This document shows, piece after piece, positions 1 through 64,000 of a stretch of DNA of 64,000 bases. The notes below the pieces were generated by a model. The model had not been told where the DNA came from, searched no databases, and saw only the letters and a program-made list of their open reading frames with translations. The first letter of the stretch is position 1; every line of letters starts with the position of its first letter. The translations under genes were made by a program, and so were the position numbers. Source of the DNA: a virus; the IMG/VR virus record IMGVR_UViG_3300030202_002001, positions 31,561-95,560 of that record; one strand, 5' to 3'.

Positions 1-927
1 TCTACAATCAATAACAACCAAATTAAGGTTGTGTCGATTGATGAACAGGGTGAGGGATATTCATTTCTATCATCTCCAATCGAATTAGATATTCTAGGAG
101 ATGGTACTGGTGGCAAAGTTAGGGTACAAACAAATACTAACGGACAAATTATTTCCGCAACTGTAACTGCTGGAGGCCAGGGTTATAGTTTTGGACGAGT
201 AAATCTTTCCAGTATTAACAGTGCTGCAACTAAGTTTGCAAGATTAACTCCAATCATTCCTCCTTCCAGAGGACATGGTTTTGACTTGTACAAGGAACTT
301 GGAACTGATAAGGTTCTAATTTACTCTAGATTTGATAATTCTTCTTACGACTTTATCTCTGACACCACTTTTGCTCAAATTGGTGTTATTAAAAACCCAG
401 TTTCTGCAGGTGCTGGTTCTACAGCAGTTATTAACACATCCGAATTTTCTTCTACAAAATCTCTTAAATTCACTGGCAATACTACACAAACTCTTGCCAT
501 TGGATCTCAGATTCAGCAGGATATTTCTGGGGTAGGAACTGCAAAGGCATATGTCGCCTCTTATGATACTAGCACTAGAGTAATTAAGTATTTCCAAGAT
601 AGAAACCTCTATCTCAACCCAAATCTTTATGATTCTACCGATAGTATCGGTGTTGGTGGAGATGCTGATGTTTTGGACTTTAGTTCAACTGGAAACGCTG
701 TCACGGGTCCTAGTGGTTTCAGCGTTAACATCGACTCTGGGTTTACTGGCATCTCAACAACTACACCAGCAGGTAAGGTTGTTGACTTGGGAGTACAATT
801 TACTAATGGTCTTGCTCCAGAGGAAATAAATAAAAGGACTGGTGAGATACTTTACCTTGATAATAGACCATCTATTACAAGAAATGAGCGTCAAAAAGAA
901 GACATCAAAATCGTTTTAGAATTCTAA
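1..927 (+). CDS. Baseplate wedge protein, gp8-like (5' end outside window)
   Basis: The reading frame is open from base 1, so the true start lies upstream; a GTG at 31 is internal. The visible ~308 residues are rich in Gly, Thr, Ser and beta-type sequence with two 'G-x-GYS' turns near the start (GEGYS, GQGYS), a module that recurs in neighbouring structural proteins. The C terminus carries 'RTGEILYLDNRPSITRNER' followed by a short basic/acidic tail. From memory this ending and the position just before the DUF4815 giant fit the gp8 baseplate wedge of cyanomyoviruses. The gene is 4 bases from the next start, consistent with one late transcript. It could instead be another baseplate protein; the virion role is more certain than the gp number. 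Confidence 0.55.
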   Translation, partial: STINNNQIKVVSIDEQGEGYSFLSSPIELDILGDGTGGKVRVQTNTNGQIISATVTAGGQGYSFGRVNLSSINSAATKFARLTPIIPPSRGHGFDLYKELGTDKVLIYSRFDNSSYDFISDTTFAQIGVIKNPVSAGAGSTAVINTSEFSSTKSLKFTGNTTQTLAIGSQIQQDISGVGTAKAYVASYDTSTRVIKYFQDRNLYLNPNLYDSTDSIGVGGDADVLDFSSTGNAVTGPSGFSVNIDSGFTGISTTTPAGKVVDLGVQFTNGLAPEEINKRTGEILYLDNRPSITRNERQKEDIKIVLEF

Positions 928-931
928 GAAG

Positions 932-3900
932 ATGCCACAACAGACTAACCTCAATGTAAGTCCGTATTATGATGATTTTGACCCTAATAAGGGCTATCAT
1001 CGTGTCCTGTTTAAACCAGGATTTCCAGTACAGGCTAGAGAACTTTCTACCTTACAGTCTATCCTGCAGAATCAGGTAGAAAAATTTGGTAGTCATATCT
1101 TCAAAGAAGGATCCATCGTAGTTCCAGGATCCGTAACTTTTGATGGACAATATTATGCAGTTCAGGTCAATCCAACCCACCTAGGAACTGATATTGGTGT
1201 ATATGCCGATAAGGTAATTGGGAAAATTATTAAGGGACAGACTACAGGAACAACTGCAAAAGTAATTAACTTTATTAGTGCTTCACAGTCAGATAATGAC
1301 TATGACACTTTTTATGTTAAGTACATTAATTCAGCATCCACTGGAGATTTTAATTTCTTCTCTGATGGTGAAATTTTAGTTGCAGAAGAATCATTTACAT
1401 ATGGTGGCACAACTATTAATGTCGGTGGTACTTTTGCTTCTACTATTGATTTAGATGCGTGTAGTATTGGTTCTGCTGCATCTGTTGATGAAGGTATCTA
1501 TTTTCTTAGAGGTTGTTTTGTAAAGGTAGAAAAGCAAACAATTATTCTAGATCAATACAACCCACAACCATCCTTTAGGGTTGGATTGAGAGTAGTCGAG
1601 ACAAATGTATCTGCTAAATCCGACGAGAGCCTTTACGATAATGCAAAGGGATTTTCTAACTTTGCTGCTCCTGGGGCAGATAGGCTTAAAATTAATCTTG
1701 TCTTAGATAAAAAAGCAGTATCAGATTTTAACGATACGGATTTCGTAGAGATTTTACGAGTTAGCAACGGCGAAATCTTATCCATTAAGAGAGAAACAGA
1801 ATATTCTAAAATTAGAGAGTATCTCGCAAAAAGAACTTTTGACGAGTCTGGTGACTATACTGTTAACAAATTCCTGTTAAACATTACAGAGTGTCTTAAT
1901 GACAGGAAAGGTAATAATGGAGTTTATTTCTCTGATCAAACAACCTTTGATGGGAATCAACCAGATGATGATCTTGCTTGCTTAAAAATTAGTGCTGGTA
2001 AGGCATATGTCAAAGGATATGAAGTATCAACTGATGGTCCTACAACCATCGACTTCTTCAAACCAAGAGAAACTGGAGAAGTAAAGAACAAGTCTTTCCC
2101 ATTTGAGATGGGAAATAAGTTTATTGTCAATAATGTAAGTGGTATTAGTACCTTTACCAACAGAATTAATCTGATGGGAGGTCCCAATAGTGGTGGTAGT
2201 GCTAATGTAGCAGGCACTGCATCTAAAATTGGTGATGCTAAAGTATATAATCTTGGTTTAAGAGATAGAGTATATAAAGACGCATCTACGGAATTCGATA
2301 TGTATCTGTATGATATACAGACATATACGACTCTGCAACTGAACGACTATGTTAGTAATTCTGAGTTAAACGAATCAGCATTTATTGTTGGTAAGGAAAG
2401 TGGAGCAAACGCATTTGCAGTAACCGCAGGTGCTGGTTCTAGTACCATTCAAGTTACTCAGACATCTGGTACTTTCAGGAGAGGAGAAGAAATTCTCATT
2501 AATGGAACTGATGCTACTCCTAGAACTATTGAGGGTGTAACCCCTTACGGCATCAATGATGTTTTCTCCTTCGCTCAAAGTGGTAATAGTTTTACTGCTA
2601 ACAAGAAGTTAACCGATAGGATTCCTCCTAGATTAGGAAATGGTAATGTAAAAATTACAAAGGCTGGTGCAACAGCAACTGTCACCGCACCTAGAATTGA
2701 CAGTTTCCAGAGATTCAAACCTGGAGATGTTATCAGGTTTGTGGAAGGTGGTAATCAATATCAGAATGTCGTATTGACAATTGCTGCTGACCTACAGTCC
2801 ATGACTGTTGGTGCAATGACAACAGTTGCAAATTTATTTGAGGGAACTGTTAAGACCTTTGAGGGACCAATCACTATTGGATCTCAAGATGGTAGTGATC
2901 AAAATGCATCTCTCATTACAGTAATTCCAGATCTCAATGTTTCTAATGTTGACTTTACTGGATCTACATTATTACTTTCTACTCAGATTCAAAACGAATC
3001 AACTAATGCTCTTGGGCAGTTAGTTATTCCTATTTCTTCAGTAGACATTCCAGATACATCATTTGCTGGATTTGATGAGGAAAGGTATCAAGTACAATAT
3101 TCAAACGGCAATATCGGTGTAATTGAGGATGATCAGGTAACAGTTACTGGTACACAGGTAACTATTACTGGTCTTCTTCCTTCGCAAACTGGGATGACTG
3201 TTAATGTCACAGTTATCAAAGCAGTTGTCAAGAATAAAGTAAAAGAGTTTAAGAGGTGCCAACAAGTCGCTGTCACAAGATCTAAAAACAAGAGATCTGG
3301 CACTGATCCAGCCACAAGTATCAATGATGGTTTGAATCATAGTGCTCTATATGGACTGAGAGTTCAAGATAGAGATATCTCTCTTAACGAACCAGATGCA
3401 GTTGATATTGTTGCTATCTACGAATCTTTAGATTCATCTGCTCCTATTCCAGATAAGTTAAGTTTTAGTTCTACTGATGATGTCTTTACAAGTGCTATCA
3501 TCGGTGAAAATATTTTCGGATCTACAAGCAAAGCAATTGCAAAGGTAGTTTCTGTTGATGCTGGTAATAGTCAGATTGATATTGTTTATCTGACTAATGA
3601 TAGATTCACTGTATTGGAACCACTGAAGTTTGAAGAGTCTAATACTACTGCTGTTCTCCAAGGATTCACCCCTGGAAAATATAGAGATATTACCAGCAGT
3701 TACATGCTGGATAAAGGTCAGAGAAATCAATATTATGATTATTCTAGAATTGTAAGAAACAGAGGAGCATACATTCCTCATAGACAACTTCTTATAATCT
3801 ATAACAGATATGATGTTCCCACTGGAGACACTGGGGATGTATTCACAGTTAATAGTTATAACGAAGAAAGATATACCAAGGATATTCCTCAAATTGGAAA

Positions 3901-6900
3901 CTTCCGTATTGAAGCGCATGATTGTTTAGACTTTAGACCTAGAGTTTCTTCTTACAATCCAGCCTCTGGATCAGTATCTCCCTTCTTCTATACTGCAAGA
4001 GACTTTGACGGCAAACCCGATAGAATTTTGACTCCTAATGAGTCAATGACATTTGACTATGATTTCTATCTTCCTAGAATTGATAAAGTAGTTCTTCTTC
4101 CAGACGGCAACTTTGATCTACTGAAAGGAAAGCCAGCAAGGCAACCAGTTCCTCCAGTTGTATCTGGACCTGGAATGGAAATTGGTACAATTCTTCTTCC
4201 CGCATATCTTAGAGATACTGATGAAGCAAGAGTTTATCTGAAGGATAATCGTCGGTACACGATGAGAGATATTGGTGATCTTGCAGATAGAATTGAAAAT
4301 CTGGAAGTTGTTACCAGTCTCAACCTTTTGGAAAAGAGTGCTGAGTCTTTACAAATCAGAGATTCGCAAGGTCTTACTAGATTTAAGTCTGGTTTCTTTG
4401 TAGATAACTTCAAGACCTTTGACTTTATGCATCCAAGTTCCCCATGTGAAATTGATAGGGATCTTGGTGAATTAAGACCACTCAGAGAATTTGAATCTTC
4501 TGCACTGCAAGTCGCTGCTAAAGATGACCTTCCAGTATCTCAAATCGACTACAGTTCAAACTTCCTGTTGCTTGATGAATTAAACACTCAAAAAACAGGT
4601 AATCTTCTGTCTTTGAAATATGAGGAAGTTCAGTATATTAAGCAGGAATTTGCCACAAGAGTAAACAACATCAACCCATTCCATGTTGTTGCATTTACTG
4701 GTGAACTAAGACTTAATCCATCTATCGATAACTGGATCAATACCAGAGAGACTCAGAATGTTATCCGTAATACTATTGGTATTACAGTATTTAATAACCA
4801 AGTTGCTGCAAACTTCAGTCTGACTAGAGGTGGTGCTCTTGGTGGTTCTGCTTCTGTAACTACTAGAGAAACTGGTAGAACTGTACAGAGAGATGACATC
4901 AGATCTGAGAACACCTTTATTGCTGAAGAAACTTTTGATCCATTCTGTCGTTCCAGAAATATTGAATTCAATGCGATTGGTTTAAAACCATTCACTAACT
5001 TCTTCCCGTTCTTTGACAATCAAGGGGGTGTAGATATTATCCCCAAACTGTTAGAAGTTGCCAATGTATCTGGTTCCTTCCAAACAGGAGAGACAATTAG
5101 AGGTTCTATTATTGGTACAGGTGGTGGAACATCATTTGAATTTAGACTTGCTGCTCCAAATCATAAGAATGGACCGTTCAATGCTCCCACAACAACATAT
5201 ACGGTAAATCCCTACGATCCCACATCCACACTTCCTAATGGATATTCGCAGGCATCTACTGTCCTGAATATTGACATAACATCACTTTCTGCTCAAGCAC
5301 AAGGTGCCTTCTTTGGATTCGCTCCTACTGGAATGCTCATTAGAGGTCTTACCAGTGGTGCTCAAGCGGTTGTAGCGGGTGTTAGATTAGTGTCTGATGA
5401 CTTTGGTGATCTTTTCGGCTCTATCTTCCTGAGAGATCCTAACCAAACACCTACACCTCAAGTAAGAATTAGATCTGGTAACAGAGACTTTAGATTAACA
5501 TCAAGTCAGTCTAATGAAAATCCAGCACCAGGTTCTACTTTAATTTCTCATGCTACTGGTCGCTACACAGCAACTGGTACTACAAGAGTTGTCCAAACTG
5601 ATATTAGAATCACAACTCTTGAAACTACAACGATTACTAATCTCTCTACAATTGATATTAGAGGAACAGTACCTGAGCCACCTCCGCCGCCGCCCCCAGT
5701 TATTATCAACAACACCAGAGTTATTGATAGAACTAGAACGGTCATTAGAAACCGTACTAGAGTTATTGATAGGACTCGTACTATTCGTGTAAGAGAAAGA
5801 GATCCTTTAGCACAAACAATCGTAACTGGACCTGAGGGAGCATGGATTACATCTCTTGACTTGTTTTTTGCAACTAAGAATGCAGGAACAACACCCGTAA
5901 GAATTGAAGTTAGAACAGTTGAACTGGGTACTCCTACTCTGTTTATTATTGACAGAGCTGCTCAAGCAACTATTCGTCCTTCGGATATTCAAACATCTAA
6001 AGATGGTTCTGTTGCAACTAATATCAAATTTGATACTCCATTCTACTTAGATCCAGATGAATCCTATGCTATTGTTATCCTGTCGGATAGTGATGAATAT
6101 GAAGTATTCTGTGGAGAGATGGGTCAGAAGGCCCTGAACGCACAATCGCTGCCTTCTGCTAAGGGTAAGATTTACTCACAGCAGTTTGCTATGGGTTCAT
6201 TGTTCAAGTCACAAAACGGTGCAACTTGGACTCCTACTCAGTTTGAAGACCTTACATTTACTCTGTATAGAGCGAAGTACACATCAAGTCAAGGTCTGTT
6301 AACATTCTTCAACCCACCAGTAGAACCTAATAACGGTTTACTTCCTCCCCTTCCATTCGATCCTATTACTGCCCTTCCCAAGAAAGGTAAGTTGGGTATT
6401 GTTACAACCACAAATGCTGGTTTAATTGGTACAGTCTTTGCTCCTGGTCGTAAGATTAGTGAACAGACTTCTACATATCGCTATGGACATATTGAAAACA
6501 AAGGTGGTCCTGCTACTGGTGTTGTCGGAATTCTGACATCTGGTAGTAACTATGGTACTCCTACCAACCCTGTCAGTACATACAATATTACTGGTGATGG
6601 TTCTGGACTGACACTAAATGCAACTGTTGGTTCTGGTATTTCTGCGATTACTGCAGTTACTATTGTTGGTGCTGGTAGAGGTTATAAAGTCGGTGATGTT
6701 GTTGGAATTGTTACTGCTGATATTGGTGGATCTGGTTCTGGTGTTCGCATCGGTATCAACTCTATTAATGGCATTGACACTCTGTATTTGACTGATGTTC
6801 AGGCAGAAACATTTGACACCACATCAGGTAACGAAGCCACTTATTATCATGAGGCAGGTTCAATTGTTGACACTGGTTTAGATATTATCAGTTTTGACAA

Positions 6901-8254
6901 TACTGGAAGTGTTTACACTGGAGAATACTTCAGAGTAAGTCATCGTAATCATGGCATGCACAGTGTTCTGAACAAAGTAATTCTGAGTGATATTCAATCG
7001 GATGTTTTACCAACGGAACTGTCGGTAGATGTTGCCTCAAATGAAACCTCAATTTCTATTGCATCAACTGAGCAATTCAATACTTTTGAAGGGGCTTTGG
7101 TTAGTGCTGCAAACACTGGTTATGCATTAATTAACAGTGAGATTCTTTCATACACTAGTGTTGGCGTCTCTAGTTTGGGTGGTGTTGTAAGAGGTGTAGA
7201 TTCCACTAACGCATTGAATCATCTTAAGGATGAAATTGTTCAAAAATATGAATATGCTGGTGTCTCTCTCTTAAAAGTGAATACTGAGCATGATGTACAA
7301 AGCATCCTTAGAGGTATTGATAACTACTATCTTAGAATTGACAGAGGATCTAGTAGATCTGTTGATGACAATGCCAACAATATTCCTCAGGTATCCTTTA
7401 AGGAAGAGGCTGCTGGTGGTGGTCAAGATGTACATGCTTCTAAGAACATCCAATTCGATGCTGTGAGACCCCTTCTCGATGCTTCAACCTTTGGACCCAC
7501 GGACTTCATCTCTCTGCAGATGAGAAGCGTTACAGGTACATCTGTTGATGGTAGTGAGACATCATTTGTTGACAACGGATTTGAAGATCTGAACCTCAAT
7601 AGAATTAATATTCTTGAGACAACAAGACTTCTTGCTGCTAGAACTAACGAGTCAGCTAGACTTGGATCATTACCAAGAAATAAGTCATTTACATTCACAG
7701 TCGAACTTGCAAATAGTGGAGATGAGTTTAACTCACCTACAGTCAACCTGGAAGGAGCAAATGCACTCTTCTATGAGAATAGACTGAACAACCCAATTGA
7801 GGATTACAGAATTGATCCTAGAGTCAAATCTAGATTCAATGATCCTCATGCTTCTTATTATATGTCTCAACCGATCTATATTAAGAACCCTGCAACTTCA
7901 TTGAAAGTTGTATTTGAAGCTCGCAGACCAATCGAATGTGATTTCCGTGTTCTCTACAGTATTCTCAAAACAGACTCTAGTGAAGTAACTCCTGACTTTG
8001 AATTATTCCCTGGACATTTCAATCTAATTGATACTGATGGCGATGGCCTTGGGGATCAAGTTATTGATGTTACCGAAAATGATGGTAGACCCGATGCCTT
8101 TGTTGCTGCGAATGAGATGACTTACAGGGAATATACATACTCTGTAGATGACCTGCCAAGTTTCAACGGTTTCCAAATTAAGATCGTATTCACTGGAACA
8201 AATCAGGCAAAACATCCTGTACTGAAGAATTTGAGAGCAATCGCTGTAGCATGA
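932..8254 (+). CDS. Very large virion structural protein (DUF4815-type), baseplate/tail region
   Basis: This 2440-residue protein begins 'MPQQTNLNVSPYYDDFDPNK' and continues with 'FKPGFPVQARELSTLQSILQ', which matches my recollection of the DUF4815 N-terminal domain found in T4-like cyanophage tail proteins. Most of the length is Gly/Ser/Thr-rich beta sequence. A short proline run (residues ~1581-1589) leads into an Arg-rich stretch (~1594-1625) with the repeated unit 'TRVIDRTRT', then a compact domain (~1628-1800). A G-x-GY beta module lies near 1864-1944, and the C-terminal ~500 residues resemble a beta-sandwich tail domain. The start (ATG 932) follows the gp8-like stop by 4 bases and the end overlaps the next ATG by 4. 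Location in the baseplate or a long tail appendage is inferred from context. Confidence 0.8.
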   Translation: MPQQTNLNVSPYYDDFDPNKGYHRVLFKPGFPVQARELSTLQSILQNQVEKFGSHIFKEGSIVVPGSVTFDGQYYAVQVNPTHLGTDIGVYADKVIGKIIKGQTTGTTAKVINFISASQSDNDYDTFYVKYINSASTGDFNFFSDGEILVAEESFTYGGTTINVGGTFASTIDLDACSIGSAASVDEGIYFLRGCFVKVEKQTIILDQYNPQPSFRVGLRVVETNVSAKSDESLYDNAKGFSNFAAPGADRLKINLVLDKKAVSDFNDTDFVEILRVSNGEILSIKRETEYSKIREYLAKRTFDESGDYTVNKFLLNITECLNDRKGNNGVYFSDQTTFDGNQPDDDLACLKISAGKAYVKGYEVSTDGPTTIDFFKPRETGEVKNKSFPFEMGNKFIVNNVSGISTFTNRINLMGGPNSGGSANVAGTASKIGDAKVYNLGLRDRVYKDASTEFDMYLYDIQTYTTLQLNDYVSNSELNESAFIVGKESGANAFAVTAGAGSSTIQVTQTSGTFRRGEEILINGTDATPRTIEGVTPYGINDVFSFAQSGNSFTANKKLTDRIPPRLGNGNVKITKAGATATVTAPRIDSFQRFKPGDVIRFVEGGNQYQNVVLTIAADLQSMTVGAMTTVANLFEGTVKTFEGPITIGSQDGSDQNASLITVIPDLNVSNVDFTGSTLLLSTQIQNESTNALGQLVIPISSVDIPDTSFAGFDEERYQVQYSNGNIGVIEDDQVTVTGTQVTITGLLPSQTGMTVNVTVIKAVVKNKVKEFKRCQQVAVTRSKNKRSGTDPATSINDGLNHSALYGLRVQDRDISLNEPDAVDIVAIYESLDSSAPIPDKLSFSSTDDVFTSAIIGENIFGSTSKAIAKVVSVDAGNSQIDIVYLTNDRFTVLEPLKFEESNTTAVLQGFTPGKYRDITSSYMLDKGQRNQYYDYSRIVRNRGAYIPHRQLLIIYNRYDVPTGDTGDVFTVNSYNEERYTKDIPQIGNFRIEAHDCLDFRPRVSSYNPASGSVSPFFYTARDFDGKPDRILTPNESMTFDYDFYLPRIDKVVLLPDGNFDLLKGKPARQPVPPVVSGPGMEIGTILLPAYLRDTDEARVYLKDNRRYTMRDIGDLADRIENLEVVTSLNLLEKSAESLQIRDSQGLTRFKSGFFVDNFKTFDFMHPSSPCEIDRDLGELRPLREFESSALQVAAKDDLPVSQIDYSSNFLLLDELNTQKTGNLLSLKYEEVQYIKQEFATRVNNINPFHVVAFTGELRLNPSIDNWINTRETQNVIRNTIGITVFNNQVAANFSLTRGGALGGSASVTTRETGRTVQRDDIRSENTFIAEETFDPFCRSRNIEFNAIGLKPFTNFFPFFDNQGGVDIIPKLLEVANVSGSFQTGETIRGSIIGTGGGTSFEFRLAAPNHKNGPFNAPTTTYTVNPYDPTSTLPNGYSQASTVLNIDITSLSAQAQGAFFGFAPTGMLIRGLTSGAQAVVAGVRLVSDDFGDLFGSIFLRDPNQTPTPQVRIRSGNRDFRLTSSQSNENPAPGSTLISHATGRYTATGTTRVVQTDIRITTLETTTITNLSTIDIRGTVPEPPPPPPPVIINNTRVIDRTRTVIRNRTRVIDRTRTIRVRERDPLAQTIVTGPEGAWITSLDLFFATKNAGTTPVRIEVRTVELGTPTLFIIDRAAQATIRPSDIQTSKDGSVATNIKFDTPFYLDPDESYAIVILSDSDEYEVFCGEMGQKALNAQSLPSAKGKIYSQQFAMGSLFKSQNGATWTPTQFEDLTFTLYRAKYTSSQGLLTFFNPPVEPNNGLLPPLPFDPITALPKKGKLGIVTTTNAGLIGTVFAPGRKISEQTSTYRYGHIENKGGPATGVVGILTSGSNYGTPTNPVSTYNITGDGSGLTLNATVGSGISAITAVTIVGAGRGYKVGDVVGIVTADIGGSGSGVRIGINSINGIDTLYLTDVQAETFDTTSGNEATYYHEAGSIVDTGLDIISFDNTGSVYTGEYFRVSHRNHGMHSVLNKVILSDIQSDVLPTELSVDVASNETSISIASTEQFNTFEGALVSAANTGYALINSEILSYTSVGVSSLGGVVRGVDSTNALNHLKDEIVQKYEYAGVSLLKVNTEHDVQSILRGIDNYYLRIDRGSSRSVDDNANNIPQVSFKEEAAGGGQDVHASKNIQFDAVRPLLDASTFGPTDFISLQMRSVTGTSVDGSETSFVDNGFEDLNLNRINILETTRLLAARTNESARLGSLPRNKSFTFTVELANSGDEFNSPTVNLEGANALFYENRLNNPIEDYRIDPRVKSRFNDPHASYYMSQPIYIKNPATSLKVVFEARRPIECDFRVLYSILKTDSSEVTPDFELFPGHFNLIDTDGDGLGDQVIDVTENDGRPDAFVAANEMTYREYTYSVDDLPSFNGFQIKIVFTGTNQAKHPVLKNLRAIAVA

Positions 8255-8454
8255 GTTTGATTCCTGTAGAAGGACATTCTAGTCTTTATAGAGATTCTGA
8301 TACTGGTGCCATCGTTAATACCGATGACTCCAGTTATCATGCTTATTTGAGACAAAAGAATGCCAAAAAAAGTGAGAAAGAAGAACTTGATGAAATGAAG
8401 AAGGATATTGATGACATTAAAAAAATGTTAAGTAAAATAGTGGAAAAATTATGA
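8251..8454 (+). CDS. Small coiled-coil protein, unknown function
   Basis: A 67-residue protein whose ATG overlaps the previous stop (ATGA). The first ~35 residues include 'GHSSLYRDSDTGAIVNTDD', and the C-terminal half is a charged heptad-like helix ('EELDEMKKDIDDIKKMLSKI'), a likely coiled coil. Translational coupling to the giant structural gene and to the 54-residue gene after it suggests a virion-assembly or tail-associated role. I do not recognise a named family. Confidence 0.7.
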   Translation: MSLIPVEGHSSLYRDSDTGAIVNTDDSSYHAYLRQKNAKKSEKEELDEMKKDIDDIKKMLSKIVEKL

Positions 8455-8615
8455 GTAGAAATCCTCACTCTGAATTTTTAAAATATCATGGCTTTGAATC
8501 ACAATCCATAGATGATATCTCATCTAATGACATCGAAATGCTAAAAGCAGATGTTCTAGAAATCAAAATGACCATGCAGTCTATATTACAGGAACTAAGG
8601 AAACTAAATACCTAA
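8451..8615 (+). CDS. Small hypothetical protein with helical C terminus
   Basis: A 54-residue frame starting at an ATG that overlaps the preceding stop as ATGA and ending in TAA at 8613-8615. It reads 'MSRNPHSEFLKYHGFES', then an acidic, Leu/Ile/Met-spaced helix ('LKADVLEIKMTMQSILQELR'), probably another coiled coil. Its coupling and helical character parallel the 67-residue protein just upstream; the two might pair. No family recognised. Confidence 0.55.
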   Translation: MSRNPHSEFLKYHGFESQSIDDISSNDIEMLKADVLEIKMTMQSILQELRKLNT

Positions 8616-8638
8616 TAGGATAATCCGTGATGTAAAGA

Positions 8639-8977
8639 ATGGCAGTTTACATTGCTAATCTCTCAGTCGATACAGGTGTTGATTTTCAACATGGGTTCAG
8701 TCTAGGAGATAACGACACAGGCACTTTTTTGAACTTAACAAACTATACCTGCACCTCTCAACTAAGAAAGTGGGCGGGGAGCTCTACTGCTGTTTCGTTT
8801 GCATCTACAGTCACCGATCCCGAAGCAGGTCAGATCCAGATATCTCTGGCATCTACGCTTACAGCTGATATTAAGCCAGGGCGATATGTATATGATGTGA
8901 ATCTTGAAGACTCTGGTGGATTTAAATACAAGGTCGTTGAAGGAATGGTCCTAGTCAGAGCAGGAGTAACAAGGTAA
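8639..8977 (+). CDS. Small beta-sandwich structural protein, BppU N-terminal-like
   Basis: A 112-residue protein with the pattern expected of the Ig-like domain at the N terminus of phage upper-baseplate proteins: an early 'GVDFQHGF' strand, 'SQLRKWAGS', 'AGQIQISLAS', 'IKPGRYVYDVNLED' and a terminal 'VVEGMVLVRAGVTR'. In other phages this domain links fibres to the baseplate. Here it stands alone, immediately before a 70-residue protein and the giant fibre, overlapping the next start by one base (TAATG). It is probably a fibre-network adaptor. Confidence 0.6.
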   Translation: MAVYIANLSVDTGVDFQHGFSLGDNDTGTFLNLTNYTCTSQLRKWAGSSTAVSFASTVTDPEAGQIQISLASTLTADIKPGRYVYDVNLEDSGGFKYKVVEGMVLVRAGVTR

Positions 8978-9189
8978 TGCCATCATTACGAATAGGCACA
9001 TCTAATCAAGTAAAAGTTATTGCCAGCGGTGCCCTCGGAGGTGGCTCTGGCGGTAGACTGACATTGCTTGCTGATGTTGATGCATCAACACTAGAGGATG
9101 GAAGCATCCTGGTATATGAAGCGGCGTCGAACGCCTTCAAAACAACAAAAAATTTCCCTGCTGCCATCATTGACGGAGGTGTCTTCTAA
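8977..9189 (+). CDS. Small fibre-associated structural protein
   Basis: A 70-residue protein translationally coupled on both sides (TAATG junctions at 8977 and 9189). A Gly-rich hinge ('GALGGGSGGR') is followed by 'LADVDASTLEDGSILVYEAA', a motif I recognise from marine phage fibre proteins, and the chain ends 'IIDGGVF'. The same type of ending ('VDGGTF') closes the 2255-residue fibre encoded next, suggesting a shared docking or processing signal. A virion role is inferred from motif and position. Confidence 0.6.
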   Translation: MPSLRIGTSNQVKVIASGALGGGSGGRLTLLADVDASTLEDGSILVYEAASNAFKTTKNFPAAIIDGGVF

Positions 9190-12100
9190 TGTCCGCAACG
9201 ATTCTCTTAAAAAGGACACTTGGAACATCCCCACCGAATATTGCACCAGTTGGTACTGGAGTCTCATTTGGTGAACTTGTTTACGCATACGATACTAGCG
9301 ATGTAGGTGCTGGTAAGTCGTACAAGAAATTATATATTGGTAGTCCATCAGGTCCTGGTTTCGCACCTATTCCTATTGGTGGTGAATATTACACCAGCCT
9401 GTTCAATGACAATCCTTCCGATTACGGAAAACCTCAAGCATCTAAAGTCTTAATCTTAGATGATCAAGCAAAGGTTGCTTCCTGGTTTGTTGTAGATGAT
9501 TTCTACACAGCAGGTGTTGGTACAGTTGCTGGAAACTTTACTGTTGGTGGCAACCTTAATGTAACAGGAGACCTCGTTTATGATGAGGCAAATGCTAGAA
9601 ACTGGAATGTAACTGGCATTGCAACTGCTGCTACATTAGATGTTGGTGCTGCAGGATTCTCTACCCTAGGTGTAACTGACTTCCGTGCAGTTACTGGTGT
9701 TGTAACCACTCTTAGTGGTACAAGTGCTGACTACTACGAAGTAAATGTAGGACACGCACTTACTGCAAATAATGTAGAAGTTACTGGGGTATCATCCTTC
9801 AGTAATATTACATTCTCCAATGATATTATTAGAGTTGGTCGTGATGCTGCCGTAGGTCTTAGCAGTGCCGACTCTTCAATCTTTATTGGTGACTTTGCTG
9901 GGGCTGGTATTGGACAAACTGTCCTTAACCGTCGTAATATTGCGATTGGTGCCAGTGCAATGCAATATGCTGGTATTCTTTCCAGCAGTGACGAGTTAGA
10001 ATCTAACATCGTCATGGGTAACTTTGCAGGCTATCGCTTGCAAGGTACTAAGAACTTGATGATTGGTGATAAGGTAGGTTTTGCCTTATCTTCTAGCGGC
10101 AACGATGAGAACATCGCTCTGGGTAACCAGTCGATGTATGGTGAGACTTTCCCTGTTGTTGATGGGGTAACTCTCAGCGTAACTGTCGGAGAACAAACTG
10201 CTGTTGCAAATTATGATCAGACAGAAGATGTAACCGAAACCAGTGGATCTGGTGTTGGACTCTTAGTTAGATTACAGACTGGTAATACTGGTCTGATTAC
10301 TAACATCGAAATCATGGCCCCTGGCGATGGTTATGAGGTTGGTGATACATTCACCATGCCGTTTGGTTTCCAGACTCTTACAGGTAGCGTAACTAGCAAG
10401 AATGGTCGCTTCCTAGGTGGTGGTACAGGAACCAGACAGCAGCAAAGAAACATTGCTATTGGTCCTTACACTCTCTTCAGTGTAGACGGTAGTAAGAACA
10501 TTGCCATTGGTTACTCTGCTGGTAACGACACTCTTGGTAGTGGCAATGTCATCATCGGTTATGAACGAAATGTTGCTATCGGAGATAGCGACAACCAGCT
10601 CGTAATTGGTAATCAAAATATTAATTGGATCGACGGTAACCAACTTGGTTATGTCGGCATCGGCACCACACGACCATTCGGGTTGTTAGATGTTGGTGGT
10701 GTAGTAATTGTTGATAAAGGCACTGGTAACACAGTAATCGCTGGCGTAACATCTGTTCCGCAAATTGATGCTAATGATATTGGTGTTGAGGACATTAAGG
10801 TCACTGCTGGTTTAGCAACTGACTTTGCAATTACCAACGCTAAGATTCAGTCAGGTATTATTACTGACACTGTTGGTACTGCTGCAACTATTACGAATGT
10901 AGATTTCGTAAATGCAGACATTGAAGATGTCAAGATCACTGTTGGTCTTGCTACTGACTTTGCAGTAACTAATCTGAGATCTCAGGTTGCGATTGCAACT
11001 AACGCTTATATTGATGTAGGTGTTGTAACATCATTGGTTGGCACCTATGCCACAATCACAACCTTCGATTCTAACGAAGGTGATATCAATACCCTGAAGA
11101 CAGTTGCTGGTGTCGTTACATCACTGACTGGTTTTGGTGTAACTTACAATACAGCAGACTTTGAGAATCTTGACGCATTTGATGCGAAGATTACAACTGG
11201 TATTATTACATCTTTGGTTGGTACATATGTAACCTTCCAAGATGCTGACTTCCAGAAAGATGTCAGAGTTGGTGGAGCCCTTACTGTTGTTGGTGATCTG
11301 ACCGTCAATGGAACTACAAGTTTCGTTCAGAGTTCGGTTGTTCAAATCACCGATAAGAACATTGAACTTGGTTTCAGTTCTACTGGTGGACATGCTGATG
11401 CTACGGCCGATAATGGCGGTATCATCGTTAAGGGAACAACTGACAAAGAATTCTTATACGATCAAGCAAGAGAAGCATGGGAGTCTAATCTCAAGTTTAC
11501 TCCTAGTGCAGATGGAACTCTGGATATCGGTACTACTGATAGAGAGTGGAAAGACATCTACATTGATGGTACAGCACATCTTGACGCTGCTGACATCCTT
11601 GATGCCAAAATCACTGCTGGTATTATCACCAGTCAGGTTGGCACCTATGCAACCATTGGCACCGTTGATATCGAGACTCTCGATGCCAAGGATGTAAACA
11701 TCACTGGTCTTGCTGTAACCGATATTGTCGGTACTGCAGCAACAATCACGACCATCGATGCTACAGAAGGTGATATTGTTAATGCAAAGATTACCGCTGG
11801 TATTATTACCAGTTTGGTTGGTACTGCTGCTACTATCGGTGATGTTAATATCACTGGAGACCTCAGAGTTGGTGGAGCTACAACCTTTACTGGCAATGTA
11901 ACCTTCAATGGCGGTACAATCGGCCTTGGTGATTCCACTACTGATAACATCGTCTTTACTGGTGAAGTTGACTCTGATATCGTTCCTGATGATGACGATA
12001 CCTTTGATCTTGGTAGTGCCGCTAAAGAGTGGAAAGACATTTATATCGATGGCGTTGCTCGTGTTGATGACCTGATTGTTGATTCAACAGTCGGTACATA

Positions 12101-15100
12101 TGCGACAATCACAACTGCTGATATCGATGTACTCGATGCAAGACAGACAAATATTACTGGATTAGCAGTCACCGATATTGTCGGTACTGCTGCTACTATC
12201 ACGACAATTGATGCCACAGAAGGCGATATTGTCAACGCTAAGATCACTGCTGGTGTTGTAACCTCACTGGTTGGCACCTACGCTACGATCACCACGGTCG
12301 ATATTGAGACCCTGGATGCAAAGCAAACAAATATTACTGGATTAGCAGTTACTGACATTGTTGGTACTGCAGCAACTATCACTACGGTTGACTTTGAAGT
12401 TGCAGACATTCTAAATGCAACTGTCTCGGTTGGTATTGCAACCTCTGCATTCGTACAAGCTGGTTTCATTACCTCACTGTATGACTCCACTGGTGTAGTT
12501 GGTCTCAATACTCAGCACATGCTGAGCACCAATCCTGATGGCACAATCACCTGGCGTGAACCTGCACAGATTGGTATCGCTACAATCAATGCCAAGTTGG
12601 ATACATGGTTTGTATCTACTAATGGTGTTGACGATGATGATGCATCTCGTGGACGCACAGCAGAGAGGCCGTATAGAACTGTTGCATATGCTCTTTCACG
12701 AATTTCTCAGGTTGGTCCCAACGATGTCCTAAACATCTCCGCTGGTGTTTATGAAGAAGTCTTCCCACTGACTGTTCCAGCTGGTCTGACAGTCAAGGGT
12801 GCTGGTCTCCGTGCAACCAAGATTGTTCCTACCACTGCTACTAAGCAGAAGGACTGCTTCTTGATGAATGACAGATCAGTCGTCGAAGATATCACTATTG
12901 GTGATATGTTCTTTGACACTGCTGGCAATCAGGGTTATGCGTTTAAGTTTGCTCCTGGTATTGCGATTACAAGCAGATCACCTTATGTTCAGAGAGTCAC
13001 TGTATTCAACAAAGGTAGTAATACTACTGCTGCTGATCCTTATGGTTATGGATCTGCTGATTCTGCACCTTCCTCCTACATCGCTGGTGGTGGTGCATAC
13101 ATCGACGGTTCTGAGGTAGCATCAGGATCTCTTGAGGCTGCGTTCCTGTTCAATGAAGTTACTTTCATTGTACCGAACAGCAAAGGTCTGATTATGACCA
13201 ACGGTGCTCGTACTGAGTACCTGAACTGTTTCTCTTACTTTGCTGCTGAAGCAATCAAGGGTACTTCTGGATCTCTTGGTATTAGTTCTGCTGGTGAGAC
13301 AAGACTAAGACTGACTGGTATCACTACTGTTGGTGTTGGTAACACGATTACTGTCTTTGATACTGACGGAACTACTGGCGTTGCGACTGCTATTGTTGCT
13401 TCTTATGACGGCACTTACATAGGTGTAACTGGTAAGCAAACTGGTTTTGAACTTCTGAATGCTAGAACTGCTAAGGCAGTTACATTCAACGATGGTGCTC
13501 AATTAGACACAACTGTCAAGAAGTTTGGTAGTGCATCACTCGCACTTGACGGAACCAATGATTCTATCAGCGTTCCTTCTAGTGGTGATATTGGCTTTGG
13601 CACTAATATAGACTTCACGATTGAATTCTGGGCATACGCAAATACAACTGGTCTGACTAGCGCAACTCTCTTTGACTTGAGAGATAACGGCACCGATGCT
13701 GAAGGTATCAGTGTTGCATTCCGTGCTGCTGGTGAAGTTGATATGCGGGTTGGTACTACCACCGCTATCACTGGATCTGGTGCAGGCATCGCTACAGGCG
13801 TCTGGAAGCACTATGCACTTGCTAGAGACGGCACAAACACTAGATTATTCGTTGACGGTACTCAGAGGGGCATCAAGACCTCAGATACAACTGACTACGG
13901 TGCGTCTAAAGGTATTGTAATTGGTGCTGATTTTGATGGTGCAAGTCAAAATGTCACTGGTTGGATTGACGATTTCAGAATTGAAAGAGGAGTTGCCAAG
14001 TACACCGCTAACTTTACTGCTCCTACTGCTGCACATACTGGCGATAAGGACACTGTTCTCTTACTCGACTTTGATGGTGCAAGTGGAGTAACCACAACCA
14101 CTGACAATGTAATCCGCAATCAAGATATCCGCATCACTCAAGCGGGTGGCGGTATCGGAACTGCAACTAAGGTTATCCTTGCTGACTACAGCGAGTTCGG
14201 TGCGGACATGCGTTCGGTCGGATGTGCTGTTGAATATGGTCAGAAGGGTGTCATCGCTGATGGTGATGGCGTAAGTCTGAGAATGTTTGCCCTGAACTTC
14301 AACCATGTTGGTTCTGGTGGCGACTTCACAAACGATCCTAACCTGGCAATTCAGGCGAACGAAGTCACTGAACTAAACAACGGTGATGTATCTTTCGTAA
14401 GTATTGATCAAAGAGGAGACTTCAGAGTTGGTGACGCATTCTTCGTTGATCAAGAAAACGGTACGGTATCGTTCTCACAGCAGGTAACCAGCCTCCAAGC
14501 ACTTTCTTCTCTCCAAATTACTGACGGAACTAACAGCAGCACTGTTACTCCTACAAGCGGTACATTCGGTAATATCCAGATCTCTGGAAACAACATTGAA
14601 TCTACCTCAGGTGATATCAACATTGACCCTGCTGGTGCTGGTGATATCAACATCACTGGTGATGTCAATGTCCTGGGTATCCTAACTGCGACAACTATCC
14701 AACTTGACTCTTTCCAGAAGAACGATACTTCTATCGCTCTGGATGATTCTGGCGCTAACGGCACTATCAGATTCAATACTGATAATGTTGAGGGTATGCG
14801 TCTCGACGCTAATCAGAAGTTGGGTATCGGCACAGCCGCACCTAGACAAAGATTAGATGTTCTTGACACTGCTAAGTTTGAAAGACTTGATGTAACTGGC
14901 GTATCTACATTTGCTGAAAGAGTTGATTTCAACCTCAGCATTGACGCAGTTGACGCAAAGATTACTGCAGGTGTTGTAACATCGCTGGTTGGTACATTTG
15001 CCACCATCACTACTTTTGATACTGAGACCCTAGATGCTAAAGATGTAAACATCACTGGTCTTGCTGTAACAGACATTGTTGGTACTGCTGCAACAATCAC

Positions 15101-15956
15101 AACAATTGATGCAGAAGCACTTGATGCTTTTGACGCAAAACTCACTGGTATTGCTGTTACAAACGCAGTATTCACTGGCATTGCATCCTTTAAAGATAAT
15201 GCCAAACTGCACTTCGGTGATGATGATGACCTCTCCATTTACCACGATGAGAATAATTCATACATCGATGATTCTGGAACTGGCACCCTTGCAATCCGTT
15301 CTAATCAGGTAGAACTTCAGAAGTACACTGGCGAAACTCTTGCCAACTTTACTGCTGATGGTGCTGTTACTCTATTCTATAACAACGGCATTAAGTTCGA
15401 GACATTAGCAATTGGTGCTAGTATTCGTGGCGTAACTCAGACTGGAACAATCGATGTTGCTACTAATGCAAACATCCATTCCACTCTGACTGTAGATCAA
15501 GGAACAATTCTTACAGGAATTGTAACTAGTTCTGCTGGTATTGAAGCAATCAACATTAATGTCTCTGGCATTCTCACCACTAACAACTTTAGAGTTACTG
15601 GTGTAACAACGATCTCCGATGTCACGATTGGCGCTGGCTCTTCCTCAACCAAAATAAATACCAATACTGGAGAACTTGTTCTTGATTCTGCTGCTGGTCA
15701 GGTAACTGTCCAAGACAATCTGAGCATAATCGGTTACGGAACATTCCGTGACGGTCTATATTACAGATCGGATCAAGGCGGAATCAATGGTATTGGATAT
15801 AGCGGACCTAACGGTGTTGCATTCTTTGAAGCAGATGGAAGACTGGTTAGCGGTCTTAGCACTGTAGGATTCTTAACAACCTCCAATTACATGCTAACCA
15901 CAGATGAGAACAACATTCCAATTTGGTCTAACAGTGTTGATGGAGGAACATTCTGA
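9189..15956 (+). CDS. Giant repeat-rich tail fibre with beta-helix and LamG-like domains
   Basis: A 2255-residue protein. The N terminus (~1-70) contains 'SFGELVYAYDTSDVG'. Residues ~235-480 carry YadA-head-like repeats ('NIAIGASAM', 'NIAIGYSAG', 'NLMIGDKVG'), interrupted near 350-392 by a 'GDGYEVGD' module. Residues ~495-1130 hold many copies of a beta repeat ('KITAGIITSLVGT', 'NITGLAVTDIVGTAATI') and two 'REWKDIYIDG'/'KEWKDIYIDG' strands. A pectate-lyase-like right-handed beta-helix spans ~1135-1360 ('RTAERPYRTVAYALSRI'), a LamG/concanavalin-like jelly roll ~1440-1625 ('FTIEFWAYAN', 'GWIDDFRIERG'). More repeats follow, including 'NQKLGIGTAAPRQRLDV' (~1875). I see no C-terminal S74 chaperone. 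The role is inferred to be receptor binding; the LamG domain is a good candidate for glycan contact. Confidence 0.85.
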   Translation: MSATILLKRTLGTSPPNIAPVGTGVSFGELVYAYDTSDVGAGKSYKKLYIGSPSGPGFAPIPIGGEYYTSLFNDNPSDYGKPQASKVLILDDQAKVASWFVVDDFYTAGVGTVAGNFTVGGNLNVTGDLVYDEANARNWNVTGIATAATLDVGAAGFSTLGVTDFRAVTGVVTTLSGTSADYYEVNVGHALTANNVEVTGVSSFSNITFSNDIIRVGRDAAVGLSSADSSIFIGDFAGAGIGQTVLNRRNIAIGASAMQYAGILSSSDELESNIVMGNFAGYRLQGTKNLMIGDKVGFALSSSGNDENIALGNQSMYGETFPVVDGVTLSVTVGEQTAVANYDQTEDVTETSGSGVGLLVRLQTGNTGLITNIEIMAPGDGYEVGDTFTMPFGFQTLTGSVTSKNGRFLGGGTGTRQQQRNIAIGPYTLFSVDGSKNIAIGYSAGNDTLGSGNVIIGYERNVAIGDSDNQLVIGNQNINWIDGNQLGYVGIGTTRPFGLLDVGGVVIVDKGTGNTVIAGVTSVPQIDANDIGVEDIKVTAGLATDFAITNAKIQSGIITDTVGTAATITNVDFVNADIEDVKITVGLATDFAVTNLRSQVAIATNAYIDVGVVTSLVGTYATITTFDSNEGDINTLKTVAGVVTSLTGFGVTYNTADFENLDAFDAKITTGIITSLVGTYVTFQDADFQKDVRVGGALTVVGDLTVNGTTSFVQSSVVQITDKNIELGFSSTGGHADATADNGGIIVKGTTDKEFLYDQAREAWESNLKFTPSADGTLDIGTTDREWKDIYIDGTAHLDAADILDAKITAGIITSQVGTYATIGTVDIETLDAKDVNITGLAVTDIVGTAATITTIDATEGDIVNAKITAGIITSLVGTAATIGDVNITGDLRVGGATTFTGNVTFNGGTIGLGDSTTDNIVFTGEVDSDIVPDDDDTFDLGSAAKEWKDIYIDGVARVDDLIVDSTVGTYATITTADIDVLDARQTNITGLAVTDIVGTAATITTIDATEGDIVNAKITAGVVTSLVGTYATITTVDIETLDAKQTNITGLAVTDIVGTAATITTVDFEVADILNATVSVGIATSAFVQAGFITSLYDSTGVVGLNTQHMLSTNPDGTITWREPAQIGIATINAKLDTWFVSTNGVDDDDASRGRTAERPYRTVAYALSRISQVGPNDVLNISAGVYEEVFPLTVPAGLTVKGAGLRATKIVPTTATKQKDCFLMNDRSVVEDITIGDMFFDTAGNQGYAFKFAPGIAITSRSPYVQRVTVFNKGSNTTAADPYGYGSADSAPSSYIAGGGAYIDGSEVASGSLEAAFLFNEVTFIVPNSKGLIMTNGARTEYLNCFSYFAAEAIKGTSGSLGISSAGETRLRLTGITTVGVGNTITVFDTDGTTGVATAIVASYDGTYIGVTGKQTGFELLNARTAKAVTFNDGAQLDTTVKKFGSASLALDGTNDSISVPSSGDIGFGTNIDFTIEFWAYANTTGLTSATLFDLRDNGTDAEGISVAFRAAGEVDMRVGTTTAITGSGAGIATGVWKHYALARDGTNTRLFVDGTQRGIKTSDTTDYGASKGIVIGADFDGASQNVTGWIDDFRIERGVAKYTANFTAPTAAHTGDKDTVLLLDFDGASGVTTTTDNVIRNQDIRITQAGGGIGTATKVILADYSEFGADMRSVGCAVEYGQKGVIADGDGVSLRMFALNFNHVGSGGDFTNDPNLAIQANEVTELNNGDVSFVSIDQRGDFRVGDAFFVDQENGTVSFSQQVTSLQALSSLQITDGTNSSTVTPTSGTFGNIQISGNNIESTSGDINIDPAGAGDINITGDVNVLGILTATTIQLDSFQKNDTSIALDDSGANGTIRFNTDNVEGMRLDANQKLGIGTAAPRQRLDVLDTAKFERLDVTGVSTFAERVDFNLSIDAVDAKITAGVVTSLVGTFATITTFDTETLDAKDVNITGLAVTDIVGTAATITTIDAEALDAFDAKLTGIAVTNAVFTGIASFKDNAKLHFGDDDDLSIYHDENNSYIDDSGTGTLAIRSNQVELQKYTGETLANFTADGAVTLFYNNGIKFETLAIGASIRGVTQTGTIDVATNANIHSTLTVDQGTILTGIVTSSAGIEAININVSGILTTNNFRVTGVTTISDVTIGAGSSSTKINTNTGELVLDSAAGQVTVQDNLSIIGYGTFRDGLYYRSDQGGINGIGYSGPNGVAFFEADGRLVSGLSTVGFLTTSNYMLTTDENNIPIWSNSVDGGTF

Positions 15957-16777
15957 TGGCAAAACCAACAACTAGACAGGAACTCAAGGATTATGCCCTA
16001 AGGCAACTTGGGTATCCTGTCTTAGAGATCAATGTAGCTGATGAGCAAGTAGACGATCATTTAGATGATGCCCTTCAATTATTTTATGAGCGTCATTTTG
16101 ATGGCGTAGAAAGAGTTCTTCTTAAGTACAAAATCTCCGAAGATGACATCAAACGAGGCAGAGCAAGAGGCGCAAGCAACACTCTTGGTATTACTACTTC
16201 TACTACAACATCTGGAGACTTTGAAGAAAATTCAAATTTCTTAAATTTACCCGATGCAGTTATTGGTGTTGAGAAACTTTATCTTTTTGATTCTAGTTTC
16301 ATTGCCAACAACATGTTCAGTTTCAAATATCAATTGTTTTTGAATGATGTTGCATTTAATCTTGGATATAGTGGCCTTCTCAGTTATGCGATGACGAAAA
16401 CATATATTGAAGATATTGATTTCTTACTATCTACAAACAAACAGATCAGATATAACAAAAGAAATAATCGACTTTACTTAGATGTAGATTGGGGTGCTAT
16501 TTCTGCAGGAACCTACATAATTATTGACTGCCAAAGAATCATGGATCCTGCAAATTATGCTGGCGTCTATAACGATTCTTTCCTCAAAAAATATTTCACA
16601 TATCTCGTTAAGAGACAGTGGGGTCAAAATCTTATAAAATTCCAAGGAGTCAAACTTCCTGGAGGTGTTGAATTAAATGGTAGACAAATTTATGAGGATG
16701 CTGTAATGGAACTACAACGCATCGAAGATAAGATGCTTTCCACATATGAAGTCCCACCTCTTGATCTTATTGGGTAA
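15956..16777 (+). CDS. 13: Neck protein gp13
   Basis: A 273-residue protein resembling T4 gp13 (309 residues) as seen in cyanophages: 'RQELKDYALRQLGYPVLEIN' at the N terminus, then 'VDDHLDDALQLFYERHFDGV'. gp13 and gp14 form the head-tail connector that seals the packaged head and receives the tail. It sits directly before gp14 and overlaps it by one base (TAATG), as it does the fibre gene upstream. Confidence 0.93.
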   Translation: MAKPTTRQELKDYALRQLGYPVLEINVADEQVDDHLDDALQLFYERHFDGVERVLLKYKISEDDIKRGRARGASNTLGITTSTTTSGDFEENSNFLNLPDAVIGVEKLYLFDSSFIANNMFSFKYQLFLNDVAFNLGYSGLLSYAMTKTYIEDIDFLLSTNKQIRYNKRNNRLYLDVDWGAISAGTYIIIDCQRIMDPANYAGVYNDSFLKKYFTYLVKRQWGQNLIKFQGVKLPGGVELNGRQIYEDAVMELQRIEDKMLSTYEVPPLDLIG

Positions 16778-18207
16778 TGGCGTTAAATCCTTTCTTTCTT
16801 CAAGGATCTCCTAATGAGCAAAATCTCATTCAGGAGATCATAGACGAACACCTAAAAATGTTCGGTCTTGATTGCTATTATATTCCTAGAAAGATGATTG
16901 TCACCGATGATGTTCTCGGTGAGGTGCAGTCATCCAAATTTAATGATGCATATATTTTAGAAGCATATCTCAATAACTACGAGGGATATGCTAAAGGTAG
17001 CGATATCATGACTAAGTTTGGTATCAATCTTCAAAATGAAATTACTCTAACTATTTCTAGGGAAAGATACGAAGACTTTATCGCTCCATTTGTAGTTACC
17101 CATAATGCAAAAAACGCTGGAAATGATATTGTTTTTGGTGAAAGACCTAAAGAAGGAGATTTAATCTACTTCCCGCTCGGTGAAAGATTATTTGAAATCA
17201 AACATGTAGAGTTTGAGAATCCATTCTATCAACTTGGTAAGAATTATATCTACGAACTTAACTGTGAACTATTCCGTTATGAAGACGAATACATCGATAC
17301 TGGCGTATCCACTATTGATGAGAGAGGAATGGAAGAGGGTGAGACAACCACTGTTATTCTTGCTGGTATTGGTTCTACTGCAACTGCAATTGTTGACTCC
17401 TTCGCTAGCCAAGGTGCATTAGGACAAATTTTCCTTAACGATGATGGATATGGTTATACTAGTGCGCCGACCGTCACTATCGCACCTTCTCCTGCTGGTG
17501 TTACTTCATCTAGGGCAGGTGCGTTCGCGTTTACAACAGAAAGATCAGGTTTGTATTCTGTCGAACAAGTAGTCCTACAAAACCCTGGATTTGCATACAC
17601 AGAATCACCAGCGTTCACATTTGGCGGTCCTGGTGTAGGTGCCGCGGCCACAGCATCACTTACAAATAGTGGTATTACTTCTATTCGTATTACTGATCTT
17701 GGGACAAATTATGTATCTCCTCCCATCATTACTATTCAACACCCCTCGGATGTTGGCATTGGTACATCAGGCGCTACGGTCGGTGTAAAAGCGGGTCAAG
17801 TACAAGCAACTGCAATTTCTATTCTTGATGGGGATAGTATTAGTAGAATATTCTTGACTAACGCTGGATCTGGATATGAGGGTGTACCAGAAATTAGTAT
17901 TGGCGACCCATTATCGCTTGGTGTGGGAACATATTTCTTCAATGAAAGGGTGGTTGGATCGCAATCTGGAGTAGAAGGATATGTGAGATCATTCAATACA
18001 ACTGATAGAAAACTAGAAGTTTCAATAAATACTGGTAAATTCTTCCCTGGTGAATTTATTACTGGAACGGCATCTTCTGCAAGATATCAAATATTAAGTC
18101 ATAGTGGAATTGATACTACTACCAATTTTACATTCAATGATGAGTTTGAGACTGAGGCAGATTCAATTCTAGATTTCACTGAAATTAATCCGTTTGGTAC
18201 TTTCTGA
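16777..18207 (+). CDS. 14: Neck protein gp14 with a repeat insertion
   Basis: A 476-residue neck protein. Residues 1-190 match gp14 of T4-like phages ('NEQNLIQEIIDEHLKMFGLD', 'NEITLTISRERYEDF', 'LGKNYIYELNCELF'). T4 gp14 is only ~256 residues; the excess is an insertion at ~200-380 made of four turns of a beta module (GYGYTSAPTVTI, GFAYTESPAFTF, GTNYVSPPIITI, GSGYEGVPEISI). The conserved core resumes at the C terminus ('EFETEADSILDFTEINPFG'). It works with gp13 to join head and tail, and the insertion may decorate the neck. Junctions to gp13 and gp15 are one-base overlaps. Confidence 0.92.
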   Translation: MALNPFFLQGSPNEQNLIQEIIDEHLKMFGLDCYYIPRKMIVTDDVLGEVQSSKFNDAYILEAYLNNYEGYAKGSDIMTKFGINLQNEITLTISRERYEDFIAPFVVTHNAKNAGNDIVFGERPKEGDLIYFPLGERLFEIKHVEFENPFYQLGKNYIYELNCELFRYEDEYIDTGVSTIDERGMEEGETTTVILAGIGSTATAIVDSFASQGALGQIFLNDDGYGYTSAPTVTIAPSPAGVTSSRAGAFAFTTERSGLYSVEQVVLQNPGFAYTESPAFTFGGPGVGAAATASLTNSGITSIRITDLGTNYVSPPIITIQHPSDVGIGTSGATVGVKAGQVQATAISILDGDSISRIFLTNAGSGYEGVPEISIGDPLSLGVGTYFFNERVVGSQSGVEGYVRSFNTTDRKLEVSINTGKFFPGEFITGTASSARYQILSHSGIDTTTNFTFNDEFETEADSILDFTEINPFGTF

Positions 18208-19007
18208 TGTTAGGCACTTATTTTTATCACGAGATTTTACGAAAGACTGTTATTGCTTTCGGAACTCTATTTAACGAAGTCCACATCCAAAAAGAGGATA
18301 AAAGTGGAAATACAATCAGTGATCTGAAAGTTCCTTTAGCGTATGGTCCTAGATCAAAGTTTCTTGCAAAACTTGAACAGCAGCAAGAACTTGCAAAGGC
18401 AACTGCAATCACTCTTCCTAGAATGTCATTTGAGATGAATAGTCTCTCATATGATCCTACTAGGAAAACTTCAGTAACTAAAACATTTAAAGCCGTTGAT
18501 AATAAAGATAGAGTAAAGAAAGTATTCCTCCCAGTTCCATACAATGTTGGGTTTGAACTTAACATAATGACTAAGTTGAATGATGATGCTCTACAAATTG
18601 TTGAACAAATTTTACCATTTTTTCAACCATCTTTTAATGTTACTGTAGATTTAATAAACTCTATTGGTGAGAAAAGAGATATTCCAATTGTATTAGAGAA
18701 TCTTACATTCACAGATGAGTATGAGGGTGATTTTTCTACAAGAAGAGTTCTCACATATACTTTGAATTTTAGTGCAAAAACATATCTATTCGGTCCTATT
18801 GCCGAGAGTACAGATGGACTTATCAGAAAAGTACAAGTGGACTACTACTCTGATACTGATAGACAGACTGCTAAGAGGGAAATGAGGTACACTGCTGAAC
18901 CAGATCCAATCACAGCAGAACCAGGTGATGACTTTGGATTCAGTGAAACTAATACATTCTTTGATGATGGTAAAGTCTACAGTCCTACTAGGCAGGAGGA
19001 TGTATGA
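18207..19007 (+). CDS. 15: Tail sheath stabilisation/completion protein gp15
   Basis: A 266-residue protein, close to T4 gp15 (272). The N terminus 'MLGTYFYHEILRKTVIAFGT' is characteristic, followed by 'VPLAYGPRSKFLAKLEQQQE' and 'PRMSFEMNSLSYDPTRKTSV'. gp15 caps the tail terminus and binds the last sheath and tube rings so that the tail can join the neck. Position between gp14 and gp16 is the standard order. Confidence 0.94.
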   Translation: MLGTYFYHEILRKTVIAFGTLFNEVHIQKEDKSGNTISDLKVPLAYGPRSKFLAKLEQQQELAKATAITLPRMSFEMNSLSYDPTRKTSVTKTFKAVDNKDRVKKVFLPVPYNVGFELNIMTKLNDDALQIVEQILPFFQPSFNVTVDLINSIGEKRDIPIVLENLTFTDEYEGDFSTRRVLTYTLNFSAKTYLFGPIAESTDGLIRKVQVDYYSDTDRQTAKREMRYTAEPDPITAEPGDDFGFSETNTFFDDGKVYSPTRQEDV

Positions 19008-19411
19008 ATGACTTTACTAAAATCGATGAGTCTTTAAATACGACTAGTGAACCCATCGATGTTACTCCCATAAAAAAAGAAAAACCAGATCGTCTTACTA
19101 AAGATGATATTACTAAAGATTACGAGTACACTAGGTCAAATCTATATTCTTTAATTGAGAAGGGACAAGAAGTATTGAACGGTATTATGGAACTTGCTGA
19201 GGAGACATCATCTCCTAGGGCATATGAAGTTGCTGGTCAATTACTAAAGAATGTCGCTGACAACACAGACAAATTAATGAAACTCCAAAAAGACAAGAAG
19301 GAAGTAAATGAAGAAGTTAAAGGTCCAACTAGTGTGACAAACAATGCTATGTTTGTTGGTAGCACTGCAGAGTTACAAAAGATGTTGAAAGAAATGAATA
19401 AAAAGTCATGA
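19004..19411 (+). CDS. 16: Terminase small subunit gp16
   Basis: A 135-residue, mostly helical, highly charged protein overlapping gp15 by 4 bases. Key stretch: 'DYEYTRSNLYSLIEKGQEVL' followed by 'SSPRAYEVAGQLLKNVADNT' and a Lys/Glu-rich helix, typical of T4-type gp16 (164 residues in T4), which assembles as a ring and activates gp17 for packaging initiation. In this genome it is separated from gp17 by about 5 kb of accessory genes. Confidence 0.88.
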   Translation: MNDFTKIDESLNTTSEPIDVTPIKKEKPDRLTKDDITKDYEYTRSNLYSLIEKGQEVLNGIMELAEETSSPRAYEVAGQLLKNVADNTDKLMKLQKDKKEVNEEVKGPTSVTNNAMFVGSTAELQKMLKEMNKKS

Positions 19412-19626
19412 ATGGCTTAGACCCAGATGAGTGGTATTGTAGTGTAAATATGGGGATAGATGAAGTAAGAGCAATGTATTCTCATCTAGTATATTCTTTA
19501 CAGATGTGGCCAGGTTCTCCTGCAAGACCAGCAGAGGAGCAGGAATTTTTAATAGCGATGAAAGAGAAGTATTTTGCTATGTTGATGGAATATAACTTCT
19601 CCGAAAACGATCCTATCGATAAATAA
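19408..19626 (+). CDS. Conserved small hypothetical protein
   Basis: A 72-residue protein coupled to gp16 by an ATGA overlap. It reads 'MNGLDPDEWYCSVNMGIDEV', then 'PARPAEEQEFLIAMKEKYFA' and an acidic tail. Two short amphipathic helices are likely. No named family recognised; the late-promoter element for the next gene overlaps its stop. Confidence 0.65.
   Translation: MNGLDPDEWYCSVNMGIDEVRAMYSHLVYSLQMWPGSPARPAEEQEFLIAMKEKYFAMLMEYNFSENDPIDK
19618..19625 (+). promoter_or_regulatory. T4-type late promoter element (GATAAATA)
   Basis: GATAAATA overlaps the end of the preceding gene and lies 21 bases before the ATG at 19647. T4 late promoters use TATAAATA recognised by gp55 with the clamp. Several structural genes in this window have the same octamer at a similar distance, which supports the call. 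Confidence 0.6.
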
Positions 19627-19646
19627 AAATGCCTCATTAATTAAAT

Positions 19647-20075
19647 ATGCCAGAAGAAGTCAAGAAGGAAGAACCTAAAAAGAAAAGTCTTCTGGGTAAA
19701 ATCAAGGAAGCAGCAGATGACAAGGAAGAACAGCTTGCAATTCTCTCTACTTTTGTCCGCCTTGGTATTCTTGTCTGGTCTGGGGGAATACTCACGCTGG
19801 CGTATATCAAACTTCCACCAGCACTCGGTATTCCAGAACAAAAACTAGATCCGACTTTCATAGCCAGTGTTTTTACTGGGGTTTTAGCTACTTTTGGTGT
19901 CCAGGCAGCAAAGGGTAAAGGAGAAGGTGGAGGTAATGGTGGTGGTATCACCAAAGAACAGATGGAAAGACTGATCGAGAAGGCAGCACAAACTGCGCCA
20001 TCACAGACCATTCGTTTTGAGCAGGGACCAATCAAAATTACTACTTCGGAATCGGACGAAAAATTTAAGATGTAG
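19647..20075 (+). CDS. Small membrane protein, possible holin-like or virion protein
   Basis: A 142-residue protein: Lys/Glu-rich N terminus (1-35), hydrophobic segment ~36-56 ('LGILVWSGGILTLAYI'), a second ~65-88 ('FIASVFTGVLATFGVQA'), a Gly-rich linker, and a C-terminal soluble helix plus strand ('ITKEQMERLIEKAAQTA'). Two membrane spans with a charged tail fit a holin-like topology, but cyanophage proteins of this shape have also been called virion proteins. Function is unassigned. Expression is probably late, from the GATAAATA element upstream. Confidence 0.65.
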   Translation: MPEEVKKEEPKKKSLLGKIKEAADDKEEQLAILSTFVRLGILVWSGGILTLAYIKLPPALGIPEQKLDPTFIASVFTGVLATFGVQAAKGKGEGGGNGGGITKEQMERLIEKAAQTAPSQTIRFEQGPIKITTSESDEKFKM

Positions 20076-20085
20076 AGGGAGTATT

Positions 20086-20093
20086 ACTAAATA
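20086..20093 (+). promoter_or_regulatory. Late-promoter-like element (ACTAAATA)
   Basis: ACTAAATA lies 27 bases before the ATG at 20121. Related TCTAAATA elements precede genes at 21032 and 26336 (gp18), suggesting a CTAAATA variant of the T4 late promoter is used here. Confidence 0.45.
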
Positions 20094-20120
20094 GTAGGCA
20101 GGAAGTTGCTTACTATAAGC

Positions 20121-20822
20121 ATGTCTATCAAATATTCTGAAATCTCTGCTTTTTTAACAGAGGCGAAAAAAAAGAAACCTCTAACTACAGGCGATTGTGA
20201 TGCACCTGGGGTAGACGATTCTGTCGCAAAAATTACTGAAGAGACAGACATGAGGTACTGTCCTAAGTGTGAGAAGATGGAAGTTAGGGAAGAATGTTCT
20301 TATGGTCCCGATTATTGGGATTCATTTGCTATTAAGAATGTCTCTCAGAAAGTAGAAGAGGGCATTGTTAATGAATTTGTTGGTGGCAAACCTGGGGACG
20401 GATATATTGGTCACCCCAATCTAGATATTAAAAATCCACTTGCTAGGAAACAGGTTAAAGGTCCCACTGGTAATAAAGGACTTGCTGGAAAACTTGGTGA
20501 TAGAAAGATGAGGATGGATTCCATGATGAAGCAGCTCAATCAATCTTTTGATCCTGAAGGTGAGACTATTGAAGAGAAGTCTGCTGCATGGCAACGCAGT
20601 TCTGGTAAGAACAAAGAAGGTGGACTTAACGAGAAAGGTCGTAAGTCTTATGAGCGGGCGAATCCTGGTAGCGACTTAAAGGCACCTCAACCTGAAGGTG
20701 GTTCTAGAAAGAAATCATTCTGTGCCAGAATGGGCGGAATGAAGAAAAAACTTACAAGTTCCAAGACAGCTAATGATCCTGATAGCAGGATCAATAAGGC
20801 TTTACGCAAGTGGAAATGCTGA
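20121..20822 (+). CDS. DUF6321-type protein with capsid-targeting-like N terminus
   Basis: A 233-residue protein. The ATG at 20121 is preferred to a TTG at 20106. The N terminus 'SIKYSEISAFLTEAKKKK' resembles the T4 internal-protein capsid-targeting sequence, with an L-x-E|A site like those cut by gp21. A 'CPKC' pair and a later Cys form a possible zinc site (~45-60). The C-terminal ~75 residues are a strongly conserved-looking basic domain ('AAWQRSSGKNKEGGLNEKGR', 'SYERANPGSDLKAPQPEGG', 'SFCARMGGMKKKL', 'DPDSRINKALRKWKC') that I recognise as the DUF6321 family of marine phages. A DNA-binding protein packaged in the head is a reasonable hypothesis. The stop overlaps the next ATG (TGATG). Confidence 0.75.
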   Translation: MSIKYSEISAFLTEAKKKKPLTTGDCDAPGVDDSVAKITEETDMRYCPKCEKMEVREECSYGPDYWDSFAIKNVSQKVEEGIVNEFVGGKPGDGYIGHPNLDIKNPLARKQVKGPTGNKGLAGKLGDRKMRMDSMMKQLNQSFDPEGETIEEKSAAWQRSSGKNKEGGLNEKGRKSYERANPGSDLKAPQPEGGSRKKSFCARMGGMKKKLTSSKTANDPDSRINKALRKWKC

Positions 20823-20974
20823 TGAAAACTTTTAAAGATTTTTGCCTAGAGGCTAAGAAAGAAAAAAAGAAATATCATTTGAAATTTGCTCCTATAGATA
20901 TGAATTATAGGAAATATAATATGCCGACAGCGCCTCGTGGAGATTACAAACCACCTAAGACTGTGGATGTGTAG
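20822..20974 (+). CDS. 50-residue protein with T4 IP-type capsid-targeting N terminus
   Basis: A short frame starting at ATG 20822 (overlapping the previous stop) and ending TAG 20972-20974. The start 'MKTFKDFCLEAKKEKKK' lines up with the T4 internal-protein signal MKTYQEFIAEA (M-K-T-aromatic-x-acid-F-x-x-E-A). The remainder is basic with a Pro-rich end ('PRGDYKPPKTVDV'). It may be an internal head peptide co-packaged with DNA. The cleavage consensus is imperfect at position -3 (Cys in place of Leu/Ile). Confidence 0.6.
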   Translation: MKTFKDFCLEAKKEKKKYHLKFAPIDMNYRKYNMPTAPRGDYKPPKTVDV

Positions 20975-20983
20975 ACAGATACC

Positions 20984-20991
20984 TCTAAATA
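20984..20991 (+). promoter_or_regulatory. Late-promoter-like element (TCTAAATA)
   Basis: TCTAAATA is 40 bases before the ATG at 21032, identical to the element before gp18. A TAGGAG ribosome-binding site follows at 21021-21026. Confidence 0.4.
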
Positions 20992-21031
20992 GACCTATAA
21001 TGTATCTGTAGGATAACCTATAGGAGTAATG

Positions 21032-21340
21032 ATGTCTGACAAAGAATTTTCAGATTTTAAATTAGAGCGTAAAGAGTGTGAAAAGTGTGGAGCAACCTGG
21101 ATCAATGGGACTCATATCTGGCGTGGCACTGGCGGTTCATCTAATACTAGTGAGCTTGACCTTGCTGGTCTTGTTTGTAATAAACTAGGTGATGAGAAAT
21201 GTATTAATCCCAAGAAGGGACAAGACGGAGGTCAGACTTGGGAGTATAGGATGGGATACATTGACGGAGTAATGAAGGAGAAAAAAGAGTCAATGGAGAG
21301 AATGAGAGACTTAGGAAATGATATGGGATTTGAGTTCTGA
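21032..21340 (+). CDS. Conserved cyanophage Zn-ribbon-like protein
   Basis: A 102-residue protein. Two tandem ATGs occur at 21029 and 21032; the second is better spaced (5 bases) from the GGAG at 21023-21026. Four cysteines in 'ECEKCGATWINGTHIWRG', 'LVCNKLG' and 'KCINPKKGQ' suggest a zinc site. The middle motif 'CGATWINGTH...DLAGLVCN' is one I associate with conserved hypothetical proteins of cyanomyoviruses. The C terminus is a charged helix. Function unknown. Confidence 0.7.
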   Translation: MSDKEFSDFKLERKECEKCGATWINGTHIWRGTGGSSNTSELDLAGLVCNKLGDEKCINPKKGQDGGQTWEYRMGYIDGVMKEKKESMERMRDLGNDMGFEF

Positions 21341-21404
21341 AACGCTGATATTTTCCTAGTGAAAGTATAAAAAGAGTGCTAGATAGTATAGTTGCAAACA
21401 CTCA

Positions 21405-21728
21405 ATGAAGTTATTTTTTGCACTACTAGCTACACTCTTTTTTGCTGCGCCTGTATGGGCAGTAGATGTGACTATGGGATCCAATGGAAACCTAGTATTT
21501 GAACCAAACGAAATTACAATTAAAGCAGGAGAAACCATCCACTTCGTAAATGGTATGCTCCCACCACACAATATTATTGTTGAGGGTCGAGCAGACCTTT
21601 CCAGAGAATCTTTAATGTTTAGTCCTGGTGAATTACAAGATATCAAATTTGCCGATGCTGGAGACTACGATTTTTTCTGTGGTCCTCATCAGGGAGCAGG
21701 TATGGTTGGCACAATTCATGTAGACTAA
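21405..21728 (+). CDS. petE: Plastocyanin (photosynthetic electron carrier)
   Basis: A 107-residue blue copper protein. Residues 1-19 are a Sec-type signal peptide with an AxA-like cleavage site ('[11 protein letters not shown]'), sending the mature protein to the thylakoid lumen. The cupredoxin fold is recognisable and all four copper ligands are present: His55 ('PPHN'), Cys92, His95 ('FFCGPH') and Met100 ('GAGMVG'). Plastocyanin carries electrons from cytochrome b6f to photosystem I. The phage copy is an auxiliary metabolic gene and sits 4 bases before ferredoxin, which acts on the other side of photosystem I. No clear ribosome-binding site is visible before the ATG. Confidence 0.93.
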
Positions 21729-21732
21729 TAAA

Positions 21733-22023
21733 ATGTATTCAATTTTAATCAAGAAAGCAGACGGCACCGAAACCTCTTTCGATTGCCCAGATGATGTTTA
21801 TATTCTTGATGAGGCTGAGGATCAGGGTATTGATTTACCATACTCTTGTCGCGCTGGTGCATGCTCCTCATGTGCTGGTAAACTTGAGTCTGGAACCGTC
21901 AATCAAGAAGAACAATCATTTTTAGACGACGATCAGATGGCAGCAGGGTTTGCACTATTATGTGTTTCATATCCTACCTCTGATTGTGTAATCAAAGCGG
22001 AGGCAGAAGAAGAACTCTACTAG
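21733..22023 (+). CDS. petF: [2Fe-2S] ferredoxin, plant type
   Basis: A 96-residue ferredoxin with the complete cluster-binding set Cys39-x4-Cys44-x2-Cys47 ('[14 protein letters not shown]') and Cys77 ('FALLCVSYP'). Length and acidic composition are typical of cyanobacterial PetF. Ferredoxin takes electrons from photosystem I and passes them to NADP reductase or to ferredoxin-dependent enzymes such as bilin reductases or ribonucleotide synthesis partners. It forms a two-gene cassette with plastocyanin. Confidence 0.95.
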
Positions 22024-22060
22024 AATAGGAATGCTATGAAAATGACCAGTGTCACATAGA

Positions 22061-22264
22061 ATGACTGAAATTAAACCTAGTCACTATCTGACAGAAGAAA
22101 AATGTCAGGAGATGATCGATGACGCAATTCGTAAGCACAACCGCAATGCTGGAATTATTTCTATGTGCGTGGGTTGGGTTGTTCTCGCTCTTTTTGCTGA
22201 GGGTCTCCTCAGGCTCATAGGAGTGATTGATCCACTCTTACCATGGTTAAAAATTACACTATAA
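22061..22264 (+). CDS. Small single-span membrane protein
   Basis: A 67-residue protein from ATG 22061 (an in-frame GTG at 22049 is an alternative). The N-terminal half is soluble and charged ('YLTEEKCQEMIDDAIRKHNR'), followed by a membrane helix ('IISMCVGWVVLALFAEGLL') and a short tail. I associate this arrangement with conserved tiny cyanophage membrane proteins, function unknown. It lies 4 bases before the Gnd-like gene. Confidence 0.65.
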   Translation: MTEIKPSHYLTEEKCQEMIDDAIRKHNRNAGIISMCVGWVVLALFAEGLLRLIGVIDPLLPWLKITL

Positions 22265-22268
22265 TGTT

Positions 22269-22739
22269 ATGAAAGTAGGAATGATTGGTTTAGGTCGTAC
22301 TGGTGAAGGTATGGCCCGCCGTATGCTTGCAAAGGGAATTGAAGTCTGGGGTTACAGTAGTACTAACTACGAGAATGCCTGCGGACAATATGAGGCAGGA
22401 TACATCAGTGGATGTGTAACTTCACTAGAGTATCTTGTTCAAGCAGTTAAATCTGATGGACTTGTTCATACTAGTGCTGGTAAAATTCCTGGCATCTTTC
22501 AAATTACACTCCCAGAGCAAAAGGCAGAAGACACACTTGATGAGTTGCTACCTTTACTTCAGGAGGGTGATATCATTATTGATCATAGTACCAGTGACAT
22601 AGAAAAATGTCAGGAACTTGAGAAGTATTGCTCCAAGTTAGGTATCTCATACATTTTCTCTGGTACATATGGAGCAAATCATGCTATCAATGTTTGCTCT
22701 AAAATTTTCCAGAGTTTATCCCCAGGTAATGTTAAATGA
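22269..22739 (+). CDS. Truncated 6-phosphogluconate dehydrogenase (NAD(P)-binding domain only)
   Basis: A 156-residue protein starting 'MKVGMIGLGRTGEGMARRML', a Rossmann dinucleotide-binding start (GxGxxG) in the style of phage Gnd, and continuing with a beta/alpha pattern and 'GDIIIDHSTSDIEK', equivalent to the 'DGGNS' strand. Full-length Gnd continues with an all-helical catalytic domain (300-470 residues total). Here the frame stops at 22739, and the following bases encode an unrelated membrane protein overlapping by 4 bases, so no C-terminal domain remains. Cyanophage gnd boosts the pentose phosphate pathway; this copy cannot be a normal enzyme and may be a relic or a repurposed nucleotide-binding protein. 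Confidence 0.7.
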   Translation: MKVGMIGLGRTGEGMARRMLAKGIEVWGYSSTNYENACGQYEAGYISGCVTSLEYLVQAVKSDGLVHTSAGKIPGIFQITLPEQKAEDTLDELLPLLQEGDIIIDHSTSDIEKCQELEKYCSKLGISYIFSGTYGANHAINVCSKIFQSLSPGNVK

Positions 22740-22936
22740 TTTTAGCTGATGTACTTATTTGGATCACTATTCCATTTGTATTGATCACCCTTTGTTTTGG
22801 TTTCATCAAAGGCGATAATGTCTATTATGAATCGGATGCCTATGATGGTAATGGGACAGCACATCCTGTCCTATTTGAAAAGACCACCTGCGAAAGGAGG
22901 GAAACCACAAATGGATCAAGAAGAAATCAAGCATAG
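22736..22936 (+). CDS. Small membrane protein
   Basis: A 66-residue protein coupled by ATGA to the Gnd-like gene. An N-terminal membrane helix ('VLIWITIPFVLITLCFGFI') is followed by a soluble tail with 'GDNVYYESDAYDGNGTAH'. Its last ~9 codons overlap the next gene. The tail motif looks conserved, but I cannot assign a function. Confidence 0.6.
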   Translation: MILADVLIWITIPFVLITLCFGFIKGDNVYYESDAYDGNGTAHPVLFEKTTCERRETTNGSRRNQA

Positions 22937-23114
22937 ATATGGATTTGCGATGTGTGCATTTGCAAGAATGTACGGTGTTCCAACTGTCAATGGTTCAGAA
23001 TCTGTACATAAATTTTGTAAGAGATGGGCCGAATCTGAGGAGGATACTCCATCAGGGACACTAACAGAAGTCAACTTCTACTTTAAGGACAGATGGGATG
23101 TCTGGGGAAAATAA
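22911..23114 (+). CDS. Small hypothetical protein
   Basis: A 67-residue protein. The start at 22911 is chosen because a strong AAAGGAGG lies at 22893-22900, 10 bases upstream; longer in-frame starts lie inside the previous gene. It reads 'MDQEEIKHRYGFAMCAFARM', then 'SVHKFCKRWAESEED' and an aromatic C terminus ('FYFKDRWDVWG'). Probably a soluble helical protein, no family recognised. Confidence 0.6.
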   Translation: MDQEEIKHRYGFAMCAFARMYGVPTVNGSESVHKFCKRWAESEEDTPSGTLTEVNFYFKDRWDVWGK

Positions 23115-23209
23115 AAAAATCAAAAAGACAAGATGGATTAGGAGTGCTGTTTGTGGGAGCATACCTTTCATACCAGACTCCGAATACAATGGTTCCATAT
23201 GTGAGTTAA
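23093..23209 (+). CDS. Possible 38-residue hydrophobic peptide
   Basis: Reading from ATG 23093 gives a basic N terminus ('GCLGKIKKSKRQDG') followed by a hydrophobic segment ('LGVLFVGAYLSYQT') and TAA at 23207-23209. A competing 46-residue frame from ATG 23098 is less protein-like. Other tiny membrane proteins surround it, which is the main support. Weak. Confidence 0.25.
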   Translation: MGCLGKIKKSKRQDGLGVLFVGAYLSYQTPNTMVPYVS

Positions 23210-23227
23210 CTTGTAATGTAAAACAAA

Positions 23228-23416
23228 ATGAGCCTTAAAAAAGAAAATCGCAAATTGCGAGAAGAAAATTTTATGTTAAAACTTGAGATTTGGAAATTAG
23301 AAACAAAATTAGAAAGTTTAAAATCCGATAAATGGGGTCATTGGAAACACCCAAAATCATGTCTACATAATAAAGATCCATGGGAAAACTGGGACTATCT
23401 AAAAGATGAGAAATGA
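23228..23416 (+). CDS. Small coiled-coil protein
   Basis: A 62-residue protein. Residues 1-35 form a continuous charged helix with Leu/Met spacing ('ENRKLREENFMLKLEIWKLE'), a likely coiled coil, and the tail is rich in Trp, His and Lys ('KWGHWKHPKSCLHNKDPWEN'). It overlaps the next gene by 11 bases. Function unknown. Confidence 0.55.
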   Translation: MSLKKENRKLREENFMLKLEIWKLETKLESLKSDKWGHWKHPKSCLHNKDPWENWDYLKDEK

Positions 23417-23609
23417 AATTTTAAGAGCTCTTAAAGCAAATGCCACTGGTAACATTGAGAAGGCAAGACTCAATATTGAGATCTACCTCAAAAATCCTGT
23501 AGGCATTGGTGAGCATCCAGATGTTCTTGCTGCAATTCAAGATCAGGTTGATCTAATTGCTCATGAAGAAGAGCGTATTGAAGTCCTTCAAAAATATTTC
23601 GACTCGTAA
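23406..23609 (+). CDS. Conserved small hypothetical protein
   Basis: A 67-residue helical protein: 'MRNEILRALKANATGNIEKA', 'NIEIYLKNPVGIGEHPDVLA', 'IQDQVDLIAHEEERIEVLQK'. The central 'NPVGIGEHPDV' is, from memory, a conserved signature of a tiny cyanophage and marine phage protein, function unknown. It ends one base before the next gene. Confidence 0.65.
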   Translation: MRNEILRALKANATGNIEKARLNIEIYLKNPVGIGEHPDVLAAIQDQVDLIAHEEERIEVLQKYFDS

Positions 23610-23610
23610 A

Positions 23611-23763
23611 ATGCTATTACAATTTGCAAGATTTTGCGGAACTGTATTAAACAACCCATGGGGATGTGGACTAATGGCCTGGTGCCTAGTCTTCGTTCCC
23701 ATTCTTGGTATGTGGGCAGTACATAATTATGGATGGCAACATTGGGAACCCTTTAAAAAGTGA
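23611..23763 (+). CDS. Small single-span membrane protein
   Basis: A 50-residue protein from ATG 23611, immediately after the preceding stop. The N terminus 'MLLQFARFCGTVLNNPWGC' is followed by a hydrophobic span ('LMAWCLVFVPILGMWAV') and an aromatic tail ('GWQHWEPFKK'). Function unknown. Confidence 0.5.
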   Translation: MLLQFARFCGTVLNNPWGCGLMAWCLVFVPILGMWAVHNYGWQHWEPFKK

Positions 23764-23969
23764 ATTTAGTATTGCGTCCTCTTGATAGTGTTACTGACCC
23801 AGTATGGTCAGTAATCATTATGGTAATTCTAGCTGTAGCGTTAGCAATGGTATTCGTTGTCTACATATTAAGAGAAGCATTTGCAGAGTTAGAAGATGGG
23901 AGCAATGACACCGCCGAGCAGAAAGAGCTGCTACAACTTCCGAGTGACGGAGATCAATCGTGTCCTTGA
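23760..23969 (+). CDS. Small single-span membrane protein (GTG start)
   Basis: A 69-residue protein starting at a GTG that overlaps the previous stop. 'NLVLRPLDSVTDPVWSV' is followed by a strong membrane helix ('IIMVILAVALAMVFVVYIL') and an acidic tail. Its last 74 bases overlap the thermonuclease start, more than is usual here. Function unknown. Confidence 0.5.
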   Translation: MNLVLRPLDSVTDPVWSVIIMVILAVALAMVFVVYILREAFAELEDGSNDTAEQKELLQLPSDGDQSCP

Positions 23970-24357
23970 TGGTGATACTATCGATGTCACTATTGACCTC
24001 GGGTTTGATTTATACAAGAAAGAAAGAGTTAGAATTGCAGGCGTTGATACGCCAGAGAAGAGGACGAGGAACTTAGAGGAGAAAGAACTTGGAATCGACG
24101 CAACCGAATGGCTCAAAGCAAAACTGGAAGGTACTTTGGCTGGTGATGATGAGTTGTCTATTAGGACTGAACTTGTTGGTGGCGTCGGCAAATATGGCCG
24201 TCTTCTTGGTTGGTTATACATTGGGGACGAGTCAGTGTCACTCAACGAACAAATGATTGAGCAAGGATATGCTCACGCATATGATGGTGGCACCAAGGAT
24301 ATGAATCTTGAAGCACTACGAGAAATCAGAAGAGCACATGGAACATTGGTAGATTGA
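23896..24357 (+). CDS. Staphylococcal-nuclease-like thermonuclease
   Basis: A 153-residue SNase-fold enzyme. Catalytic signatures are intact: 'VLDGDTIDV' (Ca-binding Asp), 'VRIAGVDTPE' (Arg46 and Glu54 equivalent to R35 and E43 of the staphylococcal enzyme) and 'KYGRLLGWLY' (Arg102 equivalent to R87). No signal peptide is apparent, so action in the host cytoplasm is likely, either degrading host DNA or trimming DNA during packaging (it is 1 base before terminase gp17). An alternative start is ATG 23905, which would shorten the overlap with the upstream membrane protein. Confidence 0.88.
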   Translation: MGAMTPPSRKSCYNFRVTEINRVLDGDTIDVTIDLGFDLYKKERVRIAGVDTPEKRTRNLEEKELGIDATEWLKAKLEGTLAGDDELSIRTELVGGVGKYGRLLGWLYIGDESVSLNEQMIEQGYAHAYDGGTKDMNLEALREIRRAHGTLVD

Positions 24358-24358
24358 T

Positions 24359-26023
24359 ATGAGTAGTAACGAAATATACTTAGGTAATCCTAATCTAAAA
24401 AAAGCAAATACCCCGATTGAATTCTCACCAGAGAATGTTCAGGAGTATTTGAAGTGCAAAAATGATCCTGTATATTTTGCTAAAAATTATGTAAAGATTG
24501 TTTCTCTTGACGAGGGTCTTGTACCATTCAAGATGTGGGATTTCCAAGAGAAATTAATCAGAAATTTTCACGAGAAACGATTTAATATCTGTAAAATGCC
24601 TAGGCAGACAGGTAAGTCTACTACATGCGTGTCTTATCTCCTACATTATATTGTCTTTAACGATAGCGTCAATGTTGGTATCCTAGCAAACAAAGCAGCG
24701 ACGGCAAGGGAACTTCTCAGTAGGTTACAAACTGCATATGAGAACTTGCCTAAATGGATGCAACAGGGTATTCTATCCTGGAACAAAGGTTCTATGGAGT
24801 TAGAAAATGGCAGTAAAATATTGGCAGCATCTACATCTGCAAGTGCTGTCCGAGGTATGTCGTTTAACATCATCTTCCTCGATGAGTTTGCGTTCGTTCC
24901 AAACCATATTGCAGAGTCGTTCTTTGCCTCTGTTTATCCTACTATTACTTCTGGTAAAAGCACAAAGGTAATTATGGTTTCAACGCCTCACGGCATGAAC
25001 CATTTCTACAGATATTGGCACGACGCACAAAGAGGGAAGAACGAATATACAGCCACAGAAGTTCACTGGTCTGAAGTCCCTGGTAGGGATTCTAAATGGA
25101 AAGCACAGACCATTGCTAACACCTCAGAGCAGCAGTTCAAAGTTGAGTTTGAGTGCGAATTCCTTGGATCTGTTGACACTTTGATTAGTGTTGCTAAATT
25201 AAGAAACCTTGTTTTTGATGATCCAATACAGAATAATGGAAAGGGCCTCGTGGTATATGAAAAACCACAGAAGGATCGTGATTACATTGTAACTGTTGAC
25301 ACTGCGCGTGGCATTGATCATGACTATTCTGCCTTTGTTGTTTTTGATATCTCAGAGTTTCCGTATAAGACGGCAGCAAGATATAAAAATAATGAAATTA
25401 AACCTATGCTGTTTCCAAATATTATTTTGGATATGGCGAAGGCATATAATAATGCTTATGTATTAGTAGAAGTTAATGACATTGGAGAACAGGTTGCGAC
25501 AATTTTACAATACGATTTAGAATATGAGAATATGCTGATGTGTTCTATGAGAGGTAGAGCTGGTCAGCAAGTAGGCACAGGTTTCAGTGGCAAAAAAACT
25601 CAGTTAGGGGTCAGGATGACTGCTGCTGTTAAGAAAACTGGATGCTCAAACTTAAAAGCATTAGTGGAGGAAGATAAGTTAGTAACTAGCGACTATGATA
25701 TCATTGCTGAACTGACAACATTCATTCAGAAGAAACAATCGTGGGAGGCAGAAGATGGTTGTCACGATGACCTTGCAATGTGTTTGGTTATCTTTGCATG
25801 GTTAGTTGCTCAAGATTACTTTAGAGAAATGACGGACAATGATGTCCGTAAAAGAATCTATGAGGATCAGAAAGAACAAATTGAACAAGACATGGCACCA
25901 TTTGGATTTATTAGTGATGGTCTAGATGATGAGTCGTTTATGGAAGGTGGTGATAGATGGACTGTAGATAAGGAGGCTACGGCAACATATGGTGATATGT
26001 CATACATGTGGGAATATAATTAA
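24359..26023 (+). CDS. 17: Terminase large subunit gp17
   Basis: A 554-residue packaging motor (610 in T4). ATPase domain: Walker A 'PRQTGKST' (residues 81-88) and Walker B 'IIFLDEF' (171-177) with the coupling motif 'VMVSTPHG'. The RNase H-like nuclease domain starts near 310 ('TVDTARGIDHDYSAF') and includes a late acidic motif 'GCHDDLAMC'. It cuts the concatemer and pumps DNA through gp20. Overlaps the next gene by one base (TAATG). Confidence 0.97.
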   Translation: MSSNEIYLGNPNLKKANTPIEFSPENVQEYLKCKNDPVYFAKNYVKIVSLDEGLVPFKMWDFQEKLIRNFHEKRFNICKMPRQTGKSTTCVSYLLHYIVFNDSVNVGILANKAATARELLSRLQTAYENLPKWMQQGILSWNKGSMELENGSKILAASTSASAVRGMSFNIIFLDEFAFVPNHIAESFFASVYPTITSGKSTKVIMVSTPHGMNHFYRYWHDAQRGKNEYTATEVHWSEVPGRDSKWKAQTIANTSEQQFKVEFECEFLGSVDTLISVAKLRNLVFDDPIQNNGKGLVVYEKPQKDRDYIVTVDTARGIDHDYSAFVVFDISEFPYKTAARYKNNEIKPMLFPNIILDMAKAYNNAYVLVEVNDIGEQVATILQYDLEYENMLMCSMRGRAGQQVGTGFSGKKTQLGVRMTAAVKKTGCSNLKALVEEDKLVTSDYDIIAELTTFIQKKQSWEAEDGCHDDLAMCLVIFAWLVAQDYFREMTDNDVRKRIYEDQKEQIEQDMAPFGFISDGLDDESFMEGGDRWTVDKEATATYGDMSYMWEYN

Positions 26024-26253
26024 TGGATCTGGGGGATGAGTTTGAATATGGTCACTTGTTTCTGACGGAAAGAAAATGTAGAGCATGTGGAAAAACAAAA
26101 AATCTCATGAGTGATTTTTATAGAACTCATAAAGATAGAGGAGATACCCCATCAGCATATTCGTATGAATGTAAGATGTGTACTAAAGAAAGAGTAGTAG
26201 AATATAGGAGAAATAAAGAAAAAAGAAGGGATTGGTTGTATCCAGATTGGTAG
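26023..26253 (+). CDS. Small zinc-binding protein
   Basis: A 76-residue protein coupled to gp17 (TAATG). Two CxxC pairs ('KCRACGKTK' and 'ECKMCTKE') separated by ~35 residues form a likely zinc site, with 'SYECKMCTKERVVEYRRNKE' resembling the zinc end of HNH/endonuclease VII-like proteins, but no HNH catalytic core follows. Possibly a nucleic-acid-binding accessory to packaging. Confidence 0.7.
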   Translation: MDLGDEFEYGHLFLTERKCRACGKTKNLMSDFYRTHKDRGDTPSAYSYECKMCTKERVVEYRRNKEKRRDWLYPDW

Positions 26254-26291
26254 TGTTCATGACCAGTTTCCCCACTCAAAAAGGTCTAAAC

Positions 26292-26299
26292 TCTAAATA
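26292..26299 (+). promoter_or_regulatory. Late-promoter-like element for gp18 (TCTAAATA)
   Basis: TCTAAATA lies 36 bases before the gp18 ATG with a GGGAG ribosome-binding site between them. The 82-base gap with no coding frame fits a late promoter for the abundant sheath protein. Confidence 0.5.
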
Positions 26300-26335
26300 T
26301 TAGTAGACAAATTTGGATTCTATTGGGAGTTAAAG

Positions 26336-28702
26336 ATGCCGCTCAACCTAGCATCTCCTGGAATTGTCGTAAGGGAAGTTGACCTGACCCAAGGTAGAGT
26401 AGATCCTACTTCTACCAAAGCTGCAGGTCTCGTAGCTCCCTTTGCAAAAGGACCAGTCGAGAAACCCACACTTATTGAAACCGAAGCGGATCTCCTGGAG
26501 ACCTTTGGTTCACCATACAGAGACAGTAATCATTACGAATACTGGCTTACAGCATCTTCGTATCTTTCATACGGTGGTGTTCTTAGAGTTGTCAGATCTG
26601 CTGACAGTCAGTTTAAGAACGCTTTCGTTGGAAGTGCAAGTAGCGTTATCATCAAAAGCGTAGATGATTATATTGATAAAGGTTATTCTGAGAATAACAT
26701 TTCCAGTGTAGTTGTTGCTGCTAGAAACCCTGGATCTTGGGCAAACGGAATTAAAGTTGCCCTTTTAGATGGTCTAGCGGATCAAACCCTTACGGGTCTT
26801 GATACAACCGCTATCCTTGGATTCTCTTCTACTGCCAATGGCGGCCTTGCTGCTGTTGCTGGTTATGAAGACGGTATTTCACCAATTGACCTCACTGTAG
26901 GTCTTGGCATTACTCAAGCAGTTCCTTCTGGAACAGTTGTTGCTGGAGTAGGTGCAACTTCACTTCTTGACGGATACCTTAAGGGTGTCATTACTGAAGT
27001 TGGATCTGGCGAGGTATCAGTTAAAGTAGTATCTCATGTCAGTGCTGCTGGTACAGAAACTGCAGTTGACTACACACCAGGTGGAGTTTATGAATTCCAG
27101 AATTCTGGTTCATTCTCTTTGCATGTTCAATCTGCTGTCGGATCTGGTCAACTTGGATGGACTGCTAGCACCGTTTCTTACGGATCTAGTTTCGCCAATG
27201 CAGACTTCCTTACCGCTCTAACTGGTGCTGGTGTCACTGCTGGTGATGCTCGCTATGTTGCTGCTGCAGCATATGACGGTAATGTAGATTACAGTGGAGC
27301 AAAGGATTGGTTTGATAATCAATCAATCACTCTTAGCAACGGCAACACTATTGCTTGGAACTCTCTCGCAGATAGACCTGGAACTTCCTCGTTTGCTGCA
27401 GCAAGAAGTGCTAAAAATGATGAGGTTCATGTAGCTCTAATTGATGACGCTGGTAAGATTACTGGCAATGCTGGAACACTCCTTGAAAAGTATATTTCTG
27501 CTTCTAAAGGTAAAGATTCGGTTTACTCTGCTGGTTCACCTTCTTATTGGAGAAAACTTCTTGAAATCGCTAGCCAATATGCATTTGGTGGTGGAGCTCC
27601 TTCTGGTGTAGTTACGACAGATCTTGATGCAAACTTTGATCCTAAGACCGATGTTGCATGGGATCAAGACACCGAGAATGTCTCCTTCGCTGCTATTGGT
27701 AACTATCAAGCATCATTTGCGGGTGGATTGGATTATGGCGGTAAGACCTCAATCAGTGCTACTGATGCTTTGAAGGTAACCGTTGGTGATCTTTCTACTG
27801 GTTACGATCTCCTTGCTAATAAAGATGCATACGAACTAGACTTCTTGATGATGGGTTCTGCTGCTCATGGCAGAGAAGCCTCGCAAGCACTTGCAAACAA
27901 ACTTATTTCAGTCGCAGAACTTAGAAAGGACTGCGTAGCATGTATCTCGCCGTTTAGAGGTGCTTTCCTTGCTACATCTGGTGATGGAGAGGATCTTACT
28001 CTTAAGTCCGATACAATTACTTCAGCGGTAACTGCATTCTACTCTTCTATCACATCATCTTCTTACGCTATCCTTGATAGTGGTTACAAGTACATGTATG
28101 ATCGCTTCAGTAAAGCGTTCCGCTATGTACCTCTGAATGGTGACATTGCTGGCGTTTGTGCTAGAAATGACATCAACAACTTCCCTTGGTTCTCACCAGG
28201 TGGTACGACAAGAGGCGCAATCCTCAATGCTGTAAAACTTGCATATAATCCTTCACAGGCAGAGAGAGACAAGTTGTACTCTTCAAGAGTCAACCCAGTA
28301 ATCTTCTCGCCTGGTGCTGGTATTATTCTGTTTGGTGATAAGACTGGTCTTGGCAAGTCTTCCGCTTTCGACAGAATCAATGTTCGCCGTCTCTTCATCT
28401 TCCTTGAAAAAGCAATTTCTGCAGCGGCAAGAGACCAACTCTTTGAGTTTAATGATGAAATTACGAGACTTAACTTCTTGAACATTGTAGAACCTTTCCT
28501 CAGAGATGTACAATCTAAGAGAGGTATTACCGATTTCGTTGCAGTTTGTGACGAAACAAACAACACTGCAGCGGTAATCGACAACAACGAATTCGTTGCT
28601 GACATCTTTATCAAACCTGCTAGGTCGATTAACTTCATCGGTCTAACATTCGTTGCTACTCGCACGGGCGTTAGTTTTGAAGAAGTTATTGGTCGAGTTT
28701 GA
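26336..28702 (+). CDS. 18: Contractile tail sheath protein gp18
   Basis: A 788-residue sheath subunit (659 in T4). The N terminus 'LASPGIVVREVDLTQGRVDP' and 'LVAPFAKGPVEKPTLI' is typical; the C-terminal conserved core includes 'RINVRRLFIFLEKAISAAAR' and 'FVAVCDETNN', the region forming the conserved sheath handshake. The middle (~120-450) is an enlarged, variable surface domain. It polymerises around the gp19 tube and contracts on infection. Strong SD-like GGGAG precedes the ATG; gp19 follows after 36 bases. Confidence 0.97.
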   Translation: MPLNLASPGIVVREVDLTQGRVDPTSTKAAGLVAPFAKGPVEKPTLIETEADLLETFGSPYRDSNHYEYWLTASSYLSYGGVLRVVRSADSQFKNAFVGSASSVIIKSVDDYIDKGYSENNISSVVVAARNPGSWANGIKVALLDGLADQTLTGLDTTAILGFSSTANGGLAAVAGYEDGISPIDLTVGLGITQAVPSGTVVAGVGATSLLDGYLKGVITEVGSGEVSVKVVSHVSAAGTETAVDYTPGGVYEFQNSGSFSLHVQSAVGSGQLGWTASTVSYGSSFANADFLTALTGAGVTAGDARYVAAAAYDGNVDYSGAKDWFDNQSITLSNGNTIAWNSLADRPGTSSFAAARSAKNDEVHVALIDDAGKITGNAGTLLEKYISASKGKDSVYSAGSPSYWRKLLEIASQYAFGGGAPSGVVTTDLDANFDPKTDVAWDQDTENVSFAAIGNYQASFAGGLDYGGKTSISATDALKVTVGDLSTGYDLLANKDAYELDFLMMGSAAHGREASQALANKLISVAELRKDCVACISPFRGAFLATSGDGEDLTLKSDTITSAVTAFYSSITSSSYAILDSGYKYMYDRFSKAFRYVPLNGDIAGVCARNDINNFPWFSPGGTTRGAILNAVKLAYNPSQAERDKLYSSRVNPVIFSPGAGIILFGDKTGLGKSSAFDRINVRRLFIFLEKAISAAARDQLFEFNDEITRLNFLNIVEPFLRDVQSKRGITDFVAVCDETNNTAAVIDNNEFVADIFIKPARSINFIGLTFVATRTGVSFEEVIGRV

Positions 28703-28738
28703 TCGCCTTAATAATAAACTCAAAGGAGAACCCAACTA

Positions 28739-29359
28739 ATGGCTATCAATTCACAAAATCCGCCAAAGACCGCCGACAGGACTATTGACAAGTTTAAGTC
28801 GAGACTGTCTGGCGGTATTGCAAGACCCAATCTCTTTGAGGTTGTTCTTGCTTTCCCAGATGGAGTAGTAGATGATTCTGTAAGTGATCTTGATGCTAAA
28901 GCAAGATTTCTTGTAAAGGCAGCAGCACTTCCTGCATCAAACATTGCTCCCATTAGCGTTCCTTTCAGAGGGCGCACCTTAAAAATTGCTGGTGACAGAA
29001 CATTCGATGAATGGACTATCACTGTTATTAATGATACCGACTTTGCTATCCGTTCCTCTTTTGAGAGATGGATGAACTCTATGTCGAAAGTATCCGACAA
29101 CTCTGGTACTACTAACCCAGAGGATTATACTAGAGACGCATATGTCTATCAACTTGGTAGATCTGCAGTAGCACCTGGTTCTCAGGAATCTGATCAGAAT
29201 CTGCCTGTTCTTAGAACATATAAATTCTATAGTGTGTTCCCAACAAATATTTCTCAACTTGATCTGTCGTATGATTCTGCAGATCAAACCGAGGAGTTTA
29301 CAGTAAGCCTCCAAGTACAATGGTGGGAAGCTGCTGGAAATGGTGGAGATGTCGCTTGA
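28739..29359 (+). CDS. 19: Tail tube protein gp19
   Basis: A 206-residue tube subunit (163 in T4) with 'SRLSGGIARPNLFEVVLAF', 'KAAALPASNIAPISVPFRGR' and 'IAGDRTFDEWTITVINDTDF', the hallmark strands of the T4-type tube. An AAAGGAG ribosome-binding site sits 10 bases upstream. It stacks in hexamer rings inside the gp18 sheath. Confidence 0.96.
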   Translation: MAINSQNPPKTADRTIDKFKSRLSGGIARPNLFEVVLAFPDGVVDDSVSDLDAKARFLVKAAALPASNIAPISVPFRGRTLKIAGDRTFDEWTITVINDTDFAIRSSFERWMNSMSKVSDNSGTTNPEDYTRDAYVYQLGRSAVAPGSQESDQNLPVLRTYKFYSVFPTNISQLDLSYDSADQTEEFTVSLQVQWWEAAGNGGDVA

Positions 29360-29384
29360 TAAATAGTCTTTGAATACAAAGACT
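29358..29384 (+). promoter_or_regulatory. Late promoter element and perfect 8-bp hairpin before gp20
   Basis: GATAAATA (29358-29365) overlaps the gp19 stop. It runs into an inverted repeat AGTCTTTG (29365-29372) / CAAAGACT (29377-29384) with an AATA loop. There is no U-tract, so it is not a normal terminator; it could be an RNA-processing or mRNA-stability element, or form the 5' end of the gp20 mRNA. Confidence 0.5.
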
Positions 29385-29395
29385 CTATATTTGAA

Positions 29396-31060
29396 ATGTC
29401 GAAACTCTTCGGATTTTCTATTGATGATAACGAAAAGACTCCTAAGGGTGTAGTCAGTCCCATCCCCACTACTGGTGAGGGCGGGGCTGATTACTATATC
29501 CAAGGGGGTTTTTCTAGTCAAGTTGTAGATATTGAAGGGATCTACAAATCAGAACATGAACTTATTAGAAGATATAGGGAGATGGCACTCCACCCAGAGG
29601 TGGACAATGCTATTGAAGATGTTGTTAATGAGGCAATTGTTTCTGATCAGAATGATTCCCCTGTAGAAATTGATCTGGAGAATCTAAACTCTAGCGATGG
29701 TATTAAAAATATTATCCGCAAAGAATTTAAGCATATCAAAGATCTTCTTGATTTTGATATCAAATCCCATGAAATTTTTAGGAACTGGTATGTTGATGGT
29801 AGACTATACTACAACAAAGTAATTGACATCCAGAATCCACAAGAAGGATTACAAGAACTAAGGTATATCGATCCTCTCAAAATGCGCTATGTGCGTAAAG
29901 AGAAGAAAAAGGATGATAGAAACGATATCTTTAATAGTGGTGGTGTAAGGGAAGAGCAGAAAGTTTACTTCCCAGAAATCGAAGAGTACTTTATGTACAC
30001 TCCGAAACCACAATACCCAACAAACATTGCTGCTCCTGGTGGTAGCACTGCTATGAAGGGAATCAAGATTGCAAAAGATGCAATCACATATTGCACCTCT
30101 GGTCTTGTAGATAGAAATAAGGGTGCAGGACTTTCATATCTTCATAAGGCAATCAAGTCACTCAATCAACTTCGTATGATTGAAGACTCTCTAGTTATCT
30201 ACAGATTGTCACGCGCACCAGAGCGTCGTATTTTCTACATTGATGTTGGTAATCTTCCTAAGGTAAAAGCAGAGCAATACCTTCGTGAAGTCATGATGCG
30301 CTACCGTAATAAGTTGGTGTATGATTCCAACAGCGGTGAGATTCGTGACGACAAAAAGATGATGAGTATGCTAGAAGACTTCTGGCTTCCTCGTCGTGAA
30401 GGTGGTCGTGGTACAGAAATTACTACACTACCTGGTGGACAGAATCTTGGTGAACTTGCTGATATTGAATACTTCCAATCTAAACTCTACAGATCTTTAG
30501 GTGTACCTGAGTCTAGAATCGCTGGTTCTGGAGATGGTTTTAACCTTGGTCGCTCTAGTGAAATCTTGAGAGACGAACTTAAGTTCTCCAAGTTTGTTGG
30601 TCGTTTGCGTAAGCGTTTCAGTGCAATGTTCCTTGACATGCTGAAGACGCAATTGCTTTTGAAAAATGTTGTTACTCCCCAAGATTGGGAAGTGATGTCT
30701 GAGCATATTCAGTTTGACTTCTTATATGATAATCACTTTGCAGAACTGAAAGATAAAGAATTGCTTGAAGGTCGCCTTGGTCTTCTTGCAATGATTGAAC
30801 CTTATGCTGGTCGCTATTATTCTACGGAATATATTCGCCGTCAAGTTCTGCGTCAGCGTGATCAAGAAATCGTTGAGATTGACTCTCAGATTGAAGAAGA
30901 AATTGCTAGTGGTGTTCTCCCAGATCCTAACCAGCAGATGCTTGAAATGGAAGCTATGGGAGCTGAAGATCCAATGATGCAGGGACAAGAAGACCCCAAT
31001 GCACTGCCAGGTCAAGCTCCGCAACCTCAGTTGCCAAAAGCATCAGAAGGGGAGATCTAA
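29396..31060 (+). CDS. 20: Portal vertex protein gp20
   Basis: A 554-residue portal (524 in T4). Recognised by 'MALHPEVDNAIEDVVNEAIV', 'RYIDPLKMRYVRKEK', 'LSRAPERRIFYIDVGNLPK' and 'FWLPRREGGRGTEITTLPGG', the last being the standard cyanophage g20 diversity-marker region. The C terminus is acidic and Gln/Pro-rich. Twelve copies form the DNA channel, nucleate prohead assembly and dock gp17. Confidence 0.97.
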   Translation: MSKLFGFSIDDNEKTPKGVVSPIPTTGEGGADYYIQGGFSSQVVDIEGIYKSEHELIRRYREMALHPEVDNAIEDVVNEAIVSDQNDSPVEIDLENLNSSDGIKNIIRKEFKHIKDLLDFDIKSHEIFRNWYVDGRLYYNKVIDIQNPQEGLQELRYIDPLKMRYVRKEKKKDDRNDIFNSGGVREEQKVYFPEIEEYFMYTPKPQYPTNIAAPGGSTAMKGIKIAKDAITYCTSGLVDRNKGAGLSYLHKAIKSLNQLRMIEDSLVIYRLSRAPERRIFYIDVGNLPKVKAEQYLREVMMRYRNKLVYDSNSGEIRDDKKMMSMLEDFWLPRREGGRGTEITTLPGGQNLGELADIEYFQSKLYRSLGVPESRIAGSGDGFNLGRSSEILRDELKFSKFVGRLRKRFSAMFLDMLKTQLLLKNVVTPQDWEVMSEHIQFDFLYDNHFAELKDKELLEGRLGLLAMIEPYAGRYYSTEYIRRQVLRQRDQEIVEIDSQIEEEIASGVLPDPNQQMLEMEAMGAEDPMMQGQEDPNALPGQAPQPQLPKASEGEI

Positions 31061-31066
31061 TAAATA
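31059..31066 (+). promoter_or_regulatory. Late promoter element (AATAAATA)
   Basis: AATAAATA overlaps the gp20 stop and lies 24 bases before the ATG at 31091, the start of the prohead-core cluster. Confidence 0.5.
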
Positions 31067-31090
31067 AGTTTATATCTCTGATTTATATCA

Positions 31091-31261
31091 ATGGAAGAAT
31101 TAATTAACATGATTGCGACGGATTCGTCAGCTGTGGATATCAGTGATCAAATCAAAGACCTTTTATATCAGAAGGCCGCAGGTAAAGTTGACACCATGCG
31201 TCAACCAGCTGCAGCATCTCTGTTCGGAGAACCAACTCAAGAAACTGAGGATCAAGAATAA
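31091..31261 (+). CDS. Prohead core peptide, gp67-like
   Basis: A 56-residue protein from ATG 31091 to TAA 31259-31261. It reads 'MEELINMIATDSSAVDISDQ', then 'IKDLLYQKAAGKVDTMRQPA' and an acidic tail ('ETEDQE'). In T4 the small acidic core protein gp67 lies between gp20 and gp21 and is cut by the protease; this peptide has the same position, a similar start (ME-LI) and an acidic end. Homology is inferred mainly from synteny. It overlaps the next ATG by one base. Confidence 0.6.
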   Translation: MEELINMIATDSSAVDISDQIKDLLYQKAAGKVDTMRQPAAASLFGEPTQETEDQE

Positions 31262-31530
31262 TGGCAAGAACTTTATGTAAAGGTGCAGAGGCAGCTCTGC
31301 CCACAACAACTGGTGCTGCTGTTAGTTTTACTCAAGCGACAGTTGTTCGTTTAGTTAATACTCATACTTCTGCTCATCTTGTTACTGTTGTAGAAACGAG
31401 AAGTGGAGATACTGTAGGTTCGTTTACCATGCCTGCAGGATCTGTAGAGTATCTTGAGAAAAACCCTAACCAGTGCGTGTTTGCTGCAAATGCTGGCGTC
31501 AAAGGTGCAAAAGTAGGATTTACCGCGTAA
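31261..31530 (+). CDS. Small beta-rich protein between gp67-like and gp21
   Basis: An 89-residue protein dominated by alternating hydrophobic strands ('AAVSFTQATVVRLVNTHTSA', 'HLVTVVETRSGDTVGSFTMP') and ending 'KGAKVGFTA'. In T4 this slot holds gp68, but that protein is helical and larger, so this is probably not gp68. A small head-associated beta-sandwich protein is plausible. It ends 5 bases before gp21. Confidence 0.6.
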   Translation: MARTLCKGAEAALPTTTGAAVSFTQATVVRLVNTHTSAHLVTVVETRSGDTVGSFTMPAGSVEYLEKNPNQCVFAANAGVKGAKVGFTA

Positions 31531-31535
31531 AAACA

Positions 31536-32186
31536 ATGAAACTTATCACGGAAGAAATCGAACAGGTCGAACTTATCGTTGAAGAACGAAACGGTAAGAA
31601 GTCCATGTATATCGAAGGAGTATTCCTTCAGGGAGACATCAAGAACCGCAATGGTCGGATGTATCCTATGGATACCCTTCGTAGAGAGGTAGGCCGTTAC
31701 AACGAAAGTTTTGTCCTGAAAGGCAGAGCTCTCGGTGAACTGGGTCATCCCGAAGGACCGACTTTGAACCTGGATCGTGTCTCACATAAAATTACTTCTC
31801 TCAGAGAAGAGGGAACTAATTATATTGGAAAGGCAAAACTCCTCAACACTCCTATGGGCAAGATTGCTCAGAATCTTATTGATGAAGGAGTTAAGTTGGG
31901 TGTTTCTTCCCGTGGTCTCGGAACCTTAGCGGTTAACGAGGACGGTATTAAGATCGTTTCTACCGATTTTATGCTTGCAACTGCTGCTGATATTGTAGCA
32001 GATCCATCTGCACCTGATGCTTTTGTCTCAGGAATTATGGAAGGAAAAGATTGGGTAATGGATGGTACAGTCGTTCGCGAACGACTCGTAGAAAAGACCT
32101 ACAAGCAAGTTAATACCCTTGTAGATCAAAGAGCACTTCAAGAAAACAAGTTGGCACTGTTCAATAAGTTCTTGTCAAGTCTTTAA
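31536..32186 (+). CDS. 21: Prohead core scaffold and maturation protease gp21
   Basis: A 216-residue serine protease (212 in T4). The start at ATG 31536 follows the preceding stop and gives the usual N terminus 'MKLITEEIEQVELIVEE'. Catalytic motifs of the herpesvirus-assemblin-like family are present: His71 in 'LGELGHPEGP' and Ser in 'LGVSSRGLGT' (124/125). It resides in the prohead core and cuts core and shell proteins after (L/I)-x-E during maturation. Confidence 0.95.
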   Translation: MKLITEEIEQVELIVEERNGKKSMYIEGVFLQGDIKNRNGRMYPMDTLRREVGRYNESFVLKGRALGELGHPEGPTLNLDRVSHKITSLREEGTNYIGKAKLLNTPMGKIAQNLIDEGVKLGVSSRGLGTLAVNEDGIKIVSTDFMLATAADIVADPSAPDAFVSGIMEGKDWVMDGTVVRERLVEKTYKQVNTLVDQRALQENKLALFNKFLSSL

Positions 32187-32188
32187 AT

Positions 32189-32196
32189 TATAAATA
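32189..32196 (+). promoter_or_regulatory. Late promoter TATAAATA for gp22-gp23
   Basis: A perfect TATAAATA, followed directly by AATA, lies 48 bases before the gp22 ATG in a 57-base gap. It is likely the main promoter for scaffold and capsid protein. Confidence 0.75.
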
Positions 32197-32243
32197 AATA
32201 TAGATTATATCTAGAATAAACGATCTAATCGGAGAGTTCACCA

Positions 32244-33290
32244 ATGTCCGCTAAGGAATTACAAGAAATGGAAAATCCTGTAACAAGGGGTGCGAAAGCT
32301 GCTGAGGCTATGCCTCAACTTGCTGATCCTGGAACTGGTCTGGCTGCTGTAGAAGATTTGGGTGGTCCTACCCCCGATAACTATAAGCCCGACGATGATT
32401 CCGCGAAACTCGCAGAACCCAAAGTCAAAACTGTAAGAGATGTCGTCAATCGTGGCGCTAAAGCTGCTGAACCTATGCAATCTCTTTCTGCTGGCGATAC
32501 CGCTGAAGCAGAAGAAGGTCAAGAGGTTGTAGCTGAAGATGAGTCCACACAAGAGGAGGAAACTCCTTCTGTCGATATCGAAGAAGATCTTGCTGCCCTT
32601 TTCGGTGGTGAAGAACTCTCCGAAGAGTTTCAATCAAAAGCCCGTACAATCTTTGAAGCTGCTGTAACCTCTAAGGTAACCGAAGTTCAAGAGGCAATGG
32701 CTGCTGAATATGAGGCAACTTTAACCGAGCATCTTGAATCCGTTAAGTCGGAACTCGTTGAGCGCGTCGATGCATACCTTGAGTATGTTTCCGAAGAGTG
32801 GGTCAATGAGAACAAGATCGAAGTAGAGCACGGTCTTAAGACCGAAATGACTGAATCATTCCTGCAAGGAATGAAGAGTCTATTTGAAGATCATTATGTA
32901 TCAATCCCTGACGATAAGTATGATGTACTTGAGACTATGGTCTCCAAACTTGATGAAATGGAAGGCAGACTTAACGAACAGATTGCTTCTAACATTTCTC
33001 TTAACAAGCGCCTTGGCGAAACTACAGCTGATGGAATTTTCCGTGAAGTAACCGAGGGTCTGGCTGTAACACAAAGAGAGAAACTGTACGCATTGTCTGA
33101 AGGTGTTGAGTTTGAGGGTGAAGAATCATATCGTGGGAAGCTGGAAACACTGAAGGAATCTTATTTCCCCAGTGAGCAAAAGTCAGTTTCTAACAAAGTG
33201 GAAACACTATCTGAGGGCGTAACCTCAGAGACTGGAGTCGAAGCATCTGCTTCTATGTCCCAGTATTTGAAAGCCCTTGGGATGAAGTAA
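32244..33290 (+). CDS. 22: Prohead core scaffold protein gp22
   Basis: A 348-residue, very acidic, helix-rich protein (269 in T4). The N-terminal third contains two copies of a 'RGAKAAE.M..L' unit (residues ~13 and ~74); the central 'FQSKARTIFEAAVTSKVTEV' and 'LKTEMTESFLQGMKSLFEDH' match cyanophage gp22. It forms the core around which gp23 assembles and is degraded by gp21. A GGAGAG ribosome-binding site lies 8 bases upstream. Confidence 0.93.
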   Translation: MSAKELQEMENPVTRGAKAAEAMPQLADPGTGLAAVEDLGGPTPDNYKPDDDSAKLAEPKVKTVRDVVNRGAKAAEPMQSLSAGDTAEAEEGQEVVAEDESTQEEETPSVDIEEDLAALFGGEELSEEFQSKARTIFEAAVTSKVTEVQEAMAAEYEATLTEHLESVKSELVERVDAYLEYVSEEWVNENKIEVEHGLKTEMTESFLQGMKSLFEDHYVSIPDDKYDVLETMVSKLDEMEGRLNEQIASNISLNKRLGETTADGIFREVTEGLAVTQREKLYALSEGVEFEGEESYRGKLETLKESYFPSEQKSVSNKVETLSEGVTSETGVEASASMSQYLKALGMK

Positions 33291-33320
33291 ACAAGTCCGC
33301 AAATTTAAACACTAATTCTA

Positions 33321-34766
33321 ATGTACAATCAAGAATCATTAATTGAGAAGTGGAGTCCGCTTCTCGACGCCGAAGGCGTAGATCCTATTAAGGACTCGCA
33401 TCGCCGTGCTACAACCGCAGTTCTTCTTGAGAACCAAGAGCGTTTCCTCAGAGAGCAATCTGCTTTTGAAACTGGCAACGGCATGCTTAACGAAGCTGCT
33501 CCTACTAACAGTGGTAACGCTGTAGGCGCTTCTGGTGCATTTGCTGGTGGTTCTGCTGCCGCTGGTCCTACCGCTGGTTTCGACCCCGTTCTGATCTCGC
33601 TGATCAGACGCTCCATGCCTAACCTGGTTGCTTATGAACTGGCTGGCGTTCAACCGATGAACGGTCCTACTGGACTGATCTTCGCAATGCGCTCCCGCTA
33701 CACCAACCAGAGTGGAACCGAGGCATTCTTCGACGAGCCCGATTCCGCATTCTCTGCCAATAAGGCTGGCACCAACATTGGTCAGGCAACTCAGGGTGAT
33801 TACACCGCTGCTGTTGATGACGACGGTACTGTTGGTTTCGGTTCTACTGGCACTCAGCGTGGTACTAACCCCGCAATCCTGGAAGGCGCTGCCTCCGATG
33901 CTGTCCAAGCTCAGTATTCACTGGGTCAAGGTATGGCGACTGGTGATTCCGAAGCTCTTGGCGACGGCACCAATGGTGATTTCAACGAGATGGCATTCTC
34001 GATTGAGAAGGTCACCGTTACTGCTAAGTCCCGTGCTCTGAAAGCAGAGTACAGCATGGAACTGGCACAAGACCTTCGCGCCATCCACGGCCTCAACGCC
34101 GAAGCAGAACTCGCTAACATTCTGTCTAGCGAAATCCTTGCTGAAATCAACCGCGAAGTTATTCGTACCATCTATAAGACTGCTGAAGCTGGTTCACAGG
34201 CAAATGTTGCCAACGCTGGTTTCTTCGACCTGGATGTTGACTCCAACGGTCGCTGGTCAGTTGAGAAGTTCAAAGGTCTTCTGTTTAACATCGAAAGAGA
34301 TGCTAACAGAATCGCCCAAAGAACTCGTAGAGGGAAGGGTAACATCATCATGACATCTGCTGATGTTGCTTCCGCTCTGACCATGGCTGGTGTACTTGAT
34401 TACACCCCTGCACTGAACGCCAACCTTCAGGTTGACGACACTGGCAACACCTTCGCTGGTACTATCAACGGTAAGTACAGAGTCTACATCGATCCTTTCG
34501 CTGCTAACTCTGCTGCTAACCAGTACTATGTTGTTGGTTACAAGGGTACTAGCCCCTATGACGCTGGTCTCTTCTATTGCCCTTATGTTCCCCTCCAGAT
34601 GGTTCGCGCCGTTGGTGAGAACACCTTCCAGCCCAAAATTGGCTTCAAGACCCGCTACGGTCTTGTCTCCAACCCTTATGCTGAAGGCACCGCTCAGGGT
34701 CTTGGTCGTATCACCTCTAACAGCAACCGCTACTATCAGCGTACTGTTGTTAAGAACCTCATGTGA
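33321..34766 (+). CDS. 23: Major capsid protein gp23
   Basis: A 481-residue HK97-fold capsid protein (521 in T4). The N-terminal delta region ends at a gp21 site, 'GMLNE|AAPT' (cut after Glu58), leaving ~423 mature residues. Conserved stretches include 'LISLIRRSMPNLVAYELAGV' and 'GPTGLIFAMRSRYTNQSG', the usual gp23 marker region, and 'AEYSMELAQDLRAIHGLNAE'. Codon use is noticeably richer in C-ending codons than in neighbours, consistent with very high expression. A strong terminator follows 23 bases after the stop. Confidence 0.98.
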   Translation: MYNQESLIEKWSPLLDAEGVDPIKDSHRRATTAVLLENQERFLREQSAFETGNGMLNEAAPTNSGNAVGASGAFAGGSAAAGPTAGFDPVLISLIRRSMPNLVAYELAGVQPMNGPTGLIFAMRSRYTNQSGTEAFFDEPDSAFSANKAGTNIGQATQGDYTAAVDDDGTVGFGSTGTQRGTNPAILEGAASDAVQAQYSLGQGMATGDSEALGDGTNGDFNEMAFSIEKVTVTAKSRALKAEYSMELAQDLRAIHGLNAEAELANILSSEILAEINREVIRTIYKTAEAGSQANVANAGFFDLDVDSNGRWSVEKFKGLLFNIERDANRIAQRTRRGKGNIIMTSADVASALTMAGVLDYTPALNANLQVDDTGNTFAGTINGKYRVYIDPFAANSAANQYYVVGYKGTSPYDAGLFYCPYVPLQMVRAVGENTFQPKIGFKTRYGLVSNPYAEGTAQGLGRITSNSNRYYQRTVVKNLM

Positions 34767-34789
34767 TTTATATCTCATATACTTAACAC

Positions 34790-34815
34790 AGAGACCCGCA
34801 AGGGTCTCTTTTTTT
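34790..34815 (+). terminator. Rho-independent terminator after gp23
   Basis: Stem GAGACCC / GGGTCTC with a GCAA tetraloop, followed by seven T. The same hairpin and T tract is repeated at 35234-35257. Confidence 0.9.
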
Positions 34816-34850
34816 GTCTTTATGTAAAAGTTGTGTAACGATGAAACAAA

Positions 34851-34884
34851 TGTTAGTGAACTAACACAAACTAACCTATATAAT
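34851..34884 (+). promoter_or_regulatory. Operator-like inverted repeat and -10 box
   Basis: TGTTAG-TGAA-CTAACA is a perfect 6-bp inverted repeat (34851-34866), with further CTAAC half-sites downstream, just ahead of TATAAT at 34879-34884. No good -35 is visible. It could be a repressor-controlled promoter for the small gene at 34945. Confidence 0.35.
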
Positions 34885-34944
34885 ACAGAATTAAAAGAAT
34901 CTTATGCATTAAAATTTTTCTTTATTATTTTCCTTAAAAAAGAA

Positions 34945-35133
34945 ATGGTGAACGAAATGCACAACCTACTATCTCGCGCTCAACTAAATGAGTGGCGACA
35001 CTTTGAAGATACAGTAGATGATCTCCAATTAGAACTACAGCAAAAAGAAAACGACTACTACGAATGTTTGATTGAATGTGATTCACTAAGTGCCCCTGAA
35101 TGCAAACGGATTTGCAAAGAGGTGCTTATGTGA
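34945..35133 (+). CDS. Small hypothetical protein, Cys-containing
   Basis: A 62-residue protein from ATG 34945 (ATG 34957 is possible; the AT-rich sequence upstream in frame looks non-coding). 'QLNEWRHFEDTVDDLQLELQ' is a coiled-coil-like helix; the tail has four Cys ('YYECLIECDSLSAPECKRIC'). It is isolated between two copies of the same terminator, so it has its own transcription unit. No family recognised. Confidence 0.5.
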   Translation: MVNEMHNLLSRAQLNEWRHFEDTVDDLQLELQQKENDYYECLIECDSLSAPECKRICKEVLM

Positions 35134-35139
35134 TATAAT
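35111..35139 (+). promoter_or_regulatory. Sigma70-type promoter with extended -10
   Basis: TTTGCA (35111-35116), 17-base spacer, TATAAT (35134-35139) preceded by TG-A (extended -10). Downstream, GAGGAG is followed by ATG ATT TGA, a two-codon open frame embedded in a GTCGG/CCGAC hairpin (35146-35164). Confidence 0.5.
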
Positions 35140-35173
35140 AGAGGAGTCGGATGATTTGACCGACATTCATTAG

Positions 35174-35202
35174 TGTACAAGATCCTCCATTCGTGATATA
35201 AT
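35174..35202 (+). promoter_or_regulatory. Second sigma70-type promoter with extended -10
   Basis: TGTACA (35174-35179), 17-base spacer, TATAAT (35197-35202) with TG-A before it. The only thing downstream before the terminator at 35234 is about 30 bases of non-coding sequence, so its product would be a short RNA. Confidence 0.5.
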
Positions 35203-35208
35203 ATAGTT

Positions 35209-35258
35209 TCCGTGTGAAGGAAGTGAATAGTAGGAGACCCGCAAGGGTCTCTTTTTTT
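35209..35258 (+). ncRNA. Candidate ~50-nt small RNA ending in a terminator
   Basis: A transcript from the extended -10 promoter at 35197 would start near 35209 and end in the T tract at about 35258. It would hold a small TTCC/GGAA hairpin (35207-35221) and the GAGACCC/GGGTCTC terminator hairpin. No coding frame fits. This is predicted from promoter and terminator placement only. Confidence 0.3.
35234..35257 (+). terminator. Second copy of the GAGACCC/GGGTCTC terminator
   Basis: Same stem, GCAA loop and T tract as the terminator after gp23, 444 bases downstream of it. It immediately precedes the GATAAATA late element of gp3. Confidence 0.88.
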
Positions 35259-35260
35259 GT

Positions 35261-35268
35261 GATAAATA
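35261..35268 (+). promoter_or_regulatory. Late promoter element GATAAATA before gp3
   Basis: GATAAATA lies only 9 bases before the gp3 ATG and directly after a terminator. A transcript starting the usual ~6 bases downstream would be almost leaderless. Confidence 0.5.
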
Positions 35269-35277
35269 AAAATAAAA

Positions 35278-35808
35278 ATGTCTTTTCTTGGAAAGCAGAT
35301 TGCGAACAAGAATTACTTGTCGCCTGTTGGATTCAAATTTAATATCGTAAAGACACCTAAGGTAGACTTTTTCTCCAACAGTGCAAAGATTCCTGGTATC
35401 CAATTAGGGAATATCAAAGTTGGTAATTACTTAAAAGCGATTGATCTTCCTGGAGACAACATCCAGTTTGAAGATCTGACACTTCAGTTTATCGTAGACG
35501 AAAACTTAGAGAATTATCTAGAGATTCACAATTGGATCTATGGCCTTGGTTATCCTGAGAGTGTTGATGAATTCAAGCAACTCATTATTGCTAAGGATGG
35601 ATCAAAAGATCTTAAAGAACAATTTTGTGATGGAACACTTGCCATTTTAAATAGCAATTTTAATGTAAGTGCTCGTGTAAAATTTAAAGATTTATTCCCT
35701 GTATCACTGAGTTCTTTGGAATTTACTGCCACTGAAACCGATTATACATACTTTACAGCAACAGTGACATTTAAGTATCTGTTCTATACGATTGAAGTTG
35801 CGACTTAA
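35278..35808 (+). CDS. 3: Tail completion and sheath stabiliser protein gp3
   Basis: A 176-residue protein, the same length as T4 gp3. Recognisable cyanophage stretches: 'NYLSPVGFKFNIVKTPKVDF', 'FFSNSAKIPGIQLGNIKVGN', 'LQFIVDENLENYLEIHNWIY'. gp3 forms the terminal ring on the tail tube before gp15 is added. It starts a new transcription unit after a terminator and is followed 4 bases later by uvsY. Confidence 0.9.
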   Translation: MSFLGKQIANKNYLSPVGFKFNIVKTPKVDFFSNSAKIPGIQLGNIKVGNYLKAIDLPGDNIQFEDLTLQFIVDENLENYLEIHNWIYGLGYPESVDEFKQLIIAKDGSKDLKEQFCDGTLAILNSNFNVSARVKFKDLFPVSLSSLEFTATETDYTYFTATVTFKYLFYTIEVAT

Positions 35809-35811
35809 TTT

Positions 35812-36237
35812 ATGGATCTTGAAACTATACAAAGTATGTGGGAGAAAGACTCACAGATTGATCAAGACAATTTACATGACGAAGCAGCGAAGATTCCATC
35901 TCTTCATGCAAAATATTTTGACATCTACAACAATATCAAACTACTGAGGGAGAGAGCAACATCAGTAGAAAATAGAATTAAGTTAGAGCGTCATTTATAT
36001 TACACTGGTAAAGCAGATCCTAAAGTTTATGTGGATGATCCATTTCCATATAAAGTTAGGGAGAAAGATGCTGTCCAGAGATATATGCTAGCTGATGAGA
36101 AAGTTCAAACCGCTACTCTAAAAATTAAATATTATGATGTCATGTTGACATACCTGGAGGATATTATCAAACAGGTAAGTAATAGGGGATATCTGATTAA
36201 AAATATTATTGATTGGCACAATTTCCGTGCGGGGTAA
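35812..36237 (+). CDS. uvsY: UvsY recombination mediator
   Basis: A 141-residue helical protein (137 in T4) with 'LETIQSMWEKDSQIDQDNLH' at the N terminus, 'KIPSLHAKYFDIYNNI' and 'KIKYYDVMLTYLEDIIKQVS'. UvsY loads UvsX onto gp32-covered single-stranded DNA. Its stop lies 3 bases before the UvsW start at 36240. Confidence 0.92.
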   Translation: MDLETIQSMWEKDSQIDQDNLHDEAAKIPSLHAKYFDIYNNIKLLRERATSVENRIKLERHLYYTGKADPKVYVDDPFPYKVREKDAVQRYMLADEKVQTATLKIKYYDVMLTYLEDIIKQVSNRGYLIKNIIDWHNFRAG

Positions 36238-36239
36238 CG

Positions 36240-37709
36240 ATGACCAAAATTGTAGTATCCAAAAAGAACGAAGTCTTCTTAAAGTTGGAATCAGAACCTC
36301 ATGTGTATCAAGAATTATCTGAACATTTTTCTTTTGACATTGAAGGTGCGAAGTACATGAATCAGTATCGTAGAAGATACTGGGATGGAAAAATTCGTTT
36401 GTTCTCTACACACACTAGAGAATTATATGTTGGACTTCTTGATAAATTAATTTCTTTCTGCAAAAGACATGGTTATGAGTATGAATTTGTAAACAACAAA
36501 TACTTTGGAACTCCTTATGAAGAGAATGAATTTATTTCTCGTGAGGGAGTTAAAGATTATATGTCATCTATTTGCAATCGTCAACCTCGTAGCTATCAAA
36601 TTGAGGGAGTATTCGATGCTCTAAAACACAATAGAAGGTTAGTGATAAGCCCCACTGCCTCTGGCAAATCTTTGATGATTTACTCAATAGTACGCTACTA
36701 CGCAGAGCGCAAGCAAAATATTCTTTTAGTTGTCCCAACGACATCTCTGGTAGAGCAGATGCATAAGGACTTTGAGGATTATGGATGGGATGCCTCTTCA
36801 TACTGTCACAAAATTTATGCTGGTAAAGAACGCGAGGCAAAGGCACCTGTGGTGATTACTACCTGGCAATCTATCTATAAGTTGGAGAAGAGTTATTTTG
36901 AAAGATTTAATGTTGTGATTGGTGACGAGGCACACTTATTCAAAGCAAAGTCTCTCACACAAATTATGACCAAATTACATCAAGCAAAATATCGTTTTGG
37001 TTTTACTGGAACTCTTGATGGGACTCAGACTCATAAGTGGGTATTAGAAGGTTTGTTTGGACCATCTTATAAGTTAGTCCGTACAGAAGAATTAATGAAT
37101 AAAGGTTATCTTGCAAAATTAAATGCCAAGATTCTTTTATTAAAACATGATGAGAGAGTATTTGATTCCTACCTTGAAGAGATTGACTATTTGATATCTC
37201 ATGAGAAAAGAAATAAATTTATTAAAAATTTAAGTATAGATCTAAAAGGAAATACTTTGGTTCTTTTTGCAAGAGTTGAGGATCATGGGAAGATACTTTT
37301 TGATATGATAAATAAAAATATTGGATCCGACCGTAAGGTCTTCTTTATCCATGGTGGAGTGGATGTTGAGGATAGAGAGTTAGCCCGTTCAATTATTGAA
37401 ACTGAAACCAACTCGATTATCGTTGCTTCTTACGGAACCTTCTCTACTGGTATCAACATTAAAAACTTACATAATGTTATTTTTGCGTCACCTTCCAAGT
37501 CAAGAATACGAAATCTACAATCAATTGGTAGAGTACTTCGGAAAGGTACTAACAAGTTCAGCGCAACCCTATATGACATTGCCGATGACTGCACATTTCG
37601 ATCAAAAAGAAATTACACTCTGAATCATTTAATTGAAAGGATAAAAATTTATAAGGAAGAAAATTTTAACTATGACATGGTAACTATTAACCTACGAGGA
37701 AAAACATGA
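36240..37709 (+). CDS. uvsW: UvsW RNA-DNA/DNA helicase
   Basis: A 489-residue superfamily 2 helicase (about 500 in T4). ATG 36240 is preferred to an in-frame TTG at 36213 inside uvsY. Motifs: Walker A 'SPTASGKS' (137-144), DEAH box 'VIGDEAHLF' (229-232), motif III 'GFTGTLDG', motif V/VI 'STGINIKNLH' and 'QSIGRVLRKG'. The N-terminal ~100 residues form the UvsW DNA-binding domain. It remodels recombination intermediates and helps switch from origin- to recombination-dependent replication. Confidence 0.95.
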   Translation: MTKIVVSKKNEVFLKLESEPHVYQELSEHFSFDIEGAKYMNQYRRRYWDGKIRLFSTHTRELYVGLLDKLISFCKRHGYEYEFVNNKYFGTPYEENEFISREGVKDYMSSICNRQPRSYQIEGVFDALKHNRRLVISPTASGKSLMIYSIVRYYAERKQNILLVVPTTSLVEQMHKDFEDYGWDASSYCHKIYAGKEREAKAPVVITTWQSIYKLEKSYFERFNVVIGDEAHLFKAKSLTQIMTKLHQAKYRFGFTGTLDGTQTHKWVLEGLFGPSYKLVRTEELMNKGYLAKLNAKILLLKHDERVFDSYLEEIDYLISHEKRNKFIKNLSIDLKGNTLVLFARVEDHGKILFDMINKNIGSDRKVFFIHGGVDVEDRELARSIIETETNSIIVASYGTFSTGINIKNLHNVIFASPSKSRIRNLQSIGRVLRKGTNKFSATLYDIADDCTFRSKRNYTLNHLIERIKIYKEENFNYDMVTINLRGKT

Positions 37710-38137
37710 ACGATGACTTCTACGCAAGCATTAAATTAGTTTCTGGAGAGGAACTTTTTGCAATTACATCTTCCGAAGATGATACATTAATCCTACAGGA
37801 TCCAGTTTGTATTGAATCTATACATGGACCAAGAGGTTCTTTTGTAAGAGTAGAACCTTGGATGCATGTACCTAATGATCAATTTTACTTCATAGATAAG
37901 TCACAAGTTATTACTATGACTGAAGTTGAATGTGATCATGAAATGGTTGAGTACTATACAAATTATATTCTTGATGCAGCAGAAGATAGGATGGGGATCA
38001 ACACGCGATCGTCTGGGAAGGTCCGACCCTCAGAAAAAATGGGTTACTTAGGAAATGTAAAGTCTGCTCGCAAGACCCTAGAAGACCTATATGAATTAGA
38101 GTGTGATCCTAAAGCAGGGATTGCTACTCATGTATAA
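37706..38137 (+). CDS. Small Sm-like beta-barrel protein (putative)
   Basis: A 143-residue protein overlapping uvsW by 4 bases. The first ~80 residues follow an Sm/LSm-like strand order: 'ASIKLVSGEELFAITSS', 'LILQDPVCIES', 'VRVEPWMHV' and 'FYFIDKSQVITMTEVE', then a helical tail with 'KMGYLGNVKSARKTLEDLYE'. I recall similar conserved proteins next to gp55 in marine T4-like phages. Two shorter proteins at 56779 and 57077 share the same pattern (NP...PW...F-I...IT-(V/E)-P). RNA binding is a hypothesis only. Confidence 0.6.
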   Translation: MNDDFYASIKLVSGEELFAITSSEDDTLILQDPVCIESIHGPRGSFVRVEPWMHVPNDQFYFIDKSQVITMTEVECDHEMVEYYTNYILDAAEDRMGINTRSSGKVRPSEKMGYLGNVKSARKTLEDLYELECDPKAGIATHV

Positions 38138-38193
38138 AAAAGAAGCTAAGCTACAGTGCTTCTGAACTTCGACAAAGTTATTCTACTCATAGT

Positions 38194-38221
38194 TTGCTAA
38201 GTTGTCAAGCTGTGCTATAAT
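38194..38221 (+). promoter_or_regulatory. Sigma70-type extended -10 promoter for gp55
   Basis: TTGCTA (38194-38199), 16-base spacer, TATAAT (38216-38221) with TGC in front (extended -10). It sits in a 106-base gap before the late sigma gene, suggesting host RNA polymerase reads gp55 before late transcription begins. An AGAAGC/GCTTCT hairpin (38144-38166) lies upstream without a T tract. Confidence 0.6.
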
Positions 38222-38243
38222 GTACACAAGAACTTAACACGAT

Positions 38244-38717
38244 ATGCCTAAAAAAAGGTCCGAACACTATGTAAACAACAAAGAGTTGTTGGATGCGATG
38301 ATTGATTACCGCATCAAAGCACAGCGTGCAAAGGAAAATGGAGATCCCCCACCTTTAATCAGCAACTATCTTGGAGATTGTTTTTTAAAGATCGCAACTC
38401 ATCTCTCATACAAGCCGAACTTCGTTAACTACATGTTCAGGGAAGACATGATTGGAGATGGTATTGAGAACTGTGTACAGTATATACATAACTTCGATCC
38501 TGAAAAATCAAACAATCCGTTTGCTTACTTTACTCAAATTATTTACTACGCATTCCTTCGTCGTATTCAAAAAGAAAAGAAACAACTAGAAATTAAAACT
38601 AAGATCATTGAAAGAACTGGATATGATCAAGTGATGGTTGTTGAAGATGGAGCGAATGGATCTACCAGTGATTATAATACGATCAAAGATAACATTCAAT
38701 ACAGAACATCAAGATGA
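38244..38717 (+). CDS. 55: Late-transcription sigma factor gp55
   Basis: A 157-residue divergent sigma factor (185 in T4). 'SNYLGDCFLKIATHLSYKPN' and 'DMIGDGIENCVQYIHNFDPE' correspond to the sigma region 2 core seen in phage gp55, with 'NPFAYFTQIIYYAFLRRIQK' the most conserved segment. It directs host RNA polymerase to NATAAATA late promoters in contact with gp45. The C terminus, which binds the clamp in T4, reads '...DNIQYRTSR' here. Confidence 0.93.
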   Translation: MPKKRSEHYVNNKELLDAMIDYRIKAQRAKENGDPPPLISNYLGDCFLKIATHLSYKPNFVNYMFREDMIGDGIENCVQYIHNFDPEKSNNPFAYFTQIIYYAFLRRIQKEKKQLEIKTKIIERTGYDQVMVVEDGANGSTSDYNTIKDNIQYRTSR

Positions 38718-38854
38718 ACGACAAAGAGCGTCTTACTAAGCAAGTAAAAGAATCAGACCCATGTCGAGATAATTCTGATAGGGGGTATTGGCGTAAAAGA
38801 CTTCGTGATCTAGAACAAGGTAAAGTAAATGAAACTGACTCAAAATCTAATTGA
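38714..38854 (+). CDS. 46-residue hypothetical protein
   Basis: ATG 38714 overlaps the gp55 stop (ATGA), TGA at 38852-38854. Reads 'MNDKERLTKQVKESDPCRDN' and 'GYWRKRLRDLEQGKVNE', strongly charged and helical. Overlaps the next start by 26 bases. No family recognised. Confidence 0.45.
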   Translation: MNDKERLTKQVKESDPCRDNSDRGYWRKRLRDLEQGKVNETDSKSN

Positions 38855-39047
38855 TGAAATAGCATGTGCCTTGGACATGCGTAAAAAGAATGGTGATCCA
38901 GTATGGGAAGATGGTGATGAAATTGCGATTGAGATAGCTGGTACATTTGCTGCAGATAAATTTATTGTTATTAAGAACAAAACTAAATCTCCAGTAATTT
39001 CATCCTTACCTATGGATAGAGAACACAAACCACATCATTTGAAATGA
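38829..39047 (+). CDS. Small hypothetical protein
   Basis: A 72-residue protein reading 'MKLTQNLIDEIACALDMRKK', then 'EDGDEIAIEIAGTFAADKFI' and a basic tail. It overlaps the gp47 start by 4 bases (ATGA), supporting its reality. Probably a small alpha/beta fold; function unknown. Confidence 0.55.
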   Translation: MKLTQNLIDEIACALDMRKKNGDPVWEDGDEIAIEIAGTFAADKFIVIKNKTKSPVISSLPMDREHKPHHLK

Positions 39048-40096
39048 AAATTGGTATTATTACTGACCAACATTTTGGTGCCAGAAAAGGTAGCAAACTG
39101 TTTCATGATTACTTCTTGAAGTTTTACGATGGGACTTTTTTTCCTACGCTTCTTGCTGAAGGTATCACAACTCTTATCGATATGGGAGATACTTTCGACA
39201 ATAGGAGGAGCATTGACTTCTGGTCTTACAAATGGGCTAAGGAGAATTACTTTGACCGTCTCCGTGATATGGGGATTACTGTCTACACTGTCGTGGGTAA
39301 TCATACTACCTACTACAAAAATAATAACACAATCAATACTATCGATTTGTTATTACGAGAGTATGATAATATCATCCCTATCACTGACTACGCTGAGCAT
39401 GTGATTGGCGGAACTAGATTTGCTTTTATCTCTTGGATTAATCCTGAGAATGAAGAGCAAACTATGAAACTTATTAAGAAGAGTAAGGCAAAGGTTGCTG
39501 TTGGTCACCTTGAGTTGAATGGATTCGCTGCTTATCGTGGATTCACACAAGATCGTGGAGATGAAGCAGAGTACCTTAGAAAATTTGATAAAGTATTCAG
39601 TGGACATTATCATACTCGCAGCAACGACGGACAAATCTATTATCTCGGAAATCCATACGAAATGTATTGGAATGATGTTAACGATACTAGAGGCTTCCAT
39701 ATCTTTGATACTAAGACATACGATCTAAAGAGTATTGACAATCCAAATCATATGTTCTATAACATTTACTATGAGGATACACCTCATCAAATGTTTAATG
39801 CATCTGAATATTCTGGTAAAATTGTTAAAGTTATTGTTCGTAAAAAAACAAAACCAAAAGAATTTGAGAAGTTCATCGATAAACTTTACACAGTTGGTGT
39901 AGAAGAGTTAAAAGTTATTGAGAACTTTGACTATAATCAGGGTTGGTTGGTTAGTGAAGATCTTGAGATTAGTGAGGAAGAAAATACTATGTCTATTCTT
40001 AGCAAGTACATTGAAGATGCTGAAACAGAAATTGATAAGTCTAGAATTAAATCTTTGTTTGGTTCCCTGTATTCAAAAGCGTGTGAAGTTGAGTGA
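39044..40096 (+). CDS. 47: Recombination exonuclease subunit gp47 (Mre11/SbcD type)
   Basis: A 350-residue metallophosphoesterase (339 in T4). Metal-binding motifs in order: 'ITDQHFG' (Asp8, His10), 'DMGDTFDNR' (Asp49), 'VVGNHTT' (Asn86, His87), 'VGHLEL' and 'SGHYHTR'. With gp46 it resects DNA ends to make 3' tails for UvsX and helps degrade host DNA. Confidence 0.96.
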   Translation: MKIGIITDQHFGARKGSKLFHDYFLKFYDGTFFPTLLAEGITTLIDMGDTFDNRRSIDFWSYKWAKENYFDRLRDMGITVYTVVGNHTTYYKNNNTINTIDLLLREYDNIIPITDYAEHVIGGTRFAFISWINPENEEQTMKLIKKSKAKVAVGHLELNGFAAYRGFTQDRGDEAEYLRKFDKVFSGHYHTRSNDGQIYYLGNPYEMYWNDVNDTRGFHIFDTKTYDLKSIDNPNHMFYNIYYEDTPHQMFNASEYSGKIVKVIVRKKTKPKEFEKFIDKLYTVGVEELKVIENFDYNQGWLVSEDLEISEEENTMSILSKYIEDAETEIDKSRIKSLFGSLYSKACEVE

Positions 40097-40365
40097 TGTT
40101 TCTGCTAACTGAAAAAGACAAGAAAGAAGAAGGTGCATATGCTGTAAAAGATAGGAGAGGTAACAAAGTACTTTTCATGTTTGAGGAAAAAGATGATGCT
40201 CTACGCTATGCTCAGTTACTAGAAGAAGATCATGGTGTGGAGATGTCAACTATAGAAATTGAAGAAGACCTTGCCATAAAGGCGTGTGAGCTGTATAATT
40301 ATAAGTATTCCGTAATCACCTCAGAAGACATTGTAATCCCTCCTTCACACGATGATAACATTTGA
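40096..40365 (+). CDS. DUF3110-type protein between gp47 and gp46
   Basis: An 89-residue protein from ATG 40096 (a GTG one codon earlier is also possible), overlapping the gp47 stop. 'GAYAVKDRRGNKVLFMFEEK', 'DDALRYAQLLEEDH' and 'TIEIEEDLAIKACELYNYKY' fit DUF3110, a small cyanobacterial family also common in cyanophages at this locus. Its placement inside the gp47-gp46 pair suggests a role with that nuclease or simple co-expression. Function unknown. Confidence 0.8.
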   Translation: MFLLTEKDKKEEGAYAVKDRRGNKVLFMFEEKDDALRYAQLLEEDHGVEMSTIEIEEDLAIKACELYNYKYSVITSEDIVIPPSHDDNI

Positions 40366-42082
40366 AAAAATTAGATGGAAAAATTTCCTATCCACTGGTG
40401 ATCAATGGACTGAAATTATTCTGAATAAATCTCCCACGACTCTAGTTGTAGGAACGAATGGTGCTGGCAAGTCTACAATGTTAGATGCATTGTGCTTTGC
40501 TCTGTTCAATAAACCATATCGTAAGATTAATAAACCCCAACTTGTTAACAGTTCTAATGAGAAAGGGTGTCTAGTTGAGGTTGAGTTTTCTGTTGGACCT
40601 AAGAAATATTTGGTTCGTCGTGGTATCAAACCTAATGTGTTTGACATCTTAGTTGATGGTGAGATGAAGAATAAAGAGGCTGATGATAGAACAAACCAAA
40701 AAATTGTAGAGGATCAGATACTTAAACTTAACTATAAGTCTTTTACTCAAATTGTGATTCTGGGTAGTAGTAATTTTATTCCCTTTATGCAATTGTCTCA
40801 GGCTCATCGTAGGGAGGTGATTGAGGATCTGTTAGACATTCGTATTTTCTCTGCTATGAACAATCTTCTCAAAGAAGATATTCGACAGTCTAAGGAAATC
40901 ATCAAAAATCTTACATTAAAGAAATCAAATATTAAAGATAAGATCTCAATGCAGGAAGGATTTATTGAGGATCTTGAAAACAGACACAAGGGTAAGATTG
41001 AAGAGAATAAAATTAAAATTGATAAGTTGATTGAAGACTCTACAACAACTGATTCTAATAATATTAAAATCGTTGAAGAGATTGATGATCTTCAAAAAGT
41101 GCTGGCTAGTTACGAGTCTGCAACAGGACAACTTCGTAAACTTGGTAGTCTAAAAGGAAAAATTTCTCAGAAGGTATCGACCATTACTAAAGAGCATAAG
41201 TTCTTCTCACAGAATACGGTTTGTCCTACCTGCACACAACCAATTGAAGAAGAATTCAGACTAAATAAAATTAGTGACGCTCAAGATAGAGCAAGGGAAC
41301 TCCAAGAAGGTTTTCTTAAACTGGAAGAGTCCATACAATTAGAAGAAGATAGAGAGCGTCACTTTAAAAAAATAACTAAGGGGATTACTGAACTCACACA
41401 TGAGATTTCTCAAAACAATGTTAGGATTGCTGGATTTCAACAACAGGTCAGAGATTTACAATCAGAAATTCAAACTCTTACCAGTCAACTTGCAGACAGA
41501 AATTCTGAACATGAGAAACTAGATGGGTTTAAGAACGATCTTCAATTAATATTTGGAAAACTTGCTGAAAAGAACGAGGAAGTCAAGTACAACGATTTTG
41601 CGTACTCCCTTCTGAAAGACGGTGGAGTAAAGTCAAAGATAATCAAAAAGTATCTTCCCCTAATCAATAAGCAAGTTAATAGATATCTTCAGATGATGGA
41701 CTTCTATATTAGTTTCCATCTTGACGAAGAGTTTGGAGAAACTATTCAAAGCCCAGTTCACGATAAGTTCACTTATTCCTCTTTTTCTGAGGGTGAGAAA
41801 ATGAGAATCGACCTGGCACTTCTCTTTGCTTGGAGAGAAGTTGCTAGGTTTAAAAACTCTGCTAATACAAATCTTTTAATCCTAGACGAAGTATTCGACA
41901 GTTCTCTTGATACTGTTGGTACAGATGAGTTTACCAAGATCATTAGATTTGTCATTCAAGATGCAAATACTTTCGTGATTTCTCATAAAGCAGATATGCT
42001 AGATAAGTTTAATAATGTAATTGAGTTTTCCAAGAAGGCAGGATTCTCTTACATGAGTGAAAAATCAGGAGTTACTGGATAA
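40352..42082 (+). CDS. 46: Recombination endonuclease subunit gp46 (Rad50/SbcC type)
   Basis: A 576-residue SMC-like ATPase (560 in T4). Walker A 'GTNGAGKS' (34-41), Q-loop region 'FIPFMQLSQAHRREVIEDLL', two coiled-coil arms around a zinc hook 'CPTC' (~291-294), ABC signature 'SFSEGEKMRIDLALLFAW' and Walker B 'LLILDEVFDSSLD'. It partners gp47. Overlaps the DUF3110 gene by 14 bases. Confidence 0.96.
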   Translation: MITFEKIRWKNFLSTGDQWTEIILNKSPTTLVVGTNGAGKSTMLDALCFALFNKPYRKINKPQLVNSSNEKGCLVEVEFSVGPKKYLVRRGIKPNVFDILVDGEMKNKEADDRTNQKIVEDQILKLNYKSFTQIVILGSSNFIPFMQLSQAHRREVIEDLLDIRIFSAMNNLLKEDIRQSKEIIKNLTLKKSNIKDKISMQEGFIEDLENRHKGKIEENKIKIDKLIEDSTTTDSNNIKIVEEIDDLQKVLASYESATGQLRKLGSLKGKISQKVSTITKEHKFFSQNTVCPTCTQPIEEEFRLNKISDAQDRARELQEGFLKLEESIQLEEDRERHFKKITKGITELTHEISQNNVRIAGFQQQVRDLQSEIQTLTSQLADRNSEHEKLDGFKNDLQLIFGKLAEKNEEVKYNDFAYSLLKDGGVKSKIIKKYLPLINKQVNRYLQMMDFYISFHLDEEFGETIQSPVHDKFTYSSFSEGEKMRIDLALLFAWREVARFKNSANTNLLILDEVFDSSLDTVGTDEFTKIIRFVIQDANTFVISHKADMLDKFNNVIEFSKKAGFSYMSEKSGVTG

Positions 42083-42612
42083 TGTATCTTGCCAAAAGCG
42101 TTTTAAAAAAAGGTGACATTGATCAACTTTATGGTCACCTGATGGGAGAATCCATCTGGAAGATTGGTGGAGCATATTCTGGTAGTGATGATCCTCTAAC
42201 CAACTATCCAAGAGCAGTTGCTATGGATGGTAATGGAATGCACAGTCCATTCCTTGCTGGATATTTTGTTGCGACAATGAATAGGCTTCGTGATATTGTA
42301 GAGGAAGATTATGGATTTGTTTTGCCTGTTGGTGGATTAGGTGCAGTTGGATTCAACGCACAGAGGAAAGGTAACATCCCTTTATTCCATACTGACGGTG
42401 ACACTAAAGGTCCATTTAAATGGAGTGCAGTTGGATTCTTAACCCCACAGTGGGATGAATCATGGGGAGGAGAATTGCAAATTGAAGATAAAACTTTTAT
42501 CTATGAACCAGGAGATTTTGTAGTATTTCGTTCGGATTTATATCACGATGCATTACCAATCAAGGTAGACACTCCTTTCTGGAGAGTTTCTGTAGCATGT
42601 ATGATGCGGTAA
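42082..42612 (+). CDS. 2-oxoglutarate/Fe(II) dioxygenase, prolyl-hydroxylase-like (copy 1)
   Basis: A 176-residue double-stranded beta-helix enzyme. The iron triad is visible: His103-x-Asp105 ('LFHTDGD') and His155 ('DLYHDALPI'), with Arg168 ('FWRVSVAC') for 2-oxoglutarate. 'TPQWDESWGGELQI' is the common strand of phage P4H-like members and is shared almost exactly with the enzyme at 51061. Substrate unknown. One-base overlap with gp46. Confidence 0.85.
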   Translation: MYLAKSVLKKGDIDQLYGHLMGESIWKIGGAYSGSDDPLTNYPRAVAMDGNGMHSPFLAGYFVATMNRLRDIVEEDYGFVLPVGGLGAVGFNAQRKGNIPLFHTDGDTKGPFKWSAVGFLTPQWDESWGGELQIEDKTFIYEPGDFVVFRSDLYHDALPIKVDTPFWRVSVACMMR

Positions 42613-42615
42613 TAC

Positions 42616-42623
42616 TATAAATA
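42616..42623 (+). promoter_or_regulatory. Late promoter TATAAATA
   Basis: A perfect TATAAATA 22 bases before the ATG at 42645. The dependent gene encodes a capsid-targeting-like N terminus, which fits late expression. Confidence 0.75.
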
Positions 42624-42644
42624 TTTAAAAATTGTCTTTGAATC

Positions 42645-43196
42645 ATGAACTCAAAGGATTATAATCTATTTTCAGAGGCATATGCTGCCGTATATACTGA
42701 GCAGGCAACTACCGTAACTACTGTTCCTCCTGCAGGAGATTCCTTTAGAACTGGATCAAACAAAGCTCCAAAAGCACCAAAACTTCCAGCACCTAAAAAT
42801 TCTACTACTAAGAAGGAAGATGTGGATCTTTATGATCTTATGAAGGGTTATCTGATTGATGAGGGTTTTGCTGACACTGAGCAAGCTGCAGTTGCTATTA
42901 TGGCTAACATGAGCGAAGAGTGGAGAAATTATATTGTTGAAGGACCAATAGGAGAATTTGCTGATAAGGCTGCAAGAACCCTAGGATCAGGTGTTGGTGC
43001 TATTGAAAGAGGAATTAAGGATGGACCTAAGTACTTAATGCAAAAAGCAAAAAATGTAAAGAGTACTTTTGATACCGCAAGAGAAAGAGCCAGGGATAAT
43101 ACTCCTCCAAATGTGGTCAAAGCTAAAAAACCCGCAACACCCACAGCAAAACCGTACAATCAAGGCGGACCTCGCCTTCCTGGTAGAGATATGTGA
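42645..43196 (+). CDS. Putative internal head/virion protein with capsid-targeting-like N terminus
   Basis: A 183-residue protein. The N terminus 'MNSKDYNLFSEAYAAVYTEQ' resembles the short aromatic-E-A head-targeting signals of T4 internal proteins. A Pro/Lys-rich linker (~35-60) leads to 'DLYDLMKGYLIDEGFADTEQ' and 'AAVAIMANMSEEWRNYIVEG', a helical unit I associate with cyanophage virion-type proteins, then a basic C terminus. Late promoter upstream, terminator downstream: a stand-alone late unit. Confidence 0.65.
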   Translation: MNSKDYNLFSEAYAAVYTEQATTVTTVPPAGDSFRTGSNKAPKAPKLPAPKNSTTKKEDVDLYDLMKGYLIDEGFADTEQAAVAIMANMSEEWRNYIVEGPIGEFADKAARTLGSGVGAIERGIKDGPKYLMQKAKNVKSTFDTARERARDNTPPNVVKAKKPATPTAKPYNQGGPRLPGRDM

Positions 43197-43218
43197 TCCA
43201 CTTTTTAAACTGTCCACT

Positions 43219-43245
43219 AAGGGGGTCTTCGGACCCCCTTTCCTT
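43219..43245 (+). terminator. Rho-independent terminator with TTCG loop
   Basis: Stem AAGGGGGTC / GACCCCCTT with a TTCG tetraloop, followed by TCCTTTT. It ends the 42645 unit; a TATAAT box begins two bases after the T tract. Confidence 0.88.
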
Positions 43246-43246
43246 T

Positions 43247-43252
43247 TATAAT
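43247..43252 (+). promoter_or_regulatory. -10 box of promoter for the VWA gene
   Basis: TATAAT at the end of the terminator, 26 bases before ATG 43278, with a GAGGAG ribosome-binding site between. No convincing -35 is seen (TCTTCG in the hairpin loop region is a weak candidate). Confidence 0.45.
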
Positions 43253-43277
43253 AGGTTCATACGAGAGGAGATGGACC

Positions 43278-45404
43278 ATGCTTCACGACATCAAAGGTAA
43301 ACTGGCACGACTGCTTGCTACAGAAAATTTGATTGTTGAGCATCGTTCCGTTGAGACTGCTCAGTTTGATGTTGTAAAGCGTGTTCTGACTCTTCCTAAC
43401 TGGAACCTGTCATCTATCGATGTGTATGACCTTCTGGTTGCTCATGAGGTCGGTCACGCACTGTTTACAGACCCTAGAGACTGGTCTAAAGAAGAGAAGT
43501 GGCGTGAGGTCCCTCAGACCTTTGTGAACATCACAGAAGATGCTCGCATTGAAAAACTTATGAGACGCAGATATGCTGGTCTCTCAAAAACTTTCTTCCG
43601 TGGATATAACGATCTTAATGACCAAGACTTCTTTGATATTGCAGATCAAGATTTAAATAAATTTTCTCTTGCTGATAGGATAAATCTACACTTCAAACTT
43701 GGTTCTCATGTGAATATTGAATTCAATGAGAAAGAAATGGTGGTTGTAGAGGCTACTGCAAATGCTGAGTCATTTGATGATGCTCTGATGGCAGCAAAAC
43801 TCTTGAATGAATTGATTACTGATGATAAAGATACACAAGAAACAGTAGCACCACAAGAGGGACAGAATACTGGAACTAGTGAGCAACCACAAATGCCAAC
43901 TTCTAGTCCAGAAGATAAAGAAAGTGATGAAGAATCAGAGGGAGATGAACCTTCTGAAAGTGATGGAGAGGAAGAAACTGATGACGAGACTATGGATGGT
44001 TTGGGTGGTAATGAGCCAACAGATGAAACCGAGTCTAAAACTTCTGAGTCTCTTGAGAACAAGTTGAAGAAACTTGCTGATATGTCACAGACTAGAGAAA
44101 ACTCCTACCTCACCTTTCCAGAAATTAGTTTGAATCATACTGTGATTCCCGCTGCAGAGGTTCATGCATATGCTCAATCTGAATGGGATGAATGGTTCAA
44201 AAAGATTGATTCTGATGTTGTAGATTATTACATGAAGGGATGGGATAGTACAAACCAACTATACAAAGAATTTAAAAAGAGTGCTACTAAAGAAGTAAAC
44301 TATCTTGTGAAAGAGTTTGAGTGTAAGAAGTCTGCTTCTGCTTATGCTCGTTCCACCACTAGTCGTACTGGAGTTCTTGATTGCTCCAAACTTCACACCT
44401 ATAAGTACAACGAAGATCTATTTAAAAAAGTTACTGTCACTCCTGACGGTAAGAATCATGGATTGATTTTTGTTCTTGATTGGTCTGGTTCTATGGCGGA
44501 AGTCCTTATTCCTACAATCAAGCAACTCTATAACTTGCTTTGGTTCTGTCGTAAGGTCGGTATTCCTTACGATGTATATGCATTTACTTCTGAATGGAAT
44601 TATAAAGCAAGTCGCTTCAATCCAATTCCAAAGCAAGCTGATAGTATTCATATCAGTGATGAGTTCTCGATGCTCAATCTATTGACTAGTAAGGTGAACA
44701 ATAAAACTGCAGAGTATCAAATGATGAATGTGTGGAGGTTGGCAATGTCATTTAGTACTCACTCTGGTCTTTGTCCTTCCCGTCTATACCTCTCAGGCAC
44801 ACCTCTTAACGAGGCTTTAATTACTCTCCACACAATCATTCCTGATTTTAGGAAGAGAAATAATGTTGAGAAATTGAACTGTGTTATTCTTACCGATGGA
44901 GAGGCATCAGTTCCCTCAGCAACTGTTATGATGAAACGGTCATGGGAGTCCGAACCTGAAATTCGTCATCGTAGGATTGGTGAAAATACTTTCCTTAGAA
45001 ATAAAAAGACAGGATCTATCACTCGTCTTTCATGGTGCTACAGTACATTTACAAAATGTATGTTGAATACTTTAAAAGAAACTTTCCCGTCTACTAATTT
45101 TATCGGGTTCCGTATTCTTGAACATGGTGGGCAATATTCAAATATGATTCGTCAATATACAAATACTTATGAGGAAGCAGAAGTTGCTTCGCGTAGTTGG
45201 AAAAAGCAAAAAAGTTTCACCTTGAGAAACTCTGGTTACGATTCATACTTTGTTCTTGGTAATTCAATTCTTTCCAATCAAACAGATTTTGATATTGATG
45301 ATGGTGCAACAAAGGTGCAAATTAAGAATGCATTTAAGAAGTCACTGTCTGGAAAGAAAATGAATAAATTGGTTCTTAATGAATTCATTTCCCTGGTCGC
45401 ATGA
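43278..45404 (+). CDS. VWA-domain protein with HEXXH motif (CobT-like partner of CobS)
   Basis: A 708-residue protein. An N-terminal zincin-like motif 'HEVGHAL' (His56-His60) is followed by a helical domain, a long acidic Ser/Glu linker (~190-265), a helical middle, and a C-terminal von Willebrand A domain with a complete MIDAS ('LDWSGSMAEV' near 398, 'SGTPLNEAL', 'ILTDGEASVP'). The architecture matches CobT-type/metallopeptidase-like VWA proteins that work with MoxR-family AAA+ ATPases; such an ATPase (CobS) is the next gene. Likely a metal-insertion or protein-remodelling complex. Cobalt chelation is not shown by the sequence. Confidence 0.8.
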   Translation: MLHDIKGKLARLLATENLIVEHRSVETAQFDVVKRVLTLPNWNLSSIDVYDLLVAHEVGHALFTDPRDWSKEEKWREVPQTFVNITEDARIEKLMRRRYAGLSKTFFRGYNDLNDQDFFDIADQDLNKFSLADRINLHFKLGSHVNIEFNEKEMVVVEATANAESFDDALMAAKLLNELITDDKDTQETVAPQEGQNTGTSEQPQMPTSSPEDKESDEESEGDEPSESDGEEETDDETMDGLGGNEPTDETESKTSESLENKLKKLADMSQTRENSYLTFPEISLNHTVIPAAEVHAYAQSEWDEWFKKIDSDVVDYYMKGWDSTNQLYKEFKKSATKEVNYLVKEFECKKSASAYARSTTSRTGVLDCSKLHTYKYNEDLFKKVTVTPDGKNHGLIFVLDWSGSMAEVLIPTIKQLYNLLWFCRKVGIPYDVYAFTSEWNYKASRFNPIPKQADSIHISDEFSMLNLLTSKVNNKTAEYQMMNVWRLAMSFSTHSGLCPSRLYLSGTPLNEALITLHTIIPDFRKRNNVEKLNCVILTDGEASVPSATVMMKRSWESEPEIRHRRIGENTFLRNKKTGSITRLSWCYSTFTKCMLNTLKETFPSTNFIGFRILEHGGQYSNMIRQYTNTYEEAEVASRSWKKQKSFTLRNSGYDSYFVLGNSILSNQTDFDIDDGATKVQIKNAFKKSLSGKKMNKLVLNEFISLVA

Positions 45405-45453
45405 CCAGTTGGTCAAGTGTCCACTTGGGCACTTATCCTACCCCACCCTGCAC

Positions 45454-45459
45454 TATAAT
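45454..45459 (+). promoter_or_regulatory. -10 box of promoter for cobS
   Basis: TATAAT 23 bases before ATG 45483, with AAAGGAG between. The 78-base gap separates cobS from the VWA gene; no T-rich terminator is visible, although 'GTCAAGTGTCCACTTGGGCAC' region can pair locally. Confidence 0.45.
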
Positions 45460-45482
45460 AAGTACATCAACAAAGGAGATTC

Positions 45483-46562
45483 ATGCCTCGTCCCGCTCAA
45501 ATCGACATGATCCAACTGACCCAATATATCGAATCTAATTACGGTACTGAGTTTGGTGCCGATGCGATTCGTGACGCTGCTGGTCAAGCTGGATATTCTT
45601 ACCCCACCGTTGCAAAGCGTCTGGAGTGCTACAAGGTGGGTCATGGCAAGTGGAACCTCACTGTTCAGGAGAAACTTGAGCAAAACTACGAAGCACCTGC
45701 TGCCATGCCTGCTATCGAGCAGAATCTAATTCCTACAAAAGATCCTAACTATGTTCCCTTCGGTAACTTCACTGATGTCAAAAAGATCATCAAGTCTGGC
45801 GTTTTCTATCCTTGCTTTATCACTGGTCTTTCAGGTAACGGCAAAACTGTCTCTGTTGAGCAAGCCTGTGCTGCTCTAAATAGAGAGTTGATTCGGGTGA
45901 ATGTCACCATTGAAACCGATGAGGATGATCTTATTGGTGGGTTTCGTCTTGTTAATGGCGAAACTGTCTGGCATAATGGACCCGTCGTGGAGGCTCTTTC
46001 GCGTGGAGCAGTTCTTCTTCTAGACGAGGTTGACCTGGCATCTAATAAGATTCTATGTCTCCAATCAATCCTTGAAGGCAAGGGTGTCTTCCTCAAAAAG
46101 ATTGGTAAGTATGTTGAACCTAAGAATGGATTCAATGTAATTGCTACCGCCAATACCAAGGGCAAGGGTTCTGACGATGGTCGGTTCATTGGTACTAATG
46201 TTCTTAACGAAGCTTTCCTTGAAAGGTTCCCTGTAACCTTTGAGCAGTCTTATCCTTCACCTAAACTGGAACAGAAGATTCTTGAGGGTGTATGTGACGA
46301 AACTGAGTTCTGTAAGCGTCTTTGTGACTGGGCAGACATCATCCGTAAGACCTTCTATGATGGTGGTGTTGATGAAGTTATCTCCACCCGTCGTCTCGTT
46401 CACATCGCTCGTGCATATGCTATCTGGAACGATAAGCAGAAAGCAATTCAAGTGTGCTTGAATCGTTTCGATGAAGAGACTAAGAGTGCCTTCCTTGATC
46501 TCTATGATAAGGTTGATGCTGATGTAGATTTCTCTGCTGCTATTGCTGATGAAAGTTTTTAA
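45483..46562 (+). CDS. cobS: CobS-like MoxR-family AAA+ ATPase
   Basis: A 359-residue ATPase. The N-terminal ~70 residues form a small helical domain ('AIRDAAGQAGYSYPTVAKRL'). The AAA+ module has Walker A 'GLSGNGKT' (115-122), Walker B 'VLLLDEVD' (177-184), sensor 1 'NVIATANTKGKG' and the arginine finger region 'LNEAFLERFPV'. It resembles the CobS subunit of aerobic cobaltochelatase, a known cyanophage core gene, and belongs to the MoxR group, whose members act with VWA-domain partners. The partner is the gene just upstream. Confidence 0.9.
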   Translation: MPRPAQIDMIQLTQYIESNYGTEFGADAIRDAAGQAGYSYPTVAKRLECYKVGHGKWNLTVQEKLEQNYEAPAAMPAIEQNLIPTKDPNYVPFGNFTDVKKIIKSGVFYPCFITGLSGNGKTVSVEQACAALNRELIRVNVTIETDEDDLIGGFRLVNGETVWHNGPVVEALSRGAVLLLDEVDLASNKILCLQSILEGKGVFLKKIGKYVEPKNGFNVIATANTKGKGSDDGRFIGTNVLNEAFLERFPVTFEQSYPSPKLEQKILEGVCDETEFCKRLCDWADIIRKTFYDGGVDEVISTRRLVHIARAYAIWNDKQKAIQVCLNRFDEETKSAFLDLYDKVDADVDFSAAIADESF

Positions 46563-47121
46563 TCCTTTTGGTCCATCCATATATCAAAGTGAACTTTCTG
46601 ACGAGTTTCTTTCTTACCTTCAAGAGGTTGCTCGTTCGTCAGAGAAAGGTGAGAATGTTGGGTATGATCTTGCTGGTAACATAATCTCTCAAAAAAATGC
46701 AGTCATTGATCCCAAAAGATTTACGAATGAAATCTATCCACACATTCAAGGATACCTGGATCATAAATCACTTTCATTTCATCTTGGCAATGGTCCTTGG
46801 ATTAACTACATGAAAAAACATGAGTTCAACCCATTACATACTCATGATGGTACATTGAGTTCAGTTATTTTCATTGATGTTCCAGAAGAAATAGAAAAGG
46901 AGATAGAACAATGGGAGGGCAAAACTAATTGTCCTTGCGCTGGTGCCCTTGAGTTTGTTCATGCAAAATCATTTACATCTCCTGGCTACGCAAAAGTAAT
47001 TCCAAAAACGGGAGATATCTACATCTTTCCTGCTGACATGCCCCATACCGTTTATCCCTTCTCTAGTGATGTCATTAGAATCTCAATGAGTTTTAATGTA
47101 TTCAACTTGCAATTCAACTAA
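46549..47121 (+). CDS. 2OG-Fe(II) oxygenase-like protein (copy 2)
   Basis: A 190-residue protein starting at ATG 46549 (a TTG two codons earlier is possible), overlapping cobS by 14 bases. 'NPLHTHDGTLSSVIFIDVPE', 'AGALEFVHA', 'GDIYIFPADMPHTVYPF' and 'RISMSFNV' give the His-x-His/Asp (97-100), His166 and Arg177 of a jelly-roll oxygenase of the TIGR02466 type. Substrate unknown. Confidence 0.75.
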   Translation: MKVFNPFGPSIYQSELSDEFLSYLQEVARSSEKGENVGYDLAGNIISQKNAVIDPKRFTNEIYPHIQGYLDHKSLSFHLGNGPWINYMKKHEFNPLHTHDGTLSSVIFIDVPEEIEKEIEQWEGKTNCPCAGALEFVHAKSFTSPGYAKVIPKTGDIYIFPADMPHTVYPFSSDVIRISMSFNVFNLQFN

Positions 47122-47133
47122 AGAGGTGTTACA

Positions 47134-47628
47134 ATGAACGCATGGGCTCTATTATACGACGAAATGTACGGACCTGACGACGCGATCAATGAACTAGAAT
47201 GGGTTAGACAAAACGGAGGTTTTGAATACACGCCAGAACCTACGGGTTCGGTTGAGATTACTGCAGACGGATTTGTCTGGCCCAAACAAAAAAATGACGC
47301 TGTTAAAGAATTTAGAGGATCTAACAAAAAGAAAACTGTGTTTAAATACAACGAAGACAAAATCCTTGAAGAGGTAAAAGATTACATCAATGGCACCTAT
47401 CGTGCTCACTACAATGCTTCCAACGGTATTCAGACACTTGATCTGATTGAATCCTGTGGAGACGGTGCTGCGTTCTGTCGCGGCAACATTCTTAAGTATG
47501 CATCCCGTTATAACAAGAAGGGATCTGCTAGAATGGACATTAAGAAGATCATCCATTATGCTGTTCTTCTCTATCACTTTTATGGCTTAGACCAGGAGAC
47601 TATCGAGCGTGGATATGAAACTTTCTGA
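47134..47628 (+). CDS. DUF3310-domain protein (T7 gp1.7-type nucleotide kinase-like)
   Basis: A 164-residue protein. The C-terminal half (~80-160) carries the DUF3310 signature: 'YNASNGIQTLDLIESCGDGA', 'AFCRGNILKYASRYNKKG', 'DIKKIIHYAVLLYHFYGLD'. T7 gp1.7, which has this domain, phosphorylates dTMP, and cyanophage copies are often called nucleotide kinases. The N-terminal half has no recognised domain. It precedes the clamp gene with a 14-base overlap, so a dNTP-supply role is reasonable. Confidence 0.78.
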   Translation: MNAWALLYDEMYGPDDAINELEWVRQNGGFEYTPEPTGSVEITADGFVWPKQKNDAVKEFRGSNKKKTVFKYNEDKILEEVKDYINGTYRAHYNASNGIQTLDLIESCGDGAAFCRGNILKYASRYNKKGSARMDIKKIIHYAVLLYHFYGLDQETIERGYETF

Positions 47629-48286
47629 TAAAACAATCGACCTGCTTGAAAACTTTTCTTCTATTAACCAGTCGATTCTGGTCAAGAAGGGAACTAAACT
47701 TCGTACCATTTCGGTAATGAAGAACATCCTCGCTGAGGCAGAGGTTGATGAGAACTTCGAGAAAGACTTTGGCATCTATGATCTGCCTCAGTTCTTGAAC
47801 GGTGTGGGATTGATGAGCGATCCTGATATCGATCTCAAGCATGATTCTTACATGATCATCCGTGAAGGTAAAAGCACTAAGGTTAAGTTTGCCTTTGCTG
47901 ATCCTGAGGTTATTATTACTCCTCCAGACAAAGCGATTACACTGCCTAGTTCTGATGTATCCTTCCAACTTGAGAGTCAGCAACTTCAGAAACTGTTGAA
48001 AGCCTCTTCAGTTTATCAGTTGCCTGACCTTGCTGCTGTTGGTGATGGTGAAAGTATTACCCTGACAGTTCGTGACAAGAAGAATGATAACTCTAATGAG
48101 TTTGCTTTAATTGTAGGCAAGACTGACAAAACTTTTGAGTTTAACTTTAAGATTGAGAACATCAAACTGATCCCTGGATCTTATGATGTTGTGATCTCAA
48201 AGAAACTTCTTTCTAAGTTCACAAATTCTAGTTATAACCTTGATTACTTCATCGCACTTGAACCAGACTCAACCTATCAAGGTTGA
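47615..48286 (+). CDS. 45: Sliding clamp gp45
   Basis: A 223-residue clamp (228 in T4) from ATG 47615 (GTG 47609 possible). 'MKLSDKTIDLLENFSSINQS', 'NILAEAEVDENFEKDFGIYD', 'LPQFLNGVGL' and 'YNLDYFIALEPDSTYQG' match the T4-type two-domain trimeric clamp. It tethers gp43 and activates gp55-dependent late transcription. Confidence 0.94.
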   Translation: MKLSDKTIDLLENFSSINQSILVKKGTKLRTISVMKNILAEAEVDENFEKDFGIYDLPQFLNGVGLMSDPDIDLKHDSYMIIREGKSTKVKFAFADPEVIITPPDKAITLPSSDVSFQLESQQLQKLLKASSVYQLPDLAAVGDGESITLTVRDKKNDNSNEFALIVGKTDKTFEFNFKIENIKLIPGSYDVVISKKLLSKFTNSSYNLDYFIALEPDSTYQG

Positions 48287-48788
48287 TCTGTTTAAGATTT
48301 CTGTAACTCAATATTTTATTAGAGAGTGGGAAAAGGTTAAGGAGAGCATTCTCCTTTCCATCCCTTCTTCAAATGATGCAGAAAAGCACATTGGATTTAC
48401 AGATTATTTTGAAGAGAACGATGCTAAGTATAAGAAAAATATTTTTAAAATATTAGAACCATACCTACAAGAATTCTGTAAGACATCACTTTATAAATTT
48501 ACTGGCATCTCTAATATGTGGTGTCAGAGGTACAACGCAAGAGATTATCATGTTCCCCATGATCATGGGGCTCTAGGGTACTCTTGTGTTTTTTATGCTA
48601 AAATGTCAGAAGAACACCCAGGTACTCTTTTCTTTTCTCCTTTCAATGATGAGACTGGAACTCATGCATGCAATTCCGTTGCATGCAAAGAAGGTGATTT
48701 AATAATCTTCCCTTCTAATCTAATGCATATGGCACCCCCTCACGATAGTGAAGAGGAGCGTGTGATTATCTCATTCAATTTGGTATGA
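48240..48788 (+). CDS. 2OG-Fe(II) oxygenase-like protein (copy 3), start uncertain
   Basis: Up to 182 residues from a TTG at 48240, 47 bases inside gp45. The natural N terminus of similar proteins reads '(M)KVDLF...', which here would need an ATC at 48276, so the start is unresolved; no ATG occurs until mid-protein. The oxygenase core is intact: 'YHVPHDHG' (His107-His109 in TTG numbering), 'PGTLFFSPF', 'EGDLIIFPSNLMHMAPPH' (His163) and 'RVIISFNLV' (Arg174). Substrate unknown. Overlaps the next gene by 4. Confidence 0.7.
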   Translation: MITSSHLNQTQPIKVDLFKISVTQYFIREWEKVKESILLSIPSSNDAEKHIGFTDYFEENDAKYKKNIFKILEPYLQEFCKTSLYKFTGISNMWCQRYNARDYHVPHDHGALGYSCVFYAKMSEEHPGTLFFSPFNDETGTHACNSVACKEGDLIIFPSNLMHMAPPHDSEEERVIISFNLV

Positions 48789-49297
48789 ATATCTTTGTTA
48801 CTGACCAAGACCCATGGAAGTGTGCTAGAGTTCTTCCCGACAAGCACATCGTCAAGATGCCCCTGGAGACCTGCCAGATGCTCTCTATAGTCGCCTCAGA
48901 CAAGTGGGGGCATGGTTATGGCACACTGCCCAAGAAAGATGGCACACCCTATGCTACGGACAAGGGAGCGTTCCGTAATCACCCTTGCACTATCTGGGCA
49001 AACGAGACTGTAGCAAACACTAGATGGTTGCTTACTCACGGCATTGCATTATGTGACGAGTATTATACTCGGTATGGAAAAAACCATACCTGCTTTAAGA
49101 CTTTACTTGCTGCTGATGAGATTATTCCCTGTGTAAAATGGGCTGACCACACTCCTTTCGTTCGTGCAATGCCTGAGGAGTATAAGTTTGACGATAGTAT
49201 TTCTACTATCGATGCATACAAAATGTACATTGCTTCTAAGCCTTGGGTGTGCGATAATTATCTTCGTATCCCAGATCGTAAACCTGATTGGATTTAA
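48785..49297 (+). CDS. Conserved phage protein, unknown function
   Basis: A 170-residue protein of a family I have seen in many phages by its start, 'MNIFVTDQDPWKCARVLPDK', 'HIVKMPLETCQMLS', followed by 'AFRNHPCTIWANETVANTRW' and 'WADHTPFVRAMPEEYK'. The 'RNHP' element faintly recalls pyrimidine-dimer glycosylase-like proteins, but this is too weak for a call. It lies between an oxygenase and the clamp loader, so DNA repair or metabolism is possible. Confidence 0.7.
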   Translation: MNIFVTDQDPWKCARVLPDKHIVKMPLETCQMLSIVASDKWGHGYGTLPKKDGTPYATDKGAFRNHPCTIWANETVANTRWLLTHGIALCDEYYTRYGKNHTCFKTLLAADEIIPCVKWADHTPFVRAMPEEYKFDDSISTIDAYKMYIASKPWVCDNYLRIPDRKPDWI

Positions 49298-49299
49298 TA

Positions 49300-50247
49300 A
49301 TGAGTCGTAATGAGTTCCTTTGGGTCGAGAAGTACCGTCCCAAAACTATTGATGAATGTATTCTCCCAGAGTCTACTAAGACTACATTCAAAGAATTCCT
49401 GAATAAGGGTGAGATCCCTAACATGCTCCTTGCTGGTCCTGCAGGTTGTGGTAAAACAACTGTAGCCCGTGCATTGTGTGAGCAACTTAAATGTGACTAC
49501 ATAATTATAAACGGTTCAGATGAAGGAAGATTTCTTGACACGGTGCGGAATCAAGCAAAGAACTTTGCTTCGACCGTATCACTTTCGTCAGATGCTAACC
49601 ACAAAGTCATCATCATTGACGAAGCTGACAACACAACCCATGATGTACAGCTCCTCCTTAGGGCAAACATTGAGGCATTTTATAACAATTGCAGATTCAT
49701 CTTTACCTGCAACTACAAAAACAAACTCATTGAACCTCTCCATTCACGCTGTGCCGTCGTCGAATTCGGTATTAATGGAACCAAGAAACCTGCCATCGCA
49801 GCAGAATTTTTCAACCGTCTCAGGACTATACTTGAGAATGAGGATGTGGCGTATGATCAAAAAGTTCTTCTAGAACTTATTAATAAGCATTTCCCTGATT
49901 GGCGTCGTGTATTAAATGAGTGTCAGAGATACTCTGTTAGTGGTAAAATTGATTCAGCAATCCTTGCTGAATTTGGAGATGTAAAGGTAAATGATCTTAT
50001 CCAGAAACTTAAGAACAAAGATTTTCAGTCGGTTAGGAAGTGGGTCGTTTCTAATTTGGACAACGATTCTAGTGTACTACTTCGCCGTGTGTACGATGCT
50101 CTGGTTCCATCCTTGGATGGTCCTTCTATTGCTGCTGCCGTTCTCATTATTGCTAAGTATCAGTACCAAATCGCGTTCGTAGCAGATCAAGAGATTAATC
50201 TCTTAGCCGCTTTGACAGAAATTATGGTGGAGTGTAAGTTTAAATGA
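49300..50247 (+). CDS. 44: Clamp loader large subunit gp44
   Basis: A 315-residue AAA+ ATPase (319 in T4) from ATG 49300, 2 bases after the previous stop. 'FLWVEKYRPKTIDECILPE', Walker A 'GPAGCGKT' (46-53), Walker B 'VIIIDEADN', and the SRC arginine-finger motif 'LHSRCAVVEF'. With gp62 it opens and loads gp45. In this genome three unrelated genes separate it from gp62. Confidence 0.96.
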   Translation: MSRNEFLWVEKYRPKTIDECILPESTKTTFKEFLNKGEIPNMLLAGPAGCGKTTVARALCEQLKCDYIIINGSDEGRFLDTVRNQAKNFASTVSLSSDANHKVIIIDEADNTTHDVQLLLRANIEAFYNNCRFIFTCNYKNKLIEPLHSRCAVVEFGINGTKKPAIAAEFFNRLRTILENEDVAYDQKVLLELINKHFPDWRRVLNECQRYSVSGKIDSAILAEFGDVKVNDLIQKLKNKDFQSVRKWVVSNLDNDSSVLLRRVYDALVPSLDGPSIAAAVLIIAKYQYQIAFVADQEINLLAALTEIMVECKFK

Positions 50248-51071
50248 AATCATATAAAACCCCACTGAGATATCCTGGAGGAAAGAGTCGTGCTTTGACT
50301 AAACTTTCCCAGTATCTTCCTAATCTTAAAGACTACACTGAGTATCGTGAACCTTTTCTAGGTGGCGGTAGTGTAGCAATTGAAGTATGTAAGATGAATC
50401 CTCATCTTGATATCTGGGTCAACGATCTCTATGAACCTCTTTATAATTTCTGGTGTGAATTGAGAGATAACGGACAAGAGATGAGAGATCAACTTGTCCA
50501 ATTAAAGAATCGTCATCCTGAACCAGTATCTGCTAAAGAACTATTCATTGATGCAAAGGAGAAAGTAAATGATCACTTCTTACCAGCTACGGCTCGTGCT
50601 GTCTCTTTTTATATTATCAACAAGTGCTCTTTTTCTGGTCTCACTGAATCCTCATCATTCTCAAAGCAAGCTTCAGAAAGCAATTTCTCCATGCGAGGAA
50701 TCGATAAACTACCAGGATATTCTCAAATAATTAAAAATTGGAAGATTACCAATGTCTCATATGAACAACTCCTTAGCGACAGCAAGTCAACCTACATCTA
50801 TCTCGATCCCCCCTATGAGATTGGATCCAATCTATATGGTAAGCGTGGGAGCATGCACAAGGGATTTGACCATGACCAGTTTGCTGGTGATTGTGACCGT
50901 TTTGTCTCTCCTCAACTTATTTCTTACAATTCGTCGCAACTGATTAGAGATCGTTTTAAGGATTGGAAAGCTGCTGAATTTGAACACACTTACACAATGC
51001 GTTCTGTTGGTGAGTATATGAGTGATCAGCAACAGCGTAAGGAACTGGTGCTAATGAACTATGACATTTGA
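50244..51071 (+). CDS. dam: DNA adenine methyltransferase (Dam/D12 class)
   Basis: A 275-residue N6-adenine methyltransferase. The N-terminal 'TPLRYPGGKSRALTKL' and 'YREPFLGGGSVAIEV' form the AdoMet-binding motif I region (FLGGG, 38-42); the catalytic motif is 'YLDPPYE' (Asp188-Tyr191). Length is typical of Dam. It overlaps gp44 by 4 bases. It likely marks phage DNA (GATC or a related site) to evade restriction or host control; the recognition site cannot be read from the sequence. Confidence 0.92.
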   Translation: MKSYKTPLRYPGGKSRALTKLSQYLPNLKDYTEYREPFLGGGSVAIEVCKMNPHLDIWVNDLYEPLYNFWCELRDNGQEMRDQLVQLKNRHPEPVSAKELFIDAKEKVNDHFLPATARAVSFYIINKCSFSGLTESSSFSKQASESNFSMRGIDKLPGYSQIIKNWKITNVSYEQLLSDSKSTYIYLDPPYEIGSNLYGKRGSMHKGFDHDQFAGDCDRFVSPQLISYNSSQLIRDRFKDWKAAEFEHTYTMRSVGEYMSDQQQRKELVLMNYDI

Positions 51072-51591
51072 TAATGAACTTCATGTTCTAGATAATAAAT
51101 TTAGTAGGTGGCAACTAGATCATATTAATGATTGTGCTCTCAATGCAAAATATTCTTACAATCAATCTACAGATAGTAATTCTCCAGAAAGAGATTGTAG
51201 GTTTGCGGCGTTACTAGATTTGGATGAACTGGGTGAGTTGCACTTAGATGATATAATCATCGAAGCATTATCTGATTTCAAATTTAAAATTAATATTCAA
51301 GAGGCTTACTTCAATCATTATCCAATACATGCCTATGTGAACAGGCATATTGATGAAATCAATCCAGCATGTGCAACTGTCATTGTGTGTTGTAATAAGT
51401 ATTGGGATGAGTCTTGGGGAGGAGAGTTAAAAATATACGAGAACGATGGTCCCATACATAAAGTGATTGATTATTCTCCTGGAAGGATAATCATATTTGA
51501 TTCTAGATTAGAACATAAAGTTCTACCTATTACTCCATATGCAAAGAGTGATAGATTTACCCTTGCATTCAAAACTGAGATTGAATTATGA
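51061..51591 (+). CDS. 2OG-Fe(II) dioxygenase, prolyl-hydroxylase-like (copy 4)
   Basis: A 176-residue protein with His96-x-Asp98 ('NRHIDE'), His152 ('RLEHKVLPIT') and Arg165 ('DRFTLAFKT'). 'NKYWDESWGGELKIYE' closely parallels the copy at 42082, pointing to a common origin. It overlaps both the methylase (11 bases) and the carbamoyltransferase (4 bases), so the three are made from one mRNA and may act on related substrates. Confidence 0.85.
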   Translation: MTFDNELHVLDNKFSRWQLDHINDCALNAKYSYNQSTDSNSPERDCRFAALLDLDELGELHLDDIIIEALSDFKFKINIQEAYFNHYPIHAYVNRHIDEINPACATVIVCCNKYWDESWGGELKIYENDGPIHKVIDYSPGRIIIFDSRLEHKVLPITPYAKSDRFTLAFKTEIEL

Positions 51592-53288
51592 AAATCGTTG
51601 GAGTTTATGGAGCACTTGATTGGGACGCAAATATATTTGACAAACCAGGCACTTATATCCATGATGCTGGTGCAACATTATTTGTTAATGGGATTCATAT
51701 CAGAAGTATTAATGAAGAAAGACTGACTCGTCTTAAAGATGAGGGTAATTATCCTAGGAAATCTATTGAATATGTGCTAGGAGATTATAGTAAGGATGAT
51801 ATTGATATTGTTTGTTACTGCCCAAGTTATCCTGAGATTAGCAATAAGCAGTTAGTTGAAGGAATTGGAAAGAGAATGCTGCAGGAATCATTTCCTAATG
51901 CGGAAGTCTGGATGCTCTCGCATCATTTGTGTCATGCTGCTTCTACTGTATTCACATCACCATTCAATAGTGGAAGTTTCTTAACTATCGATGGTCTTGG
52001 TAGTGGAATTTGGGATTTTGCCAGTGCCATGACGAGAGGTGGTGAGAATAATAGTATTGGTTACTTTGATAAGCAGAAAAGAATCTTTAGATTTTTTAGA
52101 GGAACTGGTGATTTGGGTATGAACTCATTTGGTGAGTTCTACTGCAATATGTCTCAAATGGTTTATGATGCAAAACATAGGCAGTTGATGAGAGAAGAGT
52201 CTACTCTCCCCGAGGATGTGTTTAATAATATTCAGTTTGCTCAAAATTTTGATGTAACTCCTAAAGAGGGTAAGATCATGGGCATGTCTGCTTATGGTAA
52301 ACTCCTTCCAGAACAAGAGAGGCCAATGTGTGCATCAACACATTACGCAGAAGGGTTATTTGATATTGATCGCTGGGAATTTGGAATGCCAGAGGTCCAT
52401 TTTTATGACTATAAGATGGTCTACAGACATCTAAAAGGTTCTCCAGAAGACAAAGCTCACTACATTCAGTATTGGTTTGAGCATGCTTTGATGTATCTGG
52501 TAGAAACTTTGAAAGAAGATTACCTAGAAGATGACAATTGTTTTGCTGGAGGATGTTTCCTGAATGTTTGTGCAAATACAAGGATAAGATCTCTGTTTAG
52601 AAACATGCACATTCCACCATTCACCAATGATTCTGGAATTCACTTTGGAGCAGCTGCTTGGGGTGCATATAGATCAAAAGAATCTATTGAATTGCCATCT
52701 AATATTGCTTTGTTGGGTAAATCCTATGATGATTTTGTACCTGAAGAAGAAAATTGTAAGTACTACGAAGACTTTGATGACCTTTGTAATTTTGTTGCGG
52801 ATGAATTAAACGATAATAAAATTATTGGTTGGTTCCAAGGCAGGTCGGAATATGGTCCTAGGTCTTTAGGGTCTAGGTCATTGCTTATGAGTCCTAGAGA
52901 TTCTAAGAATAAAGATATTTTGAATACCAGGGTCAAAAAAAGAGAGTATTGGCGTCCTTTTGCTGGTATAATGCTAGAAGAATCAGTCGAAGACTACTTT
53001 GATCCTGGTTTTCCGAGTCCTTACATGCTGTATTCTCAGACTTCCATCACCAAAAAAATCCCTGCCATCACTCATGGTGACTTGACATGTAGAATTCAGA
53101 CTGTAAATGAGCAGCAAAATCCTAAGATGTGTCAACTACTCAGTAAATTTGATGTACCTATTCTACTGAACACATCCTTCAATAAAAGCGGAGAACCAAT
53201 TATTGAAACTCCAGAGGATGCCATTGCCTCTTTCAAACAAATGGATATTGACTATCTTGTTATTGGTAATTACATCCTATGGAACTAA
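51588..53288 (+). CDS. O-carbamoyltransferase (NodU/CmcH/TobZ family)
   Basis: A 566-residue two-domain enzyme. The N-terminal Kae1/ASKHA-like domain shows 'YIHDAGATLFVNG', 'INEERLTRLKDEG' and the metal-binding 'HHLCHAASTVF'. The C-terminal domain shows 'GWFQGRSEYGPRSLGSRSLL', 'REYWRPFAG' and 'ILLNTSFNKSGEPIIETPED'. The family transfers a carbamoyl group from carbamoyl phosphate via a carbamoyl-adenylate to hydroxyl groups of small molecules, glycans or, in some phages, 5-hydroxymethylcytosine in DNA. Here it follows a DNA methylase and an oxygenase. The acceptor is not evident. Confidence 0.9.
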   Translation: MKIVGVYGALDWDANIFDKPGTYIHDAGATLFVNGIHIRSINEERLTRLKDEGNYPRKSIEYVLGDYSKDDIDIVCYCPSYPEISNKQLVEGIGKRMLQESFPNAEVWMLSHHLCHAASTVFTSPFNSGSFLTIDGLGSGIWDFASAMTRGGENNSIGYFDKQKRIFRFFRGTGDLGMNSFGEFYCNMSQMVYDAKHRQLMREESTLPEDVFNNIQFAQNFDVTPKEGKIMGMSAYGKLLPEQERPMCASTHYAEGLFDIDRWEFGMPEVHFYDYKMVYRHLKGSPEDKAHYIQYWFEHALMYLVETLKEDYLEDDNCFAGGCFLNVCANTRIRSLFRNMHIPPFTNDSGIHFGAAAWGAYRSKESIELPSNIALLGKSYDDFVPEEENCKYYEDFDDLCNFVADELNDNKIIGWFQGRSEYGPRSLGSRSLLMSPRDSKNKDILNTRVKKREYWRPFAGIMLEESVEDYFDPGFPSPYMLYSQTSITKKIPAITHGDLTCRIQTVNEQQNPKMCQLLSKFDVPILLNTSFNKSGEPIIETPEDAIASFKQMDIDYLVIGNYILWN

Positions 53289-53659
53289 AAGATTGGTTGA
53301 ACTCTATAAACTTTAATAAGGAAAATCTTATTAAAGAAAACCCCGATATCGTTAAACAATATCCTCCTTACATTGTTAATCGTTGTCTGTCTGGGCATAT
53401 TGATGCAATTATGTTTGCAAATGAGATGAATAAACAGAATCATTTGGACAAAGATATGCAGTACGAATTCCTTCTACATAGCATTAGGAAAAAGAAAAGG
53501 TTCTCTCCTTGGTTGCGCCAGGAGAAAATTGCTGACCTAGAACTAGTAAAGAAATACTATGGTTACAGCAATGAGAAAGCACAACAGGCTCTTAAAATTT
53601 TACTTCCCGAACAAATTGAGTACATGCGTAAAAAATTAGACACTGGTGGTATCAAATGA
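53279..53659 (+). CDS. 62: Clamp loader small subunit gp62
   Basis: A 126-residue protein (187 in T4; the short form is usual in cyanophages). 'LKDWLNSINFNKENLIKENP', 'YPPYIVNRCLSGHIDAIMFA', 'KKKRFSPWLRQEK' and 'LVKKYYGYSNEKAQQALKIL' are typical. It completes the 4:1 gp44/gp62 loader. It overlaps the carbamoyltransferase by 10 bases and the next gene by 4. Confidence 0.9.
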   Translation: MELKDWLNSINFNKENLIKENPDIVKQYPPYIVNRCLSGHIDAIMFANEMNKQNHLDKDMQYEFLLHSIRKKKRFSPWLRQEKIADLELVKKYYGYSNEKAQQALKILLPEQIEYMRKKLDTGGIK

Positions 53660-54495
53660 AAGTTCTTAGTATCGATATTGACTTCTGTTTTCCTAATGTG
53701 GAAGAATGGCCCAATGAAGATGGGGAACTTTGGGATGAGTGGCATCCCGCTACGAAGTGGACAAACTATTTTTCTAAGTATCCTGACCTTAATTGTAGAG
53801 AAAATATTGTACAAGAGAATTGTCTGGATTATATGCTAGACACTTTTACGAAAGCATTAGTTGCTAATCCAGATGTAACGGTTGCCTTTGGATGGGACCA
53901 TGATTATATCCTTGATAGCATACTTGATTTTGAAGATATTGAATTGGTAAACATCGACCATCATGACGACTTCCTTGCGGGATGTTATATTGAAAAAGTT
54001 CAAGAAGAACTCGATGATTATACTAATGAGACTTTTTTAGCACTGCATCTTTTAGAATATCACCACACTACAACATATGGGAAGGTAGATGAAGGTAGTT
54101 GGGGAGCTTATCTTCATGCTCTAGGAAAATTAAAATCTATGACTTGGATTCATAATGGAGAAAAGGCTGAGGAAGATTCTAGGAGTTCTGTAAATCGATA
54201 CATCTGTAATAATGTAGGAAAGTATTGTGAGTGGGGGTTTAAAGAACCACATGAGTATGATCATGGTGACTATAAGTATGATCATATTTTTGTATGCCTA
54301 TCTCCTGGGTATTTTCCTATGTCTCAGTGGGAACTTTTTGGAATCTTCTTAGGAATTTATGAAGATCATACTGGTAAGAGTTGTAATATAGGTGAGTGGT
54401 GGGACCAAAGATACATTAATAAAATGGCATATAGAAGTGCTTACGATATCGTCAAACCTGCTATGGAAAATGTCAAAAGAAGTTTAGCTAAATAA
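53656..54495 (+). CDS. IDHH-motif protein, UPF0489/ureohydrolase-like
   Basis: A 279-residue protein starting 'MKVLSIDIDFCFP' and containing 'GWDHDYILDSI' (~79-89) and 'VNIDHHDDFLAG' (100-105), Asp/His clusters that resemble the bimetal site of UPF0489 and arginase/agmatinase-like proteins. The C-terminal half ('HIFVCLSPGYFPMSQWELFG') is unassigned. It is fused into the gp62-regA operon by a 4-base overlap. A hydrolase of a C-N bond is one possibility; the family is not biochemically clear to me. Confidence 0.6.
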   Translation: MKVLSIDIDFCFPNVEEWPNEDGELWDEWHPATKWTNYFSKYPDLNCRENIVQENCLDYMLDTFTKALVANPDVTVAFGWDHDYILDSILDFEDIELVNIDHHDDFLAGCYIEKVQEELDDYTNETFLALHLLEYHHTTTYGKVDEGSWGAYLHALGKLKSMTWIHNGEKAEEDSRSSVNRYICNNVGKYCEWGFKEPHEYDHGDYKYDHIFVCLSPGYFPMSQWELFGIFLGIYEDHTGKSCNIGEWWDQRYINKMAYRSAYDIVKPAMENVKRSLAK

Positions 54496-54516
54496 TAAAA
54501 AGTTGTTATTCTTGCT

Positions 54517-54960
54517 ATGAGCGTTGTTGTGGAACCGACCGTTGAGTGGTCGCCTGAGAAAATGATTGAGGTGTGCCTCAGTGAACCTGATGATTTTCTA
54601 AAAGTACGAGAAACACTTACCAGAATTGGAGTAGCATCAAGAAAGGAAAAGAAACTATACCAATCTTGTCATATCTTGCATAAGCAAGGAAGATATTACA
54701 TTGTTCACTTCAAAGAACTTTTCGCACTTGACGGTAAGAAAGCAAATCTTACTGTAAATGATGTACAAAGAAGAAACAGAATCTCTCAATTGTTGGCTGA
54801 CTGGGGATTGATTTCTGTAGTTGATGCTGAGATGATTCAGGACATCGCTCCTTTGAATCAAATCAAAGTATTATCATATAAAGATAAAGGTAACTGGGTT
54901 TTAGAAACAAAATATAACATTGGTAGAAAAACCAAGACTGAAGGACAAGAGGACTCCTAA
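54517..54960 (+). CDS. regA: RegA translational repressor
   Basis: A 147-residue protein (122 in T4) with 'PDDFLKVRETLTRIGVASRK', 'YQSCHILHKQGRYYIVHFKE' and 'VQRRNRISQLLADWGLIS', matching RegA. It binds AU-rich start regions of early mRNAs and blocks ribosome entry, including those of replication genes. Position just after gp62 follows the T4 order 44-62-regA. The late-like CTAAATA string overlaps its stop. Confidence 0.92.
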   Translation: MSVVVEPTVEWSPEKMIEVCLSEPDDFLKVRETLTRIGVASRKEKKLYQSCHILHKQGRYYIVHFKELFALDGKKANLTVNDVQRRNRISQLLADWGLISVVDAEMIQDIAPLNQIKVLSYKDKGNWVLETKYNIGRKTKTEGQEDS

Positions 54961-55011
54961 ATAAATCGTCGCTCTTTCGTGCGCGACACGCTACAAAGGA
55001 ATATCGCTTGC

Positions 55012-55038
55012 AAGGGGGGTTGCCACCCTCCTTTTTTT
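55012..55038 (+). terminator. Terminator after regA, loop carries a -35 box
   Basis: Stem AAGGGGGG / CCCTCCTT (one G-U pair) closes a six-base loop TTGCCA, followed by a run of T. The loop hexamer is also the -35 of the next promoter. Confidence 0.8.
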
Positions 55039-55048
55039 ATGCTATAAT
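55020..55048 (+). promoter_or_regulatory. Sigma70-type promoter, -35 in terminator loop, extended -10
   Basis: TTGCCA (55020-55025), exactly 17 bases, TATAAT (55043-55048) with TGC before it. The spacer is the terminator's 3' arm and T tract. It should start transcription near 55055, giving a ~93-base leader. Confidence 0.75.
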
Positions 55049-55054
55049 ATATCT

Positions 55055-55147
55055 GTGGTTAACCACTGCGGTAGTCCCCTTTAATAGGTTCAGGACTAGC
55101 GGCGACAGGAACCTATTGTTAACTCTACAGCCATACGGCTTGTTATC
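55055..55147 (+). promoter_or_regulatory. Structured 5' leader with H-type pseudoknot potential
   Basis: A perfect palindrome GTGGTTAACCAC (55055-55066) opens the leader. Then TAGTCC (55072-55077) can pair with GGACTA (55093-55098), while AATAGGTTC (55083-55091) pairs with GAACCTATT (55109-55117); the interleaved order is that of an H-type pseudoknot (6 bp and 9 bp). A third hairpin AGCC-ATAC-GGCT (55129-55140) sits 7 bases before the ATG, and no normal ribosome-binding site is exposed. A riboswitch, autoregulatory protein site or stable 5' RNA are all possible. Confidence 0.6.
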
Positions 55148-56161
55148 ATGACAATTATCTCAATTCCCCTTTCGGGGGTGCCTAAGGAATTGCGTCAGCA
55201 GATCGAAGAACTTCTTCCTGAACCTCAAGAGGTTCCTGGTTGGAAGTTTGCAGGATATAAATGGCGTAAACTCACACAGATCAATACCAAGGACAGTAAC
55301 GGAAACACAGATAACTCTGTTAGGATTGCTGGAACTGGTGACAACCAGACTCTAGAAGTCTCCCTTGCAAAAGGCATTGACACATCCGTCCTTACTCCAT
55401 CAATCTACGGTATTGATGATCTCCTTAACGGTTTTAACAGGTTGAAGAACCTGAAGCAACTAGGATATAAGGAGTGGATCTTCGCTCAATACGAAGAGAA
55501 CGATCTCACCAAAACCGAATTCCAAGACTCCTTAAGGGAGCGTCTTCAAGATGCCCGTGCATCAATGAATAAGGGATTTGGACAAAAGGTAATTACCGTT
55601 ACCGAGATCGAAGAACTTGGTCGTGAGCGTTTTGAACATCGTGAAGACAGGGAAAAGGACACCATCAAACGGTGGATCTATACCCTTGACTTGAACCTGA
55701 GTCCTCAACAGGTAGAAGGTATTGCAGCAAAAATCTGTAAAGACTTTGCTCGTCGTGGTATCATCGACTCCTATAGTCGTACAGAGGCTCAACTGTTTCT
55801 CGATGAACTTGGCATTGGAGCAGACCTTCTAAACACCTATGGTATTAATGGTGAGAAAGCCGATCCTACTCGTGCTCTTCGTACCATCTATCAGGTGATG
55901 AAGAACTATGTTGATAATGTCGATACAATGAACATTGCTCTCTTCGATTCTCAAGCATCTTCTCACGAAGAACTTGAAGCAAATCGTCAGAGGACTATTG
56001 CTCTTCTCGATGAAATGGATCAACTTGTCTTGAATTATGCTGCAGCGCGTGTAGCAAACCTCAAGGTTCCTCCTTACAATGTGTTTGGTGCTATCCCCCA
56101 GGCAACTGGTAAGGAGCACAAGGATGTTGTAATGCAAGAAAAGAAGTTGATTGAGGTGTAA
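55148..56161 (+). CDS. Hypothetical protein with ParB/Srx-like segment
   Basis: A 337-residue soluble protein. Residues ~75-115 resemble the ParB/sulfiredoxin nucleotide-binding motif region ('YGIDDLLNGFNRLKNLKQLG' with the G-x-N-R signature), followed by charged helices ('ASMNKGFGQKVITVTEIEEL', 'EHREDREKDTIKRWI') that could read DNA or RNA. The C-terminal third is helical ('ALLDEMDQLVLNYAAARVAN'). It forms a single-gene unit with its own promoter, structured leader and terminator, which implies tightly controlled expression. ParB relationship is tentative; otherwise unknown. Confidence 0.6.
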   Translation: MTIISIPLSGVPKELRQQIEELLPEPQEVPGWKFAGYKWRKLTQINTKDSNGNTDNSVRIAGTGDNQTLEVSLAKGIDTSVLTPSIYGIDDLLNGFNRLKNLKQLGYKEWIFAQYEENDLTKTEFQDSLRERLQDARASMNKGFGQKVITVTEIEELGRERFEHREDREKDTIKRWIYTLDLNLSPQQVEGIAAKICKDFARRGIIDSYSRTEAQLFLDELGIGADLLNTYGINGEKADPTRALRTIYQVMKNYVDNVDTMNIALFDSQASSHEELEANRQRTIALLDEMDQLVLNYAAARVANLKVPPYNVFGAIPQATGKEHKDVVMQEKKLIEV

Positions 56162-56170
56162 CAACCGAAT

Positions 56171-56205
56171 AAAAAAGGTGGGGGTTTCAACATCCCCCTT
56201 TTTTT
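56171..56205 (+). terminator. Rho-independent terminator
   Basis: GGGGG (56180-56184) / CCCCC (56194-56198) with loop TTTCAACAT, preceded by six A and followed by seven T, so it may work in both orientations. It closes the ParB-like unit. Confidence 0.88.
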
Positions 56206-56277
56206 ATGTAAATGATTAAATAGTATTGGATGCCGTAAGGGTCCACAAAAAATAAACTCGCTTACTAAGGAGCTACC

Positions 56278-56715
56278 ATGGTTAATAACCTAACAAAGTA
56301 TAATGCTGCGAACCTGGATCAATTAATGGACAGGATCACACGCAACAGTATTGGTATGGATGATTATTTCGACCGTATCTTTAAACTGCACGAGACCACT
56401 TCCAACTATCCTCCATATAACCTTGTAGATGTAAGTGCCGTTGAATCGAGACTAGAAATTGCTCTAGCAGGATTCAAGAAGGCTGAGGTTAATGTCTATA
56501 CGCAAGACGGGAAACTCTTCGTAGAGGGGCAGAAAGAGGACAAGGAGACCGAAACCAGTTACTTGCATAAGGGACTTGCTCAACGGTCCTTCACGCGGGT
56601 GTGGACGCTCTCTGATGAGACGGAGGTGAGGCAAGTGGAGTTTGAGGACGGTCTTTTGAGTGTGACGCTAGGGAAGATAATTCCAGAACATCACCAGCGT
56701 AAAACCTGGTTCTAA
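56278..56715 (+). CDS. hsp20: Small heat-shock protein Hsp20 (alpha-crystallin family)
   Basis: A 145-residue IbpA-like chaperone, a cyanophage hallmark. 'YPPYNLVDVSAVESRLEIAL' begins the alpha-crystallin domain, with 'AGFKKAEVNVYTQDGKLFVE', 'YLHKGLAQRSFTRVWTLSDE' and 'VEFEDGLLSVTLGKIIPEHH' as the conserved strands. An AAGGAG precedes the ATG by 5 bases. A GATTAAATAG late-like string lies ~60 bases upstream and a terminator follows. It may protect photosystem or virion proteins from aggregation. Confidence 0.94.
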   Translation: MVNNLTKYNAANLDQLMDRITRNSIGMDDYFDRIFKLHETTSNYPPYNLVDVSAVESRLEIALAGFKKAEVNVYTQDGKLFVEGQKEDKETETSYLHKGLAQRSFTRVWTLSDETEVRQVEFEDGLLSVTLGKIIPEHHQRKTWF

Positions 56716-56720
56716 ATATC

Positions 56721-56745
56721 GGGGGGTTGATCGCCCCCCTTTTTT
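56721..56745 (+). terminator. Terminator after hsp20, loop carries a -35 box
   Basis: GGGGGG / CCCCCC with loop TTGATCG and a run of six T. The loop contains TTGATC, the -35 of the next promoter. Confidence 0.9.
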
Positions 56746-56756
56746 CATGCTATAAT
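56727..56756 (+). promoter_or_regulatory. Sigma70-type promoter for the gp43 operon
   Basis: TTGATC (56727-56732), 18-base spacer, TATAAT (56751-56756) with extended TGC. Same layout as at 55020. It would drive the small paralogue pair, gp43 and probably uvsX-gp41. Confidence 0.7.
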
Positions 56757-56778
56757 ACCTAGAGGTAAGAAACTTACT

Positions 56779-57090
56779 ATGTCCGTTAGAGTAGCCATCA
56801 TTGGCACTGATTCTATCATTGCTGATATTAAAGAGTTGATTGATCCAGAAGACAAGGGTCGTCAATACATGTTTAACAATCCGTATCGCGTCATCATGCA
56901 ACCAACCATGTTGCTGACAGAAGATGCTGGAGAAACTGCAGAAAATACATCTCAAGTATCCCTTGCTACTTGGCAACCGCTTACGCAAGAGACTACATTC
57001 ATCGTAAATCCCAACTCTGTTCAAACTATTTTTGAACCAGTAGCTGATCTCAAGAACATGTACAAGGAGTTGATTGATGGCATTAGTTAA
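56779..57090 (+). CDS. Small Sm-like paralogue A
   Basis: A 103-residue protein: 'SVRVAIIGTDSIIADIKELI', 'NNPYRVIMQPTMLL', 'LATWQPLTQETTFIVNPNSV', 'QTIFEPVADLKNMYKELI'. Strand order and landmarks (NPY, W-P, FIV, TIFEP, MYKEL) align with the next gene and, more loosely, with the protein at 37706. The fold looks like a small beta-barrel with a C-terminal helix. It opens the DNA polymerase operon; RNA- or protein-binding regulation is a guess. Confidence 0.6.
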   Translation: MSVRVAIIGTDSIIADIKELIDPEDKGRQYMFNNPYRVIMQPTMLLTEDAGETAENTSQVSLATWQPLTQETTFIVNPNSVQTIFEPVADLKNMYKELIDGIS

Positions 57091-57364
57091 AGTTATTGTC
57101 TTCAAAGAAGACTACATGTGTATTATCGCTGGCATCAAAGAGATTGGTGCTGATATCGGTGAACCCGATTGTGAGTTAGATAATCCATATGAATTCCTTG
57201 AGTTGGAAGAAGAACCCAAAGAATATAAGGATCGTCTCACACCTTGGAAAGTATTGAATAAGTCTTCTGATAAGAAGTGCAGAATTCAAAGTGATACTAT
57301 TCTGACTCTAGTTGATCCCGAGCCACACATCCTCCAAGCATACAACGAACTGCTTTCTGAATGA
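57077..57364 (+). CDS. Small Sm-like paralogue B
   Basis: A 95-residue protein from ATG 57077 (AAGGAG 7 bases upstream; a TTG one codon earlier is less likely). 'ALVKVIVFKEDYMCIIAGIK', 'DNPYEFLELEEEP', 'LTPWKVLNKSSDKKCRIQ', 'TILTLVDPEPHILQAYNELL' align with the preceding gene, so the two are probably an old tandem duplication. Overlaps gp43 by 4 bases. Confidence 0.6.
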   Translation: MALVKVIVFKEDYMCIIAGIKEIGADIGEPDCELDNPYEFLELEEEPKEYKDRLTPWKVLNKSSDKKCRIQSDTILTLVDPEPHILQAYNELLSE

Positions 57365-59856
57365 AATTCTATACTAATGTACAAATGATCGGGGACCAGT
57401 TTCTCGTTCGTGCTTATGAAAATGGTGAGTACATTCAGTTCCGCGAAAAATACAAACCTACATTATTTGTTCCTTCTAAAAAAGAAACCTTCTATAAAAC
57501 TCTTGATGGTAATTATGTTGAACCCATTAAACCTGGGTTCGTATCTGACTGTCGAGAGTTTTTGAAGAGTTATGGTGATGTTGATAACTTCAAGATCTAT
57601 GGTAATGAAAGGTATATCTATCAGTATATCTCTGATAAGTATCCTCAAGACGAAATTAAATTCGATCCTACCAAGATTCGTCAGGTAACAGTTGATATTG
57701 AGACTCGTTCGGAAAATGGATTTCCAGATCCAGAGGTAGCAGATCAGGAGATCTTGCTGATTACTATTCAAGATTACAACACTAAAGAGATTACAACTTG
57801 GGGTCAAGGTCCGTTTAAGATTAAACAGGACAATGTTCGCTACATTCAGTTCAATAATGAGCGTGATCTACTCAACAGTTTTATCAACTGGTGGATGGAG
57901 AATACTCCTGATGTTGTGACTGGTTGGAACATCCAACTGTTTGATATTCCATTTATCACTAAGCGCATTGATCGTGTTCTTGGAGAAAAACTTGCAAAAA
58001 GATTATCTCCATGGGGTTTGGTATCTCAAAAGGAAGTCTTTATCAAGGGCCGTAAGCAGGTGTTCTATGATATTGGTGGTATAACGCAGTTAGATTACCT
58101 TGATCTCTACAAGAAATTCACTTATACGAACCAAGAATCATATCGTCTTGACCATATTGCTAATGTAGAACTGGGTCAAAAGAAACTTGATCACTCTGAG
58201 TTTGATACATTTCAAGATTTTTACACAAACGGGTGGCAAAAGTTCGTTGAATATAATATAATTGATGTGGAGCTCGTTGATCGTCTTGAAGACAAGATGA
58301 AGTTGATTGAGCTTGCTCTGACCATGGCATATGATGCTAAGGTGAACTATAATGATGTCTTCTATCAGGTTCGGATGTGGGATACCATCATCTACAACTA
58401 CCTGAAGAAGAAAGGTGTTGTTATTCCACCTAAAGAGAAAACTGACAAAGATGAAAAGTATGCAGGTGCCTATGTCAAGGAACCGATTCCAGGAGTCTAT
58501 GATTGGGTTGTGTCTTTTGACCTTAACTCTCTCTACCCTCATCTTATTATGCAGTACAACATCTCACCAGAGACCCTCCTCGACGAGAAACATCCAACGG
58601 TTACAGTTGATAAGATACTTGGGGAGGAACTAAACTTTGAGTTGTACAAAGACAATGCTGTCTGTGCAAATGGTGCCATGTTCCGCAAGGACAAGAAGGG
58701 ATTCTTGCCCGAATTGATGGAGAAAATGTATGGAGAGCGTGTTATCTTCAAGAAGCGGATGCTCAAAGCCAAGCAGGAGTATGAGAAGACTCCTACTGTT
58801 GCGTTACAGAAAGAGATCGCCAGATGTAACAACATTCAAATGGCGAAAAAGATTTCTCTTAACTCTGCTTATGGTGCTATTGGTAATCAATACTTCAGGT
58901 ATTTTAAACTAGCAAACGCTGAGGCAATTACATTGTCTGGTCAAGTCTCAATTCGTTGGATTGAGAACAAGATGAACGAATATCTAAATAAACTACTCTC
59001 TACAGAGAAGGAGGATTATGTCATTGCATCTGACACTGACTCAATCTATCTTAACCTTGGACCTCTTGTTACTAAATTTCTTGGTAGTAAGTCTGGCGAT
59101 AAAGCAGCAGTTGTGGGGTTACTTGACAAGATCTGTCAAGACAAATTGGAACCATACATCGATAAGTCGTATGAAAATCTGGCGGATTATGTCTCGGCAT
59201 ACGAACAAAAAATGCAAATGAAGCGGGAGAATATCGCTGATCGCGGTATCTGGACTGCTAAGAAGAGATATATCCTAAATGTATGGAACAGTGAGGGCGT
59301 TCAGTATTCTGAACCAAAATTAAAAGTGATGGGTATCGAGGCTGTCAAGTCATCGACACCTGCACCCTGCCGTCAAATGCTTAAAGATTCTTTTAAGATT
59401 ATGATGTCAGGATCAGAAGATAATATGATAGACTACATAGATGACTGCCGTAAGAAATTCAAGCAACTAACTCCAGAGGATATTTCCTTTCCAAGATCTG
59501 TCAGTGATGTTGCAAAATACAAATCCTCTTCGGACATCTATTCTAAGGGAACACCAATCCACTGTCGTGGTGCTCTTCTTTATAACCATTACATCAAAAA
59601 AGCAAAACTTACTAACAAATATTCTCTCATTCAAAACGGGGAGAAGATCAAGTTTTGTTATTTGAAGAAACCCAACATCATACATGAGAATGTCATTTCA
59701 TTTATTCAGGATTTTCCTAAGGAGTTGGGTATCAATAAGTATGTCGATTACGACACTCAATTCGACAAAGCGTTTTTAGAACCTTTGAAGACTATTCTTG
59801 ATGCTATTGGGTGGTCAGTGGAAAAAACAGTAAACCTAGAACTCTTCTTCACATGA
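57361..59856 (+). CDS. 43: DNA polymerase gp43 (family B)
   Basis: An 831-residue replicative polymerase (898 in T4). Proofreading exonuclease: Exo I 'TVDIETRS' (Asp112, Glu114), Exo II 'VVTGWNIQLFDIPF', Exo III 'YNIIDVELVDRLE'. Polymerase: motif A 'FDLNSLYPHLI' (~386), motif B 'KKISLNSAYGAIGN', motif C 'ASDTDSIYL' (~556). The C terminus 'KTVNLELFFT' is a clamp-binding tail. One intact gene, no split. Confidence 0.97.
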   Translation: MKFYTNVQMIGDQFLVRAYENGEYIQFREKYKPTLFVPSKKETFYKTLDGNYVEPIKPGFVSDCREFLKSYGDVDNFKIYGNERYIYQYISDKYPQDEIKFDPTKIRQVTVDIETRSENGFPDPEVADQEILLITIQDYNTKEITTWGQGPFKIKQDNVRYIQFNNERDLLNSFINWWMENTPDVVTGWNIQLFDIPFITKRIDRVLGEKLAKRLSPWGLVSQKEVFIKGRKQVFYDIGGITQLDYLDLYKKFTYTNQESYRLDHIANVELGQKKLDHSEFDTFQDFYTNGWQKFVEYNIIDVELVDRLEDKMKLIELALTMAYDAKVNYNDVFYQVRMWDTIIYNYLKKKGVVIPPKEKTDKDEKYAGAYVKEPIPGVYDWVVSFDLNSLYPHLIMQYNISPETLLDEKHPTVTVDKILGEELNFELYKDNAVCANGAMFRKDKKGFLPELMEKMYGERVIFKKRMLKAKQEYEKTPTVALQKEIARCNNIQMAKKISLNSAYGAIGNQYFRYFKLANAEAITLSGQVSIRWIENKMNEYLNKLLSTEKEDYVIASDTDSIYLNLGPLVTKFLGSKSGDKAAVVGLLDKICQDKLEPYIDKSYENLADYVSAYEQKMQMKRENIADRGIWTAKKRYILNVWNSEGVQYSEPKLKVMGIEAVKSSTPAPCRQMLKDSFKIMMSGSEDNMIDYIDDCRKKFKQLTPEDISFPRSVSDVAKYKSSSDIYSKGTPIHCRGALLYNHYIKKAKLTNKYSLIQNGEKIKFCYLKKPNIIHENVISFIQDFPKELGINKYVDYDTQFDKAFLEPLKTILDAIGWSVEKTVNLELFFT

Positions 59857-60026
59857 CAGATCAAGAAAGGTGGAATAGGGGCCTTGACCTCTTTATTGAA
59901 AGCGTCCACAAACCAGATAGTGAGTTGCGGCAATGTGCTCATAACCAAAAATGCTTCAATGAATTAATGTCGGTGCGTGAAAATGTGCTAGAATACCTAA
60001 AGACATTGAGATGGGACGAACCCTAA
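59853..60026 (+). CDS. 57-residue hypothetical protein
   Basis: ATG 59853 overlaps the gp43 stop (ATGA). Reads 'MTDQERWNRGLDLFIESVHK' and 'NELMSVRENVLEYLKTLRWD', a small helical protein. Its TAA abuts the next ATG directly. No family recognised. Confidence 0.55.
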   Translation: MTDQERWNRGLDLFIESVHKPDSELRQCAHNQKCFNELMSVRENVLEYLKTLRWDEP

Positions 60027-60146
60027 ATGATTAAAGTAAAGTATCAACTTAAAGAACATTTGGGTGTAAAACTTTTTAAGTTCTTTAAAACAAAAGACCA
60101 TGCTGAAAGTTTTAAATCTCAAAACCCAAACTACATTTTTGATTAA
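60027..60146 (+). CDS. 39-residue basic hypothetical protein
   Basis: A frame from ATG 60027 to TAA 60144-60146: 'MIKVKYQLKEHLGVKLFKFF', 'KTKDHAESFKSQNPNYIFD'. The pattern of strand, helix and 'F-KTKDHAESF' looks protein-like. It fills exactly the gap between neighbours (0 and 2 bases). Confidence 0.45.
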   Translation: MIKVKYQLKEHLGVKLFKFFKTKDHAESFKSQNPNYIFD

Positions 60147-60148
60147 TA

Positions 60149-61153
60149 ATGGATTTTCTCAAAGAAATTGTCAAGGAGGTTGGTGGTGAATACACACAAC
60201 TCGCCTCAGATATTGACGACTCTGAAACTTATGTGGACACGGGTTCGTACATCTTTAACGGACTCGTTTCAGGTAGTATATTTGGTGGTGTATCTGGGAA
60301 TAAGATTACTGCCATTGCTGGCGAGTCTAGCACTGGTAAAACTTTCTTCTCACTTGCTGTTGTTAAGAATTTCCTCGATTCTAATCCTGACGGTTACTGC
60401 CTGTACTTTGACACTGAAGCCGCAGTTAATAAATCCCTTCTCTCAAGTCGTGGTATCGACCTTTCTCGTCTCGTCGTTGTTAATGTCGTTACCATCGAAG
60501 ACTTCAGAAGTAAAGCACTGAAGTCAGTTGACTTATATCTGAAAAAGAACGCAGAAGATCGCAAACCCTGTATGTTTGTGTTAGACTCTTTGGGTATGTT
60601 GTCCACCGAGAAAGAGATCACTGATGCTCTGAACGACAAACAGGTTCGTGATATGACAAAATCACAACTGGTTAAAGGAGCGTTCAGGATGTTGACATTG
60701 AAGCTTGGGCAGGCTAACATACCTATGATAGTCACCAACCACACCTACGATGTCATTGGTTCTTATGTCCCTACAAAAGAAATGGGAGGAGGTAGTGGAC
60801 TCAAGTACGCTGCGTCCACCATCATTTACTTGTCCAAGAAAAAAGAAAAAGACGGCACCGATGTCGTTGGAAACCTTATCAAGGCAAAGACTGCTAAGTC
60901 GCGTCTGAGTAAGGAGAATAAAGATGTTACTGTTCGCTTGTATTACGATGAGCGGGGCCTTGATCGCTACTATGGTCTTCTTGAACTCGGAGAAATTGCG
61001 GGACTCTGGAAGAATGTAGCGGGTCGTTATGAGATTGATGGTAAGAAAGTTTATGCCAAGGCAATCTATAAAGACCCTGATCAATATTTCACCCCTGAGG
61101 TGATGGAAAAACTTGACGAGGTTGCTCGTAAAGAATTTAGTTACGGTGAGTGA
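60149..61153 (+). CDS. uvsX: UvsX recombinase (RecA-like)
   Basis: A 334-residue strand-exchange protein (391 in T4). Walker A 'GESSTGKT' (58-65), Walker B region 'CMFVLDSLGML', and the L2-type loop 'EMGGGSGLKYAAS'. It forms filaments on gp32-covered DNA with UvsY help and drives recombination-dependent replication. Its stop overlaps the gp41 start. Confidence 0.96.
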   Translation: MDFLKEIVKEVGGEYTQLASDIDDSETYVDTGSYIFNGLVSGSIFGGVSGNKITAIAGESSTGKTFFSLAVVKNFLDSNPDGYCLYFDTEAAVNKSLLSSRGIDLSRLVVVNVVTIEDFRSKALKSVDLYLKKNAEDRKPCMFVLDSLGMLSTEKEITDALNDKQVRDMTKSQLVKGAFRMLTLKLGQANIPMIVTNHTYDVIGSYVPTKEMGGGSGLKYAASTIIYLSKKKEKDGTDVVGNLIKAKTAKSRLSKENKDVTVRLYYDERGLDRYYGLLELGEIAGLWKNVAGRYEIDGKKVYAKAIYKDPDQYFTPEVMEKLDEVARKEFSYGE

Positions 61154-62529
61154 TGAGTGACAGGATTGAACTGACTATTCTAAGGAACTTAATTCATGAT
61201 GAAGAGTTCCTTAGAAAGGTTTTACCATTTGTAGAACCTGATTATTTTGATGAACGCAATGAACAACTTATCTTTGAGGAAATCAGTTCTTTTGTCAACC
61301 TATATGATAAGGTTCTGACTCCAGAGATTCTTAATATTGAAGTTCAAAACCGTGATGATATCTCTGAAACAGAATGCAGAGATGCTTTAAAGTTGGTTGA
61401 GATCCTAACTGAGAGTGAAACACACACTCAGTGGTTGCTTGATGCTACTGAAAAATGGTGCCGTGATCGTGCTATCTATTTGGCACTGATGGAATCTATT
61501 CAGATTGCAGACGGTAAGGATAGTAAAAAAACTAGAGATGCTATCCCAGGTATCATGCAAGACGCTCTTGCCGTCTCGTTTGATAACCATATTGGTCACG
61601 ATTATCTTCAGGATTATGAGGCAAGATATGACTACTACCACAAAGACGAGTCAAAAATCCCGTTCGACCTGGAATATCTTAACAAGATTACAAAAGGCGG
61701 CATGCCTAATAAGACACTCACTGTTGCTCTGGCTGGTACTGGTGTTGGTAAATCTCTCTTTATGTGTCATGTGGCAAGCTCGGTGCTACTACAGGGGAAA
61801 AATGTGTTATATATCACGCTTGAGATGTCTGAAGAAAAAATTGCAGAAAGAATTGACGCTAATCTTTTGGATGTTAACATTAGAGACCTAGCAGAACTTC
61901 CTCGTCAGTTATTCGACACAAAGGTTGCAAAGGTTGCTGCAAAAACTCAGGGAGCACTTATAATTAAAGAGTATCCAACAGCAAGTGCTCATAGTGGTCA
62001 TTTCAAGTCTTTGCTTAGCGACCTGGCACTTAAGAAATCTTTTCGCCCTGATATTATTTTCGTTGATTACCTTAATATATGCGCTTCCTCCCGCTATCGC
62101 GGAGCCATTGGTGTCAATTCATATAGCTACATCAAGGCTATTGCTGAAGAACTTAGAGGACTTGCTGTCGAAGCCGAAGTCCCTATCGTATCTGCCACCC
62201 AGACCACTCGTTCTGGTTATAGTAGCAGTGATGTTGACATTACTGATACCTCTGAGTCCTTTGGGCTCCCTGCTACTGCTGATCTTATGCTTGCCCTTAT
62301 TTCATCTGAAGATCTTGAAGGACTCGGGCAAATTATGGTAAAGCAATTGAAGAATAGATATGGTGATCCTACAGTTAATAAGAGATTTGTGGTTGGAATT
62401 GATAGATCTAAGATGCGTTTATATGATTGTGAACAGAGTGAAGGTGGTTCTCTTCTTGGGGAAGGTGACAATACCGTAGAGGATTCATTTAAAAAAGAAA
62501 ATAAATTTGAGGGATTTAAATTTGATTAA
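61153..62529 (+). CDS. 41: Replicative helicase gp41 (DnaB type)
   Basis: A 458-residue helicase (475 in T4) from ATG 61153 (a GTG one codon earlier also fits). N-terminal domain 'ELTILRNLIHDEEFLRKVLP', Walker A 'AGTGVGKS' (194-201), 'ITLEMSEEKIAERIDANLL', Walker B 'DIIFVDYLNIC', and the DnaB 'ATQTTRSG' and 'LKNRYGDP' motifs. It unwinds the fork with primase gp61, which is not in the window. Confidence 0.96.
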   Translation: MSDRIELTILRNLIHDEEFLRKVLPFVEPDYFDERNEQLIFEEISSFVNLYDKVLTPEILNIEVQNRDDISETECRDALKLVEILTESETHTQWLLDATEKWCRDRAIYLALMESIQIADGKDSKKTRDAIPGIMQDALAVSFDNHIGHDYLQDYEARYDYYHKDESKIPFDLEYLNKITKGGMPNKTLTVALAGTGVGKSLFMCHVASSVLLQGKNVLYITLEMSEEKIAERIDANLLDVNIRDLAELPRQLFDTKVAKVAAKTQGALIIKEYPTASAHSGHFKSLLSDLALKKSFRPDIIFVDYLNICASSRYRGAIGVNSYSYIKAIAEELRGLAVEAEVPIVSATQTTRSGYSSSDVDITDTSESFGLPATADLMLALISSEDLEGLGQIMVKQLKNRYGDPTVNKRFVVGIDRSKMRLYDCEQSEGGSLLGEGDNTVEDSFKKENKFEGFKFD

Positions 62530-63385
62530 ATCTAAGACCGATATCTGGGAAGAGATTTCAGGACTGAATAATCTTGAGATTGAGTTCCATATGTTGAATG
62601 GGAATATCCCTATTCTTATGGCGAAAGATGTATTCAAATACCCCGATAAAGTTCAAGAGTTTTTAAGTTCTTTAGATTATTGGGAGACTAAAAAATTTAG
62701 TTCAGATACAATCATTCGCCCTGGTTTAACTCATCAATTTGCAGAACCACTCTTTCCTTTTATAGCAAAAGAGTTTACTCCTGGACTGTCTAAACTTTTT
62801 GGTGTTAATAATTTACGACCAACTGACATTTACTGTAGTGCTTTCAGTGGAGATATGACTCTAGATCCCACTGGAGGATTATGCTGCTATCCTCATATGG
62901 ATAGTGATATGGATCAAACTGGACAAGAACAAGACTGTCCTTGTTTAGTGTTAAATTTAAATCTTACTAAAAGTGTTGATCCAGTTACTACTGGATTTTG
63001 GTCTTGGAGAGGAAAAACTAATTTCTTACAAATGGATAGAGACGATAAGAATAGTTTGAATAACTTCTATGATCGTCATGAAGATTTGACTATTGAAAAT
63101 TGGTTTCAAGTTCATGACTACGAAGATTTTAAAATTGAAACTCAAGCCGAAATGGTGTATAATAGTATGGTAGTGTACTTCCCTGGAGTCCTTCATAACC
63201 CATATATCAAACCTGAGTGGTTTGCAGATAATCATAGACTAATGATGTCAATCTTTTACAACTTATCTCCTGAGGGACTAGATTTTGAAGAAGGAGATTG
63301 TGAACTAGTCAGTGCCGCATGGGAGCATTTTAAGCTAGATACATTGTTCAACTATCATCCACAACTAACAGAACCCCAATTTTAA
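62522..63385 (+). CDS. 2OG-Fe(II) oxygenase-like protein (copy 5, DUF6445-like)
   Basis: About 287 residues from a TTG at 62522; TTG 62507 and ATG 62591 are alternatives, and the last would begin just before the conserved 'NIPILMAKDVFKYPDKVQEF'. 'CYPHMDSD' (His125, Asp127), 'FPGVLHNPYI' (His225) and 'NHRLMMSIF' (Arg ~241) outline a jelly-roll metal site like DUF6445 and related dioxygenases. It overlaps gp41 by 8 bases. Substrate unknown. Confidence 0.65.
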   Translation: MIKSKTDIWEEISGLNNLEIEFHMLNGNIPILMAKDVFKYPDKVQEFLSSLDYWETKKFSSDTIIRPGLTHQFAEPLFPFIAKEFTPGLSKLFGVNNLRPTDIYCSAFSGDMTLDPTGGLCCYPHMDSDMDQTGQEQDCPCLVLNLNLTKSVDPVTTGFWSWRGKTNFLQMDRDDKNSLNNFYDRHEDLTIENWFQVHDYEDFKIETQAEMVYNSMVVYFPGVLHNPYIKPEWFADNHRLMMSIFYNLSPEGLDFEEGDCELVSAAWEHFKLDTLFNYHPQLTEPQF

Positions 63386-63387
63386 TC

Positions 63388-64000
63388 ATGCCTACTTATT
63401 CTTCTGCTATCGCTGATGGAACGCCAGATCCCCAGAAACCCGTAGCAACTCCTCCTCGCCGTCCACGCGCTAAAGAATTTTGGGAGGTAGAACCTGGTGA
63501 TCCTGGAACTGAAGGTTGGTCCGATAACCCCGAAGATCCGACTGGTCCTCAAATTGGTAACCCTGCAGCAGCTGCTCCAGTAGTAGCACCAACTCCTCCT
63601 ACCCCACCTGCACCTGCGCCACAAATGCCTGTAGTAGTGACTGCACCACAATCAACAACTTCTAAAGATAAGTATGTTGAGTTTGTTAACCAGGTGACAA
63701 GCGAACCTTCCAAGGATCCTGCACAATTCATTTCTCGTATTGCCACACTTCAGGCAAGTGGTTGTGAAGTGCAGCGTCTTCTGACTGCTGCCGTAGGTAT
63801 GTCTGCTGAGGCAGGAGAGTTTACTGAGATTGTCAAGAAGGTTATCTTCCAAGGAAAGCCTTGGGATGCAGATAACATCGAACATCTGAAGGTTGAACTG
63901 GGTGATGTCCTCTGGTATGCTGCTCAAGCATGCATGGCACTCGATGTTTCTTTTGAAGAAGTGCAGGATCGTAACATCGAGAAACTGTCGAAGCGTTATC
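63388..64000 (+). CDS. mazG: MazG-type nucleotide pyrophosphohydrolase (3' end outside window)
   Basis: Open to the window end (204 residues visible). The first ~90 residues are unusual: Pro/Ala-rich with 'PTPPTPPAPAPQMP' and little order. From ~125 the MazG fold appears with the E-x-x-E and E-x-x-D metal motifs: 'GMSAEAGEFTEIVKK' and 'LKVELGDVLWYAAQACMALD', then 'NIEKLSKRY'. Phage MazG was proposed to lower (p)ppGpp and is biochemically a (d)NTP pyrophosphohydrolase, probably recycling nucleotides. An internal start could give a normal-length MazG. Confidence 0.88.
   Translation, partial: MPTYSSAIADGTPDPQKPVATPPRRPRAKEFWEVEPGDPGTEGWSDNPEDPTGPQIGNPAAAAPVVAPTPPTPPAPAPQMPVVVTAPQSTTSKDKYVEFVNQVTSEPSKDPAQFISRIATLQASGCEVQRLLTAAVGMSAEAGEFTEIVKKVIFQGKPWDADNIEHLKVELGDVLWYAAQACMALDVSFEEVQDRNIEKLSKRY

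Follow-up and report, generated by a model that had tools for sequence, protein, structure and literature searches.

A promoter-coupled hairpin-pseudoknot RNA family in T4-like cyanophages, with a possible role at the transcript 5' end

Introduction

Does a densely paired leader in front of an orphan gene of a T4-like cyanophage contain a genuine RNA structure, and does this structure serve the gene that follows it? A large part of the primary producers in the ocean is killed by cyanophages, whose control over the fate of their RNA is poorly understood. The locus lies in a stretch of 64,000 nucleotides (the window, to which all coordinates refer unless a locus is named; all features given are on the plus strand) within a 95,560-base IMG/VR virus record that carries the T4-like cyanophage genes RegA, Hsp20, gp43 DNA polymerase and clamp-loader subunit. 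A first-pass annotation had seen two interleaved stems between a promoter and the gene, and suggested that they could be a riboswitch or an autoregulatory leader of a ParB-like protein.

Results and Discussion

A hairpin and an H-type pseudoknot follow a predicted promoter

The promoter, the palindrome, the interleaved stems and a hairpin in front of the ATG were all found where the first-pass annotation had placed them. The promoter is of the sigma-70 type (55020-55048) and consists of the -35 box TTGCCA (55020-55025), a 17-nt spacer and the -10 box TATAAT (55043-55048) preceded by TG. Its -35 box is embedded in an upstream intrinsic-terminator-like hairpin (55012-55040; stem 55012-55033, then a T run). 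A similar terminator-promoter unit is present at 56721-56757; it is 86% alike to 55012-55048 over 36 bases, and each of the two units has its -35 box within the hairpin that would terminate the preceding gene.

Positions 55055-55117 form one copy of a structured RNA of ~65 bases, a hairpin followed by an H-type pseudoknot. The 5'-terminal hairpin P0 (GUGG-UUAA-CCAC, 55055-55066) was read from the sequence and is backed by an arm-swap test given below. Its first G is the predicted +1, its last C lies immediately 5' of UGCGG, and its DNA is a perfect palindrome, GTGGTTAACCAC. Every +1 position reported here is a prediction. The pseudoknot core (CUGCGGU...GAACCUAUU, 55066-55117, 52 nt) is supported by covariation and is matched by model R1 with 73.9 bits (E 1.2e-18), the window's own copy being included in R1. 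Stem S1 pairs TAGTCC (55072-55077) with GGACTA (55093-55098) and is extended beneath a G-G mismatch, where 55069-55070 pair with 55100-55101. Stem S2 pairs AATAGGTTC (55083-55091) with GAACCTATT (55109-55117), interleaved with S1 in H-type order. The conserved loop GCGGCGACAG (55099-55108) corresponds to the family consensus GCGGCGAYAG. Among 20,000 dinucleotide-shuffled versions of the 93-nt leader, 23 contained perfect stems of 6 and 9 bp in interleaved order, as did 4 of 2062 slices of 93 nt taken from the window; both tests were post hoc. Folded alone, the leader has an unremarkable minimum free energy (z = -0.87), as calculated by a program that cannot represent pseudoknots.

Both stems carry compensatory changes

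The decisive evidence for the stems comes from comparative covariation and not from the shuffle counts. In an alignment of 52 distinct sequences (A1), 99.8% of the cells were paired, compared to 86.1% in shuffles, and 113 cells were changed on both sides (27.1 in shuffles). The covariation score was 0.433 against 0.166 in shuffles, and reached at most 0.070 when one strand was slid by 1-3 columns. Double changes were found at nine pairs, three in S1 and six of the nine pairs of S2. Two isolates outside A1 changed S1 pairs that are invariant within it: C-G replaces U-A at pair 7-34 in SynMITS9220M01, and U-A replaces G-C at pair 5-36 in S-H68. The interleaved stems are thus real, and the compensatory mutations give firm support to their shape. 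Such changes in relatives were the test that the first-pass annotation had set in advance, and its view that the pairing is no accident holds: both stems covary, the shuffles seldom reproduce them, and the 52 sequences speak for a genuine conserved H-type pseudoknot at the predicted transcript start. Chance pairing, or inverted-repeat operators acting in the DNA without any role of the RNA, would suit the perfect palindrome at +1. We regard this as very improbable, since the compensatory changes in both stems include G-U intermediates, which are not predicted for DNA operators, and since P0 is mostly non-palindromic in other copies.

The element forms a family in cyanophages

When phages were searched with the leader by blastn, it turned up in P-SSM2, P-SSM5, S-SKS1, S-SM2, Bellamy and two single-cell marine viruses; further isolates with the element are ACG-2014f, S-SCSM2R, RB11-B, S-B05, S-B43, S-H68 and SynMITS9220M01. 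All phage matches in these isolate searches were Synechococcus or Prochlorococcus phages or marine single-cell viruses. A degenerate-pattern search of IMG/VR gave at least 120 stretches, and parsing of the matches listed yielded 112 distinct real copies, one false match (L086) being left out. Together, the element is present in more than 110 distinct IMG/VR contig sequences and about a dozen T4-like cyanophage isolates. S1 is complete (6/6 pairs) in 110 of the 112 copies, S2 has 8-12 bp in nearly all, and the loop GCGGCGAYAG or a close variant is found in the 112 copies. A second pattern that left the 3' half free showed that the conservation of this half does not stem from the search pattern. 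It was complete in 121 of 131 matches; the other ten comprised four near variants, one copy clipped by the contig end and five unrelated sequences.

The exact pattern was also searched in 84,980 bacterial and archaeal genomes, which gave 29 matches, none of them in Cyanobacteria. These chromosomal matches score 18-29 bits with R1, mostly only over the pattern stretch, compared to ~70-79 bits for phage copies. Given these low scores they look like chance, and a presence of the element in host chromosomes was rejected. Each of 22 whole records or long contigs carried one copy. The contig L082 has two copies within ~1.2 kb, one before tRNA-Arg and the other before tRNA-Pro.

No Rfam 15 family matches the element. 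The window gave no match above the gathering threshold, 13 element loci matched only tRNA, wcaG and manA, none of them over the element, and sensitive scans of three copies gave chance matches or none. A known riboswitch or other Rfam family was therefore rejected. The motifs wcaG (RF01761) and manA (RF01745) are likewise structured RNAs upstream of genes of T4-like cyanophages, and some lie within a few kb of the element, but they differ in sequence and structure and are detected separately by Rfam. The cyanophage motifs manA, wcaG and PhotoRC-II of a 2010 survey all differ from the element (PMC2864571). The annotated isolates that were checked list no feature over it, an annotation gap that the element fills. 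A search of open papers gave no description of the element, which appears to be previously uncatalogued. As judged from these sequence searches, the family is phage-restricted and new. The pseudoknot RNA family is well supported, whereas the mechanism proposed below is an interpretation.

The pseudoknot is not a property of the downstream ORF

The ORF downstream of the element encodes 337 aa (55148-56161). An intrinsic-terminator-like site lies directly after it (56180-56204; 56180-56197), which is compatible with the one-gene unit of the first-pass annotation. Shortly upstream of the ATG at 55148, an AGCC/GGCT hairpin (55129-55140) is located within a leader module of the ORF family (55118-55147; GUUAAC...AGCC-AUAC-GGCU), the hairpin ending 7 nt before the ATG. 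Besides the window's own sequence (L001, 100%), five relatives of the ORF were found (L002-L006, 67-72% identity). Their leaders are short and lack the pseudoknot: TATAAT is followed by ~6 nt, GUAAACAAYACAGCC-loop-GGCUCUUUAC and the ATG, so that their counterpart of the hairpin module stands directly at the predicted +1. Compared to these leaders, the window has an extra block of ~63 nt between promoter and hairpin. This block is the pseudoknot segment, which is thus a module that was gained by, or lost from, the leader of the ORF. The hairpin in front of the ATG is, by comparison of these leaders, a separate gene-specific feature common to the ORF homologues. Its AGCC/GGCU arms are invariant and its loops variable in the window ORF and the five homologues; a Shine-Dalgarno sequence is not evident.

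The pseudoknot as a property of the ORF leader was therefore rejected. With the element missing in L002-L006 and standing before tRNAs and unrelated genes elsewhere, neither a leader specific to this ORF nor autoregulation by its product, as first suggested, is sustained. The likeness of the protein to ParB/Srx did not find confirmation either. Pfam and PHROG searches gave no match, PDB profile matches were weak and irrelevant, so that no match to a ParB domain or fold was obtained, and the AlphaFold model (pLDDT 49) is too poor for a fold comparison. Among phage isolates there is one distant relative, in S-T4 (28%). ParB is thus an unconfirmed resemblance. At a syntenic locus (L133:1214-2245) an unrelated ORF of 344 aa contains a ParB-reminiscent segment, DGRTRILAA, without a Pfam ParB match. 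Gene order in L133 agrees with the window: regA comes first, then the element, an ORF differing from that of the window, hsp20 and gp43.

P0 links the pseudoknot to the promoter

In a search that required a stem ending directly before UGCGG, 104 of the 112 copies had a -10-like hexamer whose distance to the P0 arm downstream of it was 5-7 nt, mostly 5 or 6. In a pairing-free test, the five bases from the predicted +1 were compared with the five bases preceding UGCGG. Native arms pair at 4.44 of 5 positions, swapped arms at 3.54 (maximum 4.0 in 2000 trials), and the first pair is G-C in all 25 distinct arm pairs. The loop of P0 varies from 4 nt in the window to dozens of bases elsewhere, and in several copies with a swollen loop the +1 end is still paired beside the pseudoknot. 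In a subset of copies the -10 box and the 5' arm of P0 lie within the end of the upstream ORF. Hairpins at +1 as a general habit of promoters in these phages were rejected: other TATAAT promoters on the same contigs have no excess of them (4.89 vs 4.64 in shuffles). P0 therefore belongs to the element. These comparisons show the predicted promoter, P0 and the pseudoknot as one cassette ahead of tRNA arrays or various protein genes.

In L067, L115 and L126, upstream of purM, P0 carries an insert of ~70 nt that contains CCCCGAUNGUACAAUGGGG, and the closing stem at +1 is kept.

The element precedes tRNAs and unrelated protein genes

In 56 parsed copies the element ends 1-5 nt (mode 3) before a tRNA, namely tRNA-Arg(UCU) in 38 and tRNA-Pro(UGG) in 18. 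Most of the other copies stand in front of protein genes of various kinds, usually 14-36 nt from the ATG and often between regA or hsp20 and gp43; these include purM-like genes and an ORF homologous to 56779-57090 of the window. Of the 112 copies, one has a terminator within 60 nt of the 3' end of the element.

The preQ1 and SAM-II riboswitches contain H-type pseudoknots, and the leader of T4 gene 32 has one that serves gene-specific autoregulation. The element shares this topology, and in the case of gene 32 also the location in a leader of a T4-like phage. A metabolite riboswitch or a protein-binding autoregulatory leader for the downstream gene is nevertheless improbable. The downstream genes have no common pathway or metabolic theme: half of the copies precede tRNAs (tRNA-Arg, tRNA-Pro), and the rest many unrelated ORFs, so that, unlike gene 32, no same protein gene follows the element across phages. 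An adjacent terminator or a masked Shine-Dalgarno sequence that could act as expression platform is missing, as is a fixed arrangement of the ribosome site. ORF homologues without the element, the lack of an Rfam riboswitch match and the promoter-coupled P0, a further difference to gene 32, point in the same direction. The riboswitch of the first-pass annotation is thus opposed by what surrounds the element.

The varied RNA that follows, tRNA or assorted coding sequences, fits a general function at the transcript end and not a gene-specific switch. The family covaries strongly, is tied to the transcript start and is often attached to phage tRNA arrays. Three features stay constant, namely the predicted transcript start, a blunt G-C pair that closes P0 and the conserved pseudoknot next to it, and from these we infer a folded 5' end that acts in cis. 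The reading we put first, although we hold it to be somewhat less than probable, is a cis-acting module that would seal the 5' end and shield the transcript from 5'-dependent decay. In the sequences compared, a sigma-70-like promoter leads into P0, whose first G-C pair joins the predicted +1 to the base before the pseudoknot with its conserved loops CCUU and GCGGCGAYAG. P0 would thereby close the 5' end with no free nucleotides beside the compact pseudoknot, and both could, while infection proceeds, protect the RNA from 5'-end-dependent decay of the RppH/RNase E or RNase J type. RNase P would cut the module off tRNA precursors. A stabilising 5'-terminal stem-loop is known from the ompA mRNA. 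The element resembles it in having a hairpin at or beside the predicted +1; ompA-type stem-loops lack a conserved pseudoknot or conserved loop sequences. The podovirus P-SSP7 raises the level of RNase E in the host it infects, and antisense RNA has been proposed to shield the phage transcripts there (PMC9692554), which makes selection for protected phage transcripts plausible. Several points speak against a 5'-end shield. One copy per genome, as is usual, is odd for a general stabiliser, and the loop sequence is conserved beyond the need of simple 5' stabilisers. The transcription start is a predicted one, and a protecting leader that RNase P would cut off a tRNA seems of little use. The element is also kept where a nearby tRNA-Pro seems lost and a separate promoter serves the gene that follows.

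At loci of the MALTEKFK and (M)EFYSVEYW genes, the element is found both with and without an intervening tRNA-Pro. The element appears to survive the loss of tRNA-Pro, and where the MALTEKFK gene stands without the tRNA it has an additional TATAAT promoter of its own. Retention after tRNA loss suggests a function of the RNA itself. A small RNA that acts in trans, released by RNase P before tRNAs or by another RNase before coding sequences and binding a host or phage protein, would be in line with this retention beside genes that follow tRNA-Pro in related loci. The single copy in the 22 searched records, the own promoter, a 3' end only 1-5 nt away from the mature tRNA and the conserved single-stranded loops would also fit. 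We consider such a small RNA a serious alternative, though a rather unlikely one: it has no own terminator, and in most coding-sequence cases no second promoter intervenes before the ATG, which follows 14-36 nt on, an arrangement like that of an mRNA leader.

A second activity at the transcript start, antitermination, is known from phage HK022. Its polymerase-utilization RNA (putRNA) measures ~70 nt, starts no more than 3 nt from +1 in putL, adopts a compact fold with a triplex, works without a phage protein and is present in two copies per genome (PMC9378689). On predicted promoter geometry the element likewise lies at an early phage transcript start and has about this length, and it shares the sequence-conserved compact fold and the low copy number of one or two per genome. 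The likeness is one of description. The element would, by this analogy, bind host RNA polymerase as a nascent hairpin-pseudoknot and suppress pausing and termination across its operon. It heads long runs of tRNA or replication genes, and nearly all copies lack a terminator within 60 nt 3'. Against this, putRNA of lambdoid phages has two plain stem-loops and no reported pseudoknot, whereas the element is one hairpin plus an H-type pseudoknot; put needs no sealed +1 end; and among loci with 1.5 kb of downstream sequence only a minority has a terminator there. A put-like role is likewise a serious alternative, about as doubtful as that of the small RNA. More broadly, and with less conviction than for the 5'-end shield, we tentatively consider a self-acting phage RNA module, be it the first known antitermination RNA for a cyanobacterial polymerase or a pseudoknot cap blocking 5'-dependent decay, carried in a cassette that may have spread among cyanophages. 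Since the element is present in the cultured P-SSM2, S-SM2, Bellamy and S-SKS1, its function is directly testable.

Some loci differ in what follows the element. In L057 (~2020-2100) it is followed by an apparently interrupted tRNA-Arg with a zinc-finger-like ORF (MNSCLKCGSPTKTKFCSRSC), and in L074 (~2400-2800) by a similar cysteine-rich ORF (METRVCKSCNCEK) and then tRNA-Pro; these ORFs are possibly homing endonuclease insertions into tRNA genes. In L032 a tRNA-like sequence (CCTCTTTAGATCAGTGG...) without an ARAGORN call abuts the 3' side of the element, possibly an unusual or decayed tRNA. In front of the gene at 56779 of the window, the leader is short and lacks the pseudoknot; it contains a hairpin, GGUAAGAAACUUACU (56765-56782, z -3.7), soon after the predicted +1. 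Homologues of this gene in other phages do carry the pseudoknot element.
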